Source of the DNA: Candidatus Cybelea palsarum
Lineage (GTDB): Bacteria > Vulcanimicrobiota > Vulcanimicrobiia > Vulcanimicrobiales > Vulcanimicrobiaceae
Assembly (NCBI GenBank): GCA_003166915.1
Contig: PMUK01000189.1
Span: 1-64,000, forward strand
Length of the DNA stretch: 64,000 bases
Direction of reading: 5' to 3'
Both the position numbers and the translations under genes were made by a program. Under the pieces are notes generated by a model, which saw nothing but the letters and a program-made list of their open reading frames with translations, had not been told where the DNA came from and searched no databases. Positions within the stretch are counted from its first letter, which is position 1, and each line of letters opens with the position of its first letter. Positions 1 through 64,000 of this stretch are shown piece after piece.

Positions 1-853
1 GACAGGTCGCGTCAATCACGTTTAAGCTACCTCGCTCGGTAGCCTGGCGACGAACCTCGGGTGACACGCCATGGGCCGCGAGCACCACGACGGCTCCGTC
101 GGGGACCTCGTCGATTTCCTCGACGAAGATGGCGCCCTGTCGTTCTAGGTTGCGCACGACGTGCAGGTTATGCACGATTTGGCGACGAACGTACACCGGG
201 GCTCCGAATTTGCTGATCGCGCCCTCTACGGTCTCGATTGCGCGCTCGACTCCTGCACAAAATGAACGGGGTGACGCGAGGATGATCTCGTGCTCACCGC
301 AGGCGCGCGCCCAACGTTCCAGGGGCCCGCGAGCCGCCGAGAGCGAGCCGAGGGCGCGCAGCCCTCCGAATACTGGTCCGCGGGTGGTGGTATCTGAGAT
401 GGAGCGAACGACGGCCAGGGGGTTGTTCGGTAGGTAGTCCATGACCCAGGAGGACTCCATATCGACGGCGAGCGCACCGGAGGCTGCAAGAGTCTCACGT
501 TCGCTGGCCGGTACGTACTTAGGTGAGGTCACCACCGGACCGGTGTGCACCGCAAAGCGTGAACGCATGAACTCTGCACTGAGCATCGCGGCACCGGGAA
601 GTGTCCGTGACGCGACCGATTCGGTACTCCGCAGCTCGCTGGCAATGATCAAGTCGCCCGGAACGAGTTGTGGTGCGAGGGCACCCGCGACGCCGACGAG
701 TGCCACCGCCGTCAACTCGTCGAGGCGCGCGGCGAGTCTCTCGCCCGCTCGTTGGGCACGGTCACGCCCAGTGCCAATGATCGTGTCGGCGCCGCCGTAG
801 GCAATCGACTCGATGCGCAGCGGCGAGAGGACCTGGAGATTAGCCGTGTGCAT
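1..853 (-). CDS. Nucleoside phosphorylase (HpnG-like) - IspH fusion, partial
   Basis: The frame is open from an ATG overlapping the end of shc by 14 nt to the window edge (284 codons seen). The first ~165 residues look like a hopanoid-type nucleoside phosphorylase: a GVAGAL motif near residue 58, then AVDMESS and RSISDT. After a short linker the frame continues as IspH (4-hydroxy-3-methylbut-2-enyl diphosphate reductase) with [12 protein letters not shown], the HNLHVV and AAHGVS histidine motifs and VIDATC. The first two Fe-S cysteines are therefore present; the third lies outside. HpnG acts on adenosylhopane and IspH makes IPP/DMAPP, so the fusion links isoprenoid supply to hopanoid side-chain synthesis. 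Domain calls rest on motifs; the fusion is read directly from the frame. Confidence 0.82.
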
Positions 854-2741
854 CACCTTGCTTCATGTAACGACCGAGTGCCATGAGCGGGAACACTAGC
901 CGGTATAAATGGTAATTAATATAGAAATTTCCGGGAAAGCCGGTGCCGGTGAACCACGGCTCGTCCCAGGAGCCGTCTTCACGCTGGGTTTCTACGAGAT
1001 AAGCGACACCGCGATCCGTCGACGCTGAGCGTTCCGCGGCCGCGAGCATTCCCATAAGGGCCCAGCCGGTCTGAGACGCGGTTGAATGACCGCAACCTCG
1101 ATACGAGGATTCGCGGTACGATCGAAGGTCCTCGCCCCAGCCGCCGTCATCGTTTTGATGTTGCTCCAGGAAGATCACCGCTCGACGTATGGCGGGGTGA
1201 TGCGTCGGAACTCCGGCCGCTACCAGTCCGGGAATCGCTGCGCCCGTGCCATAAATATAGTTTGCGCCCCAGCGTCCGAACCAGGATCCGTCCTCTTCTT
1301 GGGAACTAAGCAGCCACGCGATGCCGCGCTCCACCGAGCTTTTCACGCGTTCACGTCCGGCGAGGGCTTCGAGGACGTGGGCCGTGACGTCGGCACTCGG
1401 CGGGTCGATCAACTCACCGAAGTCGCAGAAGGGAAGTTCGCGACAGAGTGTCCGGACGTTATCGACGTCAAAGGCGGCCCACCCGCCGTCTCGCGACTGC
1501 ATCCCTTCGATCCAGGTCAACCCGCGGCGCTCGGCGTCGAACGTAGGCTCGGCCGTCCGGCTAAGAGCCATCACGACCTCCGCCGAGTCGTCGATATCGG
1601 GATACGCGTCGTTTTGGAACTCGAACGCCCATCCGCTCGGTTGTAGATTCGGTCGGCGGACGGACCAGTCACCGGGGACGGCGATCTCTTGACCCACCAG
1701 GTAGCGCGAGGCTGAGCGCAAGACGGGGTCATCGGGGGACAGGCCCGCGTCAGCGAGTGCCGTCACGGCAAGGGCGGTGTCCCACACTGGTGACTGGCAG
1801 GCTTCGAGACGACGTCCTGCGTCATCTTCGATCGTGAAGCCGTCGAGCCCCACGATGCCCGCTTGCATGACAGGATGGTCGAGGGCGTAACCCTGTAGTC
1901 GAAGCGCAATCAGCGAGTAGACCCATGGTGGCTGAATGCCACCCCACGAACCGTCGGCCTCTTGACGCTGCACGATCCAGTGTTCAGCTCGGCGAAGCGC
2001 CGCTCGACGCACGAACGTGACCGGGTGGCGTTCGTACTTGTGCAGTAGCACGTCGAGTGCCTTAAATCTTCCTGACCACGTGGTGAGCGGATCGCGTGGA
2101 GCAGGCTGGGCGCCGGACATTAGCTCTTCGACGTTGAAGTTGAGGAGATGTGTCGGCCGATGCGCGCAAACGACGGTGAGGGCCACGACTGTCTGGCGAG
2201 CCCAGCAAGCAAAGTCGTAGATATTGAGCGGGAGACGAGGGCTGAGGTAGATGAGTTCTGGCGGCATGACGGGCAGATCACTCCACGGCCACAGGTTGAA
2301 CATGGCGAGCCAAATTCTGGTGAAGACGCGACTATTTTCAATGCCACCCGCCGCGATGATATAGCGCTGCGCACGTCGGAGGTGTTCGTCGGCGTCAGAA
2401 TCGCCAGCGAGGCGCAGCGCGACGTAGGCCTCGACGGTCGTCGACAGCTCGGGCGGGCCGCCGAAGAAGTTGGCCCAGGTTACGTCGGCCCGCTGCTGGG
2501 AGGCGATCCACCGGCCGGCCGCGGCGGTCTCCTCCTCCGTGCGGATGCCGAGGAACTGACGGAGCAGCAGGTCCTCAGCGTCCATCGTGACGTTGGTCTC
2601 CAGCTCGCCCTGCCACCAGCCGCCGGCGTGCTGCTGGTCCAGCAGGTGCTCGCGGGCGCGGGCCAGCGCGGCCGCCGCGCCGGAGAGCGCAGCCGGCCCA
2701 TCCGCGTCTGCCCGCGGGTGGGTCATCGGGCTGCTCACCAT
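840..2741 (-). CDS. shc: Squalene-hopene cyclase
   Basis: A 633-residue triterpene cyclase, normal length for the family, which converts squalene to hopene/hopanol at the inner membrane. The catalytic DxDD appears as DIDD in a PSGWAFEF...YPDIDDSAE context. Multiple QW-type repeats are visible ([43 protein letters not shown]). The ATG at 2741 overlaps the stop of the upstream chimeric ORF; a GTG at 2738 is an alternative. The first ~90 codons are far richer in G+C (51 of 60 bases in 2641-2700) than the 3' end (28 of 60 in 901-960), so the gene is compositionally mosaic. It is followed with overlap by the nucleosidase-IspH fusion, an actinobacterial-style hopanoid gene order. Confidence 0.93.
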
Positions 2742-3340
2742 TGCCGGGCCGTGATGAACTCGGCGATCCCGGCGAACTCGGCCCTGACGTCGTCGGGCAT
2801 GTCCGTCTCGGCCAGGCACTTTTCCGCGGCCGCGAGCTGCGCCGCCGCCTCGTAGCCCAGTGTGCCCGACCGCGATACGACGCCAACATTGCCGCGCCTA
2901 TAAATGTGGCCTGGCATGATGCCAAGCATCGCTTTTCCAGGACTGATGATTCCGGCACAGTTCGGTCCGACGAGTGTCGTGCGCCGCTCGCGCGGATAAC
3001 GCAACAGATAGCGCTTGACCTTCATCATGTCCTGCGCAGGGATCCCGTCGGTGATGATACAGACGAGCCTGAGCGCGGCGTCCGCCGCCTCCATGAGCCC
3101 GTCGGCGGCAAATGGTGGCGGAATAAAGGCGAGACTCGCATCCGCGCCGGTGGCCCGCACGGCCTCCTTGACCGTATCGAACACCGGCCGATCGAGATGA
3201 CGCTGCCCGCCCTTGCCGGGCGTGACCCCGCCCACCAGATTCGTTCCATATTTCACCATGCGGTCGGTATGATACGAACCCTCCGCACCGGTGATACCTT
3301 GTACGATGACCCGGCTGTTCTTGTCTAAAAAGATCGACAC
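2735..3340 (-). pseudogene. sucD: Truncated sucD fused to a foreign C-terminal tail
   Basis: From a GTG 4 nt after sucC, residues 1-169 are a good succinyl-CoA synthetase alpha subunit: KNSRVIVQGITG, GGVTPGKGG, LVGPNCAGII, MPGHIYRRG, VVSRSGTLGYEAAAQL. SucD should then continue for ~120 residues including the phosphorylated histidine. Instead, at 2833 the frame passes into a 32-residue tail ending in EFITARQW, which resembles the C-terminus of a polyprenyl diphosphate synthase, a usual neighbour of shc. The product cannot be an active alpha subunit. Either a deletion joined two loci or the contig is chimeric here. The tail assignment is by resemblance only. Confidence 0.8.
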
Positions 3341-3344
3341 GCCC

Positions 3345-4520
3345 TTAGCCTCTCGTCTCCGAAGCGAGTCGCACCGCTTCGCTTGCGCCTTCATCCATCG
3401 TTTCCACCGGGGTCATGCCGGCATCGGCGAGGATGCGCCGGCCCTCTTCTTCGTTGGTTCCCGTCAAACGAATGACGAGTGGAATCTTTCGTGATCTCGT
3501 TTCCCGCATCGCTTCGACGACGCCGCGTGCAACTTCGTCGCCGCGCGTGATGCCGCCGAAGATGTTAATGAAAAAGACCGTCGCGCCGGTGTTGTTGACG
3601 ACGAGCTCGTAGCAGTTGCGGACCCGTTGCGCATTCGCGCCGCCGCCGACGTCGAGAAAGTTTGCGATCTGGCCGCCGGCATTGCTGACCGCGTCCATGG
3701 TCGCCATCGCGAGTCCGGCGCCGTTAGCCATCGTGCCGACGTCTCCGGGGAACCGCCGAAAGTTGCGAATTCCGACGCCGGCTTGCGCCGCGAGCGTTTC
3801 GTCCTCATCTAGCGGCAGCACCGCGTGCCAGCGCGCGAACTCGGGATTCTTGAACAAAGCATCGTCGTCGAGCTCGACCTTGGCATCGGAAGCAACGACG
3901 CGGCCGTCGGTCGTAAGCGCGAGCGGATTGATCTCGACGAGCTTCGCGCCGTACCGGAAAAACAGTTCGTACAGCGCGCCCGCGATCGCCGGAAACTGCT
4001 TACGATAACCCGGATCGAGCTGTGCCGCAAATGCGAGCTCGCGCCCGATGAAGGGCGAGTATCCGATCGCTGTATCAACGGGAAATTTCGCGATCGACTC
4101 GGGATGCCGCTCCGAAACCTCTTCGATATCCATGCCGCCGTAGCGACTGACGATGAAGACGGGCTTGCGCGCCGCGCGATCGATCGCCACCGCACAGTAG
4201 GCCTCCTTCGCGATCTCCAGCTTCTCTTCGACGAGTAGCGATTTTATCGGTTCGCCTTGCGGATTCTGGCGATTGGGCGGCATCGGCGTCGCCAAAATCT
4301 CCTCGGCGACGCGGCGCCCTTGCGCGGCATCGCTCGCCATCTTGATCTTGCCCGCCTTCCCGCGGCCGCCCATGAGGACTTGCGCTTTGACGACCCATTC
4401 GCCCGGGTTCTTTTCGATGAACTGCTCGACCGCGTCGGGCGTAAACGCGTGCTCGCCGCGCGGCACGGCGATGCCGGCACGCTTGAAAAGCTCCTTGCCC
4501 TGGTACTCCATTAAATTCAT
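3345..4520 (-). CDS. sucC: Succinyl-CoA synthetase (ADP-forming) beta subunit
   Basis: A complete 391-residue beta subunit of the TCA-cycle succinyl-CoA ligase. The N-terminal ATP-grasp region shows MEYQGKELF, VVKAQVLMGGRGKAGK and LVEEKLEIAKEAY; the metal site motif KLVEINPLALT and the C-terminal ligase motifs GAGLAMATMD, NFLDVGGGA and FINIFGGITR are all present. The stop lies 4 nt before the GTG of the truncated sucD, so the two were co-transcribed. The ATG at 4520 is chosen because it precedes the conserved MEYQGKELF by three residues. The leader carries the dispersed repeat 33 nt upstream. Confidence 0.97.
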   Translation of the reverse strand: MNLMEYQGKELFKRAGIAVPRGEHAFTPDAVEQFIEKNPGEWVVKAQVLMGGRGKAGKIKMASDAAQGRRVAEEILATPMPPNRQNPQGEPIKSLLVEEKLEIAKEAYCAVAIDRAARKPVFIVSRYGGMDIEEVSERHPESIAKFPVDTAIGYSPFIGRELAFAAQLDPGYRKQFPAIAGALYELFFRYGAKLVEINPLALTTDGRVVASDAKVELDDDALFKNPEFARWHAVLPLDEDETLAAQAGVGIRNFRRFPGDVGTMANGAGLAMATMDAVSNAGGQIANFLDVGGGANAQRVRNCYELVVNNTGATVFFINIFGGITRGDEVARGVVEAMRETRSRKIPLVIRLTGTNEEEGRRILADAGMTPVETMDEGASEAVRLASETRG

Positions 4521-4552
4521 AGCGGGCCCTCAGGTTCGCCCGCGGTCACGTT

Positions 4553-4597
4553 TGTCATCCTGAGCGCAGTAATGTCATCCTGAGCGCAGTCGAAGGA
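4553..4597. repeat. Dispersed dyad repeat, two tandem partial copies
   Basis: The core TGTCATCCTGAGCGCAGT occurs twice, 20 nt apart, and the second copy continues as CGAAGGA. The same core recurs at 39691, 54595, 56931 and 58857 in either orientation. It lies in the leader of sucC, 33 nt before the ATG. No open reading frame or transposase accompanies it. Confidence 0.85.
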
Positions 4598-4642
4598 CGA
4601 AGGACTTGCTATCTCCGTCGCATTTCGTGAATGCCGCCCGCT

Positions 4643-4714
4643 GGGGCGTTTCGATGGTGTCGACGAGGGAGCTGATACCTCCCCTCGCTGCGGGTTCGAT
4701 TCCCGTGCGCTCCA
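4643..4714 (+). ncRNA. tRNA-like / tmRNA-like domain without an mRNA-like region
   Basis: Bases 4643-4649 (GGGGCGT) can pair with 4707-4713 (GCGCTCC) as a 7-bp acceptor stem that includes a G3-U70 wobble, the alanyl-tRNA synthetase identity element, followed by discriminator A at 4714. Bases 4690-4706 form a perfect T arm (GCGGG, loop TTCGATT, CCCGT). The 5' part contains TGGTGTCGACGAGG, similar to the conserved tmRNA 5' segment. The middle is only a hairpin (GGGAG, loop CTGATAC, CTCCC), which could be read as a GAT anticodon arm. A normal D arm and an encoded CCA are absent. It could be a reduced tmRNA, a tRNA-Ile relic or an attachment-site remnant; I cannot decide between them. Confidence 0.5.
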
Positions 4715-4789
4715 GCGCAAGATCGACGCGCGTTGCGCGATCGATGTGTACGTGGTAGTGTGAGGTAGAGGTATCAGCTCCCTATCGAC
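4659..4789. repeat. Long-range inverted repeat enclosing the T arm
   Basis: Bases 4666-4681 (AGGGAGCTGATACCTC) are the perfect reverse complement of 4768-4783. After a small internal loop the pairing resumes between 4659-4663 and 4785-4789, giving about 21 pairs. This pairing competes with the hairpin of the tRNA-like element, so the RNA could switch between two folds. Confidence 0.75.
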
Positions 4790-4793
4790 GTCG

Positions 4794-4822
4794 CAGGAGG
4801 CATCTAACGATGCCTCCTGTTT
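4794..4822 (+). terminator. Strong hairpin, possible rho-independent terminator
   Basis: An 11-bp perfect stem (CAGGAGGCATC / GATGCCTCCTG) with loop TAAC is followed on the plus strand by only TTT. It would end a plus-strand transcript from the structured element. It also sits directly after the stop of the minus-strand acyl-CoA dehydrogenase, where it has no T tract. Confidence 0.5.
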
Positions 4823-4823
4823 G

Positions 4824-5969
4824 CTATTCCAGACGCCCCAACAGCGAGCGCGCGATGATGATCTGCTGGATCTCCGACGTGCCTTCGTAGATCTCCGTGA
4901 TCTTTGCGTCGCGATAGTGACGCTCGACCGCGAACTCCGTCGTGTATCCGTATCCGCCGTGAATTTGCAGTGCTTCGCCGGCGTGTTTGCGTGCAGCCGT
5001 TGAAGCAAAGAGCTTTGCCTTGCTCGCGGGAATCGCAAAGGGCTCGCCCGCGTCGGCAAGGGCGGCGGCGCGATAGGTGAGCATCCGCGCCGCATCGAGA
5101 TCCATCGCCATCTGCGCAATTTTGAACGAGACGCCTTCGAACGCCCCAATGGGCTTTCCAAACGCGATGCGCTCCTTGGCGAACTTCACCGACTCGTCGA
5201 GGCACGCGGCGAGAATCCCGATCGCCTGCGCCGCAATGCCGATGCGACCGGCGGTTAATGCCGTCATCGCGTTGCCGAAACCGGCGCCCTCTTCACCGAG
5301 CAGCGCTTCCGGACCGACGCGCACGTCGTCGAAGGCCAAATCGCAGGTGTTGCTCGTGTGGATTCCCAGTTTTTCGGTCACGCGCTCGATCGTGACGCCG
5401 GGCAAGTTCGGCTCGAAAAGAAAGGCGCTGACACCGCGAGCGCCGGGGCCGCCGGTGCGAAACATTCCCATGATGACGCCGGCATAGCTGCCGGTGCTGC
5501 ACCACTGCTTTCGGCCGTTGAGGGTATAGCCGCCGCCGGAGGGCTTTGCAGTAGCGCGTAGGGCTACCGCGTCGGACCCGGCATCCGATTCGGTCAGCGC
5601 GAATCCAGCGAGAACGTCGCGGCTTGCCAAAAGGGGCAGCCAGCGCTCCTTCTGATCCTTCGTACCGAGTTTTAGAATCGCCGAACAGATCATCGAATGA
5701 ACCGAGACGGTCACCGCCGTTCCCGCATCGACGCGCGCGAGCTCTTCGATCGCGAGCGCGTATGAAAGATAATCCGCTTCCGCGCCGCCGTACTCTTCGG
5801 GCACGAGGATTCCCATGATGCCTGCGCCGGCCAGCTTGCCATAGAGTTCGCGCGGAAAAACGTGGTCGCGATCCCACTGCGCGACGAACGGCGCGATCTC
5901 GCGTTGCGCGATCTCCGCCGCCAGCGCGCCGATCTGCCGCTGATCCCCGCTTAGCTCAAACTGCGAAAT
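4824..5969 (-). CDS. Acyl-CoA dehydrogenase with probable ATT start
   Basis: An FAD-dependent short-chain acyl-CoA dehydrogenase of 381 residues, the family's usual size. It shows GILVPEEYGG, ALTESDAGSD, NGRKQWCSTGS and the C-terminal IYEGTSEIQ that carries the catalytic glutamate. The conserved N-terminus (FELSGDQRQIGALAAEIAQ) extends well upstream of the first ATG at 5816. The frame closes at a TAG shared with the thiolase end, and no ATG, GTG or TTG lies between. The best start is ATT at 5967-5969, preceded by GGAG at 9-nt spacing and 6 nt after the thiolase stop. It likely works with the adjacent thiolase in beta-oxidation or butyrate-type metabolism. Confidence 0.92.
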   Translation of the reverse strand: MSQFELSGDQRQIGALAAEIAQREIAPFVAQWDRDHVFPRELYGKLAGAGIMGILVPEEYGGAEADYLSYALAIEELARVDAGTAVTVSVHSMICSAILKLGTKDQKERWLPLLASRDVLAGFALTESDAGSDAVALRATAKPSGGGYTLNGRKQWCSTGSYAGVIMGMFRTGGPGARGVSAFLFEPNLPGVTIERVTEKLGIHTSNTCDLAFDDVRVGPEALLGEEGAGFGNAMTALTAGRIGIAAQAIGILAACLDESVKFAKERIAFGKPIGAFEGVSFKIAQMAMDLDAARMLTYRAAALADAGEPFAIPASKAKLFASTAARKHAGEALQIHGGYGYTTEFAVERHYRDAKITEIYEGTSEIQQIIIARSLLGRLE

Positions 5970-5975
5970 GCGACG

Positions 5976-7316
5976 CTACTCCACACGCACGAGAAGGGCA
6001 TCGCCCTGCCCGCCGCCAGAGCAAATCGTCGCCACGCCGTAGCCGCCGCCACGTTTGCGCAGCTGGTTGATCAGCGTCGTTACGATGCGAGCCCCCGACG
6101 CGCCGATGGGGTGCCCCATGGCGACCGCGCCGCCGTACTGGTTGACGAAGCCGTCGTCGAGCCCGAGACGGCGACCCGACGTAATCGCGACGGCCGAGAA
6201 GGCTTCATTGATCTCCCACACGTGAATGTCATTCGTACTCAAACCAGCGCGGTCGAGCAGCTTGCGTGCCGCCATCGCGGGCGTCAAGCTAATGTAGGGC
6301 GAATCCCAGGCGACCGTCGCGTGCTCCACGATCGTCGCCAGCGCTTTGTAGCCACGCTCCTGCGCGTAGCCGGCGCCGGCGAGAATCAGCGCGCCAGCGC
6401 CGTCGTTGACGCCCGGCGCGTTTCCGGCGGTCACGGTACCGTTGCGTTCCAGAGGTTTGAGCTTCGCCAATGCCTCAATACTTGCGTCGGCCCGTACCGC
6501 TTCGTCGCGATCGACGAGCGTGTGTGGATGCTCGCCCGTAATGAACGGCGCGAACGACGCGTAATCCAACGTAAACTCTTCCGAAGGCTCATGGTCCCAG
6601 ACCGAGGCCGAACCACCCACCGCGACCGGCACCCGCACCTTCCCTTGACGCGGGAGACGCTCGGCGACGACTTTATCCTTCGCTTTGGTCGCGACTTTGA
6701 CGGCGACGATCTCGTCGGCAAAATGTCCCGCCGCGTGTGCTGCGGCGGCCCGACGATGGCTTTCCATCGAGAAGATGTCTTGCTCTTCGCGCGTGAGACC
6801 AAGCTCGTTGGCGACTTTGCTGCCCTGAGTTGCCATCGTCATCGGAAAATATTGATCCCAGAGGCCGTCGAAAATCATCGCATCGACGACCGTGCCGTCG
6901 CCGAAGCGATAGCCCCAGCGCGCATCGCGCAGCAGATACGGTGCGTTGGACATCGACTCCATCCCGCCGGCCGCGATAACGGAGTTGGCTCCCGCGTTAA
7001 TCGAGCGCATCCCATTGACGACCGCGAGCAATCCCGACGCGCATACTTTGTTGACGGTATCGGCCGTTACGGTCTTGGCGAGCCCCGACTTAAAGAGCAC
7101 CTGACGCGCCGGATTCTGTCCCACGCCGGCTTGCAGCACTTCGCCGAACGTCACATGCTCGATCTCGGTTGGATCGATCTTTGAACGCTCGATCGCGGCG
7201 GTAAGGGCGACGGCGCCAAGCGTCGTCGCGGAGAGCGGAGCGAGCGCTCCCCCGAGTTTGCCGAACGGCGTCCGCGCCATTCCGAGTACGACGGTCTTTG
7301 AATTCAACTCTGTCAT
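5976..7316 (-). CDS. Acetyl-CoA acetyltransferase (thiolase)
   Basis: A 446-residue thiolase that condenses or cleaves acyl-CoA/acetyl-CoA. It has the nucleophile in NKVCASGLLAV, the histidine in MGHPIGASGARIV, NEAFSAVA, and the second cysteine in CSGGGQGDALLV. It is longer than the usual ~390 residues because of an insertion around residues 225-275 (KVVAERLPRQGKVRVPVAVG... SFAPFITGEHPH). The ATG at 7316 gives MTELNSKTVVLGMARTPFG, a normal N-terminus. The frame stays open upstream into the inverted-repeat element and the CDF gene, but that extension is spurious. It precedes the acyl-CoA dehydrogenase by 6 nt. Confidence 0.95.
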   Translation of the reverse strand: MTELNSKTVVLGMARTPFGKLGGALAPLSATTLGAVALTAAIERSKIDPTEIEHVTFGEVLQAGVGQNPARQVLFKSGLAKTVTADTVNKVCASGLLAVVNGMRSINAGANSVIAAGGMESMSNAPYLLRDARWGYRFGDGTVVDAMIFDGLWDQYFPMTMATQGSKVANELGLTREEQDIFSMESHRRAAAAHAAGHFADEIVAVKVATKAKDKVVAERLPRQGKVRVPVAVGGSASVWDHEPSEEFTLDYASFAPFITGEHPHTLVDRDEAVRADASIEALAKLKPLERNGTVTAGNAPGVNDGAGALILAGAGYAQERGYKALATIVEHATVAWDSPYISLTPAMAARKLLDRAGLSTNDIHVWEINEAFSAVAITSGRRLGLDDGFVNQYGGAVAMGHPIGASGARIVTTLINQLRKRGGGYGVATICSGGGQGDALLVRVE

Positions 7317-7351
7317 AAGGTCTGCGATTCTATTTTTCTCGTATAAACGCC

Positions 7352-7504
7352 TAGGGAGGCTGGGGGCGGTCACGTCCCGTGAGGGGCGTGTGAAGGAGGA
7401 GCGAAGCCAGGATGGCGAGAGCGACGACGAGCCGAGTAGCTTTTTCGCCGGATGCGAAAAAGCGAGCGTCCCCGAACGGGACGTGACCGCCCCCAGCCTC
7501 CCTA
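7352..7504. mobile_element. MITE-like element with 29-bp perfect terminal inverted repeats
   Basis: Bases 7352-7380 are the exact reverse complement of 7476-7504. The 95-nt interior holds a second perfect 10-bp hairpin (7439-7448 / 7454-7463, 5-nt loop) and no transposase. The right arm ends exactly on the TAG stop of the CDF gene, so the element supplies that stop codon or inserted next to it. It fills most of the thiolase-CDF gap. The role could be a non-autonomous transposon or a structured RNA/terminator. Confidence 0.8.
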
Positions 7505-8374
7505 ATGCTTTACTACGATTGGACAGGTTTCGCACTCGAATTGGATAGTCACATGCGTTACACCGAAGTGCTCGCGGGCGCAGTCGTCGATCTCGCGTAG
7601 GACGACTGTCGCCTCGCTCAAGCGGCGGTCGTCGAGCAACACGTGCGCCGAGAGCGCGTGCGAGCCGCTGCCGATCGACCAAACGTGCAGATCGTGAATT
7701 CCTGTTACGCCGGGAATTTTTTCGATGTGTTGCGCGAGATCCGCGCTGTTCACGTCGCTCGGAACGCTTTCGAGCAGCACTTCGGTCGCGTCGCGCATCA
7801 GCCGCACGACGCCGACGACGATGATTGCCGCGACAAAGAGCGAGAGCAGCGGGTCGATCCAGGCGACGTGCGTCAGGCCAATCGCGATTCCGCCGGCGAT
7901 CACGGCCAGCGCGCCGAGCGCGTCGCCGAAGACGTGAAAGAGCGCCGCGCGGACGTTCATGTCGCGTTTGCCCGGCGCGCGCAACGAGACTCCGACGCCG
8001 GCGTTGACCGCAAGCCCGATTGCCGCAATGATCGTCATCACCCCCGCGTGCGGTTCGACGGGTGCGGCAAAGCGCCGCAGCGCGAAATACACGATTCCGA
8101 CCGTCGCGACGAGCAGAATCGTTCCATTGACGAGCGCGCCGAGCACTTCGATGCGGCCATAGCCGAACGTGCGGCGCGGGTCGGCCGGACGCGCCGCACC
8201 GGCCGACGCAACCAACGCCAGCGCGAGCGCGACGGCGTCCATGCAGACGTGTACCGCATCGCCGGTCAGCGCCAAGCTCCGCGAGACGGCGCCGCCCCAA
8301 AACTCGAGCAGCGCGACGAGCGCCGTCGCCAAGAGTGCAAAACTCAGACGGCGCGCAACGTTCGTCGCGCCCAT
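7502..8374 (-). CDS. Cation diffusion facilitator transporter
   Basis: A 290-residue CDF-family metal/H+ antiporter (Zn, Co, Fe or Mn efflux). Six transmembrane stretches fit the family, with HxxxD metal sites in TM2 (HVCMDAVAL) and TM5 (FHVFGDALGAL). A C-terminal cytoplasmic domain carries HDLHVWSIGSGSHALSAHV, and the tail is Cys/His-containing (FECETCPIVVKH). The ATG overlaps the stop of the upstream methyltransferase (TAATG), which fixes the start. The stop coincides with the end of the 29-bp inverted repeat. Confidence 0.93.
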   Translation of the reverse strand: MGATNVARRLSFALLATALVALLEFWGGAVSRSLALTGDAVHVCMDAVALALALVASAGAARPADPRRTFGYGRIEVLGALVNGTILLVATVGIVYFALRRFAAPVEPHAGVMTIIAAIGLAVNAGVGVSLRAPGKRDMNVRAALFHVFGDALGALAVIAGGIAIGLTHVAWIDPLLSLFVAAIIVVGVVRLMRDATEVLLESVPSDVNSADLAQHIEKIPGVTGIHDLHVWSIGSGSHALSAHVLLDDRRLSEATVVLREIDDCAREHFGVTHVTIQFECETCPIVVKH

Positions 8375-8952
8375 TACGGCGTCTTGCGGACCTTCAAGCA
8401 CAAGGCGAACAGCATCGCACCGAACGTCACGAACGTCTTGCTCTCCGCGGTACGGACGACGTCGGCACTCCATTGCCCTTGCACGTCATCGATCGGCGTC
8501 GATCGCGGAATGAAAGGTGGAACGCGATCGCAATAACGTTCGAATTCTTCGCCAAACTGCGAGCGCAGGAATGCCTCTTCATGCGGCACGATCGCAGCGT
8601 AGACCGCGCTCATCGCGGCCAGCGAGCCGCCAACGAGCAGGGTTCGCATGAACGGGCAGTTGCGACCAGTGAAGGCGATGGCGAACCCCGTCGCGGTAAC
8701 GAAGTTTCCGATATAGAGCGGATTGCGAACGTAAGCGTACGGGCCGGCCGTAACGAGCTTGGGCGCCGTTACCACGTCGTTGCGCGTGGTCTCGCCGGAG
8801 TAGCCCACGGCCCAGCAACGAATCAGCTCGCCCGCAATGGCGATCGGCAGGCCGAACGCAATGCTGCCTGCGCTCGGTTTGCCGCGCTTTACGAGCGCCA
8901 ATGCCGGGAGGCTCAGCAGCAGGCCGCGGTTCTTAAAGACGAATGCGCGCAC
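8374..8952 (-). CDS. Isoprenylcysteine/phospholipid methyltransferase family membrane protein
   Basis: A 192-residue multi-spanning protein of the ICMT/PEMT superfamily. The SAM-binding signature is visible in AGPYAYVRNPLYIGNF and in the later PHEEAFLRSQFGEEFERYCDRVPPFIP. Members methylate lipids, prenyl-cysteines or small molecules at the membrane; the substrate cannot be told. GTG at 8952 overlaps the TAG of rmd (TAGTG), and the stop overlaps the CDF start, so it is translationally coupled on both sides. Confidence 0.85.
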   Translation of the reverse strand: MRAFVFKNRGLLLSLPALALVKRGKPSAGSIAFGLPIAIAGELIRCWAVGYSGETTRNDVVTAPKLVTAGPYAYVRNPLYIGNFVTATGFAIAFTGRNCPFMRTLLVGGSLAAMSAVYAAIVPHEEAFLRSQFGEEFERYCDRVPPFIPRSTPIDDVQGQWSADVVRTAESKTFVTFGAMLFALCLKVRKTP

Positions 8953-9884
8953 TAATTGTTCTCCGCCGCTAGTGCCGCTGCGTACACGTCGCGCAGCGAG
9001 CGATCAAGCGTAATCTTCGGCTGCCACCCCGTCGCCTCGCGCAGCTTCTCCGAACTGCCGACCGAGAGAGGAATCTCGGTGGCGCGTACGCGTTGCGGGT
9101 CTTCGCGCACTTCCACCGGCACCCGCGCGATCGAGATGAGCTCGCGCAACACGTCGCGGATCGTCACGGCACGACCGCTGCAAACGTTATAGATTTGCGC
9201 GCCTTCGCCGCGGCGCGCGAGCGCCAGATAGGCCTCGACGACGTCGCGAACGTCCAAGAAGTCGCGAGCCGAGCTGAGGCTGCCCACGTACATCTGTTGC
9301 TCGCCGCCGCCGGCGATGCGGGCGAGTTGCGCTGCCAAAGAGGCAACGACAAAACGCTCGCTTTGATTTGGCCCGATATGGTTGAAGGCTCGCGCGACCA
9401 CGACGTCGAGTCCGAGGCTTCGGGCACTTGAAAGAAGGAAGGCCTCGGCGGCCGCCTTGCTTGCACCGTACGGATTGGCAGGACGCAAGTCCAGGCTTTC
9501 GGTAAGCGGATACTCGCTTCGATCGCGTATCCCGTAAACTTCAGCGGAGCTGGCGAAAACGATGCGCGGCGACGGGTCGGCCCCGTACGCCCGCACCGCT
9601 TCGGCCAGCCGCGCGCTCCCGAGCGCGTTGGTTTCAAAGCTTTCGATCGGCGAGCGCAGGGAATCCGGTACGAACGTTTGTGCTGCGAGATGAAAGATAA
9701 CGTTCGGGCGTGCCGCTTCCAGCGCGGCGCGCAAAGAATCCGAGTCGCCCAGATCGATCGGGAAAAAGTCGGTTCGGTCGTCGTGAGGGCCGCCGCAAGC
9801 CAAAACGTCGTCGCCTTGCCGGCGCAGCGCGCCGACGAGAAACTGACCGACAAACCCGCTCGCTCCCGTAACCAACGCTCGCAC
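8952..9884 (-). CDS. rmd: GDP-4-dehydro-6-deoxy-D-mannose reductase type SDR
   Basis: A 310-residue extended SDR with GASGFVGQFL at the N-terminus, the catalytic SSAEVYG serine and YGASK tyrosine-lysine, and HIGPNQSERFVV in the substrate region, as in Rmd. It would reduce the product of the adjacent Gmd to GDP-D-rhamnose (or a related GDP-6-deoxyhexose) for surface polysaccharide. Start GTG, 8 nt after gmd. The neighbour makes the assignment strong; the exact stereochemistry of the product is inferred. Confidence 0.85.
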   Translation of the reverse strand: MRALVTGASGFVGQFLVGALRRQGDDVLACGGPHDDRTDFFPIDLGDSDSLRAALEAARPNVIFHLAAQTFVPDSLRSPIESFETNALGSARLAEAVRAYGADPSPRIVFASSAEVYGIRDRSEYPLTESLDLRPANPYGASKAAAEAFLLSSARSLGLDVVVARAFNHIGPNQSERFVVASLAAQLARIAGGGEQQMYVGSLSSARDFLDVRDVVEAYLALARRGEGAQIYNVCSGRAVTIRDVLRELISIARVPVEVREDPQRVRATEIPLSVGSSEKLREATGWQPKITLDRSLRDVYAAALAAENN

Positions 9885-9892
9885 GACAAACT

Positions 9893-11615
<1,723 letters not shown>

Positions 11616-11619
<4 letters not shown>

Positions 11620-13169
11620 CCCGGCCGGCCTAGGGCGAGACGTCGTTCTTCAAAGGGGTTCCAATAATCGGCAGCGCGTTCGAAGACTCCATCGACGCCG
11701 CGGCCGCCTTCGGGCACTCGAGAGACGTCGGCAAAGAGCGCCGCTTCTATGGCCGCCATCAGCCCCATTGCGGCAACGCGTTCGAGCAACGCTTCGCACG
11801 AAGCAAGCACGTCGTGCGCGCGCCGTTCGATGATCCCGCCAGGACGCAGCGCGATCTCGTCGCCGAAATGCCGAGCCGTGCTCATGATGTAGCGCGCATT
11901 TTCGAGGGAGAGCGCGCGGTCGCCCAAAAATGGCGTGTGGATCGCTTCCGTCGGCATGCCGCACAAATGGATGTTCTGACCCGTCATCACCGACGTTAGG
12001 TTGAACATCGCGTCGATCAGGTGCCCTTTGAAGATGTCGCCGGTCATGTGTTTGGTCGGCGGCATATACTTCAGCGGCGCATCGGGGAAGATCTCGCGCG
12101 CTAGCTGCGCCTGCGCTACTTGATAGAGAAAGCCGTCTTCGCGGTCGGGGTCGATCTCGTAGGCATCGCCCAGCCCAATCTGAGCGTCCGGCAGCCCGGC
12201 GCGATGTGCGAACTCTTCGTTGATGAACTGCGATGCGAGCACCGCCGGGGCTTGCTCGACCGCGTCGGCCGTCGTTAAGTAATTATCCTCGCCGGTGTTG
12301 ATGATGATTCCCGCGCGAGCGTTGAGCGTGCGGCTGAAATGCTGATCGACGAAGGTCCGCTTCATGTTGATATCGCGAAAGAGAATGCCGTACATCGAGT
12401 CGTTAAGCAGCATGTCGAGCCGTTCGAACGCCGCCATCACCGCAATCTCGGGCATGCAGAGGCCGCTGGCGTAGTTCGTCAGCATTACGTAACGGCCGAG
12501 CTTTTCGCTCGCTTCATCGAGCGCAGCGCGCATTATCGCGAAGTTGGCCTGGGTCGCGTAGGTGCCGCCGAAACCTTCCGTCGTGGGGCCGAACGGCACG
12601 AAATCCAGCAGCGACTGGCCGGTCGACCGAATCACGGCAATCACCTGCGCGCCGGCTTCCGCGGCGGCGACGGCGGCGACGCGATCTTCGTAGATGTTGC
12701 CGCTCGCAACGATGACGTAGAGCAGCGGCGGCGGCAACTGCGGTAATTCCGCGAGCCAAGCAGCGCGCTCTTCGCGGCGTGCGGCGATCCGGTCCAGTGC
12801 GCGATCGACGAACCCGGCCAACGCCCCGCGAGCCGCGGCGTCCGGAGTGGTCGCGAACTGGTCGAGCCCGCACCGGCCTGCGGCGATCTCCGCGCCGAGT
12901 GCGGCCGGCTCCAGACCCGTTTCCGCCAAGGCTTTGCCGAAGGGCAACGCCACGCCGCGAGCGCGCTCGTGAGGCGCTACCGCGTCGAGAATCGCATTGG
13001 GCAGCGGGACTTCCTGCGGCGTAATCCCGTCCACGCCGAGTAACCGCAACACGGCGCGTTCGACCGAAACCGTCGAGTGGGCGGCGATAAAGGCTTCTAC
13101 GGGCGCGACGATAGCGCCGGCGAGGTCGCGGCAGCGTTCTACGCTGCGGCGGTCGATTCGAAGGTCCAC
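11616..13169 (-). CDS. kamD: D-lysine 5,6-aminomutase alpha subunit
   Basis: A 517-residue alpha subunit containing the TIM-barrel that binds PLP and the cobalamin adenosyl group, with typical stretches DFVPFGPTTEGFGGT, MLLNDSMYGILFRDINM, FSRTLNARAGIIINTGEDNYLTT and YMPPTKHMTGD (split here for length). It is full length and joined to kamE by a 4-nt overlap. No other lysine-fermentation gene is adjacent; kal is 39 kb away. It lies between rmlD and gmd, 9 nt after rmlD. No cobalamin riboswitch is visible upstream. Confidence 0.93.
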
Positions 13170-13178
13170 GGCGGCCTC

Positions 13179-14033
13179 TTATCTTACGCCAAGCGCCAGA
13201 TAGGCGGCAATTCCCTCGCGCCACGGGGGCATCGCGATCCCGAGCTCGCCCAGCTTCGCGCTCTCGAGCGCGGAATAGCGCGGGCGAATCGCCCTAGCTT
13301 TCCACTGGTTCGCCGCAATCGGCTCGATCGCAAGTTCGACCCGAGCCTGTCGCGTCGCCTCACGGGCGAACTCGTACCAGCTTACTGGCCTGGCGGAGGC
13401 GGCGTGATAGAGGCCGTATGCGGTGGTGCCGATCAGCTTGCGCAGGGCATCGGCGAGATCGCCGGCAAACGTCGGCGATGCAACGACGTCGGCAACTACG
13501 CGCGCCGGCTCTCCGCTCTCGGCCGCCGCTAGTATCCGGTCGATAAACGTGCGGCGTCGCGAAGACGAACGCGAAGGTCCGTAGACCCCGCAGGTCCGCA
13601 CGACGAACGCGCGCCCTCCGGCGGCTTCGACCAAACGTTCGCCCGCGAGTTTCGAAGCGCCGTAGAACGATAACGGGTTCGGCGAATCGCTCTCTATATA
13701 CGGACTGCCCTTCGCACCGTCGAAGACGTAGTCGGTGCTCATCGTGACGAACAGCACGTCGCGTTGCGCGGCAAGGCCTGCGGCGCGGCCGACCGAAAAT
13801 GCGTTTATTTCGAGCGCCGTCTTTTGCTCGTCTTCGCAACGATCCACGTCGTGAAAGGCCGCCGCGTTTACCAGCACGTCCGGCCGCGTTGAAGTCAGCG
13901 CGTCGGCGAGCCGTGCGCTCTGCTCGATCGCTAACTCGTCGTGCGGCGGCGCGACGATCTCGCAATCGCTCCATCGCTGCGCGATCGCCGTTCCGAGCTG
14001 TCCCGACCCTCCCAGCAAGAGAACGCGGGTCAC
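13179..14033 (-). CDS. rmlD: dTDP-4-dehydrorhamnose reductase
   Basis: A 284-residue SDR that performs the last step of dTDP-L-rhamnose synthesis. It shows LLGGSGQLGTAI, NAAAFHDVDRCE, STDYVFDGAKG and YGASKLAGE. The GTG overlaps the flippase stop. Its partner RmlC is encoded across a divergent junction at 15.36 kb, while RmlA and RmlB are not in the window, so the pathway must be completed elsewhere. Confidence 0.92.
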   Translation of the reverse strand: MTRVLLLGGSGQLGTAIAQRWSDCEIVAPPHDELAIEQSARLADALTSTRPDVLVNAAAFHDVDRCEDEQKTALEINAFSVGRAAGLAAQRDVLFVTMSTDYVFDGAKGSPYIESDSPNPLSFYGASKLAGERLVEAAGGRAFVVRTCGVYGPSRSSSRRRTFIDRILAAAESGEPARVVADVVASPTFAGDLADALRKLIGTTAYGLYHAASARPVSWYEFAREATRQARVELAIEPIAANQWKARAIRPRYSALESAKLGELGIAMPPWREGIAAYLALGVR

Positions 14034-15340
14034 ACCGTCGACCGCCGGCCGTTGGAGTTTCGCTGAAAGAGCAGCGAAACCGTGACGGCGAGGGCGGCTG
14101 CGAAGTTGCCGAGCACCATGATCTCCACAACCGTGGCAAGCGTCGAATGGAAGGTGACGATCGCGGCAAGCGTACTGAGCGTGCAGATCAACAGCGGCAC
14201 CGTAAACGCTAGGCGATGCGTGGCAATCCCATAGAATGTAAGCGAATTGGTCAAGGCGAGCAGCACCATCGCCAAACCGTATTTGACCAGCAACGGCGCC
14301 GCTGCATCGAAGGCATGTCCGACGAGCGCGTGAAGCACGTCCAGACCGAAGAAGTAAAAGATGAAGAGCCCGCAGAGCGCGGCTGCGACAAGCATCGCTA
14401 AGCTGCCCGCCAAGACATCACGAGTTCGCGCGCCGCGCGCGTGGCGGTCCGCTGCCTGTGGGAGAAGCACGGTTGGAACGAATCCGACGAGATAGAGCAA
14501 CATCTTCCCGCCGAGCGACGCGGCGGAATAGAGTCCCGCCGCGTGCTCGGGAAAATAGTGCTTCACTAAAACGACATCGGCCGAACCCATCAACGCGATG
14601 GCGATCGTCGCTGCGGCGGCTCCGGCTCCCGCATTGAGGATGCGGCGCCAGTCGTAGCGCACGCGATGGCGCGGCGAGGCGGCATATCGCCGTTTTAACC
14701 GCAAAGCGAGATAGATCAGCGCACAGAGAGGCCCGACGAAGAACCCGATGACGGCGCCCCCGAGCCGCAGGCCAACGGCAATTAGCGCGACGATGCCGAT
14801 GACTTTTGCCACGCCTTCGGCCGCATTGGAAAAGCCGTATCCGACGAAATCCTGGGTCCCTTGGGCGATTGCCCGTAGCGCGTTGACAAAGAGTGCCACG
14901 CCGGCAATCAATCCCACGAACGGCACCGACCAAATCGGGACGTGCAGAAAGCGCGCAAACGGGAACATTCCGGCAGTCGCCACCAGGAGGTACAGCAGGG
15001 CCAGTTTTGCAAAGCCGCCCGCGATGCTGTCGGTGAGCCCGCGGAGGTGGCCGTCGTCGTGCAGCGCTCGAAACTCCGCGGCGAGCTGCGCGACGACCGG
15101 CGCGATGAAAGCGACCGGGAGCGCAGCAATCAAAGCGGTGTTAATTAACGCGTAGAGTCCGCCGTACGCGGCGACCCCGAGCTGCCGGCTCGCAACGGCA
15201 TGCACGACGAACCCGCACACGTTGAGCACCATTCCGGTGGTAAAGACCAGAAGGCTCTGCTTCACGATGGCGCTGGTGCGCAACCGCTGGAGTCCACGCC
15301 GGAGCAGGAAAGGACCCGGTGGACTCACGCTACCGTTCAT
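14030..15340 (-). CDS. Oligosaccharide flippase (MATE/MOP superfamily, Wzx-like)
   Basis: A 436-residue protein of about 12-14 hydrophobic helices. The pattern fits polysaccharide exporters: an N-terminal VFTTGMVLNVCGFVVHAVASRQLG, then GFVVH-to-GGLYAL and PVVAQLAAEFR regions, and a central LVKHYFPEHAAGLYSAASLG. It likely flips an undecaprenyl-linked glycan made by the rml/gmd sugars. The ATG leaves only 15 nt to the divergent rmlC start, so a later start (Met36) is possible. Confidence 0.8.
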   Translation of the reverse strand: MNGSVSPPGPFLLRRGLQRLRTSAIVKQSLLVFTTGMVLNVCGFVVHAVASRQLGVAAYGGLYALINTALIAALPVAFIAPVVAQLAAEFRALHDDGHLRGLTDSIAGGFAKLALLYLLVATAGMFPFARFLHVPIWSVPFVGLIAGVALFVNALRAIAQGTQDFVGYGFSNAAEGVAKVIGIVALIAVGLRLGGAVIGFFVGPLCALIYLALRLKRRYAASPRHRVRYDWRRILNAGAGAAAATIAIALMGSADVVLVKHYFPEHAAGLYSAASLGGKMLLYLVGFVPTVLLPQAADRHARGARTRDVLAGSLAMLVAAALCGLFIFYFFGLDVLHALVGHAFDAAAPLLVKYGLAMVLLALTNSLTFYGIATHRLAFTVPLLICTLSTLAAIVTFHSTLATVVEIMVLGNFAAALAVTVSLLFQRNSNGRRSTV

Positions 15341-15355
15341 AGAACCGTCGTTCTC

Positions 15356-15910
15356 ATGGAAGTCGAGACTTTACCTCTTGCCGGCGCCTTGATGCTGACA
15401 CCGCGCGTGCTTGCGGACGAACGAGGCTCCTTTCTGGAACTTTTTTCGCTCGACCGGTATCGGCAATGCGGTATCGGGGACTCGTTCGTGCAGGATAACT
15501 CTTCGCTCTCACGCCGGAACGTCTTGCGCGGACTGCATGGCGACGCGCGCATGGCTAAACTCGTTTCGGTCCTGCGCGGCAGCGTTTACGACGTCATCGT
15601 GGACGTTCGGACGACGAGCCCGACGTACGGGAAATGGCACGCAATGACGCTGACGGCAGTCGACGCGCGGCAAGTCTACGTTCCCCGCGGCTTCCTTCAC
15701 GGCTTCTTAACGCTGGAAGATGAGACGGTTTTCTGGTACAAGCAGAGCGCCGCATACGATCCCGGGTTCGAGTTTGGCGTCGCCTGGGACGATGCCGATT
15801 TAGGAATCGAGTGGCCGCTCGGTAAAAAGGGCCCCATTCTCTCCGCTCGTGACGCCGCGAACCCGCCCCTTCGCTCTTTGCGCGACCGTAACAAACTCGC
15901 TCCGGCCTAG
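15356..15910 (+). CDS. rmlC: dTDP-4-dehydrorhamnose 3,5-epimerase family protein
   Basis: A 184-residue cupin. It has the RmlC signature: DERGSFLELF, FVQDNSSLS, VLRGLHGD with the catalytic histidine, VYDVIVDVRTTSPTYGKW, VPRGFLHGF and the WYK...DPGFEFGVAWDD segment. It is slightly shorter than canonical RmlC at the RGLH loop. It is divergent from the flippase with a 15-nt gap between start codons. Confidence 0.9.
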   Translation: MEVETLPLAGALMLTPRVLADERGSFLELFSLDRYRQCGIGDSFVQDNSSLSRRNVLRGLHGDARMAKLVSVLRGSVYDVIVDVRTTSPTYGKWHAMTLTAVDARQVYVPRGFLHGFLTLEDETVFWYKQSAAYDPGFEFGVAWDDADLGIEWPLGKKGPILSARDAANPPLRSLRDRNKLAPA

Positions 15911-15943
15911 GTAGAAGCCGCCAAAGGGACCGAATCGAGGGGA

Positions 15944-16585
15944 ATGGCATTCCGTGATCAGAGTGACGAGGCTCTGGTGCATCGAGTGCGTTCCGGGGAA
16001 AGGGAGGTCTTCGGCGTGCTCGTCGATCGCTACAAACACGGTATAGCGAATTTCATCGGCGCCACCGTCCGCAACTCGGCGGAAACGGCGGATTTGTCGC
16101 AGGAAACATTCTTGCGTGCCTACGCGCATTTGAACACCTTCAACCCGCAGCTCGGGAAATTCTCAACCTGGATTTATCAGATCGCGCGCAACGTAATTCG
16201 AACCTATCTCGCCAAATCGCAGCGCGTCCCGCCACTGCAGGAGCTTTCACAAGAGCAGACGCTCGAGACGGCCCTTGCCGATCCGTCGCCGCAAGCGGAT
16301 CCCGCCGGCGGCTTGCTGCGCCAAGAGGCCGAGCGGGAGTTGCGCGCCGCATTAGCAGAGCTCCCGGACCGCACGCGAACGGTGTTGGCCCTGCGCTATT
16401 TCGATAATATGGAGTATCAGACGATTGCGAGCACGCTGGGGCTATCGCTCGGGAACGTAAAGACGTTGATCCATCGCGGGAAGATCGCGCTAACGAAAAA
16501 GATGCGCGAACGCGAGGCGCGCGCCCTCGGCGTACCGGCTCGAGCGCCGGAGAAGGGAGCTTTGAATGCGTTGCTCATCGTGTGA
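15944..16585 (+). CDS. ECF-type RNA polymerase sigma factor
   Basis: A 213-residue sigma-70 family protein of the extracytoplasmic group. Region 2 is visible in DLSQETFLRAYAHLNTFNPQ and FSTWIYQIARNVIRTYL; region 4 in LPDRTRTVLALRYFDNMEYQTIASTLGLS (helix-turn-helix) followed by LGNVKTLIHRGK. The ATG follows a GAGGGG ribosome site. The next gene overlaps its 3' end by 20 nt and encodes a zinc-binding anti-sigma factor, so the pair forms a membrane-stress switch. Confidence 0.93.
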   Translation: MAFRDQSDEALVHRVRSGEREVFGVLVDRYKHGIANFIGATVRNSAETADLSQETFLRAYAHLNTFNPQLGKFSTWIYQIARNVIRTYLAKSQRVPPLQELSQEQTLETALADPSPQADPAGGLLRQEAERELRAALAELPDRTRTVLALRYFDNMEYQTIASTLGLSLGNVKTLIHRGKIALTKKMREREARALGVPARAPEKGALNALLIV

Positions 16586-17108
16586 GCCGATGCTGGACGA
16601 TCACCTCGAAGCGACGCTGAGCGGGCGGCAAATGCGCGACGTCGCGCTCCATCTGCGCTCGTGCCCTGCCTGCAACGCGCTGTTCGAGGAGTTGCGCGTG
16701 ATCGATGCCCTGCTGACCACCACGCAGCCGCGCGGACGGATCGGTTCGGATTTTACAGCCGCCGTCATCTCCGCTGCCGCAGCCGCGCCACCGCACCCCC
16801 GCAGGCGCGTGGCGCTCTGGGTGCCATTACTCGCTTATCTTTGCGTTGCCTGGGCACTCCTGGCTTTTGCGGCGCTGAATGCCCGTGGCGTTGCTGGGCT
16901 CTTCGAACGGTTCACCGCTGCGGGCGCCCGCGGCTTGGCGGCAATCGAAGCGGGTCTGCGGGCTGTCGCTCCCGAGACCGCGGTTGCAGCGGCGGCCGTC
17001 ACGGGAATCCTGCTCGTCGATCTTCTTCTACTCGCCGCAATCTTCTACGGCTATCGCCGGCTGCGCCTAATCCTTAGCATCCACCTTGCCCGCGGGTCGC
17101 GCTCGTGA
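16566..17108 (+). CDS. Zinc-finger anti-sigma factor, membrane-anchored
   Basis: A 180-residue protein with an N-terminal HxxxCxxC anti-sigma motif (HLRSCPAC at residues 29-36, preceded by CSSCEP) followed by two hydrophobic helices around residues 80-102 and 134-160. It would hold the ECF sigma factor at the membrane. It begins inside the sigma gene and ends overlapping the GTG of the next gene by 4 nt. Confidence 0.88.
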   Translation: MRCSSCEPMLDDHLEATLSGRQMRDVALHLRSCPACNALFEELRVIDALLTTTQPRGRIGSDFTAAVISAAAAAPPHPRRRVALWVPLLAYLCVAWALLAFAALNARGVAGLFERFTAAGARGLAAIEAGLRAVAPETAVAAAAVTGILLVDLLLLAAIFYGYRRLRLILSIHLARGSRS

Positions 17109-17950
17109 GCCTTCGGCGGGTAATCGTTTTTGGGATGGCGCTAGCCGCGCTTGGAGTACTCGCCCGGCCCGCGCTCGCCGCGACGCAGGCCGTGTACCAC
17201 GGCGGGACCTACTTCGGCTCGGTCGTGGTCGAGCCGGGCCAAGTGGTCGACGGCGATCTCACGGTCATTTTCGGTGATGCGACCATCGAGGGGATCGTCG
17301 AGGGCAACTGCAACGTCGTTGGAGGGAGCTGCTTTACCACGCCTGGGGGCATCGTCACCGGCCAAGTGAATCAGGTTGGTGGCGCGGTCACGCAGGCAGT
17401 CGTCCCGTGGGCGCCGCCTGACTCCGGCTACAATCCTTTCGTACCCGATCATCGGCTGCTTTGGCGGCTTTCCTGGAATCTTCTCGCCCTGCTCGTCTTT
17501 TTGATTTTCCCGGTGCGCACGAGAATGGTCTTGGATCGGCTGGAGCGTCATCCCGGCCTTAGCGTCGCCGCCGGTCTGATCGGCTGCATCGCGGTGATTC
17601 CACTCGCGGTGCTGCTGGCGATTACGATTCTGCTCATTCCTTTGATCCTGCTCGAGATGGTCTTTCTGCTCGCGAGCGCCTTCCTTGGAACGGCGGCACT
17701 CGCGCTGTTGATCGGCCGGCGTCTTTGCGAACTCGTCAGCCCCTCGACCACTCCCTCGCCGCTCGTTGCGTTGCTGTGCGGCATCGCCCTGATCACGGCA
17801 GCCGAGTTGGTGCCGCTAGTCGGGACGCTGGTCCTCATCCTCGTTGGGCTGATCGGCTTGGGGGCCACGATCCTCTCCTTTGCGGGGGAATCGCTGAGCG
17901 CCCCAGTCGGCGGGCCACCGATAAGCGGACCACCGATGACCGCTGCCTAA
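17105..17950 (+). CDS. Secreted/membrane protein with bactofilin-like N-terminal domain
   Basis: 281 residues. A signal peptide (VLARPALAATQ) is followed by a beta-rich segment of bactofilin type (GSVVVEPGQVVDGDLTVIFG, ATIEGIVEGNCNVVGG), then four or more transmembrane helices from residue ~115 to the end and a Pro/Gly-rich tail. GTG start overlaps the anti-sigma stop. A protein of this design downstream of an ECF pair is likely the regulated envelope output; the exact function is unknown. Confidence 0.75.
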   Translation: MSLRRVIVFGMALAALGVLARPALAATQAVYHGGTYFGSVVVEPGQVVDGDLTVIFGDATIEGIVEGNCNVVGGSCFTTPGGIVTGQVNQVGGAVTQAVVPWAPPDSGYNPFVPDHRLLWRLSWNLLALLVFLIFPVRTRMVLDRLERHPGLSVAAGLIGCIAVIPLAVLLAITILLIPLILLEMVFLLASAFLGTAALALLIGRRLCELVSPSTTPSPLVALLCGIALITAAELVPLVGTLVLILVGLIGLGATILSFAGESLSAPVGGPPISGPPMTAA

Positions 17951-17960
17951 GCTACGCACC

Positions 17961-19169
17961 ATGACCACGATCTCGCGAGCCGCGAAGTTCGCCGAGCGGA
18001 CGGCTCGCTTGCGAGCCTCGACGATCCGCGAGATGCTCAAAGTCACGCAGCAGCCCGACGTCATTTCCTTCGGCGGCGGTCTGCCCGCCTCCGAACTCTT
18101 TCCGACTGAGGCGATCGCAGAAGCTGTGCGCGTGGTGATGCAGCTTCGTGGACCCGCCGCGCTGCAGTACAGCGTCACGGAGGGCATACCCGAGATGCGC
18201 CAATGGGTGGCGCAACGTTTGAGCCGCCGCGTCGGGCATACACTCGACGCCGAAACCGTGACGATCGTGAACGGCTCGCAGCAGGGTCTCGATTTGATCG
18301 GGAAGATCTTTCTCGATCCGGGCGATCACGTCGTACTCGAAAATCCCACGTATCTGGGCACGATTCAGGCCTTTGACGCCTATCAAGCCCGGTATCTCAC
18401 GGTCGATACCGATGAAGACGGCTTACTCCCCGAGTCGCTCGAGCGCGTGCTCGATCACGCCGATCCGTTTCCGAAACTGCTCTATCTCGTACCGAACTTC
18501 CAAAATCCGACCGGCCGCACGCTTTCGGCGCGACGCCGCGAGAGCGTCGTCCGGATCTGCGAGCGCTTCGGCCTGCCGATCGTCGAGGACGATCCTTATT
18601 GCGAGCTGCGCTTCGAAGGCGCCGACTTACCTTCGTTGATTTCGTATCAGACCACGGCACCGATCATCTACCTGGGGACCGGCAGCAAGATCATGGCGCC
18701 GGGCATGCGCGTCGCGTGGCTCGTGATTCCCGACGAAGAGATTCGCGAAAAAATCGTGCTGGTCAAACAAGGGGCGGACTTGCATAGCGGTACGTTCGCA
18801 CAGTACGTCTTCCATCAGTACGTCAGCGATGGCGCCGCCTTCGACGCGCACGTGCGCGAGATCGCGCAAACGTACTCTCGGCGTCGCGACGTCATGTCCG
18901 AAGCGCTCGCCGAGTTCATGCCCGAAGGCGTTCGTTTCACGCGGCCCGCCGGCGGAATGTTTCTGTGGGTGACGGTACCGGGCGTCGATACATCGGAGCT
19001 GCTGCGCATCTGCGCGGCCTCGAAAGTCGTCTTCGTTCCCGGTGTGAGTTTTTATCCCGGGCGGGACGTTCACGACGGCATGCGTCTCAACTTTTCCAAT
19101 GCGTCGGAGAAGAATATCCGTATCGGTGTAGAACGGCTCGGCCACGCCATTACGGCGTACAACCGTTAA
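17961..19169 (+). CDS. PLP-dependent aminotransferase (LysN/MocR-like class I)
   Basis: A 402-residue fold-type I aminotransferase, close in pattern to 2-aminoadipate/aromatic aminotransferases. It shows VISFGGGLPASELFP, YSVTEGIPEMRQW, VNGSQQGLDLIGK, NFQNPTGRTLS, VEDDPYCELRF, and the PLP lysine in GTGSKIMAPGMRVAW. It has no MocR DNA-binding domain. It could take part in lysine/2-aminoadipate metabolism, which would fit kamDE and kal, but substrate is not readable from sequence. Confidence 0.88.
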   Translation: MTTISRAAKFAERTARLRASTIREMLKVTQQPDVISFGGGLPASELFPTEAIAEAVRVVMQLRGPAALQYSVTEGIPEMRQWVAQRLSRRVGHTLDAETVTIVNGSQQGLDLIGKIFLDPGDHVVLENPTYLGTIQAFDAYQARYLTVDTDEDGLLPESLERVLDHADPFPKLLYLVPNFQNPTGRTLSARRRESVVRICERFGLPIVEDDPYCELRFEGADLPSLISYQTTAPIIYLGTGSKIMAPGMRVAWLVIPDEEIREKIVLVKQGADLHSGTFAQYVFHQYVSDGAAFDAHVREIAQTYSRRRDVMSEALAEFMPEGVRFTRPAGGMFLWVTVPGVDTSELLRICAASKVVFVPGVSFYPGRDVHDGMRLNFSNASEKNIRIGVERLGHAITAYNR

Positions 19170-19183
19170 AGGAGCACGCACTC

Positions 19184-19654
19184 GTGGCAGCAGGTTTGGT
19201 CATCGGCATTTTTTCGGAATCGAACGCAAAAGCACTCGAAGACGCCCTTTTGGCGCAGCAGATCGATCCGAGCAAAGTCAAGGTCTTTGCGAGTGAAGGC
19301 GACGATTCGGAACCTTCGTCGCTAGACTTCATCGAGGTTTTCAGCGAGACCGAATCCATTAGCGGGCTGTCCGACGACATGACCAGAGGCACCGGCGTCC
19401 TTGCCGATTCCGGAGGCACCGCCGTTCCCGGAGTCGGGGGGCCGGAAGCGCGATTTAAGGCTTTCTTTCCGGAGGAAGGCGTGTCGAAGCATTATCTCGA
19501 CGATTTCCCGGTGCCCGACGATGAAGTCGACAACTTCGACGACGCGATTGCCGATGGCCGCGCGGTCGTGCTCTATCCGGACGCCGGAGCGGATGAGCAA
19601 AAGATCGCCGCCGCCTTCAAGGCTGCGGGTTTACTGAACGTTCGGTCGTACTGA
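19184..19654 (+). CDS. Small acidic protein of unknown function
   Basis: 156 residues from a GTG preceded by AAAGGAG at 9-nt spacing, 14 nt after the aminotransferase. The sequence alternates predicted beta/alpha segments (GLVIGIFSESNAKALEDALL, SKVKVFASEG, AVVLYPDAGADEQKIAAAFK), with acidic stretches and a Gly-rich middle, reminiscent of stress-type ferredoxin-like modules. No signal peptide. I do not recognise the family. Confidence 0.75.
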   Translation: MAAGLVIGIFSESNAKALEDALLAQQIDPSKVKVFASEGDDSEPSSLDFIEVFSETESISGLSDDMTRGTGVLADSGGTAVPGVGGPEARFKAFFPEEGVSKHYLDDFPVPDDEVDNFDDAIADGRAVVLYPDAGADEQKIAAAFKAAGLLNVRSY

Positions 19655-19683
19655 TCGGAAGCGAAACACCGCAGGATACCGAG

Positions 19684-20340
19684 TCAAGGAGTGAGCCGAT
19701 CGCGTAGCGCGGCGAGGTCTCGCACGACTTCCCCCGCGCCCAGCGAGCGGAGGTATTGTCCGCTGCGAATTCCGCAGCTTACGAGGTAGAGCTTCGAGCA
19801 ACCCAACGCCGTCGCGCTTTCGGCATCGACTTCCGTGTCGCCAATCCACACCCAAGCCTCCGAAGCCTTTCCCCTTACGGTACGCCTCGCAGCGGCCGCT
19901 TTTCCGCCACTGCCGAGCTGGGGATCGCAGACGACGAAGCGTTCTAAGAGGGCCGTCAGCCGTAGACGTTCGAGTTGCGCGCGCGCCGCTCGAGCGTCTC
20001 GTCGCAGCGTGACGACGACGAGACGATGGCCGGCGGTTATCCAGGCAGCGATCGCCTCGGCCGCCCGCGGCTGGGGTGCATCGAGAGCGAGGTAACGCGG
20101 TTGCTCGATGAGATCGATCCACGACTTGCGCAACTCGGTCTCATCCGCGCGGACGCCACCGGCCATCAAGAGGTCGACCGCGCCGACGCGGCGGCGGCGG
20201 AGCCGCCAGTATCCCTCCGGCGCGCGCGGCTTGCAACCGTACCGCGAGCAAAGGGCGACGTAGCAGGCGTAATGGCGATCGCGGCATTCGAGCACCGGGC
20301 CATCGAGATCCAAGAAGATCGTGCGGCGCCCGCGGCTCAC
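19684..20340 (-). CDS. HAD-superfamily hydrolase
   Basis: 218 residues with motif I FLDLDGP (Asp11, Asp13), motif II near VVVTLRRD and motif IV WIGDTEVDAESA. It is the size of a phosphoglycolate-phosphatase-type sugar phosphatase. It is last in the 14-gene polysaccharide operon and starts at a GTG overlapping the upstream epimerase stop (GTGA). It may dephosphorylate a sugar phosphate used by that pathway. Confidence 0.85.
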   Translation of the reverse strand: MSRGRRTIFLDLDGPVLECRDRHYACYVALCSRYGCKPRAPEGYWRLRRRRVGAVDLLMAGGVRADETELRKSWIDLIEQPRYLALDAPQPRAAEAIAAWITAGHRLVVVTLRRDARAARAQLERLRLTALLERFVVCDPQLGSGGKAAAARRTVRGKASEAWVWIGDTEVDAESATALGCSKLYLVSCGIRSGQYLRSLGAGEVVRDLAALRDRLTP

Positions 20341-21221
20341 CGCGTCGCGAACTCCGTCTCCCGAAAGCGCGCGACCTCGCGGGCCAGCCCATCGGCGAAA
20401 GGGACGAACGAGTGAATCCCGAGCGTTTTCTTCATCGCGCGGTTGTCGAACCGCAGCGAATCGCCGTTACGTCCGGAAAAGCGAAACGCCCCTTCGTAGC
20501 CCGTGAGCGCGGCGACATGTTTAGCAACGTTGAGAATTGAAATCGACTCGCCTCTGACGATATTAATCGGATCGATCCGCTCGGACAGCATGGAGGCCGC
20601 GACGATGGCGCTGACGGCGTCGTCGACGTACAGGTAGTCGCGCTCGGTCGTTCCGTCTCCGCTGAGCTGCGGCTCGGCACCGCCGAGCATCGCTCGGATA
20701 AGGCTGGGAATGACGCGCTGGTAGCGTTCTTCGCCGGGACCGAAGATGTGTCCGAGCCGCAAGATGCTATAGGCGCAACCCGTAGTGCGGGCGTAGCTCC
20801 GTACGAGCTCCTCGCCAAAGAGTTTCGAGGCGCCGTATAACGTCGCGGGCCCAACTTCGCTGGTTTCGTCGATCTCGCGCCCGCTGACGCGCTTGTAGAC
20901 GTCCAGCGAGCTCGCAAAGAGCAGATGACGCGGCGTGCTGGGAAGGCTGGCGAGGAGCGCCGCGGTGCCGTTGACGTTGCTCGCCACGATCGGATCGATC
21001 AGATTTGCTGAGGCCGCGTCTTTTGGCGTGTAGGCTCCTAGATGGAAGATGACGTCGATCATGTCGGCGCGCAGCCCTCTCCAATACCCACGATCCAGCG
21101 CTTCGAGCGCGACGCTCGAGCGTTCCAACAGCAGTATGCGCGCATTGCCGGCTTCGCGCAGGCGCGCTGCCACGCAGCGGCCGATGAAACCGCCGGCACC
21201 AGTCACGAGAATCGTCGTCAC
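20337..21221 (-). CDS. NAD-dependent sugar epimerase/dehydratase
   Basis: 294 residues, an extended SDR beginning TTILVTGAGGFIGRCVAARL, with the serine in FASSLDVYKR, YGASK tyrosine-lysine and a GHIFGPGEERY substrate region. It acts on an NDP-sugar for surface glycan. GTG at 21221 overlaps the ATP-grasp stop and gives the natural Rossmann start; upstream in-frame sequence is just the other gene's shadow. Confidence 0.9.
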   Translation of the reverse strand: MTTILVTGAGGFIGRCVAARLREAGNARILLLERSSVALEALDRGYWRGLRADMIDVIFHLGAYTPKDAASANLIDPIVASNVNGTAALLASLPSTPRHLLFASSLDVYKRVSGREIDETSEVGPATLYGASKLFGEELVRSYARTTGCAYSILRLGHIFGPGEERYQRVIPSLIRAMLGGAEPQLSGDGTTERDYLYVDDAVSAIVAASMLSERIDPINIVRGESISILNVAKHVAALTGYEGAFRFSGRNGDSLRFDNRAMKKTLGIHSFVPFADGLAREVARFRETEFATR

Positions 21222-22303
21222 GGCGGCGCCGGCGCAGCCGCGTCGCCCGACAGCCGCTCCACTTCCTCGACCGTCGTCAGCACCGGCCCGACATCCATCC
21301 CTCGGATCCAGAGCAGCCCGTCGGGCAACGGGTTCACGCGTTTTGCGATGGCAGGACGTTCTCCAAAAAGCGCAAGCCGGCAATAGATGTCCGGCATGTT
21401 GAGCCCCGCCTTCGTGAAAAAATAGTGAGTCGTAAAGAAGCGTGCGATATTGATTTCCGTGACGTACGGCAGGCCCTCGTGCCCGTACGTCATGTCGACG
21501 CCGAAAATACCGTGTGGAACGGAGTCTACCGCACGAATCGCCTGCTCCGCGAGCCTATCCGCTTCGGCATCGGCGAACGTTTCCGCGACGCCGGTAATTC
21601 CGGTAACGCCCGAAAGCGTGCGGTTGCCGAAGTTCCAACTCCAACGGCGACGGCTTTGGGCGACGACGAGCTCACCCTCGTTCCAAATGGAGAGCCAGGT
21701 CGTCGTCTTCGCGGTGAGGCACTCGCTTGCCGTGAACGAACCCCATCCGTCGTGATGCTCGATCCAGAAGCGCGCGAAGTCGTACGACTCCGTCGGCAGC
21801 GAACCCGCTCCTCCGGCCCCCGCGATCGCGCGCACCCACACCTTCGGTCCGAGCCGTGCGAACGCGGTTTTCAAATCGCCGGCGTCATGCAACAGCATAG
21901 TTCGAGGCACGCGCACACCCTCGCGCTCCCATACGACGTACGACCTGTACTTGTCCAGGCAGATCTCGACTGTTTCGGGGTCGGGCATGAAAAGCACGAC
22001 GCCTAGCGACCGGATGTCATCACGCAAACGCGACACGGCTCGTACTTCGTGGTCGTTCTGTACGTGCAACAGCGCCGGCTTCGTGCGGTCGAGCAAGCGA
22101 AGGAGCTCTTCACGAAACTTTGGGGACACGGCCGGCGGGATTACGTACCGTTCGTCGACGTCGGCGAGGAAAATATCCGTCGCGCTCGCGCAGCTCCCGA
22201 TGAGATAGTACGGTCGCGGCGCCTCGCGAAGCGACCGAATGAAGTTGTTCGACGGCGCGCCGCCGGCGCCGCCGACCTGCACTCTCGTTACTTTATCCGA
22301 CAT
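21218..22303 (-). CDS. ATP-grasp domain protein in a polysaccharide operon
   Basis: 361 residues. The N-terminal part (GGAGGAPSNNFIRSL, SCASATDIFLADVD) resembles a preATP-grasp Rossmann domain; the centre and C-terminus carry ATP-grasp elements (LDKYRSYVVWEREGVRVP, GPKVWVRAIAGAGGAGS, HGIFGVDMTYGHEGLPYVTEINIARF). ATP-grasp enzymes join an acyl phosphate to an amine, so it could attach an amino acid or acyl group to an amino sugar made by the DegT/Gfo-Idh neighbours. The substrate is an inference. ATG at 22303 overlaps the glycosyltransferase stop (ATGA). Confidence 0.82.
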   Translation of the reverse strand: MSDKVTRVQVGGAGGAPSNNFIRSLREAPRPYYLIGSCASATDIFLADVDERYVIPPAVSPKFREELLRLLDRTKPALLHVQNDHEVRAVSRLRDDIRSLGVVLFMPDPETVEICLDKYRSYVVWEREGVRVPRTMLLHDAGDLKTAFARLGPKVWVRAIAGAGGAGSLPTESYDFARFWIEHHDGWGSFTASECLTAKTTTWLSIWNEGELVVAQSRRRWSWNFGNRTLSGVTGITGVAETFADAEADRLAEQAIRAVDSVPHGIFGVDMTYGHEGLPYVTEINIARFFTTHYFFTKAGLNMPDIYCRLALFGERPAIAKRVNPLPDGLLWIRGMDVGPVLTTVEEVERLSGDAAAPAPP

Positions 22304-23307
22304 CAACTCACCGCGCCCCGATTGCGCCCGCTCATTCGCTCGAGCGCTACGAATATCAGTTGCTTCCAAAACTCAAACGCGAACGCCGCGCTGACGAACG
22401 GGTGATAGAGCCATTCTCGGCGCCCGTCTCGCGCCAGGCCGTAAAGCGCCGCTGCCGCCGGCAAGATTCCCGTCGCCCCGTAGAAAGGCCAAAGATAGGC
22501 GCGAAACCGTCGCATTCGGTTCGCGGCCTGCAGACGATGCCAGACCGGCTGCTCCCCATCGGTTATTCTCTTGCGGATGCGCGGCCCGAACTTCGCAAGA
22601 GCGTCCCCAATGCCGCTCACGGTGTGGTGCTCGACGTACGCTTCCGGCACGAACGCGATATCGCATCCTTGCAGAATGAGCCATCCGACCGGCGCCACGT
22701 CGTCCTCAGCCGTACCCGCAGGCTTTGCATAAGGCAATCGCACGGCGAAGGCCTGGGCCAGCGCGATAAGGGGTACCGGACCGTTGCGAAAATCGTACAG
22801 GACATAGCCCGGCTCGCGCCGCTTGACACGGTAGGTTCGGTGGTAGGACGCAGGCGATGTCGCGCCGCCATAGACGAAGTGGTTGAAGGGATCGGTAAAC
22901 GCATTGATGTAACGCGCGGTCGCGCCGTCCTGGGACGTACTCACGACCGCCGGGAACGCTCCCATTATTTGGGGATCTGCAAACGGAAGCGCCAACCTTG
23001 CGAGTACGTGCTCGTCGCCAAAACGGTTATCGGCCGCCATCACGATAGCAACGTCGCCCCTCGCCATTCCGAAGAGCATTCCGACGCCGGGCTCGGCACG
23101 GCGCATCGGATTGTGGAATACTTTTGCGCCAAAAGACTCGGCGATCGCAACCGTCTCGTCGGTCGAGCCGCCGTCTGCAATCAGCAGTTCGACGCATTCG
23201 CGAGGGTAGCGTTGGCGCGCAATCGAGTCGAGCACGGCCGGAAGCCGCGCCGCTTCGTTGAGGGTCGGCATGATCACGGAAAAACGAACGGTGGACTCGG
23301 TCATCAT
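22303..23307 (-). CDS. Family 2 glycosyltransferase
   Basis: 334 residues with the GT-A start VIMPTLNEAARLPAVLDSI, ADGGSTDET and the metal-binding AADNRFGDEH. A C-terminal hydrophobic segment (LYGLARDGRREW..., AAFAFEFWKQLIFVAL) suggests membrane association. The ATG overlaps the Gfo/Idh stop. It transfers a sugar to the operon's lipid-linked glycan; donor unknown. Confidence 0.9.
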   Translation of the reverse strand: MMTESTVRFSVIMPTLNEAARLPAVLDSIARQRYPRECVELLIADGGSTDETVAIAESFGAKVFHNPMRRAEPGVGMLFGMARGDVAIVMAADNRFGDEHVLARLALPFADPQIMGAFPAVVSTSQDGATARYINAFTDPFNHFVYGGATSPASYHRTYRVKRREPGYVLYDFRNGPVPLIALAQAFAVRLPYAKPAGTAEDDVAPVGWLILQGCDIAFVPEAYVEHHTVSGIGDALAKFGPRIRKRITDGEQPVWHRLQAANRMRRFRAYLWPFYGATGILPAAAALYGLARDGRREWLYHPFVSAAFAFEFWKQLIFVALERMSGRNRGAVS

Positions 23308-24320
23308 ACCTCGACTCGTTGTCCGCCCAGACTCGCCGAGCGGAGCGCCGTTTCGATGACACGAACGACCCCTGCGCCAAAGATTCCATCCGAGCGCACC
23401 TCCGAGCCACTTCTAATTGCGGCGGCAAAGTCGTTGACGAGTTTTCCGAGCGCCTCGCGGTTGTCGACAAGCGGAACGTGGAGATCTCCCAAACGATACG
23501 AGACCATTTGCTGCTGCAGTGTCGTGCTCGACGGGTCCAAAACGACGCCTTTATCGTAGATGTAGATCTTTTCGGTAGGCTCCACGTCGTCCCAAACGGC
23601 CATCTTTAGGCTTCCGGAGATTATCGCGCGCCGCACTTTGACCGGTGAGAGCCAACTCAAATGCACGTGCGCCAGACAGCCGCTCGGATACCACATCGTC
23701 AGAAATGCGACGTCGGCCGTCTTGGCGTGAACGCACGCGCCGAGTTGGAGGGCTACCGAGATCGGCAGCTCGTCCAAGACGTAGTTGATGATGGATACGT
23801 CGTGCGGTGCGAGATCCCATACGACGTTGCTCTCCTGAAAAAGCCCGAGGTTTACGCGAACGGAATCGATGTAATAGACCTTGCCTAAGGCGCCGCTCTC
23901 GCGCAAATCCCGCAATTTCTCGACCGAACCGGTGTAGAGAAATGTGTGGTCGGTCATCAGGCGAACGCCCGCGCGGTGCGCGCGCTCGCAAAGATCTTCT
24001 GCGTCGCGGAAACTCTCCGCTAGCGGCTTCTCCACCAATACGTGCTTGCCGGCGTTAATCGCGCGAATTGCGAGCTCGTGGTGCGTGCGCGGCGGCGTCG
24101 CGAGAGCGATCGCGTCTACTCGCGGGTCGCCCAGCGCCGCTTCGATGTCCTCATGTCCCTCAACGGCGGGATAGAGCCGCTGCAAGCGTTCCAACCGAGG
24201 CCTATCGCGTTCGACGATACAACGAACCGACCACTCTTCCGAAGCATGGAAATTTCGAACGAGGTTTGGTCCCCAGTAACCGGCTCCGATTACGGCGACG
24301 CCGAGCGGCGCGCGTTCCAT
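23304..24320 (-). CDS. Gfo/Idh/MocA-family oxidoreductase
   Basis: 338 residues. An NAD(P)-binding Rossmann motif GAGYWGPNLVRNF opens the protein, followed by the family's EKPLAESFRDAE and the TDHTFLYTGSVEK stretch typical of NDP-sugar 3-dehydrogenases of the WlbA/WbpB type. With the DegT aminotransferase beside it, the pair probably makes a 3-amino or 2,3-diamino sugar. ATG 24320 is preferred over an upstream TTG because it is 10 nt after the DegT stop. Confidence 0.88.
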   Translation of the reverse strand: MERAPLGVAVIGAGYWGPNLVRNFHASEEWSVRCIVERDRPRLERLQRLYPAVEGHEDIEAALGDPRVDAIALATPPRTHHELAIRAINAGKHVLVEKPLAESFRDAEDLCERAHRAGVRLMTDHTFLYTGSVEKLRDLRESGALGKVYYIDSVRVNLGLFQESNVVWDLAPHDVSIINYVLDELPISVALQLGACVHAKTADVAFLTMWYPSGCLAHVHLSWLSPVKVRRAIISGSLKMAVWDDVEPTEKIYIYDKGVVLDPSSTTLQQQMVSYRLGDLHVPLVDNREALGKLVNDFAAAIRSGSEVRSDGIFGAGVVRVIETALRSASLGGQRVEV

Positions 24321-24330
24321 TACCGAGGCT

Positions 24331-25452
24331 CTAGGCAACGAGCAACGGACGGCAGCTCGCGAGAGCGTCGACCACGCAAACGATCTGGTCTTCGGTCAGC
24401 TCGGCAAACATCGGCAGTGAAAGAACCCGGTTGGCGCTTCGCTCCGTGCGCGAAAACGAGCCCGGGCCGAGGCCGAGGTCGGCGTAGGCGCGCTGCAAGT
24501 GAATCGGAATGGGATAGTGAACGCCGGTGGCAATGCCACGTTCGCTCAATGCGGCCTGCACGCGATCTCGATTCTCGACTTCTATAACGTAAAGATGATA
24601 AACGTGGCCCTCGTCGTGCAAATTCAGCGGCGGCTCCATGCCGATTTCGCGGAGAAGTCGATCGTACGAAGCGGCATGACCGCGGCGAGCATCGTTCCAA
24701 TCGTCGAGGTGGCGAAGCTTAACGTCGAGCACGGCGGCCTGCAACGAATCCAGCCGGCAGTTGTCACCCTTGACGACGTGTTCGTACTTCTTTGCCTGCC
24801 CCAAATCGCGCAGCAAGCGTAACGTTTCGTAGGCACTTGGATCGTCGCAAACGATCGCGCCTCCGTCTCCGTACGCGCCGAGGTTCTTTCCGGGATAAAA
24901 GCTGAAACATCCCATATCGCCGAAGCTTCCGGCACGCCGGCCTTTGTAGCGCGCGCCATGCGCTTGGCAAGCGTCCTCGATAACGCGCAGGCCGTGGCGC
25001 CGGGCGAAATCCACTATTGCATCCATCGGAACGACCTGACCGTATAGATGCACCGGCATGACGGCTTTCGTGCGCGGCGTCACCGCCGCTTCGAGCAGCT
25101 CCGAATCGATCAAATAGGCGCGATCCATCTCGACGAGCACGGGGCGCGCCCCGACGGCCGAAACCGCGAGCGCCGATGCGATGAACGTGTTGGCCGGAAT
25201 GATGACCTCGTCTCCGGGGCCGATCGCGCAGGCGCGCAAGGCAAGCTCCAACGCTGCAGTACCCGATTCGACGCCAACGCAGTAGCGAGCGCCGACATAG
25301 GTCGCAAAGTGTTGTTCGAAGAGCGCTAGGTCGGGGCCGAGAATGAAGCTCGCGCTCTCCATCACTTGCATCATGCGAGGAACGACCTCTTCCGATAACG
25401 CGCTAAACTGCGCTTTGAGATCGACAAACGGAACCTGCATCGCCATCGTCAC
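24331..25452 (-). CDS. DegT/DnrJ/EryC1-family sugar aminotransferase
   Basis: 373 residues. A PLP aminotransferase for keto-sugars, with VPFVDLKAQ, GVESGTAALELALRA, GDEVIIPANTFIASALAV, EDACQAHGARYKGRRAG and the PLP lysine in SFYPGKNLGAYGDGG. The neighbouring Gfo/Idh dehydrogenase would supply the 3-keto substrate. The exact start is one of three in-frame codons (GTG 25452, ATG 25446, ATG 25440). Confidence 0.93.
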   Translation of the reverse strand: MTMAMQVPFVDLKAQFSALSEEVVPRMMQVMESASFILGPDLALFEQHFATYVGARYCVGVESGTAALELALRACAIGPGDEVIIPANTFIASALAVSAVGARPVLVEMDRAYLIDSELLEAAVTPRTKAVMPVHLYGQVVPMDAIVDFARRHGLRVIEDACQAHGARYKGRRAGSFGDMGCFSFYPGKNLGAYGDGGAIVCDDPSAYETLRLLRDLGQAKKYEHVVKGDNCRLDSLQAAVLDVKLRHLDDWNDARRGHAASYDRLLREIGMEPPLNLHDEGHVYHLYVIEVENRDRVQAALSERGIATGVHYPIPIHLQRAYADLGLGPGSFSRTERSANRVLSLPMFAELTEDQIVCVVDALASCRPLLVA

Positions 25453-27678
25453 TCAAGCGCGCTTCGTCGGGTCGCGGACGAGCGCCTTCAGCAGCGAAAG
25501 CACGCAAAGCACGCCCACGAGCTCGGCGATTTGCTGCATAAACGCAGTGATTTGCACGAGCAAGACGTCGCGCGAAGAGCGATCCGCGAGAATCCAGCCG
25601 TTCGCGGCAAGAGCGAGGCGAACGTGTGGAAGCACGTGCCACGCGCGCAACGCCATCCATCCTGGATCGTAGCGTTCGTTTAGACGGACGAGCCGTGCGG
25701 AACCGCGTACGCCGCGAACGCGATAGAGCCATGGCGCGAGCTGCTCGAACGGTAATGCGCGAGTTCGTACGACGCTTTGATGGAGCGGAATCGCCGGAAA
25801 GAACCGGGACTCCGCCACTAGCTCGCAGAGCCCCACGCAGGAGACCGAGTCGACGTTTGGCGGAATCGAGATCCACGAAAAGGCTCCGGGGCTCGCAGCG
25901 AGCGTTTGGCCGTCCGAGCCGGCCAATCGTCCGCGCACGTAGGCGAGCAGCCACGCACCCGGTGTGACCGGGTTTGCCAGCGTCGACTGCGTGAGCACCC
26001 CGCCGATGCCTTGGGCGAGCGCGGGCTCACGAGCAAACGCGAGACGTGCATCGATCCACGACGCCGAGGGATCGATCGAATCGCTCGCTCCGTGCAACGG
26101 AGTAACGACTGCATAGCCCAATGCGTCGCCAAAGAACATATCGCATGGATCGAGACGATCGACCACGGCGACGATTCGCGCGCTATCACAAGCGGAGATC
26201 AATGGCGCGGCGCCGGCTACCCCAATGCTTTGCGTGGCGGAACGCGGCCGCGCCACGCCCAACGAGGAAGCGGCCAAGCCGACTTCTCCATTCGACCGCG
26301 ATATCAGCCAAGGACGAGCAATGATGCGGCTGACGCCCAGAGCGCGCAAGGCCTTCGTGTCGCCGTCGCGCTCGTACCGGGCGAGTGCCATGTCCACCGG
26401 ATAAGCGGGAAGGTAATCGTTGAGAGCTGCGACTTCACCGGGATACGTGATGGCGTCGGGATCCGCCCCGTCGCCGGCGCCGGTGCGCAATTGCAGCGGT
26501 TGAAAGGCCGGAAGAAGAGCGACCCGAGAAAAGGGCGGCGCCGCGATCGTGGGGTGCGGATAGGTTTGCGCTGCGACCCAGAGGTCGCTGGGCGGATGGA
26601 TTAGCCAGGTGATCGGTAAGATGGCGCCGGCGATGAGCGTGACGTATCCAAGCGCTTTGGCCCGAGCGGTCAGCGCCGTGGCAAGCGCGATTAGGAGCGC
26701 CGCGAAGATGCCGCCGAAATCGTATAGCTCGCGGAAGACGCCGCTCTCGGGAATCGAGCGCACCGTCCATTCATATGCGGCGTCGAGCGGACCGTGAACC
26801 CCCAGCGCGCCGAGATAGACCAAGGCGGCTGCCGCGGCGGCCCACCTCACCGCGCGGAGGCGGCGTGCCGCTACGACACCTGCCAGAGCGAACGCACAGA
26901 GCACCCATACCGAGACCTGCGCCGCCAAACCCAACCGATCGGCGTATCCGGGAAAGTAGCCTCCCAATGAGAGCAGCGCAACGGGGGAGAGCGATTGGTT
27001 TGCCTGCCATGGCACGCTATACGGAGTTTGCAAGAGGGCGCCGCGCTCGGCGAAAAGTCCAACTATGGAGGGCAACGCAACGAGAACGCCCGCAACCGGC
27101 GCCAGCCACTTCTTCGTTACCATAGCGAAAACGACGAGCACGCCGGCAGCGACGATGAAGAACTGCAGTTGCGCTTCGATCAAGGCCAGCCACAACGCCA
27201 AACGCACGGTCGAGGCATCGCGGCCCCGCGTCATTTCGGCCAGCAGCCCGATGAGGCCGGCGTACGCGAGCACCATGACGAGATGCCCGGCGACGACCTC
27301 GTTATAGACCCACGGATTGAAGAGCGCGAAGATGCCGGCGCCGACGGCCGCCGGCGCCGCATTTCCCCATTGCGACGCCAGGTTTTCCGCGGCTCGCATA
27401 CAGCAGTAGCCCGTCGCAAACGCGAACGCGGCTAAAGCGGCCAGCGGACCCGCTGCCCACATCAGCCCGACGAGCGGAAGAGCGATCAGATAAGTCGTTG
27501 GATGGGCGTTGGCGACGCCAAACCCAACGGGCAGCCACCCGCAGATTGATTCGTTGAAGAATGACGGAATCGCGAGCCGGTCGATCGGCCAGTTCCAGTC
27601 GTGGCGCAGCGTTGGAGTCCCTTTTGCGACGACGAACGCGGCAAACGCGAGTGCGCCCGCAATCGCACCGCTCTTCAC
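25453..27678 (-). CDS. Large membrane protein, glycosyltransferase-like
   Basis: 741 residues with about ten hydrophobic helices (residues ~10-400), followed by a soluble region and a final membrane helix near the C-terminus (ITAFMQQIAELVGVLCVLSLL, split). The shape is that of GT-C membrane glycosyltransferases (for example an HPTTYLIALPLVG loop and MVLAYAGLIGLL). The GTG overlaps the upstream stop by 4 nt (GTGA); the reading frame extends further but that part belongs to the other gene. It probably works with the AftD-like enzyme upstream. Confidence 0.75.
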   Translation of the reverse strand: MKSGAIAGALAFAAFVVAKGTPTLRHDWNWPIDRLAIPSFFNESICGWLPVGFGVANAHPTTYLIALPLVGLMWAAGPLAALAAFAFATGYCCMRAAENLASQWGNAAPAAVGAGIFALFNPWVYNEVVAGHLVMVLAYAGLIGLLAEMTRGRDASTVRLALWLALIEAQLQFFIVAAGVLVVFAMVTKKWLAPVAGVLVALPSIVGLFAERGALLQTPYSVPWQANQSLSPVALLSLGGYFPGYADRLGLAAQVSVWVLCAFALAGVVAARRLRAVRWAAAAAALVYLGALGVHGPLDAAYEWTVRSIPESGVFRELYDFGGIFAALLIALATALTARAKALGYVTLIAGAILPITWLIHPPSDLWVAAQTYPHPTIAAPPFSRVALLPAFQPLQLRTGAGDGADPDAITYPGEVAALNDYLPAYPVDMALARYERDGDTKALRALGVSRIIARPWLISRSNGEVGLAASSLGVARPRSATQSIGVAGAAPLISACDSARIVAVVDRLDPCDMFFGDALGYAVVTPLHGASDSIDPSASWIDARLAFAREPALAQGIGGVLTQSTLANPVTPGAWLLAYVRGRLAGSDGQTLAASPGAFSWISIPPNVDSVSCVGLCELVAESRFFPAIPLHQSVVRTRALPFEQLAPWLYRVRGVRGSARLVRLNERYDPGWMALRAWHVLPHVRLALAANGWILADRSSRDVLLVQITAFMQQIAELVGVLCVLSLLKALVRDPTKRA

Positions 27679-28502
27679 CGTGGATTCGAAATCGAAGTCG
27701 CGCGGCGGGAGTCGGCGACGAGGCCAAGACGGATTTCGATTGCAACTCCGATCGTGGCAATGACGATGGCGACGTACGCGCAGAAGGCGGAGATTTGTGC
27801 GGATTGCGGCCACAGACAGGCGACGAGGAGAGCCCCTGCGCAAGCGTACGCCGCAGAGCCGGTCGTCCGCTCGACAATCCAGCGCGGGACGCTTTTGATA
27901 CCTTGAATGACCGGCATCACGAATCGAACGAAGCCGGCCTTTCTTATTAGCGATATCGAAAGAAAGATCGTCGCGGCCACAACTGCCCAGCAGCCTATCT
28001 CCACGACGACTCCCATCTCGGCGGGAAGGATGATCCCCAGAACCAACGCGAGGGCGCCGGCCAGCACGCTGTAGCGCTTGAGGGCCGCCAGCATCCCACC
28101 GGCGGACAACCCGACGTACAGTCCCCGAAAGAATCCGCCAACCGCGAATGCCGTGATGGCGGTGAGCGCGGCACACGCAAGCACCAGGAGCGCTTCGGCG
28201 CCCGGCTGTCCGGCAAGGAGAGCCCCCACGGTCAGGATGATCGTGACAAGCACCGCCGACTGCAGCACTGCAGGAAGAGTGACGACCGAAGGCCGCTTTG
28301 ACTCCGCCGTAGCGCCGGCCGGCACAAAATGGAGTGCCATCACCGTTACGGCCGAAAAAATGACGGCCAGATAAACGATCGTTGCCATTCTCTCGGCATC
28401 CGTTTCCGGCAGTAGGCTCGAGCCGATGATCGCTACGATCGCCGTCACGATCGCATAGCGCAACGAGTGTCGAAGTGCTGAGGCGACGGATGACTTTTTC
28501 AT
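27675..28502 (-). CDS. Multi-spanning membrane protein of unknown function
   Basis: 275 residues made mostly of seven or eight hydrophobic helices (IVTAIVAIIGSSLL, ATIVYLAVIFSAVTVMALHF, AVLVTIILTVGALLAGQ, ALLVLACAALTAITAFAVGGFF, VLAGALALVLGIILPAEMG). No catalytic motif recognised. ATG 28502 lies 4 nt after the AftD-like stop. It sits between two large membrane enzymes and may be a scaffold or carrier component of the same complex. Confidence 0.7.
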   Translation of the reverse strand: MKKSSVASALRHSLRYAIVTAIVAIIGSSLLPETDAERMATIVYLAVIFSAVTVMALHFVPAGATAESKRPSVVTLPAVLQSAVLVTIILTVGALLAGQPGAEALLVLACAALTAITAFAVGGFFRGLYVGLSAGGMLAALKRYSVLAGALALVLGIILPAEMGVVVEIGCWAVVAATIFLSISLIRKAGFVRFVMPVIQGIKSVPRWIVERTTGSAAYACAGALLVACLWPQSAQISAFCAYVAIVIATIGVAIEIRLGLVADSRRATSISNPR

Positions 28503-28506
28503 CGAC

Positions 28507-31500
28507 TCACGAGAGAAGCGGCCACAGCTTCGGCTTGAGCGCAAGCGCGGTCAATAAGCCGAGCGCGATCAACGATACGATTCCCGCGACGATGTAGTAC
28601 CGCTGCCCGACGAATCGCAGAGCGATCGTTCCACCCTGCGGACGAGCCGGCACGATCCATCCGTTGGAAACGCCGTTTACAATAACGTGATCTAGAAGCT
28701 TCCCGTCGAGCGTCGCCTGCCACTCGGGATGATACGCATCGCCGAATACCAACAGGAAAGGGGCCGCATTTGCCTTTACTGGTACGGTCACGTCGACCGA
28801 GGTTGGAGAGCGTCGCTGCCAGTTGAGTGCAAACGATCGCGTCTTCGGCAGCGTCACTGGTTCCATGCTCAAGAGGCCAATCTTCACTTCGCGATCGGCG
28901 CTTTTTACGACGTGCGTGCCCCGGGAAAGGAACACCGGCTGCGTAACGAGCTTGCCGTCGACCCGAATCGGCGGCGACGTCAGCGATTGCGGACGGTGGA
29001 GTGCCCTCGCCGGCATCGCATGAAGGTAATAGTAGAGGCCGGTAAGCTTCACGCGCGCTCGCGAGACGAACCATATGCCCAGGACGCGCTGGTATCGATC
29101 GTACCAGTTGTTCGGGAACGCGTGCATGAAGTTGATATCGAATTTTCCCTCCTGTGGCAGCGGGAAAAGCCGATACGTCACGCTGCCGCGAACGCCGAGA
29201 GCGACCGCGAGCCAAGAGTTGCCGCCTCCGATCGACGAGATACTGCCGACGAGATCTGGATCACCCTCGAGTGCGCCGGGCGGCCCGGCGACCGCTTGTG
29301 CACTAAACGAGCCATCACGTCGAACCGGCGAGGATCCGGGCGCGGAGCGGATTTGAGTGAACGAGAGATCCGGCGCGACTGCCGCCGAAATTACTCCCGA
29401 ACCCAAGTCGCCGCGCTCGCCGGTAGCTGATTTAAAGAGAAACGTAACATCGTTCCAGCCCGGCCCTAACGTGAGGTCTGCCGTGACACTTACGGGCGCG
29501 GGACCGGTAAGCTGATCGGGCGTGTCGTATTCCTGCTCGCCGCCGTTTACGCCGGGAACCGTCAAGGTCCGTTGCACGCTGCCATTGACCGCCAGGCTCA
29601 GAACGCTCCCAACCTGGAGTCGGCTGACCTCCATCGCAGCTCGGGCGACCACGTTGCCGGACCCGGGAACGAAGACGCGGACGTGCGCACTGCGAGCGAA
29701 GAGAAACCACGATTCCGGGTCGCCTCGCTGCCAATCGTAGACCGTCGGATCGTCGTGGTACCACGAAGCCGGCATGAGTATCGCCGACGTCCCAACGATG
29801 CCTGCGTCGGAAATGTACGGAAGCGTGTGCGAGAGATTTTTCGCGAAGGTCCCGCGATACGAGGCGCCCTTCTCGAGTTGCGTCGCAACCAACCCGTCAG
29901 GACCAAGGGGACCAACTGCACTCGCTTGGAATCGGTATCTCCCCGCGGACGGCAGCGTCACGGTCGTATTGAAGCCGTAAACCGACTGGGCAAGGGCGGT
30001 ATTTTGCGGAAGGGCTCGTAGCAGAGCCGCAATTCGTGCTTGCCAATCCTTGAGATCGTCCGCCCTCACCAGCGCAACGTCCAAATCGGGATCGATGTAA
30101 CCGTCAGAAACCGTGTGCCGTCCTGCCGAAAGCGTAACCTCTCCGTATTGCGTCCAGTCGCCCGTACTTTGCGGAGTAAAATTTTTGTCGTCTACCGAGA
30201 GCGTCTGCGGCGGAGCCAGTGCGAAGAGTAACGACTGGTCTCGTGCGAAGACGTCATAAACACCGCCGAGTCTGATTTCAAAAGGGATCGACCAGTCGGC
30301 GGCCGCTGACGACGAGTGGATTCGGACGCCGTGGATCAATGCCTCGTTGACGGCCAGGTCCCGGGCTTGCTCCGCCGATTCGGGGAGGATCGGTGAGAGC
30401 GCAAGCATCCCCGAAGAAAACTCGTCGGCGGAACGCGCTTGCGGATCGAAGCGAGCCTCACCGCGCGCCATCGCCGCAACGTTTCCGAGATAGCCATCGG
30501 AGAAGGTGGGATCGGTTCCGATTACGGGGTGACTGACGCCGTAGACGAGCGGCAGAGCTCCGCTCAAATGATAGACGTGTAGCGGGCCGTCCGAGCGCCG
30601 CGGTACGGCGCCGAGAACGCGATGGAGGAGATCGTGCGTCAAGGTCGTGGTGTTGAACCGCCATTCGTCGGGCGAGCTGAAATCGATCACCGGAATGAAA
30701 TCGTCGCGCTGCAAGAACGTGTCGACGCCAAGGACGCGAAACATGTCGGCCGCAAACGGTAGACCTTCGCGCGTTCCACGGTAGGCTCGGCGGACCCAGA
30801 GGTCCGTCCCCTCGGAAGGCTCGCTTCCCAACAGCCCGTAGATCATTGGACGGTCGATCAGCGAGTTCTCGATATAGAACTGCGGATTTCCCCAATCGAA
30901 CTGTTCGAGAAACTGCGTCGGGAAGAGCGCCACGCGGTGGCGGTCGTCGTTGCCCAACAGCGCGTTTTCGCGGTACTCCCAGGCGGGGAGCGTCGAAGCG
31001 GGATAGTTCATCTTCAGAACCAAGACCGGAATGAAGATAATGACCGGCATCGCGACCAGCAGTCCGCCGAGGCCGGCAGGAAGCCACCCCACGGGTTCTC
31101 GACGCGCCGCATTCCAATCGCGCAACCAGCCTAAAACCGCGTACGACGCCAGCCCGTAAAGGCCGCTGATCCCGAACTCCACGCCCGCTACCCATTTATA
31201 CGAAAACCGGAACATTTGAAACCCGGGGAAGTACCGGTAGAACGCATCGTAGACCGGTGTCGTTACTGCGTCGCCGAGCGCGTCGTGATAGTAGCCGACG
31301 ACGATTGGAACCGAGACGATGGTTACGATCAGAAAGTAGAGGGTGATGGGTCGCTGGTTGCGCGCAAACGCGACGCCGCCCAGCGCGACGATCGGCACGA
31401 ACCAGAGTAGTCCGCCGAACGGACCCGCAGCATACGGCGCCGCCCACGGGAAGTACGGCCGGCTCGCAAATGAGACGAACGTTGCCCAATGCCCGAGACC

Positions 31501-32367
31501 GCGAAGGACGTTCTCGAACGACGTCGCGGCGTTGTGCAACGACGGCCCTTCGCTCAAGACGCCGCTGAGCCAAACGGTACGGAAGTAATCGCCAAAAGGC
31601 ACGACCCAGTAGAGATTGATCAGCAAGGTCGCTGCGCAGGCCGCGATGATGAACGGAATCGAGCGCTTTGCCACTGCGCCCGGATCTGGGCTCAAGGCCA
31701 ACGTCACGACGACGAAGATGGTCAGCAAAATGACGTTGATTGCAACCAACGGGGGATTCACGCCGCCTCCCACCAGCACGAGCAGCGCGATGCCGAGCGC
31801 TGCCCGCCACGCGTTCATCTCGCCGCGCATCGCGCGGGCCGTGATACCGACCATTGCCGGCACGGTAGCGTACGTGAGCAGCCAGACGATCTGCGCTTGT
31901 GAGTTCAGCGCGACGTACATATTGAACAGATAGGCGACGGAGCCCGCGATGCGCGAGGTCTCGTCGAGCCACGGCGCGACGTTGCGGAGGCAATAGTACA
32001 TGGAGGCTAGGCAACCCGTATAGACCGCGAAGACTGCGAACCGCTGCGCGACGAGTTGAGGAACGTGAAGGGCCTGCGCGATTCCGTAGACCCACGCGTA
32101 CGGAGTTTCATACGGGAACCAAAATCCGGTGTGCGTTCCGAGGTACAGCGAGGGATTCCACGCGTGCAGCAGCGAGAATAGAAACTTCAAGGGATCGATG
32201 TGAAGGTCGGCTTGCCCGTCGTTGAGTTGGACGCCGCTGCCGTACCCGAGCGTCACGAGAAGCGCAAGCGCGACGAAGAGCGCCGGAACGAACGCTCTTC
32301 TCAACATCGCTCGGTCCGGCCAGCGCAACTCCACTGCCGCGGAGGCGCGGGCCGCTTCCTGTTTCAC
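28507..32367 (-). CDS. AftD-like giant membrane glycosyltransferase (DUF3367 type)
   Basis: 1286 residues. About a dozen membrane helices occupy residues 25-450, with the GT-C-like loop LNDGQADLHIDPLKFLFSLL and HAWNPSLYLGTHTGFWFPYETPY; the rest is a large extracytoplasmic region with beta-rich, carbohydrate-binding-like modules and a final helix (YYIVAGIVSLIALGLLTALA). This architecture matches alpha-(1-3)-arabinofuranosyltransferase AftD. Finding it in a diderm polysaccharide operon suggests transfer of a pentose or similar sugar from a lipid carrier outside the inner membrane. Substrate inferred. Confidence 0.8.
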   Translation of the reverse strand: MKQEAARASAAVELRWPDRAMLRRAFVPALFVALALLVTLGYGSGVQLNDGQADLHIDPLKFLFSLLHAWNPSLYLGTHTGFWFPYETPYAWVYGIAQALHVPQLVAQRFAVFAVYTGCLASMYYCLRNVAPWLDETSRIAGSVAYLFNMYVALNSQAQIVWLLTYATVPAMVGITARAMRGEMNAWRAALGIALLVLVGGGVNPPLVAINVILLTIFVVVTLALSPDPGAVAKRSIPFIIAACAATLLINLYWVVPFGDYFRTVWLSGVLSEGPSLHNAATSFENVLRGLGHWATFVSFASRPYFPWAAPYAAGPFGGLLWFVPIVALGGVAFARNQRPITLYFLIVTIVSVPIVVGYYHDALGDAVTTPVYDAFYRYFPGFQMFRFSYKWVAGVEFGISGLYGLASYAVLGWLRDWNAARREPVGWLPAGLGGLLVAMPVIIFIPVLVLKMNYPASTLPAWEYRENALLGNDDRHRVALFPTQFLEQFDWGNPQFYIENSLIDRPMIYGLLGSEPSEGTDLWVRRAYRGTREGLPFAADMFRVLGVDTFLQRDDFIPVIDFSSPDEWRFNTTTLTHDLLHRVLGAVPRRSDGPLHVYHLSGALPLVYGVSHPVIGTDPTFSDGYLGNVAAMARGEARFDPQARSADEFSSGMLALSPILPESAEQARDLAVNEALIHGVRIHSSSAAADWSIPFEIRLGGVYDVFARDQSLLFALAPPQTLSVDDKNFTPQSTGDWTQYGEVTLSAGRHTVSDGYIDPDLDVALVRADDLKDWQARIAALLRALPQNTALAQSVYGFNTTVTLPSAGRYRFQASAVGPLGPDGLVATQLEKGASYRGTFAKNLSHTLPYISDAGIVGTSAILMPASWYHDDPTVYDWQRGDPESWFLFARSAHVRVFVPGSGNVVARAAMEVSRLQVGSVLSLAVNGSVQRTLTVPGVNGGEQEYDTPDQLTGPAPVSVTADLTLGPGWNDVTFLFKSATGERGDLGSGVISAAVAPDLSFTQIRSAPGSSPVRRDGSFSAQAVAGPPGALEGDPDLVGSISSIGGGNSWLAVALGVRGSVTYRLFPLPQEGKFDINFMHAFPNNWYDRYQRVLGIWFVSRARVKLTGLYYYLHAMPARALHRPQSLTSPPIRVDGKLVTQPVFLSRGTHVVKSADREVKIGLLSMEPVTLPKTRSFALNWQRRSPTSVDVTVPVKANAAPFLLVFGDAYHPEWQATLDGKLLDHVIVNGVSNGWIVPARPQGGTIALRFVGQRYYIVAGIVSLIALGLLTALALKPKLWPLLS

Positions 32368-33440
32368 GGGTAAGCCTTTCCGTAAAGCTTGAATGGACCT
32401 TCCAAACTCACGCGCTGCTCGACGAACGGCGCAGCGAAGAGTTCGTCAACGACCTTTGCCACAGCATCGAACTCTACGTCGCGCAAAATGCACCGGTAAT
32501 CAATCCGCAGCACGCAGTCGAAGCCCTGCGACCCTTCATCGTGACAGGCCGGACAGAGCGACGGACGCAACGCGACCGCCTGTCCGATTGGCGCGCCCCG
32601 AACCTCGCTCGTCATGCCGTAGAGCGCCAAGGTCTTCACGCCTAGCCCGGAGGCAAGGTGACTGAAACCGGCGTCGTTTCCTACGAAGACTTCGCATTCC
32701 GCCAACCGCCTCGCAGCCTCGTCGAGCGGCTCGCGGACGATGCTGATTCCCTCGACGGAGCTAAAATCTTCCTGCACGCGCGCGGCCTCGCTCTCTTCGT
32801 GCGGTCCTAAAAAGAAGCGCACGCTTCGTCCGCTTGCCACGTGCCGCCGTGCCAGGGCGGCAAATCGCTCGTACGGCCACCGCTTGGACTCGTTTCCCTT
32901 CCAGGCCATCGATCCGGGATGAATGCCGAGCGTCCCGGCGATGCGATTCCGGCGCCAGGAGTCCGGAATCCAGTACTCGAGATCGTCGCTTCCCGCCGAT
33001 AACCCGATGGCGCGCGCGAGCCGCAAGTTTTCGGCGAGGCGATGGCCCCCGCGCAGCGCGACGCGAACGTTGGGAGCGGTCCGCGTAATCAAACGCGCGC
33101 TACCACCGTATTCGTGCATGTAAAGCTTCCTCGCGCCCGCTCCGCGCGCCAGCGCGGCGTACTGCCAACGTGTCGCCGGAAACGGGAGGATGCAGATGTC
33201 GTATCGCCGCGGCCTCAGTTCCGAGAGCGCCCCGAGAGCGTCGGCCGCGGTCGGGCGCAGGGGCAGTTGCGTGACGTTCTTCACAATGTCCAGCGCGCGC
33301 AGATATTCGCTTACCGGCGGATGCATCGTCAGGGCATCGACCGACCACGAGTCGCGGCGCAGGCCGCGTAGAATCGGGCTGCAAGCCAGCGCATCACCGA
33401 GCCCTGGCAGCAAGATCGCCAGAGCGGTACGTCGAGCCAA
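32364..33440 (-). CDS. Family 9 glycosyltransferase (heptosyltransferase-like)
   Basis: 358 residues, GT-B fold, with the N-terminal LLPGLGDALACSPILRGL, the central IHPGSMAWKGNESKRWP and the donor-site FVGNDAGFSHLASGLGVKTLALYG. Family 9 includes LPS heptosyltransferases, which fits an outer-membrane glycan. It starts at TTG, with a GGAG upstream, and its stop overlaps the AftD-like start (ATGA). Four cysteines near the C-terminus (CPACHDEG...DCVL) could bind metal. Confidence 0.88.
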   Translation of the reverse strand: MARRTALAILLPGLGDALACSPILRGLRRDSWSVDALTMHPPVSEYLRALDIVKNVTQLPLRPTAADALGALSELRPRRYDICILPFPATRWQYAALARGAGARKLYMHEYGGSARLITRTAPNVRVALRGGHRLAENLRLARAIGLSAGSDDLEYWIPDSWRRNRIAGTLGIHPGSMAWKGNESKRWPYERFAALARRHVASGRSVRFFLGPHEESEAARVQEDFSSVEGISIVREPLDEAARRLAECEVFVGNDAGFSHLASGLGVKTLALYGMTSEVRGAPIGQAVALRPSLCPACHDEGSQGFDCVLRIDYRCILRDVEFDAVAKVVDELFAAPFVEQRVSLEGPFKLYGKAYP

Positions 33441-33446
33441 CCGGGT

Positions 33447-34298
33447 TTACTCTCCGACAGTGATAGGAATGACGATTTCGTGCGAACCGGCGCGGTCGAT
33501 CTTCTTTGAGAAACGCTTCGGCTGGTCGTAGTAGCGCAAGATGCGCATTCGATAGAAGATCGCCAGCGTATCCACGAAAACGTTCCAGACGGCCGGCAGG
33601 CGAAGCCGGCTGCAAACCCGGTTGAAGTTCACGACTACCGGCGCCTCGACGATGCGGTAGCCGAAGTGATGGACGTTTGCGAGCAGCTCGAGGTCGAACG
33701 CAAACCGCTTGACTAAAACTCGCGGCAGCACCCGTTCGAGCACTTCCCGTTTGAAGAGCTTGATGCCGGTCTGCGTATCACGCACCGGCAATCCAAAAAG
33801 CGACCGCACCAACATGAAATAGCAGAAACTGTAGATCCGTCTCAGGCGCGGATACTCCACTTTCGATTGCGGATGGAACTTCGAACCAATCACCACGTCG
33901 GCGCCGCGCGAATTCATGATCGCGAAGAAATTCTCGAGTTGCTCGGGGTGCAGATCCATATCGGCATCCAGGAACGCGACGTACTCGCCTTTCGAATACG
34001 CCGTACCGCAAATGAGCGCGTTGCCTTTGCCTTTGTTGCGCCGGCACCGCACGATACGCACGCAGTCGGGCCACGCGCGCAACGCGTCGATCGCCGCGGT
34101 GTGCGTTCCGTCCAGGCTTCCGTCGTCGACGACGACGATCTCGAAATCAATCCCGAGCCCACGCATCGTTTCGACGGTTTCACACACGTTCTCGGCAATT
34201 GAACGAGCCTCGTTATATGCAGGCATCAAGATCGAGAGCATGGTTCGTGAAGCTTGGCGTTCGTAAAAAGGCGAGCCTCCTGGCTTTAAGTTGATCAT
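33447..34298 (-). CDS. Family 2 glycosyltransferase, dolichol-phosphate-mannose synthase-like
   Basis: 283 residues. GT-A fold with SILMPAYNEARSIAENVCET, VVDDGSLDGT and AFLDADMDLHPEQ, then the VRDTQTGIKLFKREVLER and FDLELLANVHHFGYRIVEAPV segments typical of polyprenyl-phosphate glycosyltransferases. It likely makes the lipid-linked sugar used by the GT-C enzymes downstream. An internal ATG (MLSILMP) is an alternative start. Confidence 0.9.
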   Translation of the reverse strand: MINLKPGGSPFYERQASRTMLSILMPAYNEARSIAENVCETVETMRGLGIDFEIVVVDDGSLDGTHTAAIDALRAWPDCVRIVRCRRNKGKGNALICGTAYSKGEYVAFLDADMDLHPEQLENFFAIMNSRGADVVIGSKFHPQSKVEYPRLRRIYSFCYFMLVRSLFGLPVRDTQTGIKLFKREVLERVLPRVLVKRFAFDLELLANVHHFGYRIVEAPVVVNFNRVCSRLRLPAVWNVFVDTLAIFYRMRILRYYDQPKRFSKKIDRAGSHEIVIPITVGE

Positions 34299-34306
34299 AG
34301 TTAATA

Positions 34307-35932
34307 TTACGCGATCGGCGCTTCGCGGTTTTCCGGCGGGCTCACGAGGTTGCGCTCGAACTTCGCGACGATCGTGTGCCAGGCGAGATCGAGCTCTTCC
34401 ACGTCAAGCATGCGGGCGAATGCGATGAAAACGGTTCCGCCTATTGCGATCTGGCCGAAAAGGAACCAGGCGCGCGAGGCCAGCGTCGCGTCGGGCGTCA
34501 CACCCAACGCGCCGATCCAATGCAGTGCTGCGAGCATCGCCAGCGAGCAGACCAGGATTTTTCCGATCGAGATGACGAGAGCCCCCCAGTCGATTCCCGA
34601 GACGAGCCGCGCGGTCAGCATCAGCAAGAGCACGACCTGCACCGTCTGGCTCGTCGAGTTTGCAAGCAGGAGACCTCGCGCCCCCAAACTGGGAAGCCAC
34701 ACCAACGAAAGCAACACGTTGAGGACGACGGTAATGACCGAGATGGTGACGGGCCAGAGCGTTTCGCGGCAGGCAAAGCAGCAACGGGTCAATACGACGT
34801 TCGCACCGAGCGCGATTAAACCAAACGCAGCGTAGGGCAGCAGTCCGGCAGTCAAATCGGTGGCGCCGGCCTGAAAGGTTCCGCGTTCGAAGAGCGTCTG
34901 CACCAACGGATGAGAGAGAACGACGAGGGCGCAGGCGGATGGAATGGTGATGAAGTTCACCAGGCGTAAACCGGTAACGACACTGCGCGCTACGCCGCGG
35001 CGGTTCTCTCGCGCAAACTGCGCGGCGAGCAAGGGGAAGATCACGGTCGCAATGGCGGCCGCAAAGATCTGCTGGGGAAAGTTAACGAGCTTCGTCGCGT
35101 AGTTCATGCCCGCAATGTAGCCCGGCGCGAGCGTCGACGCGAAGAAGCGGTCGAAGAAAAGGGCGAGTTGGCCCGCCGCCGATCCGACGATGATCGGCCC
35201 GAGCAAGACCCAGATCTTCTTCAGCCCGGGATGGTGCAGATCGATGATCGGCCGATACTTGCCGATCGAGAGAAAGGATGGAAGCTGAACGAGCATCTGC
35301 GCGGTTAAGCCCAGCGCTGTCCCGACGACGAGAGCATAGATTGCCATGCCGTGGCTGAGCAGGACGACACAGGCGATCGTCACGACGTTGACCGCTACGC
35401 CGACGAGGGCCGCGGATCGGAAGCGATGATAGGCGTTGAGCATCGCCGACAGAACGCCGCTCAAACTGACGGCGACGATGCTGGGCATCAGCCAGCGAGT
35501 CATCCGGATCGCGACGCCCATCTGTGGCGCCGGAAACCCGTGCGCGATGATCGGCACGTACCAGCGCGCGGTAAAGAAGCCTACGATGGCGCAGCCCGTA
35601 ACGACGATCGCCAGAATGTTGAGTGTCGTACTGGCCAAGCGCCAAGCTTCGTCTTCCTCATGGTTCGCGAGATACTCGGAGAACGTCGGAACCAGCACGC
35701 TCACCAGTGCGCCGTTGAAGACGCCGAAGAGGATCGTCGGAATCGTCGCCGCGGCAAGAAAGGTATCCATCTCCCAGCGCGTCCCGTAATAGCGCGCGCT
35801 GACGACCTCACGCATGAAGCCAAGCAGCGTCGATGCGAAAGTGGCTCCCATGATAAAGAATGTGGAGCCGGCGATGGAGATGCGATGGCGCGGCCGCTCC
35901 CGCTGTGGAACCGCCCGCAGGTACGGCTTAAT
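34307..35932 (-). CDS. murJ: MurJ/MviN-type lipid II flippase, probable ATT start
   Basis: 541 residues and 13-14 helices. Typical features are GFMREVVSARYYGTRWEMDTF, VPTFSEYLAN, the Ala-rich second helix pairs and FDRFFASTLAPGYIAGMNYATKLVN. The first helix (ISIAGSTFFIMGATFAST) needs a start upstream of the first ATG in it, and no ATG, GTG or TTG exists between the preceding stop and that helix except one far inside the sugar-transferase gene. ATT at 35930-35932 overlaps the upstream TAA (ATTAA) and has GGAGG 10 nt before it. In this operon it may flip a polysaccharide precursor rather than lipid II. Confidence 0.9.
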   Translation of the reverse strand: MKPYLRAVPQRERPRHRISIAGSTFFIMGATFASTLLGFMREVVSARYYGTRWEMDTFLAAATIPTILFGVFNGALVSVLVPTFSEYLANHEEDEAWRLASTTLNILAIVVTGCAIVGFFTARWYVPIIAHGFPAPQMGVAIRMTRWLMPSIVAVSLSGVLSAMLNAYHRFRSAALVGVAVNVVTIACVVLLSHGMAIYALVVGTALGLTAQMLVQLPSFLSIGKYRPIIDLHHPGLKKIWVLLGPIIVGSAAGQLALFFDRFFASTLAPGYIAGMNYATKLVNFPQQIFAAAIATVIFPLLAAQFARENRRGVARSVVTGLRLVNFITIPSACALVVLSHPLVQTLFERGTFQAGATDLTAGLLPYAAFGLIALGANVVLTRCCFACRETLWPVTISVITVVLNVLLSLVWLPSLGARGLLLANSTSQTVQVVLLLMLTARLVSGIDWGALVISIGKILVCSLAMLAALHWIGALGVTPDATLASRAWFLFGQIAIGGTVFIAFARMLDVEELDLAWHTIVAKFERNLVSPPENREAPIA

Positions 35933-36581
35933 GCGCTCCGTCCCTCCGTAGGACGGCCGGAACGGTCTTGGCGATGATGAGCAGATCCCCCAGCGGCGTC
36001 CACGAATCCACGTACCGATTGTCGAGTTCCATCCAATGCTCGAACGAAACATCGCTGCGGCCATTGATCTGCCACAGGCAGGTGACGCCCTGCGGAACGC
36101 TCAGGCGGCGCAGCGCGATGGCATCATAGTGCTCGACTTCGCTCGGCAAAGCGGGGCGGGGACCGACAAGCGACATATCGCCGCGCACGACGTTGACGAG
36201 GTTCGGCAGCTCGTCGATACTGGTGCGCCGAAGAAAGCGGCCGAGCGGATGCAGCCGGGGATCGTTGCGGATCTTAAAGACCGGGCCGTCGACTTCGTTG
36301 AGATGCATAACGCTGTGGCGCAGTGCGTGCGCGCCGTTGACCATCGTACGAAGCTTGAACATTTTGAAGCGCCGTCCGTGCATGCCGACACGTTCCTGCG
36401 GGAAAAACGGCGTGCCGCCGGTAACGCACGCGATCGCCAGCGCCGACAGAATTACAACGGGTGCGCTAATTACGAGCAGTAGGCCGCCCGCTACGACGTC
36501 GATCCATCGTTTGAGCGTCGGCCACGACTCCGGAACTTCGCGCTCGCCCACAGCGCTAACGGTCATTCGCATCGCGTTCAA
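35928..36581 (-). CDS. Undecaprenyl-phosphate sugar phosphotransferase (priming enzyme)
   Basis: 217 residues, a monotopic bacterial sugar transferase. One hydrophobic helix (IDVVAGGLLLVISAPVVILSA) precedes the catalytic core with FFPQERVGMHGRRFKMFKLRTM (split here), FLRRTSIDELPNLVNV, RGDMSLVGPRPALPSEV and a CLWQINGRS segment. It starts the lipid-linked oligosaccharide by moving a sugar phosphate to undecaprenyl phosphate. ATG overlaps the deoB stop (ATGA). Confidence 0.93.
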   Translation of the reverse strand: MNAMRMTVSAVGEREVPESWPTLKRWIDVVAGGLLLVISAPVVILSALAIACVTGGTPFFPQERVGMHGRRFKMFKLRTMVNGAHALRHSVMHLNEVDGPVFKIRNDPRLHPLGRFLRRTSIDELPNLVNVVRGDMSLVGPRPALPSEVEHYDAIALRRLSVPQGVTCLWQINGRSDVSFEHWMELDNRYVDSWTPLGDLLIIAKTVPAVLRRDGAH

Positions 36582-37696
36582 CTTAACAGCGCCCGCTCGA
36601 CGGTATGCCCCACGATGTCGAGACCTTCGATTTCACCGAGCATCGTTCCGGGAGAGGAACTCAAATGGATGAAGGGTACGTACTCGCGCGTGTGGTCCGA
36701 CCCGGGGGCCGTTGGATCGCAGCCATGGTCGGCCGTAAGGATCAACTCGTCACCCGGCCTCAAGAGCGCCTCGAGCTCCGGTAACCGCGCATCGAACTCC
36801 TCAAGGGCCGTACCATAGCCGCGGACGTCCCGGCGATGGCCAAACTTCGAATCAAAGTCGTTGAGGTTCGTGAAAATGAAGCCGTTGTCAACCTGGTTTA
36901 GCAACTCGAACGTTTTCTCCATCGCGTCGCCGTTGTCGGCAGCGCGTCTCGTTGAAGAAATTGATCGACCGCAGTAGATATCGGATATCTTACCGACTGC
37001 GTGCACCTCGATATCCCCCGCTCCGAGTCGATCGATCAGGTTGGGGGGCGGAGCGACCGCATAGTCACGGCGATTCGGCGTTCGGCGGAAAGCCCCCGGT
37101 TTTCCCACAAAGGGCCGGGCGATCACCCGGTTGACGTTATGGGGGGGCTCGAGCATCTCACGCGCCTTCTCACTCCACTCGTAAAGCCGCTCCAGCGGCA
37201 CCACCTCTTCGTGTGCGGCGATTTGGAAGACCGAGTCCGCCGAAGTATAAAGGATGGGTCGCCCAGACGCCATGTGGGCGGCACCGAGCTTTTCGATGAT
37301 TTCGGTCCCCGAGGCCGGGATGTTTCCGAGCGGCAGCTTGCCGGCAATTTGGGCGAATGCCTCGACCACATCGGCCGGAAACCCGTTTGGGTATGTGGGG
37401 AAAGGCACGCTCGTCGTGATCCCCATCATCTCCCAGTGGCCCGTAATCGTGTCTTTGCCGTGGCTTCGTTCGCGCAGACGCGCGACGCGCGCGCACGGAT
37501 CGGATACGGCCCCAACGCCGGAAATGGGTGTCAGGAGCCCGAGCCCCAGGCGTTCGAGGTGCGGAAGATGCAGCGAACCCAAGCCCCGGGCGACGTTGCC
37601 GATCGTGTTGGCCCCCGGCGCATCGCCATAAATATCGGCATCGTCAATTGCGCCGACGCCGCCCGAGTCGATCACAATGGCGACCACACGCTTCAT
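36578..37696 (-). CDS. deoB: Phosphopentomutase
   Basis: 372 residues. The alkaline-phosphatase-like metalloenzyme interconverts (deoxy)ribose 1- and 5-phosphate. Metal and phospho-site motifs are all seen: VIDSGGVGAIDDADIYGD, GANTIGN, RSHGKDTITGHWEMMG, NLNDFDSKFGHRRD and TADHGCDPTAPGSDHTREY (in parts). It heads the 14-gene polysaccharide operon, where it could feed pentose phosphate to the AftD-like pathway. Confidence 0.96.
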   Translation of the reverse strand: MKRVVAIVIDSGGVGAIDDADIYGDAPGANTIGNVARGLGSLHLPHLERLGLGLLTPISGVGAVSDPCARVARLRERSHGKDTITGHWEMMGITTSVPFPTYPNGFPADVVEAFAQIAGKLPLGNIPASGTEIIEKLGAAHMASGRPILYTSADSVFQIAAHEEVVPLERLYEWSEKAREMLEPPHNVNRVIARPFVGKPGAFRRTPNRRDYAVAPPPNLIDRLGAGDIEVHAVGKISDIYCGRSISSTRRAADNGDAMEKTFELLNQVDNGFIFTNLNDFDSKFGHRRDVRGYGTALEEFDARLPELEALLRPGDELILTADHGCDPTAPGSDHTREYVPFIHLSSSPGTMLGEIEGLDIVGHTVERALLS

Positions 37697-37779
37697 CAGA
37701 CTTTAATCCGCCGTTCCTTCCTTCGGAGCCTGTCGGACCTTGAAAGACACGCGTTGCGGCCGTCGAAACGCTTGCGGCT

Positions 37780-39684
37780 GTGTCACGAATAGCGTTGTCG
37801 GCGGCGATCTCGATGCTGATGCTTATTCTCGCGAGCGCTGCAGCGCGTGCGCAAAACACGCCGATGACGCTGCTCTATCTGAACGCGAAGTCGATTAATT
37901 TCTACTACGATCGTTTCTTGCTCGAAGCCGACGGCAACGTGCGCCTGCGGACGAGCGACGGCTTCACCGTTACCGGCGATGCGTTCTCAATGGACCTCAA
38001 GCTCAACCGTTTTATGGTCGCGGGGCACGTGACGCTGCACGACCCCAGCGGCACGGTGAGCGGCGCGGCAATCTCGGACTTCCTCGATTTCAAGCGTATC
38101 TACTTCGTTCCGGTTACGAGCGAACCCGACCGGTGGACGTTTCTCAACGGCGACCTCGCGCACCCCGCCAAAGGGCGCGTGATGCCCGGCGATGTGTTCT
38201 ACTTTCCCTCGACCACGACGCATCCGGACATGTCCGGCACGGGCGCGATCATCGGCACCAAATCGTACGTGCGCTTTGTCGGCGCCGTGGCGTACGTCGG
38301 GGGCGTCGGCATCCCGCTGGGAAGTAACGTGGTCAGCTTCTCCTCGAACCAATACCTCGCGCAAAACTCGCTCTCCGGGGCAACGGCGGACATCACTTGG
38401 CAAGTAGCCGGCAGCCCGAATGCATTAACGGCGCTCCATTTGCGGTACGATCCGACGTATAAGCTCTATGGGTCGGTGGAACAGCATTTCGTGGGCGATC
38501 ACGAGTACGCGATCTTGTCGGTGAATCCCGCGACGCGCGCGGAGAAATGGTGGAATGCCATGCTGTACGAAAAGCTCGGCAGCCGCTTCCAAATTCAGAG
38601 CTTTACGCAATATTACGCGCAACAGAACTATCTCCAACTGCCGCGGGCGGCGCAACAGACGACCTGGATCAACGCCACGTACGCATTTCCACACTCGTAC
38701 GTTACGGCCACGTCGCAGCTGGTCAGCTACAATCTCCTCGGGCCCGGCTCGCTCGAGGTCCCCAAGGCGCTCGGCGGCAGCCTCGCGCACCCGACGTATC
38801 TGCAGTTGACGGCCAACAGCTTTCAAAACAAAATCGCCACGCTGCCGCTCTACGAAAATATTTATGAAGGGTACGGTTTCGCGCACGACTCGGTCGGCTC
38901 GCAGTATCTGAACGGCTTCGCGCAGTATCCCCAATTTCCGCCGCTCCAGGTTCCCGGTTTGCAATCGTACGGCGCGCTGTGCGCCTACCAATATCCAACC
39001 CCCCCCAAGCACCACCTCAGCTATTACTGCCCCACCTACACGACGATCTACAACACGGTTCTGGGGTTCAATCTCTACACGCCGTCGCTCAAGCTCAACC
39101 ACCCCGACAGCCCGTATCAGGAGTACTACTTCAACGCTTCGTTCAACAAACAGCGCCAGTGGAACTCACTGCCGCACTACATCGACAACACGAATACGAC
39201 CCTGACGATCAGCCGCCAGCCGTCGCGATCGCTCCACATGTACGCCGGCTATGAGATTCAAAACATCGGCGACCACTACATCAACGGCGGCTACGAGCAA
39301 TGCGCGCAGCCCAACGGGCTTCCGACGACATTTTGTCCGGACAGCTTCACGTCGTTTCGCGGCGTCGCGACGTTGCGCACGACCAGCTTCGGATTCAACG
39401 ACACGCCGACCCCGACGTTCAATTTCTCGCTGCTCGTTCGGCATCACGAGGACTTTCCAATTCCGGTGCCGGGGCTCTTCGCGTTTCCTGCGAACAACAT
39501 TCTAGGCCAGCCGCTCTATGCGTGGTGGCTGGGACAGCCGCCGTATGACGCGACCGCCGACGTCCGCTTCAAGATTCTTCCGCACACGCTTGCCGATATC
39601 TCGCGAACGCTCTACTGGTATGGCAATCCGTACCGGGCGCAATATTGGCAGCAGAACTTCGTGATTCAGCTGCTCCCGATATGA
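37780..39684 (+). CDS. LptD/OstA-like outer-membrane beta-barrel protein
   Basis: 634 residues with a signal peptide (AISMLMLILASAAARAQ). An OstA/LptA-like beta-jellyroll domain follows (residues ~30-115: FYYDRFLLEADGNVRLRTSDG, FTVTGDAFSMDLKLN), then a long Tyr/Trp/Asn-rich, beta-strand-type region that ends with a terminal aromatic strand (QQNFVIQLLPI). This is the layout of an LPS-transport-type barrel and implies an outer membrane. It is shorter than LptD, so it may be a divergent relative. GTG start; overlaps the next gene. Confidence 0.7.
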   Translation: MSRIALSAAISMLMLILASAAARAQNTPMTLLYLNAKSINFYYDRFLLEADGNVRLRTSDGFTVTGDAFSMDLKLNRFMVAGHVTLHDPSGTVSGAAISDFLDFKRIYFVPVTSEPDRWTFLNGDLAHPAKGRVMPGDVFYFPSTTTHPDMSGTGAIIGTKSYVRFVGAVAYVGGVGIPLGSNVVSFSSNQYLAQNSLSGATADITWQVAGSPNALTALHLRYDPTYKLYGSVEQHFVGDHEYAILSVNPATRAEKWWNAMLYEKLGSRFQIQSFTQYYAQQNYLQLPRAAQQTTWINATYAFPHSYVTATSQLVSYNLLGPGSLEVPKALGGSLAHPTYLQLTANSFQNKIATLPLYENIYEGYGFAHDSVGSQYLNGFAQYPQFPPLQVPGLQSYGALCAYQYPTPPKHHLSYYCPTYTTIYNTVLGFNLYTPSLKLNHPDSPYQEYYFNASFNKQRQWNSLPHYIDNTNTTLTISRQPSRSLHMYAGYEIQNIGDHYINGGYEQCAQPNGLPTTFCPDSFTSFRGVATLRTTSFGFNDTPTPTFNFSLLVRHHEDFPIPVPGLFAFPANNILGQPLYAWWLGQPPYDATADVRFKILPHTLADISRTLYWYGNPYRAQYWQQNFVIQLLPI

Positions 39685-40559
39685 TGCCTAATCCTTCGAC
39701 TGCGCTCAGGATGACAACGGTACTCTCGCTAGTGCTCGCCACTCTGCTCGTGGCGGCTGGGCCCTCGGTCGTCGTCAGCGGACAGTTGCTCGCCTACCAG
39801 GACGGCTTCGTCTTCTTCACGACCGGCGACGGGTTTCGGGTTGCGCCCAGCGTCGTGATACACGACGCAAAAACTGGCGGCACCACCCAGCTCGCGCCTG
39901 CGCCGCGCATCTGGGCCCGCGCGACGTTTGACGCCACCGGCACCGTGACCGAACTCGATCTCTCGCGGGCACCGTTGCCGCCCGAAGGGAACTTCGCCGA
40001 CGTGACGCGCTTCGCAGTTGCGGCGTCGTCGCCGGCGCCGAATCCGGATCTGCTCGCATACCAGAATCTCGCGACACCGGCGCCCGGCGAGAGCGCTCCG
40101 GCAAACGTGAGCTACTCGGGCAAGCCGGTGCTCGTGACTTTCATCGTGCAGGTTCCGCCGACAACGCCGCTCACATCGAGCGTTTACATCTCGACCGATC
40201 AAAGCGCATGGAGTGCGCAAGCGATCCCCATGGACCGCATCGACGCGCTGCACTATGAAATCACGCGAAGGTATCCCTCGGGCACGATCTTTCACTATCT
40301 TTACGACCGCGGATCGTTTCAGTCAAAAGAGAGCGCACAGAACGGCCTCGACCGAAAGCCACGCGACTTCGTCGTCCCCGATGCCGACGTGCGTGTAGTT
40401 CGCGACACCGTTTACGGCTGGCAAGACCAAGTGCCGGGAAGCATCAATCAGCAGCAGCCGCAAATCATGCCGACGCCCTACAACCCCGCACCGTTCCCAA
40501 ATCTTCCGCCGGGGAAGCCTCCCGAACCGCCGCCCCAAAAGCCCCCACAGGCGCGCTGA
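39681..40559 (+). CDS. Secreted protein of unknown function with repeat-derived N-terminus
   Basis: 292 residues from ATG at 39681 (overlapping the barrel-protein stop), or 282 from the ATG at 39711. The first start reads through the dispersed repeat (NPSTALRMTT) before the signal sequence VLSLVLATLLVAAGPSVVVSG. Beta-rich repeats (FRVAPSVVIHD, VYISTDQSAW) follow, and a Pro-rich tail ends it. The middle looks like a carbohydrate-binding or fibronectin-type module. Function unknown. Confidence 0.75.
   Translation: MMPNPSTALRMTTVLSLVLATLLVAAGPSVVVSGQLLAYQDGFVFFTTGDGFRVAPSVVIHDAKTGGTTQLAPAPRIWARATFDATGTVTELDLSRAPLPPEGNFADVTRFAVAASSPAPNPDLLAYQNLATPAPGESAPANVSYSGKPVLVTFIVQVPPTTPLTSSVYISTDQSAWSAQAIPMDRIDALHYEITRRYPSGTIFHYLYDRGSFQSKESAQNGLDRKPRDFVVPDADVRVVRDTVYGWQDQVPGSINQQQPQIMPTPYNPAPFPNLPPGKPPEPPPQKPPQAR
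39691..39716. repeat. Dispersed dyad repeat at a CDS start
   Basis: The sequence ATCCTTCGACTGCGCTCAGG plus ATGACA is the reverse complement of the 4573 and 58857 copies. It contributes the n-region and one candidate start codon (ATG at 39711) of the secreted protein. Confidence 0.85.
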
Positions 40560-40579
40560 ACCCGCAACTTCGGGACTGC

Positions 40580-41938
40580 ATGAAGCAGCGGCCGGGGACT
40601 CATGTATATAATGCGCTGGTCTGGGCGCTCTTTCTCGCGCTGGCATCGACGCTCTGCATCATCGTCCACTGGCGTTACGCCATCTTCCGCAACGATGTCG
40701 ATCTCGGCATCTTCACGCAGGTGATCGCCGGCCTGGGGCACGCCTTTTCGAGCACCGCAGAAGGCGGAGTAAATCATCTCCTCGTTCATTGGTCTCCGAT
40801 CGTCGCGACAGCCTGGCCGTTTGTCCGCGCGTTTGGTCCTGTTGGGCTTGAGTACTTTCAGGCTATCCTTGTCTCGGCAGTCCTTTTCCCGATTTGGGGT
40901 TTGGCGCGAGCCAGGTTGCGCCCGGTCCCGGCGCTCGCGTTAGTCGCCGTCGCCGCACTCTATCCAATTCTGTGGGCAAACGGCGTCGGGGATTTTCACG
41001 AGATGGCCTTCGTGCCGCTTCTCTCCGCCACGCTGGTCTACGCTCTGGACCGGCGCCGCTGGTCGATGTGCATCGTGACGGCACTGCTCCTCGCTTGCAC
41101 GAAGGAGGACCAGTTCGTCGTTCTGGCGACAAACGGTTTGCTCTTCGCGGTGACGGCGCGCACGGACGTTCGAGCTGCGCGCATTGGATGGAGCATCTCC
41201 GGCTTGGCGATTGCAATGGCCTTCGTGTATTTCGTAATCGTACGCCAAGCGCTGAACTCGCACGTGCCGTACCAGTCGTTCGAATTCTTCAACTGGACCG
41301 GCGCTCACGGCGGAGGACGCGATTTCGCGTGGGCCGTGCTGCTTCCACGCATACGCTACGTTGTGATAATCCTTGCCCCACTGGCCTTCCTACCATGCAT
41401 CTCTCGGTACGGACTCTTCTTGATTCCGGGATTCGCCGAGATCCTCGCCTCCCACCAATCGGTTACGATCGTGCCGGGCGCTCACTACAGCGCGTTGCTG
41501 ACGGGTTACGCGCTGGCGGGATTCGTTGACGGCGCTTCTCGATTAAGCGCGAACAAACCGCGGCTCGCTACGGGACTTGTCGTTGCAGCGGCGGCGGTGT
41601 CGATGTCGGTCGCAATTTTCGCAAGTCCGATGGAGTACTGGTACTACCTTTACCGGCCCCCAAACGCGCACGATGTGCTGCTCGAAACGACTCTCGGGCG
41701 ACTGCCGCGGCAGGTCGATGTTGGGTCCGAAGATGAAATCTTTGCGCACTTAGGCCTCGATCCGAACGCCTCGATCAACTTTAACGGTCAGCGATGGTTC
41801 GTTTACGACCGGACGCACTATTCCGAGCACTGGCAGAGAATCGACGAGCCGGCCGTAGGACGAGCACTCGCCCGCAAGGAGTACGTCATGAGGAGCGACC
41901 GCGACGGCATCGTGGTTCTCGAACGGTCGGGCTCGTGA
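40580..41938 (+). CDS. DUF2079 membrane protein
   Basis: 452 residues, ten or so membrane helices, and the family's N-terminal acidic loop FRNDVDLGIFTQVIAGLGHAF with VHWSPIVATAWPF. The C-terminal ~90 residues are soluble (GRLPRQVDVGSEDEIFAHLGLDP). DUF2079 proteins resemble GT-C glycosyltransferases of the mannosyltransferase type. The GTG of the next gene overlaps its stop. Confidence 0.85.
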   Translation: MKQRPGTHVYNALVWALFLALASTLCIIVHWRYAIFRNDVDLGIFTQVIAGLGHAFSSTAEGGVNHLLVHWSPIVATAWPFVRAFGPVGLEYFQAILVSAVLFPIWGLARARLRPVPALALVAVAALYPILWANGVGDFHEMAFVPLLSATLVYALDRRRWSMCIVTALLLACTKEDQFVVLATNGLLFAVTARTDVRAARIGWSISGLAIAMAFVYFVIVRQALNSHVPYQSFEFFNWTGAHGGGRDFAWAVLLPRIRYVVIILAPLAFLPCISRYGLFLIPGFAEILASHQSVTIVPGAHYSALLTGYALAGFVDGASRLSANKPRLATGLVVAAAAVSMSVAIFASPMEYWYYLYRPPNAHDVLLETTLGRLPRQVDVGSEDEIFAHLGLDPNASINFNGQRWFVYDRTHYSEHWQRIDEPAVGRALARKEYVMRSDRDGIVVLERSGS

Positions 41939-42387
41939 ACGGCTACCGGAAACTCGCGGTTCCGGCGTTGGGACTGCTCGCCGCCTGTTCGTTGATCGCC
42001 GTGGCCTATGCCCAGGTTCCTTCGCCGGTCCCCAGCGTCTCGGCGGCACCTTCGCAAACGCCGTCGCCCGCACCGACGCCGACGATAGCCTTTCTGCCAC
42101 CAGACGCAGCGCCGCAGATTCTCTGGTGGCGCCTCAGCTCGACCACGCCGCAGGCCGGAGATACCCTTTCCGTCGTCGTGCTCACTTCTTCGAACGTTGC
42201 CAGCGTCGAACTTAGAATCGGCGGCTACGCGTTCAACTTGCCAAAGACCGACGTCGGTCACTTCGAAGGCGGCTACGTCGTTCCGCAGCTCCCGTTCTTC
42301 GTAAGCCACCAGCTGCTCATGTGGATCATCGCGCGAAACACCGCCGGTGTTTCGGTTGAGAGCAGCGTCGAGATCCGGGTTCGCTAG
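41935..42387 (+). CDS. Small secreted protein, paralogue of the convergent gene at 42409
   Basis: 150 residues. A signal peptide/lipobox (LLAACS) and a Ser/Pro/Thr-rich linker precede a ~90-residue beta domain: PPDAAPQIL, DTLSVVVLTSSNVASVELRIGG and MWIIARNTAGVSVESS. The same motifs appear in the same order in the convergent gene 21 bp downstream. No known function. Confidence 0.8.
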   Translation: MNGYRKLAVPALGLLAACSLIAVAYAQVPSPVPSVSAAPSQTPSPAPTPTIAFLPPDAAPQILWWRLSSTTPQAGDTLSVVVLTSSNVASVELRIGGYAFNLPKTDVGHFEGGYVVPQLPFFVSHQLLMWIIARNTAGVSVESSVEIRVR

Positions 42388-42408
42388 GATCTTAGGGGCG
42401 AGGATCGA

Positions 42409-42966
42409 TCATCGAACGGTCAGCGGTATCGTGCGTTCGACCGAATCTCCGCGCGTATTTTTTGCGATGACGCGCATCGTAAACGTTCCGCGAATGAACC
42501 ACGGCAGCGGCGCGACTTTGTACGTGAGTGCAAAACGTCCCACGCCGGTCTTCGCAAGGCTCATCGCGTAGCCCCCGATGCGAGCCTGCACGCTGGCGAC
42601 GTTGGAGGTCGTAACGACCCTGCCGGAGACCGTGTCACCCGGGTGAACAGTCGTCTCGCTTACCGCGACCGCGAGAATCTGCGGCGCGGCGTCGGGCGGC
42701 AGGCGAGGAACTTTGACCGCAAGCTTGGGCGGCGTGACGACGGGCGAGGGTAGTGCCGTCGAGGGTGGCGACGCCGGTGGTGGGCTGGGAACCGCCGTAG
42801 TTGGGGCGGCGGTTGGTCCGGCTTTCCCGGCGGCGCGCCACGAAACGGCCGGCGGCGGCCGGGTGCTCGATATCGGCTGCGCCCCCCCTGGTGCAGCCGC
42901 ATGGCTGCAGCCGGCAAGCCAGAGCGCAGCCGCGCCGATGGCCAGGGCAGGGCGGACGTTAGGCAT
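42409..42966 (-). CDS. Secreted lipoprotein, paralogue of the convergent gene at 41935
   Basis: 185 residues. Lipobox LWLAGC at residues 17-22, then a long Pro/Ala/Ser-rich linker and a C-terminal domain with PPDAAPQIL, GDTVSGRVVTTSNVASVQARIGGY, and MRVIAKNTRGDSVERTIPL, closely matching the neighbour on the other strand (lengths split). The ATG follows the natural signal sequence; upstream in-frame sequence is not coding. Likely a surface-exposed Ig-like or sugar-binding module. Confidence 0.8.
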   Translation of the reverse strand: MPNVRPALAIGAAALWLAGCSHAAAPGGAQPISSTRPPPAVSWRAAGKAGPTAAPTTAVPSPPPASPPSTALPSPVVTPPKLAVKVPRLPPDAAPQILAVAVSETTVHPGDTVSGRVVTTSNVASVQARIGGYAMSLAKTGVGRFALTYKVAPLPWFIRGTFTMRVIAKNTRGDSVERTIPLTVR

Positions 42967-43042
42967 GCGCCCTAGTTCTTGGAGCCTGCGCACTTTCCGC
43001 TCGGGGTGACAACGGCGGTGGGGTGTTGAAAAGTGGAGCGGC

Positions 43043-43999
43043 ATGGCCGATTCTACGCGCCCCACCTTCAGCATCGTGGTCCCCCTGTATAACGAAGCCG
43101 GAAACGTCGCGCCGCTGCTGGCCCGAATCTCGGCGGCAATCGAGCCGCTAAGGGCAGAGTTCGACCACGAGATCGTGCTGGTCAACGACGGCAGCACCGA
43201 CGGCACCCTCGCCACGATCCGCGCGGAGATGCAGCGGCGGACTGGGACCGTGCTGGTCAACCTGTCGCGCAACTTCGGCCATCAGCTCGCGGCGACCGCC
43301 GGCATCGAAATTGCGACCGGCGACGCGGTGATCTTAATGGACGGAGACTTGCAAGATCCGCCCGAGTTGATCGAGGATTTCTTGCGAAAGTGGCGCGAGG
43401 GCTACGACGTCGTGTACGCGGTTCGCCGAACTCGCAGAGGCGAGAGCCGTTTTAAACTCTTGACCGCGCGCGCGTTCTACCGAATTATCAAACGCCTGAC
43501 CAATATTGCGATCCCAATGGATTCCGGAGACTTTCGTTTGATGAGCCGGCGGGCCGTCGAAGCCGTGCGGCGGCTGCCCGAGCGCCATCGCTTTCTTCGT
43601 GGAATGGTAAGCTGGGTTGGATTCAACCAGGTGGCGATCGAGTACGATCGTGACGTGCGCTACACCGGCGAGACGAAGTATCCCCTATCCAAGATGCTTC
43701 GCTTTGCGATGGATGGCATCACCTCGTTCTCTGACGTCCCGCTGCGCTTTGCATCCTATCTCGGCTTCACGGTCAGCGTCATCGCCTTCGTCTACGCGGT
43801 GATCGTCATCGTCTTGAAAACGTTCAGCTTAAAGCCGGTCTTCTACACGCCGGGCTGGGCCTCGACGATCGTCGCCGTGCTCTTTCTGGGTGGCGTGCAG
43901 CTGATGAGCCTCGGCATCCTCGGCGAGTATCTCGGACGCGTCTATGACGAAGTTAAAGGGCGTCCGCTCTATATCATCAGCGACATCGAACGATCTTGA
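43043..43999 (+). CDS. Polyprenyl-phosphate glycosyltransferase (GtrB/ArnC-like, GT2)
   Basis: 318 residues. An N-terminal GT-A domain (VPLYNEAGNVAPLLARI, VNDGSTDGT, ILMDGDLQDPPELI) is followed by TGETKYPLSKMLRFAMDGI and two membrane helices (YLGFTVSVIAFVYAVIVIV, GWASTIVAVLFLGGVQLM), the usual design for enzymes that load a sugar on undecaprenyl phosphate. The stop overlaps the O-antigen ligase TTG. Confidence 0.92.
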   Translation: MADSTRPTFSIVVPLYNEAGNVAPLLARISAAIEPLRAEFDHEIVLVNDGSTDGTLATIRAEMQRRTGTVLVNLSRNFGHQLAATAGIEIATGDAVILMDGDLQDPPELIEDFLRKWREGYDVVYAVRRTRRGESRFKLLTARAFYRIIKRLTNIAIPMDSGDFRLMSRRAVEAVRRLPERHRFLRGMVSWVGFNQVAIEYDRDVRYTGETKYPLSKMLRFAMDGITSFSDVPLRFASYLGFTVSVIAFVYAVIVIVLKTFSLKPVFYTPGWASTIVAVLFLGGVQLMSLGILGEYLGRVYDEVKGRPLYIISDIERS

Positions 44000-45297
44000 C
44001 GTATCGTCCGGTCGTCGACCACGTCGCCCTTCCCACTCCCCTCGATCCGTTCTCCGCCGTCCTCTTCGTCGCCGCATTCTTTGCAGCCGCGATGCTCACG
44101 GCGCGGCGCCCCGCATACGGACTCTGCGCGCTGCTTCTCGCGACGCCGATTGCCTTCGCACACGATCTTGCGGCGACGACGATCACGCTGCCGAAGTGCG
44201 TCCTGCTCGGCGTGCTGCTGGGTCTGACGACCTACGCCGGCGTCGCCGGCGTGTTGCGCCGGCGCCCGGCGCCTCTGCTTCTTGGAGCGCTGGCGTTCTA
44301 TATACTCGCTACCGCGCTCACGATACTCGACGCAGCGCATCCGGCCGCCGTCATTCGCGAGACGCTCAAATGGGTCGAGTACGCGGCGGTCTTTGTCGCG
44401 GCGTATTGCTGCTATGCCCTCGACGCCGACGATGCGGCACTCGTCGCCGCCGCGGCCGCCGCCGGCATCATCGTTGCGCTCTCGGCGCTCGTTCAAGAGA
44501 TCGCCGGCGCGCCGTCGGGACTTTACGTCGGCGCCGCGATCGTTCCGCGCATTGCGGGGTTACTCGAAGGTCCGAATCAGCTTTCGGCCTATTGCACGAT
44601 CGCCGTCGCGACGCTCGGAGCGTGGGCGGTCGTTCGGCGAACCGCATTGCTCGACGTCGCGCTCGGGCTCGTGGTTCTTGCCGACATCTTGACGTTCTCG
44701 CGCGCGGGCATCGTCTCACTCCCGATCGTTGCCGCGATCGTCGTGCTTTGGGCCGGCCGTCGAGCATGGCCGGCGTTGCGCCCCGCGATGGTGGGCGCCG
44801 TTGCCGGATTTGCCGGTGCGGTTTGGTGGGCGATTTACGCACATACGCCGGGCATACTGCGCGTTTCGCTCGCGTCTAGCGCTTACGCGGGTGGCGTCGG
44901 CAATCGCGACGAGCTCTGGGGTGCGGCCTTGCGCATGTGGCGCGATTACTCCCTTTTTGGCGTCGGAGCGGGCAACTTCGAGCTCGACTTACCGGAGTAC
45001 GGCGTGTACGGCGTTCGCACCCATGCCAACAGTTGGTATCTGCAATCCTTGGCGGAGGGCGGGATCGTACTGTTCGCGGCGACGCTCGCGATGGTGGGCG
45101 CATCGATCGGCGCGTTCCTCGAGAAGCCTTTCGTCGCGCGCTTGCGCGTGCACTCGCCGTGGGTAGTTGCCGCGCTGGCAGCGAGTGTGGCACTGGCGCT
45201 GCATCAGATCGTCGACGACTTCGTCTTCTACCCGAAAGTCGGCGGCGCGTGGTTTTTGCTGCTCGGGATCGCCGCCGCGGCATTCGCTGGGGAATGA
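43996..45297 (+). CDS. O-antigen ligase/polymerase family membrane protein
   Basis: 433 residues and about twelve helices. The large periplasmic loop with RDELWGAALRMWRDYSLFG and VGAGNFELDLPEYGVYGVRTHANSWYLQSLAEGG (in parts) is the Wzy_C/WaaL signature. TTG start overlaps the GT2 stop. It joins a lipid-linked glycan to its acceptor or polymerises it. Confidence 0.88.
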   Translation: MTYRPVVDHVALPTPLDPFSAVLFVAAFFAAAMLTARRPAYGLCALLLATPIAFAHDLAATTITLPKCVLLGVLLGLTTYAGVAGVLRRRPAPLLLGALAFYILATALTILDAAHPAAVIRETLKWVEYAAVFVAAYCCYALDADDAALVAAAAAAGIIVALSALVQEIAGAPSGLYVGAAIVPRIAGLLEGPNQLSAYCTIAVATLGAWAVVRRTALLDVALGLVVLADILTFSRAGIVSLPIVAAIVVLWAGRRAWPALRPAMVGAVAGFAGAVWWAIYAHTPGILRVSLASSAYAGGVGNRDELWGAALRMWRDYSLFGVGAGNFELDLPEYGVYGVRTHANSWYLQSLAEGGIVLFAATLAMVGASIGAFLEKPFVARLRVHSPWVVAALAASVALALHQIVDDFVFYPKVGGAWFLLLGIAAAAFAGE

Positions 45298-46511
45298 CCC
45301 TCGCACCGCCCGCGCCGCTAGTCGTCGTAACCAACTGGGGCGTCGCGGGCGTTCCTCTGCTTGGCGGAGTCTTGCTGGCCTGCGCCGCGGGCGCCGTTGC
45401 GTACTGGCGGGCGTTGCGGCAAACGTACCCGGTTTCGTTGAAAACGGCGTGCGCGGCAGCCGCAGTTGCGCTCGCGGCCGCGTGGTTCGTGCCCGTTCTC
45501 TTTTCAAGCGACGTCTATGCCTACGCGGCCTATGGAGAGATGGCGCGAATCGGGCTCAACCCGTACGCGCTCGCGCCGGTCCACGCGCTCGACGCACTCG
45601 TGCGCGCCGCGCAAGTTCAGTGGGTGACGGCATTCCCGATCTGTCTGTACGGACCGGCCTTCGTCGCGTTGGCTCGATTCTTCGTGACGACGCTTGCACC
45701 GTTGGGTCCGCTGGCGCAGCTCGACGCGTTCCGTGTGGCGGCGAGCGCGGCGTTTCTGCTCTGCGTGCCGCTGGCTTATTTCGCCTTTGAAGGCGATCGC
45801 GCGCTGCGATTGCGCGCGGCGGCGACGATCGGACTGAATCCGGCCGCGATTTGGTGCGCGGCGGAGGGCCACAACGACGCGATCGCGCTAGCCGTGGTAC
45901 TGGCGGGATTCGTTCTCGTCCGCCGGCGACTCCTCAATGCCGGCGCCGCGGTCGTCGCGCTCTCGTCTATGATCAAACCGCCGGGCATGGCGGCCGCGAT
46001 CGGACTGGCGATCGTCGAGCGACGCGCGCGCATCGGTGCGCTTGCGGGCATTGCGATCGCAGCCGCACTCTCGGCTCCGTTGATCGCGGGCGTTGCAACG
46101 CAGCTCGCGCCTCATGGGACGTACGCACCGCAAGCCTCGCTTCAGGCGGTCTTTCGGCCACTGGGAGCCTTCGTTTCGTTCGCGGTCGCGTTTGTCGCCG
46201 GTGCTCTGTTGGCCCGGCGCGGCGTCGCGTTGCTGCGCGGGCGATTTGTAGAGGGATGGATCTGGCTTGGACTGGCCGCCTGGGTGCTGGTGCCAAATCC
46301 CTACCCATGGTACGCACTCTGGCTCGTCGCGCTCGCCGGCGTCGCTCCACGATCGCGCCCCGGAGCCGTCGCGATCCTGTTATCGTTGACTGCACTGCTG
46401 CGCTACGTCCCCGACGCGATCGCGATTCCCAGCCCGCCGCTCGCCGTCGCACTCGGCATCGCAGCAACGCTCCCGTTGCTGGGGCTCTGCTATAATGAGC
46501 GACCCGCATGA
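45294..46511 (+). CDS. Membrane mannosyltransferase-like GT-C protein
   Basis: 405 residues of about eleven helices. Early loop SSDVYAYAAYGEMARIGLNPY has the acidic D-x-Y pattern of MptA/MptB-type alpha-mannosyltransferases, and the later NPAAIWCAAEGHNDAIALAVV and MIKPPGMAAAIGL fit the family. ATG overlaps the ligase stop (ATGA), and its own stop overlaps the mfd ATG. Confidence 0.85.
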   Translation: MTLAPPAPLVVVTNWGVAGVPLLGGVLLACAAGAVAYWRALRQTYPVSLKTACAAAAVALAAAWFVPVLFSSDVYAYAAYGEMARIGLNPYALAPVHALDALVRAAQVQWVTAFPICLYGPAFVALARFFVTTLAPLGPLAQLDAFRVAASAAFLLCVPLAYFAFEGDRALRLRAAATIGLNPAAIWCAAEGHNDAIALAVVLAGFVLVRRRLLNAGAAVVALSSMIKPPGMAAAIGLAIVERRARIGALAGIAIAAALSAPLIAGVATQLAPHGTYAPQASLQAVFRPLGAFVSFAVAFVAGALLARRGVALLRGRFVEGWIWLGLAAWVLVPNPYPWYALWLVALAGVAPRSRPGAVAILLSLTALLRYVPDAIAIPSPPLAVALGIAATLPLLGLCYNERPA

Positions 46512-49500
46512 CCGCGAACGTAACCGCCCCGTCCCCCGTCGACTCCGCTGGGGGCGACGCTGCGAAAGACCTCCTGGCCAAGCTGACCGAGTCGAACCGC
46601 GCCTTTGCGAGCACGATCGAACGGTTGAAGTCGCTGCGCCGCATCGCCGGAAAGAAGCCAGGCGGATATGCGCTGCACGAAACGATCGCGGCGGCGCGGC
46701 CGGCGCTCCTAGCGGCGTTGCACGGCGAGCTGGGCGGCTGCGTGCTGGTCGTGCTTCCGACTCCGGATGCGGCGGAGCGGAGCTTCGCCGACCTGCTGTA
46801 CTACCTCGAGGACTGCAGCGAACGCATTGCGCTGGTTCGGTCGCGCGACGAAGCGCTTGGCGCGATCGAGAGCCCATCGGAGCGCAGCGCGCGAATGACC
46901 TTGCTCGCCGATCTCGCCGACGGCGCCCCGCGGATCGTCTTGGCGCCGATCGCCGCCGTCCGTCAGCGCTTGATGTCGCGCTCGCGCTTCGACGAGCTCC
47001 GCTTTGAACTGCATCCCGGCGACGAGGCCGGTTGGGAACGTTTGCAGCGGCGGCTCTTCGATCTCGGCTACGTGCGGTGCGACGTGGTCAGCGCGGTTGG
47101 CGAGTACGCCGTACGCGGCGGAATCATCGACCTTTTTGCCGCTACCGCCGACTCCCCCGTCCGCATCGAGTTCTTCGGCGACGCGATCGAATCTCTGCGA
47201 GCCTTTTCGATCGAATCGCAACGCAGCAATACCTCGATCGATCGGCTCGCGATAACGCCTTGGGAAGACCCGGCTACCGAAAACGCGCAGAATTTTGGGA
47301 GCGAGAGCATCTTCGATTATCTACCCTCCGACGCCACGGTCGTGCTGGAAGAACCATCCACGATCGCTGCAGTCGCCAACGCGCTCGACGAAGAACGCAA
47401 TCGGGAGCGTCACACGCTGCTCGCGGACGAGGATGCCGGCGAAGCGCTGCGTGCCGAGCTTTCCGCGACGCCGATTTCGCTGCGCGACGTGGGCGCGCTC
47501 GTCGCAGCGCATGCGACGCTCGTCTTCCCCGGCACGATCGAGATGGGCGAGCACGGAACGGATTGGGCGCCGCCGGCCATCGAGTCGTTCGTTTTCGAAT
47601 GCCGGCCGGTGGAACATTTCAATCGTCAGCTCGGGCTTTTCACCGAAGCGATGCGCGAATGGGTCGCAAACGGCGAGCACGTCTTCATCGTGAGCGCTGC
47701 GGTTTCGCGCACGATCGACCTCTTGCAAGCGGCGCAAATTGACGTTGGCATACGGGCGCGGGGAAGCGTTCTGGTCGATCATGGGTCGATCGAATCGGGC
47801 TATTGGATGCCGAGCCTGCGGCTGCGCGTGCTGGGGGATCGCGAGATCTTCGGCGCGCCGCCCAAGCGCGTCAAGATGCGTGCCATCAAGGAAGGCGTGC
47901 CCGTCACGCTGGCAGATCTGCGCGTCGGCGACTATGTCGTGCATGCGGTGCACGGCATCGGCCAATATCTGGGCCTGCGCGCCGAGATGATTCTGGGCGC
48001 GACGCAAGATTATCTGGATCTGCGCTATGCCGGCAGCGATCGGATGCTGGTGCCGGTCACGCAGATGCATCAGATCGCGAAGTACTCGGCGGCCGAAGGG
48101 CAGAGCCCTCGACTTTCCAAGATGGGCGGCGCCGACTGGGCGCGCACGAAAACGCGCGTCAGCGAATCGCTGGCGAAAGTTGCCGACGAGTTGGTCAAGC
48201 TCTACGCCGAACGCGAGATGTCGCGGGGCTTCGCCTTTGGCCCCGACACCACGTGGCAGGCCGAGATGGAGGAGGCTTTTCCGTACGAACCAACGCCCGA
48301 CCAGCAGAAAGCATTCGACGCCACCAAATCCGATATGGAGTCCGCGCGGCCGATGGACCGGCTCATCTGCGGCGACGTCGGCTATGGGAAGACCGAAGTA
48401 GCGATGCGCGCCGCCTTCAAAGCGATCGCGGACAAGAAGCAGGTCGCGGTGCTGGTCCCGACGACGCTACTGGCGGATCAGCACTTCCGCACCTTCAGTG
48501 CGCGTTTCGGCGCCTTTCCGGTGCGCGTCGAGGGGCTCTCGCGTTTCACTCCAAAGCCCCATCAGAAACGGATTTTGGAAGATCTCGCGCAAGGGAAGGT
48601 CGACGTCGTCATCGGTACGCACCGGCTGTTGCAGAAAGACGTCGCGTTTGCCGATCTCGGCTTGATCGTCATCGACGAAGAGCAGCGGTTCGGAGTCATG
48701 CACAAGGAACGACTGAAGGGATACCGCGCGAGCGTGGACGTCTTGACGCTCTCCGCGACGCCGATTCCGCGCACGCTGCACATGTCGCTCATGGGCGTCC
48801 GCGATCTGTCGCTGATTCAGACGGCGCCGAAGAACCGGATGTCGATCAAGACGCTCGTCGTGCCGGCCAGCGACGCCGTGGTGCAGCGCGCGATCGCCGC
48901 CGAGCTCGACCGCGGCGGTCAAGTTTACTACTTGCACAACCGAGTGGAATCCATCTACGCCGTGCGTAACGCGCTCGAGCAGCTCTCGCCCCGCGCGCGC
49001 ATCGGCGTGGGGCACGGCCAGATGCGAGAATCGGAGCTCGAACCCGTGATGCAGCGATTCATCGACCGCGAGCTCGACGTGCTCGTCGCGACGACGATCA
49101 TTGAAAACGGGATCGACATTCCCAACGTCAACACGATGATCGTCAGCGATTCCGACCGATTCGGGCTGGCGCAGCTCTACCAGCTTCGCGGTCGAGTCGG
49201 ACGCTCGAATCATCAGGCCTATTGCTATTTGCTCTACCAAGGGCACAAAGCGCTTACCGAAGAGGCGAAGGCACGGCTCGAGGCGATCCGGGAATTTGCG
49301 CACTTGGGATCGGGCTTGCAGATCGCGATGCGCGATCTCGAAATTCGCGGCGCCGGCAACCTGCTGGGATCGGCACAGTCCGGCTTCATTGCGTCGGTCG
49401 GGTTCGACACCTACTGCGAACTCTTAGCCCAGGCGATTGCGCAGCGGCGCGGGGGGCCCGCTGCGCTCGAAGAACGCCAAGAAGCCGTGATCGACGTGAA

Positions 49501-49900
49501 GATCGACGCGTTCATCCCCAACGACTACATTGGCCAGGTCTCCCAGAAGATCGCCATCTACCAGCAGCTGGCGAAGGCTCGCACGCAAGAGGAGGTCGAG
49601 GAGGTGGCCGCGGGTGTGCGGGATCGCTTTGGCGCCTTCCCGTCACCCCTCGCGAACCTGGTGGAGCTCACCAAACTGCGCGCGGTCGCACTGCGCAAAC
49701 GCGTTACCCGGGTCGTCGTGGACGAGCGCCGGCTCACCCTAGGGGTTGGGTCGGGTTTCGAGCTCGATCCCGCGGCCGTGCCGAAGCTTCAGGCCCTTAC
49801 CAAGAACCGCTTCCGCTTCACCGACGGGCGCATTCTGGTCGACCTGCCGGGCAGCCCGAATTGGATGCCGCTGCTCCGAAAACTGCTGGAAGCCCTATAG
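46508..49900 (+). CDS. mfd: Transcription-repair coupling factor
   Basis: 1130 residues. Domains in order: UvrB-homology region (residues ~40-330), RNAP-interaction CarD-like domain (LRVGDYVVHAVHGIGQYLGL near 475), a superfamily 2 helicase core with Walker A GDVGYGKTEVAMRAAF, DEEQ box VIDEEQRFGVMHKE and motif VI QLRGRVGRS, and the C-terminal TRCF domain. It removes stalled RNA polymerase and recruits UvrA. ATG overlaps the preceding stop, so mfd shares a transcript with the glycan genes. Confidence 0.97.
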   Translation: MTANVTAPSPVDSAGGDAAKDLLAKLTESNRAFASTIERLKSLRRIAGKKPGGYALHETIAAARPALLAALHGELGGCVLVVLPTPDAAERSFADLLYYLEDCSERIALVRSRDEALGAIESPSERSARMTLLADLADGAPRIVLAPIAAVRQRLMSRSRFDELRFELHPGDEAGWERLQRRLFDLGYVRCDVVSAVGEYAVRGGIIDLFAATADSPVRIEFFGDAIESLRAFSIESQRSNTSIDRLAITPWEDPATENAQNFGSESIFDYLPSDATVVLEEPSTIAAVANALDEERNRERHTLLADEDAGEALRAELSATPISLRDVGALVAAHATLVFPGTIEMGEHGTDWAPPAIESFVFECRPVEHFNRQLGLFTEAMREWVANGEHVFIVSAAVSRTIDLLQAAQIDVGIRARGSVLVDHGSIESGYWMPSLRLRVLGDREIFGAPPKRVKMRAIKEGVPVTLADLRVGDYVVHAVHGIGQYLGLRAEMILGATQDYLDLRYAGSDRMLVPVTQMHQIAKYSAAEGQSPRLSKMGGADWARTKTRVSESLAKVADELVKLYAEREMSRGFAFGPDTTWQAEMEEAFPYEPTPDQQKAFDATKSDMESARPMDRLICGDVGYGKTEVAMRAAFKAIADKKQVAVLVPTTLLADQHFRTFSARFGAFPVRVEGLSRFTPKPHQKRILEDLAQGKVDVVIGTHRLLQKDVAFADLGLIVIDEEQRFGVMHKERLKGYRASVDVLTLSATPIPRTLHMSLMGVRDLSLIQTAPKNRMSIKTLVVPASDAVVQRAIAAELDRGGQVYYLHNRVESIYAVRNALEQLSPRARIGVGHGQMRESELEPVMQRFIDRELDVLVATTIIENGIDIPNVNTMIVSDSDRFGLAQLYQLRGRVGRSNHQAYCYLLYQGHKALTEEAKARLEAIREFAHLGSGLQIAMRDLEIRGAGNLLGSAQSGFIASVGFDTYCELLAQAIAQRRGGPAALEERQEAVIDVKIDAFIPNDYIGQVSQKIAIYQQLAKARTQEEVEEVAAGVRDRFGAFPSPLANLVELTKLRAVALRKRVTRVVVDERRLTLGVGSGFELDPAAVPKLQALTKNRFRFTDGRILVDLPGSPNWMPLLRKLLEAL

Positions 49901-50042
49901 CCCTCGTCGTTCCCAGGGGGCGTCGAGGCCGCCTGGGTGCCCCCTAATCGAAGGAACGGGGGCGCGGCGCGCGAACGAGCCCGCCGTGATGCGGGGCTCC
50001 GGGCCCCGTGTACTATGCACTATTATCCAATCGGAGCAATTA
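49901..50042. other. Intergenic spacer with short hairpins
   Basis: 142 nt between mfd and the foldase gene. It holds CGGGGC/GCCCCG at 49998-50014 with a 5-nt loop and an imperfect CCCAGG/CCTGGG stem near 49913. No T tract or ORF of merit is seen; a promoter for the foldase gene is expected but not defined. Confidence 0.4.
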
Positions 50043-51035
50043 ATGTCGAATGTCCAACGCCTCACCGTAGGCCTGGCCGCCCTTCTCTTCGGCACGTCGC
50101 TAGCGGCGTGCGCATCGGGCGGTACCGTCGCGACGGTGAATGGCCAACCGATCAGCGAATCCGCATTTAACACAAAGCTGGAAGGGACGCCGCTGGCGCG
50201 CACGGTCTTGCAGCAAATGGTGCAAGACGCGTTGATCGATCAATACGCCAAGAACAATAACATCACCATCAGCGATGCCGAGATCAGCGCGCGCGAAGAC
50301 CAGATCAAGCAGAACTTTCCGGCTGGCTCGTGGGATGAGATGCTGAAGTCGCGTGGCCTTTCCGAAGACGACGTTCACGCCGCGCTGCGCGAGCAGCTGA
50401 TCCTCGACAAGGCGCTGGGTTCGCAAGTGAAGATCGCGCCGGCCCAGATCAAGGATTACTTCGACAAGAATCGCGCCACGTTCGATAAGCCCGAGCAAGT
50501 AACGGCCCGTCACATCTTGGTGCCGAACTTGGCCGAAGCGCAGAAAGTCGAGCAGCTTCTCAAATCCGGACAGAGCTTTGGCGACGTTGCCAAGCAATAT
50601 TCGACCGATCCCGGCAGCAAGGACAAAGGCGGCGAGCTGGGCACCTTCAAGAAAGGGCAGATGGTGCCCGCATTCGATAAGGTAGCGTTCTCCGCGCCGG
50701 TCAACGCAATTAGCGCGCCGGTGAAATCGCCCTTCGGCTATCACATCATTCAAGTCGAAGCGCGCATTCCGGGACAGACCGCAACGCTGGCCAGCGCGAC
50801 GCCGCAGATCACCGATACCTTGCGTCAGCAGCAAGAGGCGCCGCTGATTCAGCCGTTCCTCCAAGGTCTGCAGCAGAAAGCCGATATTAAGGTCAACAAT
50901 CCGACCTTTGCCGGCCTCTTCGCAACGCCGATGCCCGCAGGCGGAATGCCCCCGGCGGGTTCGGCTGCGCCGAGTGCAGCGGCTTCGCCGGCGGCTAGCG
51001 CCCCGGCCGGTTCGCCCGCGCCCTCCTCGACGTAA
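50043..51035 (+). CDS. PrsA/SurA-type peptidyl-prolyl isomerase lipoprotein
   Basis: 330 residues. A lipobox (SLAAC, Cys at ~23) places it on a membrane surface. A SurA-like chaperone helix region (residues ~55-130) precedes one parvulin domain (TARHILVPN...LLKSGQSFGDVAKQYSTDPG, KDKGGELGTFKKGQMVPAF), and the tail is Ala/Pro/Ser-rich. It folds exported or outer-membrane proteins. Start ATG chosen for the intact signal. Confidence 0.92.
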   Translation: MSNVQRLTVGLAALLFGTSLAACASGGTVATVNGQPISESAFNTKLEGTPLARTVLQQMVQDALIDQYAKNNNITISDAEISAREDQIKQNFPAGSWDEMLKSRGLSEDDVHAALREQLILDKALGSQVKIAPAQIKDYFDKNRATFDKPEQVTARHILVPNLAEAQKVEQLLKSGQSFGDVAKQYSTDPGSKDKGGELGTFKKGQMVPAFDKVAFSAPVNAISAPVKSPFGYHIIQVEARIPGQTATLASATPQITDTLRQQQEAPLIQPFLQGLQQKADIKVNNPTFAGLFATPMPAGGMPPAGSAAPSAAASPAASAPAGSPAPSST

Positions 51036-51044
51036 ATCTCGCAA

Positions 51045-51074
51045 GCGGCGGTGTCCTCACCGGGACACCGCCGC
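51045..51074 (+). terminator. 12-bp perfect hairpin after the foldase gene
   Basis: GCGGCGGTGTCC pairs with GGACACCGCCGC across a 6-nt loop, 10 nt after the stop codon. There is no T tract, so it may be a rho-dependent end or an mRNA-stabilising stem-loop. Confidence 0.5.
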
Positions 51075-51094
51075 GCGGTTGCGAAGGACGCGGC

Positions 51095-52282
51095 GTGTTG
51101 GTTCGTATCGCGGGTCTCGGCCCGGGTGATCCCGGGCTGCTGACCATTGGCAGCCTCGACGCGCTGCGTGCGATCGGGAAGGCCGTCGCCCTGCTTGCAC
51201 CGCCGGATTTGACGGCGTATCTCGAACGCAACGGCGTCACGATCGTTCGCGACGCAGTGGACGATCCGGCGCTTTTTGTGCGCGGAAGTTCCGAGGAGAT
51301 CGGACGTTTCGCGGATCGGCTCTGCAGCGGCGCGTACGGCGACTCGCTCGGTCTGGGCGTGCTTGGAAACCCCCTCTCCGATTTTCCGGGCCTCCCTTCG
51401 TTGCTGCGGGTATTGGAATCGCGCGGCGTCGCCGCCCACATCGTACCCGGCGTTCCGCGCGCGACGCTCTCCGCGTCGATCGCGATGCCGCTGGTGCCGT
51501 TGCCGCCACGGTCGGCGCACTATTCGTGGGACGACTTGGTCGAGATCATGGCCCGGTTGCGCATGGGCTGCCCGTGGGATCGCGAGCAGACGCATCGCAC
51601 GCTCGTTCCGTACCTGATCGAAGAGACGTACGAGGTGGTCGAGGCGATCGAAGGGCCGCACCTCGACGCCCTTTGCGAGGAGCTGGGCGACTTGCTCTTG
51701 CAGGTGCTCTTTCACGCGCAGGTCGCCATGGAAGTTGGAAAGTTCAGCATCGCCGACGTTGTCGACGCGCTCTCCAACAAGATGGTCCGCCGTCATCCGC
51801 ACGTCTTCGGCGATGCGGTCATCGAAGACGTGGACGCGCAATGGCGCAGTTGGGAAAAGCTTAAAGCGCTGGAAAAAACGGGGCGCCAGCGTAAGAGCCG
51901 CCTCGACGGAATTCCCGTCCAGCTCGGTGCGTTGCAGCGCGGTCAGCGTATGCAGGAGAAGGCCGCACGCGTCGGGTTTGACTGGCCCAACGCCGCCGGC
52001 ATTTTGGAAAAGCTCTCTGAGGAGCTTGGCGAGCTCGCCGAGGCGCGTCGCCTGCCCCAAGACGATCCCGGGGTACGCGAAGAACTCGGCGACGTTTTCT
52101 TCACGCTGGTCAATCTGTCGCGCGCACTGGGCATCGACGCCGAGACGGCGATGCGCGAAGCCAACGAGAAGTTCTACAAACGTTTTTCCTTCATGGAAGA
52201 GCGAGCGACGAAAAGCGGAAAGAGCATTTCGGATCTCTCGTTCGACGAACTCGAGGTACTGTGGCAACTGGCGAAGATTTGA
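51095..52282 (+). CDS. mazG: Tetrapyrrole methylase-like + MazG nucleotide pyrophosphohydrolase
   Basis: 395 residues, of the YabN type. The N-terminal ~145 residues resemble SAM-dependent tetrapyrrole methylases ([29 protein letters not shown]). MazG domains follow with two EExxE...ExxD sites ([12 protein letters not shown]...EELGDLLLQ and [12 protein letters not shown]...REELGDVFF). MazG clears non-canonical NTPs. GTG start; the kal gene starts inside its 3' end with a 22-nt overlap. Confidence 0.93.
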
Positions 52283-52659
52283 CCGCAAAACTGCGGGTAC
52301 GCATGAGCACGCTCGACGCGCACTATGGCGGAAGTCTCGTCGACGGAGCACGCATGCTCGCGCTCTTCGGCGACGTTGCAACGGAGCTATTAATTCGAAT
52401 GGACGGCGATGAGGGACTCTTCGCCGCCTACGATAGCGTCGAGTTCCTCGCGCCGGTCTTCGCCGGCGACTTCATCGAAGCGCAGGGGCGAATCGTCAAG
52501 ATCGGCAAGACGTCGCGCCGCATGGAGTTCGAAGCCCGCAAAGTGATCGCGGCGAGGCCGGAAATCGGCGAAAGCGCCGCCGACGTACTGGACCCGCCGG
52601 TGCTCGTCTGTCGCGCCACGGGCACGTGTGTCACTCCAAAAGCGAAGAAAAGGAAGTAG
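52261..52659 (+). CDS. kal: 3-aminobutyryl-CoA ammonia-lyase (hotdog fold)
   Basis: 132 residues from a GTG inside the mazG end. It closely matches the Kal pattern: [61 protein letters not shown] (in parts) and MEFEARKVI. Kal eliminates ammonia from 3-aminobutyryl-CoA to give crotonyl-CoA in lysine fermentation, the step before butyryl-CoA. It is therefore the functional partner of kamDE at 11-13 kb and of the acyl-CoA dehydrogenase at 4.8 kb. Other pathway genes (kce, kdd, kamA) are not in the window. Confidence 0.87.
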
Positions 52660-52670
52660 GGCGCGACTTT

Positions 52671-54059
52671 TTAGGCGAGGCGTTCGTGCGTTTTGCGCTT
52701 CCAAACGAACTCGTAGTATGAGAACTGCAGTGCGAGCGCGACGCAATACGCGATCGGATAGCCGAGCCAGACGCCGTCGAGGCCGATACGGTGCATCAGC
52801 AGATACGCGGCCGGCACTTCGACGCCCCAGATTGCGAATATCCCGATTGCCGTCGGCCACAGCACCGTGCCGCTCCCTCGCATCAGACCGCTGAGAACCG
52901 CGGAGTTTCCAAAGACCGCGTAGCTCCACAACGTGATCATCAGAAGTTGATGGGCGATGCGCAGCGTGTTCGGATTGGTAATGAACCATCCTAGAATGAA
53001 CCAGGCAAAGAGATAACACGCGCCGATCAGCACCGCACCGATCGCATAGTTCAAGCCAACGGCCGAACGAACGACGCTGCCGAGCTTATCTTCTCGTCGC
53101 GCGCCGATGCACTGCGCTCCGAAGATCGAGGCCGCGATGCCAATAGAGATGGCCGGAAACTGTACGTAGCCGACAACCTGATTGACCGCACCGTACGCGG
53201 CGGTCGCACTCGATCCGAAGCGGTTCACGAACGAGATGACCGCGATCTCGGCCAGCGAAACCATCATTACCTGCAGTGCGGTCGGCAGCCCGATGCGCAG
53301 CACCGCTCCGAGAATATTCCAATCGATCCACATGTCGGCCAGCGTCTCGCGATCGAACTTCAACGGATGGTTCTTACGCGCAAGATAGTAGAGCAGCCAC
53401 CCCAGCGCGGCCGTATTGGCGATAACTCCGGCGACCGCCGCGCTGACGACGCCCAGCTTCGGCAAGCCCAAGAGTCCGACGATAAAAACCGGCGTTACGG
53501 TAATCGCAAGCACGCTCGATACGATGAGCGTGTAAAACGGCGTCGTCGAGTCGCCGGTCCCCCGCAAAATCGTTACGTAGACGAAATAGACGAAAAAGAC
53601 CGGCATCGTAAGGAAAATCACCCGAGCGTAGGCGTCGGACTGCGCCAGGATGTCGGGCGGGGTGGCCAGCCATCCCAAGACCGTCGACGACCCAATCGTT
53701 CCAACGATGGCGACGAAGATGCCGAGGTAGAGCGCCGCCCCGAGCACCGTGCCGGCTATTTTCTTGACCTTGTGGAAGTCTTTCGCTCCGAAGGCCTGCC
53801 CGACCAAGACGCTGCTGCCGCTCGAAACGCCGAAGACGAACGAGAACAGTAGGAAAACGATCGGAAAGACGGCCGAGACGGCACCGAGCGCTTGGGTGGA
53901 GATCAGGCGCCCGATCCAGATACTGGCCATCGTTTGCGAGGCCGATTGCAAGACGTTGCTCAGCATCAGAGGCACCAGAAAAACGAGGAGGATCTGCCAC
54001 ATCGGCTTGCCCTCCTCGAAAATGTTGACCCCGCGATGCTGCGGTCGCGTTTGCGCCAA
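52671..54059 (-). CDS. MATE-family multidrug efflux transporter
   Basis: 462 residues, 12 helices in two similar halves, with the family pattern (LVPLMLSNVLQSASQTMASIW, IGRLISTQALGAVSAVFPI, GVSSGSSVLVGQAFGA). It exports cationic drugs using Na+ or H+. It follows the PadR regulator on the same strand by 13 nt. TTG start at 54059 is tentative. Confidence 0.92.
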   Translation of the reverse strand: MAQTRPQHRGVNIFEEGKPMWQILLVFLVPLMLSNVLQSASQTMASIWIGRLISTQALGAVSAVFPIVFLLFSFVFGVSSGSSVLVGQAFGAKDFHKVKKIAGTVLGAALYLGIFVAIVGTIGSSTVLGWLATPPDILAQSDAYARVIFLTMPVFFVYFVYVTILRGTGDSTTPFYTLIVSSVLAITVTPVFIVGLLGLPKLGVVSAAVAGVIANTAALGWLLYYLARKNHPLKFDRETLADMWIDWNILGAVLRIGLPTALQVMMVSLAEIAVISFVNRFGSSATAAYGAVNQVVGYVQFPAISIGIAASIFGAQCIGARREDKLGSVVRSAVGLNYAIGAVLIGACYLFAWFILGWFITNPNTLRIAHQLLMITLWSYAVFGNSAVLSGLMRGSGTVLWPTAIGIFAIWGVEVPAAYLLMHRIGLDGVWLGYPIAYCVALALQFSYYEFVWKRKTHERLA

Positions 54060-54072
54060 TCCTGCGAACCCC

Positions 54073-54549
54073 TTACTCTGTTGCCAGCACTTCGTAAATC
54101 TCTTTGCGCGCTTTGTCGAGCAACTCGCGCACGCGCTCGATGCTTTCGGGTTTGGAATTGTAGCCGAGCTGTGAAACCGCTTGCATCAGTCGAGCCGCCG
54201 AATCGCGCATTTGCGCCCGCCGGTCCCGCGTGCCCTCTTCCTCGCCGTCATCTTCGAAAAAGCGACCGATGTCGGCCCAGCGCTCTTCCATGATTTTTCG
54301 TCCTTTCTCGGTGAGTTCGTAGATGCGGCGACCCTCCTCGTCGCGGCCGGCGATGAAACCGGCGGCCTCGAGCGCGGCGAGCAGCGGATAGACCGAGCCG
54401 GCGCCTCCGGCCCATCCCTTCTCCCGTATCTCGCGAATCAGGTCGTAGCCGTGCCGCGGTGTCTCGCTAAGCAGTTTGAGCAGGGCAAACTTGAGAATTC
54501 CACGCTTTAACCGCCGCATTCCGTGCCGGCGCATTCCCCATCTATGCAT
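54073..54549 (-). CDS. PadR-family transcriptional regulator
   Basis: 158 residues. A winged-helix N-terminus (KRGILKFALLKLLSETPRHGYDLIREI, SVYPLLAALEAAGFIAGR, YELTEKGRKIMEE, in parts) precedes a long C-terminal dimerisation helix. Members repress an adjacent transporter and respond to its substrate. It leads the MATE gene, and the dyad at 54569 lies in its promoter. Confidence 0.92.
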   Translation of the reverse strand: MHRWGMRRHGMRRLKRGILKFALLKLLSETPRHGYDLIREIREKGWAGGAGSVYPLLAALEAAGFIAGRDEEGRRIYELTEKGRKIMEERWADIGRFFEDDGEEEGTRDRRAQMRDSAARLMQAVSQLGYNSKPESIERVRELLDKARKEIYEVLATE

Positions 54550-54568
54550 GCTGCCAATAGTATACGAT

Positions 54569-54580
54569 ATATCGCGATAT
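54569..54580. promoter_or_regulatory. Perfect 12-bp palindrome, candidate PadR operator
   Basis: ATATCGCGATAT starts 20 bp upstream of the PadR ATG within an AT-rich stretch. A perfect dyad in this position suggests autoregulation of the PadR-MATE operon. Binding is inferred. Confidence 0.6.
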
Positions 54581-54594
54581 TGTCACCCCTTCGA

Positions 54595-54670
54595 CCCTTC
54601 GACAAGCTCAGGGCAGGCTGAGCTCAGGATGACATCCTTCGATGGAGCTTGTCCTGAGCGAAGTCGAAGC
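54595..54670. repeat. Dispersed dyad repeat, long form
   Basis: A CCTTCGACAAGCTCAGG-type left half, a second GCTCAGGATGAC half and a GTCCTGAGCGAAGTCGAAGC right half form a fold-back structure. The right end stops 5 nt before the rqcP-like ATG, so it forms that gene's leader. Confidence 0.85.
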
Positions 54671-54675
54671 GTCCG

Positions 54676-54966
54676 ATGGCGAAGTCTGGCGGCGTGCGGT
54701 TGGACAAGTTCATGAAGGTCTCGCGGTTGGCCAAACGGCGAAGCGAGGCGCACGAGGCTCTGGAGCACGGACGAATCACCAGGGACGGAAAGCCGCTCAA
54801 GCCGGGCTATCAGGTTAAGCCTGGAGACGTTCTCGAGATCCACTACGCGACGAGGTTCCTGACGGTCCGCGTGCGCGAAGTACCGTTGCGCGTCACGCCG
54901 GCCACGAAACCGGCCGAGCTCTACGAGATTCTCGACTCCCGGCGGGACGAGGCGGAGTGGATATGA
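54676..54966 (+). CDS. S4-domain RNA-binding protein (RqcP/Hsp15 type)
   Basis: 96 residues. A single S4 domain covers residues ~8-55 (RLDKFMKVSRLAKRRSEAHEAL, GRITRDGKPLKPGYQVKPGD, in parts). RqcP/Hsp15 proteins bind obstructed 50S subunits and help tail nascent chains. The ATG has the repeat's right half as leader; the stop overlaps the whiA ATG. Confidence 0.9.
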   Translation: MAKSGGVRLDKFMKVSRLAKRRSEAHEALEHGRITRDGKPLKPGYQVKPGDVLEIHYATRFLTVRVREVPLRVTPATKPAELYEILDSRRDEAEWI

Positions 54967-55829
54967 TCTCGGCCGACACGAAGGACGCGCTCGCGCGCGA
55001 GCTTCCCGACGAGCGGCATTGCCGCGATTCACTGCTCGCCGGACTCTGCGTGTACGGCAGCATCGACGGCCACTTTGTGACGCATCGCAACGCCGTCGCG
55101 CGCCTGTTTTGGTCGCTGCTGGAGGAGCGTAAGGTTCACGCCATTGAGACACGCGCCCCCACCCGGCTGCAGCGCTTACCGACCTTCGCAGTGAGATTGC
55201 CGCAACGGCTGCGCGCGATGCCCCCCAAACCCGTACGCAAGTGCGATCGTTTGATCGAAGTGCGCGCCGCCTTCTTAGCATGCGGCTCGCTGGCGGCGGG
55301 AGCGCGCGGCTACCACCTCGAGTTCGTCGTCCGTGACGAAGGTGTCGCCGCGCGGTTGACGTGGATGTTGCGCAGCAACGGGGCCGCGGCAAAAGAGATG
55401 CACCGAAAGGGACGAGCCGTTCTCTATCTCAAGGATTTCGACGCGATCGCGGAGCTGCTGACGCGCATCGGCGCTTTCGCAGCGGTGCTGCGGCTCGAGG
55501 ACGTGCGCGCCTTGCGCGAAACCAAGAACCGCATTCATCGCCTAGTGAATACCGAGGCTGCGAACCTGCAGCGCAGCGCCCAGGCAGGTGCCCAACAGCG
55601 GCGCGTCATCGAGTTTTTGCAGAGCGCCTACGGTTTGTCGCGGCTGACGCCGCCGCTGCGCGAAGTCGCCGAGCTTCGCCTACGTCATCCCGACGAGTCG
55701 CTTGCAGAGCTGGGTCGCCGCTGCAATCCGCCCATCGGTAAACCGAGCGTCAGCAGCCGGCTGGGCGCATTGACCAGGTTGGCCGACAACCTGCGCGGCA
55801 AGCAGGGGAGCGCGAAAGCGGCCCGGTAA
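54963..55829 (+). CDS. whiA: DNA-binding protein WhiA
   Basis: 288 residues, LAGLIDADG-homing-endonuclease-like N-terminus (LLAGLCVYGSIDG near residues 20-40, EFVVRDEGVAARL) and a C-terminal helix-turn-helix (LREVAELRLRHPDESLAELG, GKPSVSSRLGALTRLADNL, in parts). NxxN-type conserved TKNRIHRLVNTEAANLQRS (split) supports WhiA. ATGA overlap with the S4 gene fixes the start. WhiA followed by glycolytic genes is a known neighbourhood in some Terrabacteria. Confidence 0.92.
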   Translation: MISADTKDALARELPDERHCRDSLLAGLCVYGSIDGHFVTHRNAVARLFWSLLEERKVHAIETRAPTRLQRLPTFAVRLPQRLRAMPPKPVRKCDRLIEVRAAFLACGSLAAGARGYHLEFVVRDEGVAARLTWMLRSNGAAAKEMHRKGRAVLYLKDFDAIAELLTRIGAFAAVLRLEDVRALRETKNRIHRLVNTEAANLQRSAQAGAQQRRVIEFLQSAYGLSRLTPPLREVAELRLRHPDESLAELGRRCNPPIGKPSVSSRLGALTRLADNLRGKQGSAKAAR

Positions 55830-55838
55830 ACGCGGCTC

Positions 55839-56852
55839 ATGCGCATCGGAATCAACGGCTTCGGCCGCATCGGTCGAAACTTCACCAAAGCGATCGTGGA
55901 GCGCCATCCGGAAATCGAGATCGCCGCCGTAAACGACCTCATCGACGCCAAGGAGTGCGCGCACCTCTTTAAATACGACAGCAATTACGGCATTTACGAC
56001 GGCAGCGTGAGCGCCGGCGACGGCACGATCTCCATCGACGGGCAGCGCATTAAGGTCTTTGCCGAACGCGACCCGGGCAAACTTCCGTGGCGCGACTTGG
56101 GCGTCGACATCGTGATCGAGTCGACCGGCCTCTTCACCGATGCAGCCAAAGCCCGCGCGCATATCGATAGCGGCGGCGCGAAAAAAGTCCTGATCTCCGC
56201 CCCGGCAAAGGGTGAAGATATCACGATCGTGCTGGGCGTAAACGAGCGCCGCTACGATCCGCAGAAGCATCACATAATTTCCAACGCATCGTGCACGACG
56301 AACTGTCTAGCCACTGCCGTGAAGCCGATCGTTGACGAACTGGGCTGGGTCAAGGGTTTCATGACGACAATCCACTCCTACACGAACGATCAGAACGTGC
56401 TCGACGGACCGCACCGGGATCTTCGGCGAGCGCGCAACGCCGCGACGAACATCATTCCGACGTCGACGGGCGCGGCCAAAGCGCTCTACCTAACGATTCC
56501 GGAAGTCGAAGGCACGTTCGACGGCTTTTCACTCCGCGTCCCGACGCCGACGGTATCGATGATCTACCTCGTCGCGCAGACAAAACGCCCGACCACCAAG
56601 GAACAGCTCAATGCGTTGCTCCGCCGCGCCGCCGACGGCGAGTTGAGCAAGTACGTCGCCTACACCGAAGAGGAGCTGGTTTCGAGCGATTATAGGAAGA
56701 ATCCGAACAGCTCGATCATCGACGGCAGGCTCACCGGCGCCAACGGCGATCTCCTCCAAATCGCGGCCTGGTACGACAACGAATGGGGCTACTCGTGTCG
56801 CCTCGCGGAGCTGACCGCATTGGTTGGGTCGACGATTCCAGCCGCGACGTAG
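55839..56852 (+). CDS. gapA: Glyceraldehyde-3-phosphate dehydrogenase
   Basis: 337 residues, type I, with the NAD-binding GINGFGRIGRNF, the catalytic cysteine in SNASCTTNC and the C-terminal WYDNEWGYSCRL. It is 9 nt after whiA, and the stop shares one base with the pgk GTG (TAGTG), so glycolysis genes are co-translated. Confidence 0.98.
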   Translation: MRIGINGFGRIGRNFTKAIVERHPEIEIAAVNDLIDAKECAHLFKYDSNYGIYDGSVSAGDGTISIDGQRIKVFAERDPGKLPWRDLGVDIVIESTGLFTDAAKARAHIDSGGAKKVLISAPAKGEDITIVLGVNERRYDPQKHHIISNASCTTNCLATAVKPIVDELGWVKGFMTTIHSYTNDQNVLDGPHRDLRRARNAATNIIPTSTGAAKALYLTIPEVEGTFDGFSLRVPTPTVSMIYLVAQTKRPTTKEQLNALLRRAADGELSKYVAYTEEELVSSDYRKNPNSSIIDGRLTGANGDLLQIAAWYDNEWGYSCRLAELTALVGSTIPAAT

Positions 56853-58123
56853 TGGCCTTTCGACGCCTGCAAGAGTGCGACGTTCGCGGCAGGCGCGTTC
56901 TCGTGCGCGAAGATTTTAACGTGCCGCTCGTCCTTCGACAGGCTCAGGATGACAACGCATTCCCGCCTGCGCGAAGCGCAGTCCTGAGCGAGCGAAGCGA
57001 GTCGAAGGGTCAGGATGACGAGAAGGAAAGCATTGCCGATTATAGCCGAATCGACGCTGCGCTGCCGACGCTATGCTGGCTGCACGAGCACGGCGCGAAA
57101 ACCATCGTGCTCTCGCACCTCGGGCGGCCCGACGGCAAACCGGACCCGAAGTTCTCGTTGCGGCCGGTCGCGCGAGCGCTTTCGGATCGCCTCGACATTC
57201 CCGTCGGCTTTGCCGGCGATTGCGTCGGTGAGGCGGCCGAAAGTGCGGTGGCCCAGCTACGTGACGGCGACGTGCTCTTGCTCGAAAACGTCCGCTTCCA
57301 CGCCGGCGAAGAACGCAACGATCCCGCGTTCGCACAGCAGCTTGCAAAACTGGGCGATCTCTACGTGAACGACGCCTTTGCAACGGCGCATCGCGCGCAC
57401 GCGTCGACGGAAGGAATCGCGCATCTGCTTCCAAATGCGGCGGGCCTTCTGATGCAAGCCGAGTTGTCGGCGCTCTCGCGTCTGATCGACCGCCCCGCGA
57501 GGCCCTTCGTCTGCGCCGTCGGCGGTGCGAAGATCAAGGACAAGATCGGCATGCTGGAGCGTTTGAGCGGGCTGGTCGATGCTTTTTGCATCGGCGGAGG
57601 CATGGGCAATACGCTGCTCGCGGCTCGCGGGGTCAATGTCGGCACGTCGCTGCGCGACGACGATCTCGAGGCGGCGCGCCGTATCCTGGTGGCGATCGAA
57701 GAACGCAACGTCGATCTTCATCTGCCGGCCGATGCGGTCGTGGCGCCCTCGGTGGAGGCGCAGGACCTGGCTCACGTCGTTCCGATCGAAGCCGTCGGTG
57801 AGGAGATGATTCTCGACATCGGTCCAGCAACCGCGCAGACGTATGCGAACGCGATCGAAGCCGCAAAGACGATCGTGTTTAACGGCCCGATGGGCGTGTA
57901 CGAGAGACTAGCGTATCGCCGCGGAACGCAGGTCGTGGGCGATGCAATCGCGCGCGCGACGGAGGCCGGAGCGACCAGCGTCGTCGGTGGGGGCGACGCC
58001 GCCGCGGCAGCGCACTTACTGGGCTTCGCCTCGAAAATGACCTACGTTTCGACCGGCGGTGGCGCCACGCTGGAGTTCTTGGAGGGCAAACGACTGCCCG
58101 GAGTCGCCGCGCTTGAAAGCTAG
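56852..58123 (+). CDS. pgk: Phosphoglycerate kinase with in-frame repeat insertion
   Basis: 423 residues, about 30 longer than usual. Canonical motifs flank an insertion: VLVREDFNVPL before, then SRIDAALPTL, LSHLGRPDGKPDPKFSL, GGAKIKDKIGMLERL and VFNGPMGVYE after. Between DFNVPL and IADYSRI, where other enzymes have only a few residues, lie about 33 residues (LRQAQDDNAFPPARSAVLSE, RSESKGQDDEKE) encoded by the dispersed repeat. Frame is kept and the rest is intact, so the enzyme is probably active with a longer surface loop. GTG start. Confidence 0.97.
   Translation: MAFRRLQECDVRGRRVLVREDFNVPLVLRQAQDDNAFPPARSAVLSERSESKGQDDEKESIADYSRIDAALPTLCWLHEHGAKTIVLSHLGRPDGKPDPKFSLRPVARALSDRLDIPVGFAGDCVGEAAESAVAQLRDGDVLLLENVRFHAGEERNDPAFAQQLAKLGDLYVNDAFATAHRAHASTEGIAHLLPNAAGLLMQAELSALSRLIDRPARPFVCAVGGAKIKDKIGMLERLSGLVDAFCIGGGMGNTLLAARGVNVGTSLRDDDLEAARRILVAIEERNVDLHLPADAVVAPSVEAQDLAHVVPIEAVGEEMILDIGPATAQTYANAIEAAKTIVFNGPMGVYERLAYRRGTQVVGDAIARATEAGATSVVGGGDAAAAAHLLGFASKMTYVSTGGGATLEFLEGKRLPGVAALES
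56931..57020. repeat. Dispersed dyad repeat inside pgk, in frame
   Basis: CCTTCGAC at the left end matches GTCGAAGG near the right, and CTCAGGA matches TCCTGAG inside, giving a fold-back structure of about 90 nt, a multiple of three. The sequence is the same family as the copies at 4553, 39691, 54595 and 58857. Confidence 0.88.
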
Positions 58124-58868
58124 AACGATCCTCGCGGGCAACTGGAAGATGCACAAGACTGCGGCCGAAACGGCCGCGTTCTTCGATGCGTTCCTGCCCC
58201 GCGTCGCGCCGATTCCAGCGGAAATCGAGATCGTCGTCGCACCGGCGTTTACGTCCCTGCAGTTGGCGGGCGAGTTCGTGCGGGGCACGCGCGTGCGCTT
58301 AGGCGCGCAGACGATGCATTGGGAGCTGCAAGGCGCCTTCACCGGCGAAGTGAGCGCGCCGATGCTGCGAGCCCTCGGCGTCTCGCACGTGATCCTCGGG
58401 CACTCAGAACGGCGCGACTATTGCAACGAAACCGATCGCACGGTCAACCTGAAGGTGCGTACGGCACTCGCGCAGGGCTTAACGCCGATCGTCGCCGTCG
58501 GCGAGACCCTTGACGAGCGCCGCGCCGGCGCGACGGACGACCGCGTCGTATCGCAGACGCGCGCTGCATTCGACGGCGTACCGGCGGCCGATCTCTCGAA
58601 GGTCGCGATCGCATACGAACCTATCTGGGCGATTGGCACCGGCCAGAGCTGCGAACCCGACGAAGCCAATAGGGTGATGGCGACGATTCGCCATGCGATC
58701 GGGGGCTTGGACAGAACGCCGATTCTTTACGGCGGAAGCATGACCGCGGCGAACGTTGCATCGTACGTGAAATACTCCGATATCAACGGCGGCCTGGTTG
58801 GAGGGGCGTCGCTCGATCCCGAGGGTTTCGCAGCACTGATCGAGCGAGCCGTGTCGGTGTCATCCTGA
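58113..58868 (+). CDS. tpiA: Triosephosphate isomerase
   Basis: 251 residues with the catalytic lysine in AGNWKMHK, histidine in ILGHSERR and glutamate in AYEPIWAIGTG, and the loop GGSMTAANV. It starts at a TTG within the pgk end (11-nt overlap). The stop codon TGA lies inside the dispersed repeat, so the last residues (VSS) are repeat-derived. Confidence 0.97.
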   Translation: MKARTILAGNWKMHKTAAETAAFFDAFLPRVAPIPAEIEIVVAPAFTSLQLAGEFVRGTRVRLGAQTMHWELQGAFTGEVSAPMLRALGVSHVILGHSERRDYCNETDRTVNLKVRTALAQGLTPIVAVGETLDERRAGATDDRVVSQTRAAFDGVPAADLSKVAIAYEPIWAIGTGQSCEPDEANRVMATIRHAIGGLDRTPILYGGSMTAANVASYVKYSDINGGLVGGASLDPEGFAALIERAVSVSS

Positions 58869-58882
58869 GCGCAGTCGAAGGA
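58857..58882. repeat. Dispersed dyad repeat at the tpiA/gpmI junction
   Basis: GTG followed by TCATCCTGAGCGCAGTCGAA and GGA. It supplies the tpiA stop codon and an AAGGA that is the only ribosome-site candidate before the gpmI GTG. Confidence 0.88.
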
Positions 58883-58894
58883 TACCGGCCCGTT

Positions 58895-60433
58895 GTGTTG
58901 TGCGTGCTCGACGGCTGGGGATGCCGGGATGCCACGCACGGCAACGCGATCGCGGCGGCAAACCTGCCGCATTGGCGAGTGCTCTTCGAGCGCTATCCGC
59001 ATACGATGCTGCGGGCGTCGGGCGAAGCGGTAGGCCTTCCCAAGGGCGTCATGGGCAACAGCGAGGTCGGCCATATGAACCTCGGCAGCGGACGCGTCGT
59101 GCCGCAAGGCGTCACGCGGATCGACGCCGAGATCGCATCGGGCGAGTTCGCGAAGAACGATACGCTTGGCCAAGCGATTTCGCACGTCGCGCCGCAAGGC
59201 AAGACGCTTCATTTGATGGGCCTGCTCTCCGACGGGCAAGTTCATAGTTCGATCACCCATCTCTTTGCTCTGATCGATGCCGCCGTCGCAGCCGGCGTGC
59301 CGATTGCCGTGCACTGCTTTCTGGACGGACGCGACACACCGCCGCGTTCGGCAATGATCTACGTGAGACGACTGGAGGAAAAACTCGCCGCGGTCGACCG
59401 CACCGGCGCAATAGCCAGCGTTACCGGACGGTTCTACGCTATGGATCGCGACCTGCGTTGGGAACGTACGCAGCTTGCTTACGATCTGCTTGCGGAGGGT
59501 CGCGCGCAATTCCGCGCCGGCGATGCGCTTTGCGCCGTCCGCGACGGTTACGCGCGCGCCGAAGATGACGAGTTCGTACTTCCCACGATCGTCGGAGAGC
59601 CGCGCCCCGCCCAAGACGGTGACGCAATCATCTTCTTCAACTTTCGCCCCGACCGCGCGCGTCAGTTGACGACGGCGTTCAACGCCGGGACGGCGCTGTA
59701 CTACAACTGCGGCTTCGATGCATTCGCGACCAAGACGTATAGCGATCCTTACTTCGCCACGATGACGAAGTACGACGAGAACTACACCAATCCGGTACTC
59801 TTCGGCCCGCGCCCGCAGCACGAGACGTTTGGCGAAGTCATCGCGCGTGCGGGCTTACGCCAGTTGAGACTTGCCGAAACCGAGAAGTACGCACACGTTA
59901 CGTATTTCTTTAACGGTGGTCGCGAGGAGCATTTCGAGCGCGAAGACCGCGAGCTGATCCCCTCGGACCGCTCGGTGGCAACGTACGACCTCGCACCGGC
60001 GATGCGCGCGCAAGAGATCACGAATGCTGCCGTCAACGCGATCGAGAACGGCCGTTACGACGCAATCGTTATGAACTATGCCAACGCCGACATGGTCGGC
60101 CATACCGGCAAGTGGAAGCCAACGATCGAGGCCGTCGAAGTCATCGACGAATGCTTGCCGCGGTTGGTTGATGCGACGCTTTTCGCAAACGGCCTGCTCG
60201 CGATTACCGCCGATCACGGCAACGCCGAAATGAAGCTCGACGAACAGAACAATCCTCTCACGGCGCACACGACCAACCCCGTGCCTTTCATTCTTATCGC
60301 TAACGGCTTGCCTGGAAGCCTCGCGAGCGGGGGAAAACTGGGTGACGTCGCGCCGACATTGCTGAACCTCATGGGCCTTCCGATTCCCAATCAAATGACC
60401 GGGGTGAATCTCTTCGAGGCCTCACGCTCCTAG
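58895..60433 (+). CDS. gpmI: 2,3-bisphosphoglycerate-independent phosphoglycerate mutase
   Basis: 512 residues. Alkaline-phosphatase superfamily metalloenzyme with LCVLDGWG, the phosphoserine in MGNSEVGHMNLG, HCFLDGRDTPP, FFNFRPDRARQL, and ITADHGNAEMK. The GTG start at 58895 gives a slightly short N-terminus because the repeat lies where the usual first residues and Shine-Dalgarno would be. Confidence 0.97.
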   Translation: MLCVLDGWGCRDATHGNAIAAANLPHWRVLFERYPHTMLRASGEAVGLPKGVMGNSEVGHMNLGSGRVVPQGVTRIDAEIASGEFAKNDTLGQAISHVAPQGKTLHLMGLLSDGQVHSSITHLFALIDAAVAAGVPIAVHCFLDGRDTPPRSAMIYVRRLEEKLAAVDRTGAIASVTGRFYAMDRDLRWERTQLAYDLLAEGRAQFRAGDALCAVRDGYARAEDDEFVLPTIVGEPRPAQDGDAIIFFNFRPDRARQLTTAFNAGTALYYNCGFDAFATKTYSDPYFATMTKYDENYTNPVLFGPRPQHETFGEVIARAGLRQLRLAETEKYAHVTYFFNGGREEHFEREDRELIPSDRSVATYDLAPAMRAQEITNAAVNAIENGRYDAIVMNYANADMVGHTGKWKPTIEAVEVIDECLPRLVDATLFANGLLAITADHGNAEMKLDEQNNPLTAHTTNPVPFILIANGLPGSLASGGKLGDVAPTLLNLMGLPIPNQMTGVNLFEASRS

Positions 60434-60522
60434 AAAAATTCATGCAACTCACAGGCGCCCTTACGGAGCCGTTCAGGAACGTGTGAGAGCATACCGTGGA
60501 AGGCTAAGAGGAGGGTTCCACG

Positions 60523-60639
60523 ATGCAGTTCCACCCTAAAGAAATCCACGATGTTCTGATCTTCGCACAAGGCTTGACCTATTTCATCATTGTCGGCGCC
60601 GCCACGGTCGCAATCGCGCTCGCGGCGCACCTTCACTAA
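60523..60639 (+). CDS. 38-residue single-span membrane peptide
   Basis: The ATG follows GAGGAGGG (at 60509) at good spacing. The peptide starts MQFHPKEIHDVLIFAQ and continues into one hydrophobic helix (LTYFIIVGAATVAIALAAHL). Such small proteins are often missed and may modulate a membrane enzyme. The stop lies within an 8-bp inverted repeat (CGCGGCGC/GCGCCGCG, 60621-60649). Confidence 0.6.
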   Translation: MQFHPKEIHDVLIFAQGLTYFIIVGAATVAIALAAHLH

Positions 60640-60746
60640 AAGCGCCGCGTGCAGAATTTACGAGACTCTATGCGAGGCGCGGATGGCCGGGCAGCAAGAG
60701 CGCATTCCCGAGCTCCGCCTCGGCGGCAGCCGAAAGGGAAAGGAGG
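60640..60746. other. Intergenic stretch with a degraded second copy of the 60747 gene end
   Basis: On the minus strand it encodes AAAEAELGNALLLPGHPR, matching AVAEAELETALLPHDHPR of the upstream gene, but with no usable start in frame and a stop shortly after. It looks like a partial tandem duplication. No other gene is seen. Confidence 0.45.
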
Positions 60747-61052
60747 TTACGAAACGCGATAGCAACCGCTCGGATCCACTTGAATGCACCGGTTGCCAAC
60801 CATAATCGAACGGATTCGATGATCCCAAAACGAAAGCACCCGGACGATAACGGGCCGCAGTTTGGCAATAAGCTCGCGCGCCCGCTGCGACACGGCAACG
60901 GCATCCTTTACCCAGCGTGGATGGTCGTGCGGCAGGAGTGCGGTCTCGAGCTCGGCCTCTGCAACGGCCGGAACGACGGCCTCGGAACGCCCCGCCTCGA
61001 GCCGAGCGGAGAGCGCGGCCGGTGTTTCGTCGAGCTCAGTACGGCGCAGCAT
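60747..61052 (-). CDS. Small protein of unknown function after sigma-28-like gene
   Basis: 101 residues from an ATG 17 nt inside the sigma gene's end. Mostly alpha-helical and amphipathic (ETPAALSARLEAGRSEAVVP, VSQRARELIAKLRPVIVRVL). It has no recognisable domain. Position after a flagellar-type sigma factor suggests a flagellar accessory or anti-sigma role, but this is only context. Confidence 0.5.
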   Translation of the reverse strand: MLRRTELDETPAALSARLEAGRSEAVVPAVAEAELETALLPHDHPRWVKDAVAVSQRARELIAKLRPVIVRVLSFWDHRIRSIMVGNRCIQVDPSGCYRVS

Positions 61053-61710
61053 GAGAGTCTCGTTTTAGCTTCGCGATCGCACTCAGATGCAGCTGCGACG
61101 CCCGCTGCGGCGAGATTGCCAAACGCTTCCCAACCGAGCGCAGTGAGTTCCCCTTAAAATAATGCAGCAGCACGACCTCGCGCTGGCGCCGCGAGAGGCC
61201 CGAGATTAACTCCGCGAGCCGCGCGCTTTCGGACCGGCGCTCCACGATCCGCGCCGGGTCGTCGCCCCAATCGTTGGCGAGCGATTCTCCCAACGGCAGC
61301 GGCGCATCGAGAGAGAGCGGCTGACCGCGATAGGCCGCGGCAATGGCGCGGCGATATCCGGGGTAGCGCTGCTCCATCTCGTTTGAGGTCGGAACCGCGC
61401 CGAGCGCGGCTGCGAGCGAGTACCGCTGGTTCTCGCCGTCGCGCACGATCCGGCGCGCTCGCTCCGAGACCGGGTCCATGCGTCGGATTCCGTTGAGCAT
61501 GGCGCCGATGACGAGGCGTCGCGCGTAGTCGCAGAGCTGCGGCCCGCGGTGCGGATCGAACGAGTCGACGGCGCGGATCAAGCCGACGGATCCATCGCCG
61601 ACGAGATCGTCGAGATCGAAGGTCGGCACGAGCCGCTTGAGCCGTCGAGCGAGTTTTTTCACAATCGGCAGCAAGTTTCGGATCTGCTCGTCGCGGTCGC
61701 CGGGGTTCAT
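61036..61710 (-). CDS. Sigma-28/FliA-type RNA polymerase sigma factor
   Basis: 224 residues. Region 2 (IVKKLARRLKRLVPTFDLDDLVGDGSVGLIRAVDSFDPHRG, in parts) and region 4 (SRRQREVVLLHYFKGNSLRS, VGKRLAISPQRASQLHLSAI) match FliA/WhiG. These direct late flagellar genes. ATGA overlap with the FlgJ-like gene supports a flagellar operon. It lies next to a disrupted flgG. Confidence 0.88.
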   Translation of the reverse strand: MNPGDRDEQIRNLLPIVKKLARRLKRLVPTFDLDDLVGDGSVGLIRAVDSFDPHRGPQLCDYARRLVIGAMLNGIRRMDPVSERARRIVRDGENQRYSLAAALGAVPTSNEMEQRYPGYRRAIAAAYRGQPLSLDAPLPLGESLANDWGDDPARIVERRSESARLAELISGLSRRQREVVLLHYFKGNSLRSVGKRLAISPQRASQLHLSAIAKLKRDSHAAPY

Positions 61711-61901
61711 GGTGCGCTCTCCAAGCGAGAGGCGATCAGGGCCGCGAATCCCTCGCCGTCCCTGCGCGCGATTTCTTGTGCCAAGCGTTCCAGTTCGTAA
61801 TCGCCGAGCATGCCGGCACCCGCGATCAGCGGACGAAGAACCGGGGCGAGCAGAATCGACTCCAGCATCTCGCCCGCGCGGCGTGCCGCGACGCTATCCA
61901 C
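61707..61901 (-). CDS. FlgJ-like rod-binding protein (short)
   Basis: 64 residues from a GTG overlapping the flgG stop. The pattern AGEMLESILLAPVLRPLIAG, then YELERLAQEIARRDGEGFAALIA, fits the N-terminal rod-binding domain of FlgJ without the muramidase. Position between flgG and a sigma-28 gene agrees. It is short, so confidence is moderate. Confidence 0.6.
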   Translation of the reverse strand: MDSVAARRAGEMLESILLAPVLRPLIAGAGMLGDYELERLAQEIARRDGEGFAALIASRLESAP

Positions 61902-61953
61902 GCTGCAAATTGTTGGCGATGCGTAGCATCTCGTCGGCCGCCTGAACGCCCTT
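61894..61953 (-). pseudogene. flgG: 3' end of flgG, cut off by the mobile element
   Basis: The last 19 codons of a flagellar rod protein remain: KGVQAADEMLRIANNLQRG then stop. FlgG typically ends in a similar TADxMLxIANNL helix. Upstream, at 61954, the frame runs into the element's sequence with no homology. The 5' part of flgG should lie at the other end of the element, beyond this window. Confidence 0.8.
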
Positions 61954-62005
61954 AGGAGTGCATACAAAAAGGCAACGCACTCAGACCCGTTGAAACTGGT
62001 CCCAA
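61951..62005. other. Putative attachment junction (attL)
   Basis: The junction between the flgG remnant and the integrase gene. It contains the inverted repeat GAGTGC (61956-61961)/GCACTC (61977-61982). Large serine recombinases usually lie beside one of their att sites, and here the target would be a codon near the flgG 3' end. Exact core bases are not determinable from one end. Confidence 0.55.
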
Positions 62006-63835
62006 ATGGAACGTACCAGCAAGCGTGTTGCTATTTATGCCAGGGTTAGCAGCGCCGGGCAGGACAAGCGCGACCTCTCCGTCCCTGAGCAGATTCGTCA
62101 GATCGGAGAGTTCTGCGATGGTCAGGGTTGGATCGTCGTGAAGGTCTTCAAAGAGGCCAAGACTGGCTCGGAGACGGTCAACCGCCCCGACCTTCAGCGG
62201 ATGTTAAAGGCGGCCTGTTCCCCAGCCCATCCGTTCGACCTCATCCTTACGCGCGAGCAGAGCAGGTTCGGACGGGGTGACGAGGACTCCACTCTCAGAA
62301 GGCAGTTGCGCGAGCACGGCGTGGCAATCGACAACATTACAGCGCCGTCAGGGGACATGTACGCAAGGCTAACGCCAGGCGGCGAGTTCTTGGAGCGCAC
62401 CACTTCCGCGATGGACATTTACTCACGACAAATGTCCACTATGCAAATGATTGCCGGACAGAAGGCTAAAGCTCGAAAGGGTGGCCTTCCCGGCGCTCAA
62501 GCAACGTGTTACGGCTACGTCCAGGATTGGCGAAGAGTAAACGGCGGCAAGCCCGTTCGCGTTCCGATCATCGACAAGTCGAAGGCGAAAGTCGTCAAAG
62601 AAATGTTCCGGCGCTACATACGGGGGCAGTCACTACTCGGAATCACGCGATGGCTAAACGACAGCGGTATCGCTGCTCCGCGCGGCAAGCAATGGTACGA
62701 GTCAACGGTTCGGAAGCTCCTCTCAAATGAGACGCTGCTTGGCCGTCTCGTCCACGGCGCGATCAAGAAAGTGAAGCACCCCATTACGCGGACGATGGTC
62801 AACCGGAAGAACGACGGCGAAGTCATCCGCGTTGACGGCGTATTCCCGGCGATCATCGACCAAGCGACCTTCGACAAAGTGCAAGCGATTCTCGGACGCA
62901 ACGAGAGCACCCGTCCTCAGGGAGGCCATCCCGGCAACACCTTACGCGCGATCGGCAAGTGCGCAGTGTGTGGTTGGCATTTAGCCCATCAACGCAATAC
63001 GAGAAACGGCCGATGGTATTATATGTGCGGCACCGTCAAAACCAAGCGCGTCGCGGCGTCGAATCCAGACTGCGTAGGGATTCTGTACGCAGAGTACGTT
63101 GACGAGGTAGTTGCGCTATTTTTGAAACGGGTGCTGTCCATGCCGATCCAAGAGATACGAGGACAAGTCGCGCGGTACAATGCGGCAGCGACCGACTTGA
63201 CTGGGTTATCCGCTACCGAGACACTGGACATTGCGATAGCCGAGCACGAGGAAATGGTCAAGAACCTCGTGAGTGGCGTGGCCAGGGTCAAGGCAAGTTC
63301 GGCCTTACTCAGGCGGTTGGAGTCAACAGAAGGAAAGCTAACGGAACTCCTACGCAGCCGCGACGAGATAGCGACGCACACGCACACTCCGACCGTTGAC
63401 ATACAATCCGTGCTCGACGCTCGGGCGGGGATTAAAGACGCGCTACGCGACGGCGACACGAATCAAATGCGCGCGTTGCTTACCGCAATCGTCTCGGAGG
63501 TTCGCTGCGACTGGAGCCAGCGGAAGAGCGCGGTAGTGAACTTCAACTACCTGTACGAGGACCATCGGGAACCAATCCAGGCGAAGATGACCGATCGAGA
63601 GGCGCGTGAGTGGAGCGACGTTCTCGTTGAGATGGAAAAGGCGGGAAACTTCAAGCGATCCACTCTCGACCAAGCCCTTCGCGACAGCGGCGATCGCGAA
63701 GCCCCGCGCTCGGACTACCGAGTGTCGATAGAGGTCAGGGGCGCTCCTCTCACCTTCGTGCCGAAATGGAGTATAACGAACGCGGAGCGCGCCACCGAAG
63801 AGGTGATCCGGCAGATCGCGGAAGCCCTGAAGTAG
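62006..63835 (+). CDS. Large serine recombinase/integrase
   Basis: 609 residues. A resolvase domain with catalytic Ser15 (YARVSSAGQDKRDLSVPEQI), then the recombinase domain (residues ~190-300: PRGKQWYESTVRKLLSNETL, LGRLVHGAIKK), a zinc ribbon (CAVC...MCG, C near 318-360) and a C-terminal coiled coil. It inserts phage or ICE DNA by att-site recombination, here into flgG. Its codon and base use is less GC-rich than the neighbours. ATG with no obvious Shine-Dalgarno. Confidence 0.95.
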   Translation: MERTSKRVAIYARVSSAGQDKRDLSVPEQIRQIGEFCDGQGWIVVKVFKEAKTGSETVNRPDLQRMLKAACSPAHPFDLILTREQSRFGRGDEDSTLRRQLREHGVAIDNITAPSGDMYARLTPGGEFLERTTSAMDIYSRQMSTMQMIAGQKAKARKGGLPGAQATCYGYVQDWRRVNGGKPVRVPIIDKSKAKVVKEMFRRYIRGQSLLGITRWLNDSGIAAPRGKQWYESTVRKLLSNETLLGRLVHGAIKKVKHPITRTMVNRKNDGEVIRVDGVFPAIIDQATFDKVQAILGRNESTRPQGGHPGNTLRAIGKCAVCGWHLAHQRNTRNGRWYYMCGTVKTKRVAASNPDCVGILYAEYVDEVVALFLKRVLSMPIQEIRGQVARYNAAATDLTGLSATETLDIAIAEHEEMVKNLVSGVARVKASSALLRRLESTEGKLTELLRSRDEIATHTHTPTVDIQSVLDARAGIKDALRDGDTNQMRALLTAIVSEVRCDWSQRKSAVVNFNYLYEDHREPIQAKMTDREAREWSDVLVEMEKAGNFKRSTLDQALRDSGDREAPRSDYRVSIEVRGAPLTFVPKWSITNAERATEEVIRQIAEALK

Positions 63836-63912
63836 AGCCGCGCGGAAGCGCCCGCAGGAAGGCGCGGTTGAGATTTTGGATTGCCTGCTAAGGAGCAAAG
63901 AAACGGGTAAAC

Positions 63913-64000
63913 GTGCCTAAGAAAAAACGTGAGCAAGCATTAACGGACGAAGCACTAGTCCTTTACGCGGAACTCGTTCGCGAATATGGCCTGCACTTGG
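63913..64000 (+). CDS. Partial ORF of the mobile element, start only
   Basis: Open from a GTG to the window edge (29 codons: MPKKKREQALTDEALVLYAE...). AGGAG lies 17 nt upstream, which is far. An in-frame stop at 63889 excludes an earlier start. The basic-then-acidic N-terminus fits a small DNA-binding or accessory protein, but nothing more can be said. Confidence 0.45.
   Translation, partial: MPKKKREQALTDEALVLYAELVREYGLHL

Follow-up and report, generated by a model that had tools for sequence, protein, structure and literature searches.

A tRNA-like RNA with a predicted same-strand antisense partner in Candidatus Cybelea palsarum and related Eremiobacterota

In type VIII toxin-antitoxin systems both partners are RNAs, and the toxin RNAs mainly act on tRNAs or mRNAs (PMC12737573). 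CreTA, a CRISPR effector combined with a tRNA-sequestering mini-ORF, is a further case of an RNA toxin directed at tRNAs (PMC8501985). Neighbouring antisense RNAs with separate targets have been described for zorO-orzO and zorP-orzP, tandem and near-identical units whose sRNAs owe their specificity to a variable stretch at the 5' end (PMC3919570). To recognise its tRNA, alanyl-tRNA synthetase relies chiefly on the G3-U70 pair (PMC6451123).

The locus discussed here lies between sucC and an acyl-CoA dehydrogenase gene of Candidatus Cybelea palsarum, in a stretch of 64,000 nucleotides analysed as a whole (the window). It resembles the type VIII systems in its all-RNA partners, its compact two-gene arrangement and a predicted base-pairing antitoxin, but the putative toxin would be a folded tRNA mimic and the antisense would stem from a same-strand inverted partial duplicate. 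The RNA nature of both components is seen in the covariation of the tRNA-like domain, in the loss of the ATG of its D arm in divergent members and in the make-up of the antisense, a seed followed by a terminator; for the pairing of the antitoxin, cognate-specific complementarity was computed. With zorO-orzO and zorP-orzP it shares tandem units and an antisense specific for its own partner, whereas the target there is an mRNA encoding a small hydrophobic protein and here a structured non-coding RNA; in place of the CRISPR effector and mini-ORF of CreTA we find a tRNA mimic and an antisense. None of these compared systems (type VIII, zorO/orzO, CreTA) joins a tRNA-like target with an inverted-duplicate antisense. 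A search of the window against Rfam, at gathering and at low thresholds, gave nothing above cut-off, and a literature search found no published pairing of Eremiobacterota with a tRNA-like antisense system; judged by both, the RNA family is apparently undescribed.

Organisation of the locus

Two RNA genes on the same strand were recognised inside 4640-4822, a tRNA-like domain and, following it, an antisense gene, with these parts:

4605-4631, + strand: promoter-like motif of the tRNA-like domain, CTTG ... CGTGAA, not sigma70-like; recognised by family conservation, single match in the window
4640-4642, + strand: GCU leader, pairing with AGC at 4714-4716 and extending the acceptor by 3 bp to 10 bp
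4643-4714, + strand: tRNA-like domain, 72 nt; covariance models R1 and R2, 51-sequence alignment
4643-4649/4707-4713, + strand: acceptor stem, 7 bp, G3-U70 being G4645-U4711; direct reading
4651-4663, + strand: compact D arm, stem 4651-4654/4660-4663, loop UGGUG; covaries in relatives
4664-4687, + strand: anticodon-like arm, 7 bp, bulged, with a 9-nt loop at 4671-4679, GCTGATACC
4666-4681, + strand: s1, the 5' side of the anticodon-like arm with its loop, target of the antisense seed; 16-bp perfect complement of 4768-4783
4690-4706, + strand: T arm; direct reading
4714, + strand: discriminator A73; direct reading
4715-4738, + strand: short hairpin GCGCAA/TTGCGC just 3' of the acceptor, its 3' strand being the -35 box; sequence reading
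4733-4761, + strand: internal sigma70-type promoter of the antisense, TTGCGC at 4733-4738, 17-nt spacer, extended -10 TGgTAGTGT at 4753-4761
4768-4822, + strand: predicted antisense RNA of ~55 nt, with the s3 seed (4768-4783) at its predicted 5' end, a D-arm-pairing segment and the terminator
4793-4820, + strand: intrinsic terminator, 12-bp stem and 4-nt loop, then a T-rich tail; one found by the scan against 0.1 expected

The 180 nt as a whole fold to -100.9 kcal/mol compared with -67.5 +/- 4.7 kcal/mol for shuffled sequences (z -7.1, 0 of 200 shuffles), while z is -2.9 for the 78-nt tRNA-like part, likewise against shuffles, and -4.05 for 4767-4822. A sequence-only reading of this DNA had proposed a structured tRNA- or tmRNA-like element with an alanine-type acceptor, and reading and covariation confirm it: the 7-bp acceptor, G3-U70, A73, the T arm and a TCGAC segment (4660-4664) are all found within 72 nt, the 5' end reads GGGGC, and the terminal hairpin it had noted is the terminator retrieved by the scan. 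Its statement that an mRNA domain is lacking is borne out as well, the element containing no tag reading frame. A normal D arm had been denied; the compact one listed above is present. Of the long-range stem that it described, the 16-bp complement stands, but a sigma70-type promoter lies between the two strands and the 3' strand coincides with the 5' end predicted for a second RNA. Judging from this arrangement, the stem would mainly represent a separate antisense RNA against the anticodon-like loop, stem and D arm, and it is this second promoter and antisense RNA, missed in the earlier reading, that is the core of the finding. The competition it had suspected between middle hairpin and distal strand is seen in the alignments, where both pairings covary. 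We propose that the antisense gene arose as an inverted partial duplication just downstream of the tRNA-like domain, on the same strand.

In the surroundings of the locus, the repeat TGTCATCCTGAGCGCAGTCGAAGGACGAAGGA at window positions 4553-4603 also occurs beside another copy (L002, ~1310-1360) and is a dispersed repeat of these genomes, and a long reading frame at 840-2819 on the - strand encodes a putative squalene/hopene-type cyclase.

Family, distribution and covariation

Two further, diverged copies in the genome itself repeat this arrangement of parts. No gaps are needed to align the three 72-nt domains, and 8 of their 23 pairs already show double changes; a covariance model built from them (R1) gave about 70 strong matches in relatives. 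A second model (R2), built from 51 members, was used to search 149 genomes of the phylum, mostly metagenome assemblies, and at E <= 1e-5, the E-values of R1-R3 being rough, found at least one copy of the tRNA-like domain in 47 of the 149, every carrier belonging to family f1 or f3 of a single class. About 85 family members with the same order of parts were collected in total by the covariance models, and a short hairpin comparable to that at 4715-4738 was seen by eye after most of their tRNA-like domains. The observation is therefore confirmed as real and not a product of chance, because two diverged copies of the same architecture exist in the genome and about 80 in relatives; at the same time the module is not essential, since its presence is patchy (47 of 149 genomes).

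Relatives were found only in one class of Candidatus Eremiobacterota, apart from a complete module on a phage contig (L350, IMGVR_UViG_3300047171_000080, 64.5 kb, with terminase genes), at 5185-5262 on the - strand of this tailed-phage sequence. Two other viral pattern matches, L352 and L353, are not family members. A pattern scan of GTDB returned 84 stretches, among which the convincing model matches all come from Eremiobacterota or bacterial MAGs; pattern matches in Streptomyces, Acidimicrobiia, Anaerolineales and others were rated as chance.

In the 51-sequence alignment, standard pairs occupy 95.3% of cells, and 205 cells hold double changes compared with 54 +/- 7 after shuffling; these changes affect 22 of the 26 pairs, and every slid register fails. 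Conservation of the pairing in relatives, on which the sequence-only reading had staked its interpretation, was thus examined, and the pairing is kept. G3-U70 is a G-U pair in 50 of the 51 aligned domains. The leader pairs 1-77, 2-76 and 3-75 (alignment A4) change in a compensatory manner, the middle one being CG in 36, GC in 5 and UA in 5 sequences. The "anticodon" differs among members (GAT, GTC, GAC, GAG).

Units are found between housekeeping genes, often facing convergent genes, and some stand in tandem, two or three to an array. No constant protein partner was found across the loci, recurrent neighbours being only syntenic housekeeping clusters; the site occupied in the window, between sucC and the acyl-CoA dehydrogenase gene, is common to several genera. 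It was also observed that many group-A units lie directly 3' of a radical-SAM gene, probably rlmN (L050:6893-8185 and syntenic loci), and that intervening array units at these loci seem to repeat sequence resembling the 3' end of that rlmN-like gene.

Promoters, cognate pairing and asymmetric loss

Upstream of the tRNA-like domain, CTTG and CGTGA are both present, 21-22 nt apart and at a fixed distance to the domain, in 54 of the 71 members with 60 nt of upstream sequence, and G[TGC]GA occurs at -20 to -11 in 89% of members compared with 15% of shuffled sequences. The sigma70 extended -10 TGnTAnnnT was found there in none of 71 members. Based on the conserved motif, a separate promoter which is not of sigma70 type is predicted for the tRNA-like RNA. 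In the phage copy, a sigma70-type promoter (TTGACC-17-TGgTACGAT) stands at the position of this motif, which supports a predicted start of the tRNA-like RNA just 5' of the acceptor strand.

The antisense gene is preceded by signals of another kind. An extended -10 TGnTAnnnT is located 5' of s3 in 66 of 70 members, compared with 3.4% of shuffled linkers, and TTG is found 17-18 nt upstream of this -10 in 62 of 70; the commonest start of s3 is 6-7 nt past the -10, at the expected transcription start. A distant relative (L095) carries the boxes TTGCAT-17-TATAAT. By consensus the promoter of the window copy is weak, and a strict-consensus scan does not call it; the internal promoter therefore rests on family conservation.

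Complementarity between s1 and s3 is above that of shuffled sequence in nearly all members; at positions 23-38, standard pairs make up 96-100% with many pair types and compensatory changes in relatives. The cognate duplex in the window amounts to -46.1 kcal/mol, and over the family the mean is -47.6 kcal/mol for cognate and -29.4 kcal/mol for non-cognate duplexes. The three copies of the genome are mutually specific (cognate -44 to -49, non-cognate -24 to -34 kcal/mol), and within tandem arrays, too, cognate duplexes are far stronger than non-cognate ones. Since seeds at one orthologous locus (sucC/acyl-CoA dehydrogenase) differ between members while complementarity is kept, the conserved partner of the antisense would appear to be the tRNA-like domain rather than a fixed mRNA.

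The two genes are not lost alike. With a sequence model (R3) for antisense genes of group A, 51 matches were obtained in the family, and beside 24 of these no tRNA-like domain was found at E <= 1e-5, the counts referring to sequences and not to independent events. In about 15 of the 24, which were read, the domain was deleted, reduced to its 3' acceptor strand or halved, with promoter, seed, D-arm complement and terminator kept; orphan antisense genes of this kind are L280, L286, L287, L289, L292, L294, L295, L297, L300 and L301. Conversely, the antisense complement is present for all tRNA-like domains without gross damage (70, and 14 more), no intact domain lacking a cognate antisense was found among those checked, and in the single domain without complement (L303, the same as L093) the acceptor strand is destroyed. 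Such asymmetry is expected if an unopposed tRNA-like RNA is costly; if the RNA were a sponge, something similar would be predicted, but a freely changing seed would not.

Possible function and rival explanations

Whether the element could be a functional tRNA-Ile or a tmRNA relic deserves attention, as ARAGORN calls tRNA-Ile(GAT) at 4642-4716 and GGGGC...TCGAC together with G3-U70 is reminiscent of tmRNA; G3-U70, A73, the canonical T arm and the GGGGC 5' end are features common to tmRNA and tRNA-Ala. We give this explanation hardly any credence. The call comes from ARAGORN alone: the Rfam tRNA model (RF00005), with 40 matches in the genome, has none at 4643-4714, and the domain lacks CCA, its discriminator being paired within a blunt, covarying 10-bp acceptor, which also speaks against the minimal alanine-accepting RNA suggested earlier. 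The anticodon-like arm has 7 bp and a bulge, no pseudoknots were seen, the "anticodon" varies, and the genome has tRNA-Ala genes and an ordinary tRNA-Ile(GAT). As for a relic of ssrA, the genome has its own full tmRNA elsewhere, the element has no Rfam match at gathering level and is not among the RF00023 matches in the genome, it has no tag-coding domain, and the family is conserved and covarying. Other known classes were tried and set aside. The Y RNA YrlA resembles the locus as a T-arm tRNA mimic with a long helix, but its match stays sub-threshold (23.7 bits, gathering 69), the long helix here joins two RNAs with separate predicted promoters, and no TROVE (Ro) protein was found in this genome or in the element-carrying relatives among those searched. 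A few members of the phylum (L225, L226 and others) do have TROVE (Ro-like) proteins, and those genomes are without the tRNA-like element. A type I toxin-antitoxin was rejected, the sole conserved start codon being part of the D arm (GATGGTG) and missing in the divergent L096, L097 and L104. An att remnant, also suggested earlier, does not agree with the many unrelated intergenic sites or with the neighbourhood, which at the window site consists of sucC and the acyl-CoA dehydrogenase gene, with no integrase alongside and no recurrent neighbour family beyond syntenic housekeeping clusters. The complete phage module, the patchy distribution and the tandem arrays could nevertheless point to a selfish element, in which case the pair would descend from a phage or plasmid device for antisense copy control or immunity and have stayed behind in chromosomes; this we hold to be very improbable, given conserved chromosomal sites common to several genera, no replication or integrase gene noted nearby, and no family match among the phage and plasmid records searched.

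The reading we prefer, to which we would give an even chance, is a two-gene, all-RNA antagonist module in which a tRNA-like RNA is held off by its private antisense, similar to type VIII toxin-antitoxin systems. A compact tRNA-like RNA would be transcribed from its own promoter of non-sigma70 type, possibly under stress control, and an antisense of ~55 nt from a sigma70-type promoter by means of the housekeeping sigma factor. Pairing in trans, the 5' end of the antisense would first contact the exposed 9-nt anticodon-like loop and then invade the 5' side of the arm, whose local partner it would displace, before reaching the D arm, so that the tRNA elbow would be undone and the tRNA-like fold dismantled. 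The tRNA-like RNA would be the active and probably harmful member, most likely a non-chargeable decoy for alanyl-tRNA synthetase or tRNA-processing enzymes, which is the simplest guess because G3-U70, recognised by alanyl-tRNA synthetase, and A73 are kept unchanged in a blunt 10-bp acceptor and a free CCA end is lacking. In a different reading, the sigma70-driven antisense acts as a regulatory sRNA on other targets and is titrated by the tRNA-like RNA, which would be an inducible sponge of high stability. The two promoter classes and the persistence of antisense genes without the tRNA-like domain would suit such a relationship, but the seeds vary freely at an orthologous locus and between copies of one genome, with only the complementarity to their own domain kept, and a sponge could do without invariance of G3-U70, a T loop of canonical form and covariation in the D arm; we consider this reading rather unlikely. 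There is no clear terminator between the two genes, and a single ~180-nt transcript with cis pairing is therefore possible, in which the tRNA-like domain would fold first and be undone by the distal strand, as a timer or switch, with the internal -10/-35 secondary. The full-length fold favours the long-range stem, and the covariation of both local and distal pairings fits as well; the -35 and extended -10 are, however, properly spaced and the complement begins at the predicted start in most members, and antisense and promoter survive alone in many genomes, so that we regard a single self-regulating RNA as improbable.

Within the antagonist reading, a further step can be taken tentatively, with a confidence short of even: the module may represent a novel kind of toxin-antitoxin or defence system made only of RNA, in which a tRNA-Ala mimic blocks alanyl-tRNA synthetase or tRNA maturation and is countered by an inverted-duplicate antisense, with freely diversifying codes, on Eremiobacterota chromosomes and a phage. 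In practical terms, annotation is misled by these loci, because ARAGORN-type tools give tRNA names (tRNA-Ile, -Val, -Asp or -Leu) to some of the copies. Judged by Rfam and the literature examined, a tRNA mimic permanently coupled to a dedicated antisense is undescribed, and it comes from an uncultured soil phylum with hardly any RNA biology. Should the tRNA-like RNA prove inhibitory, RNA-only toxin-antitoxin systems would come to include a folded tRNA decoy, and the family would offer about 85 specific RNA-RNA recognition pairs as a natural library, one of them phage-borne.
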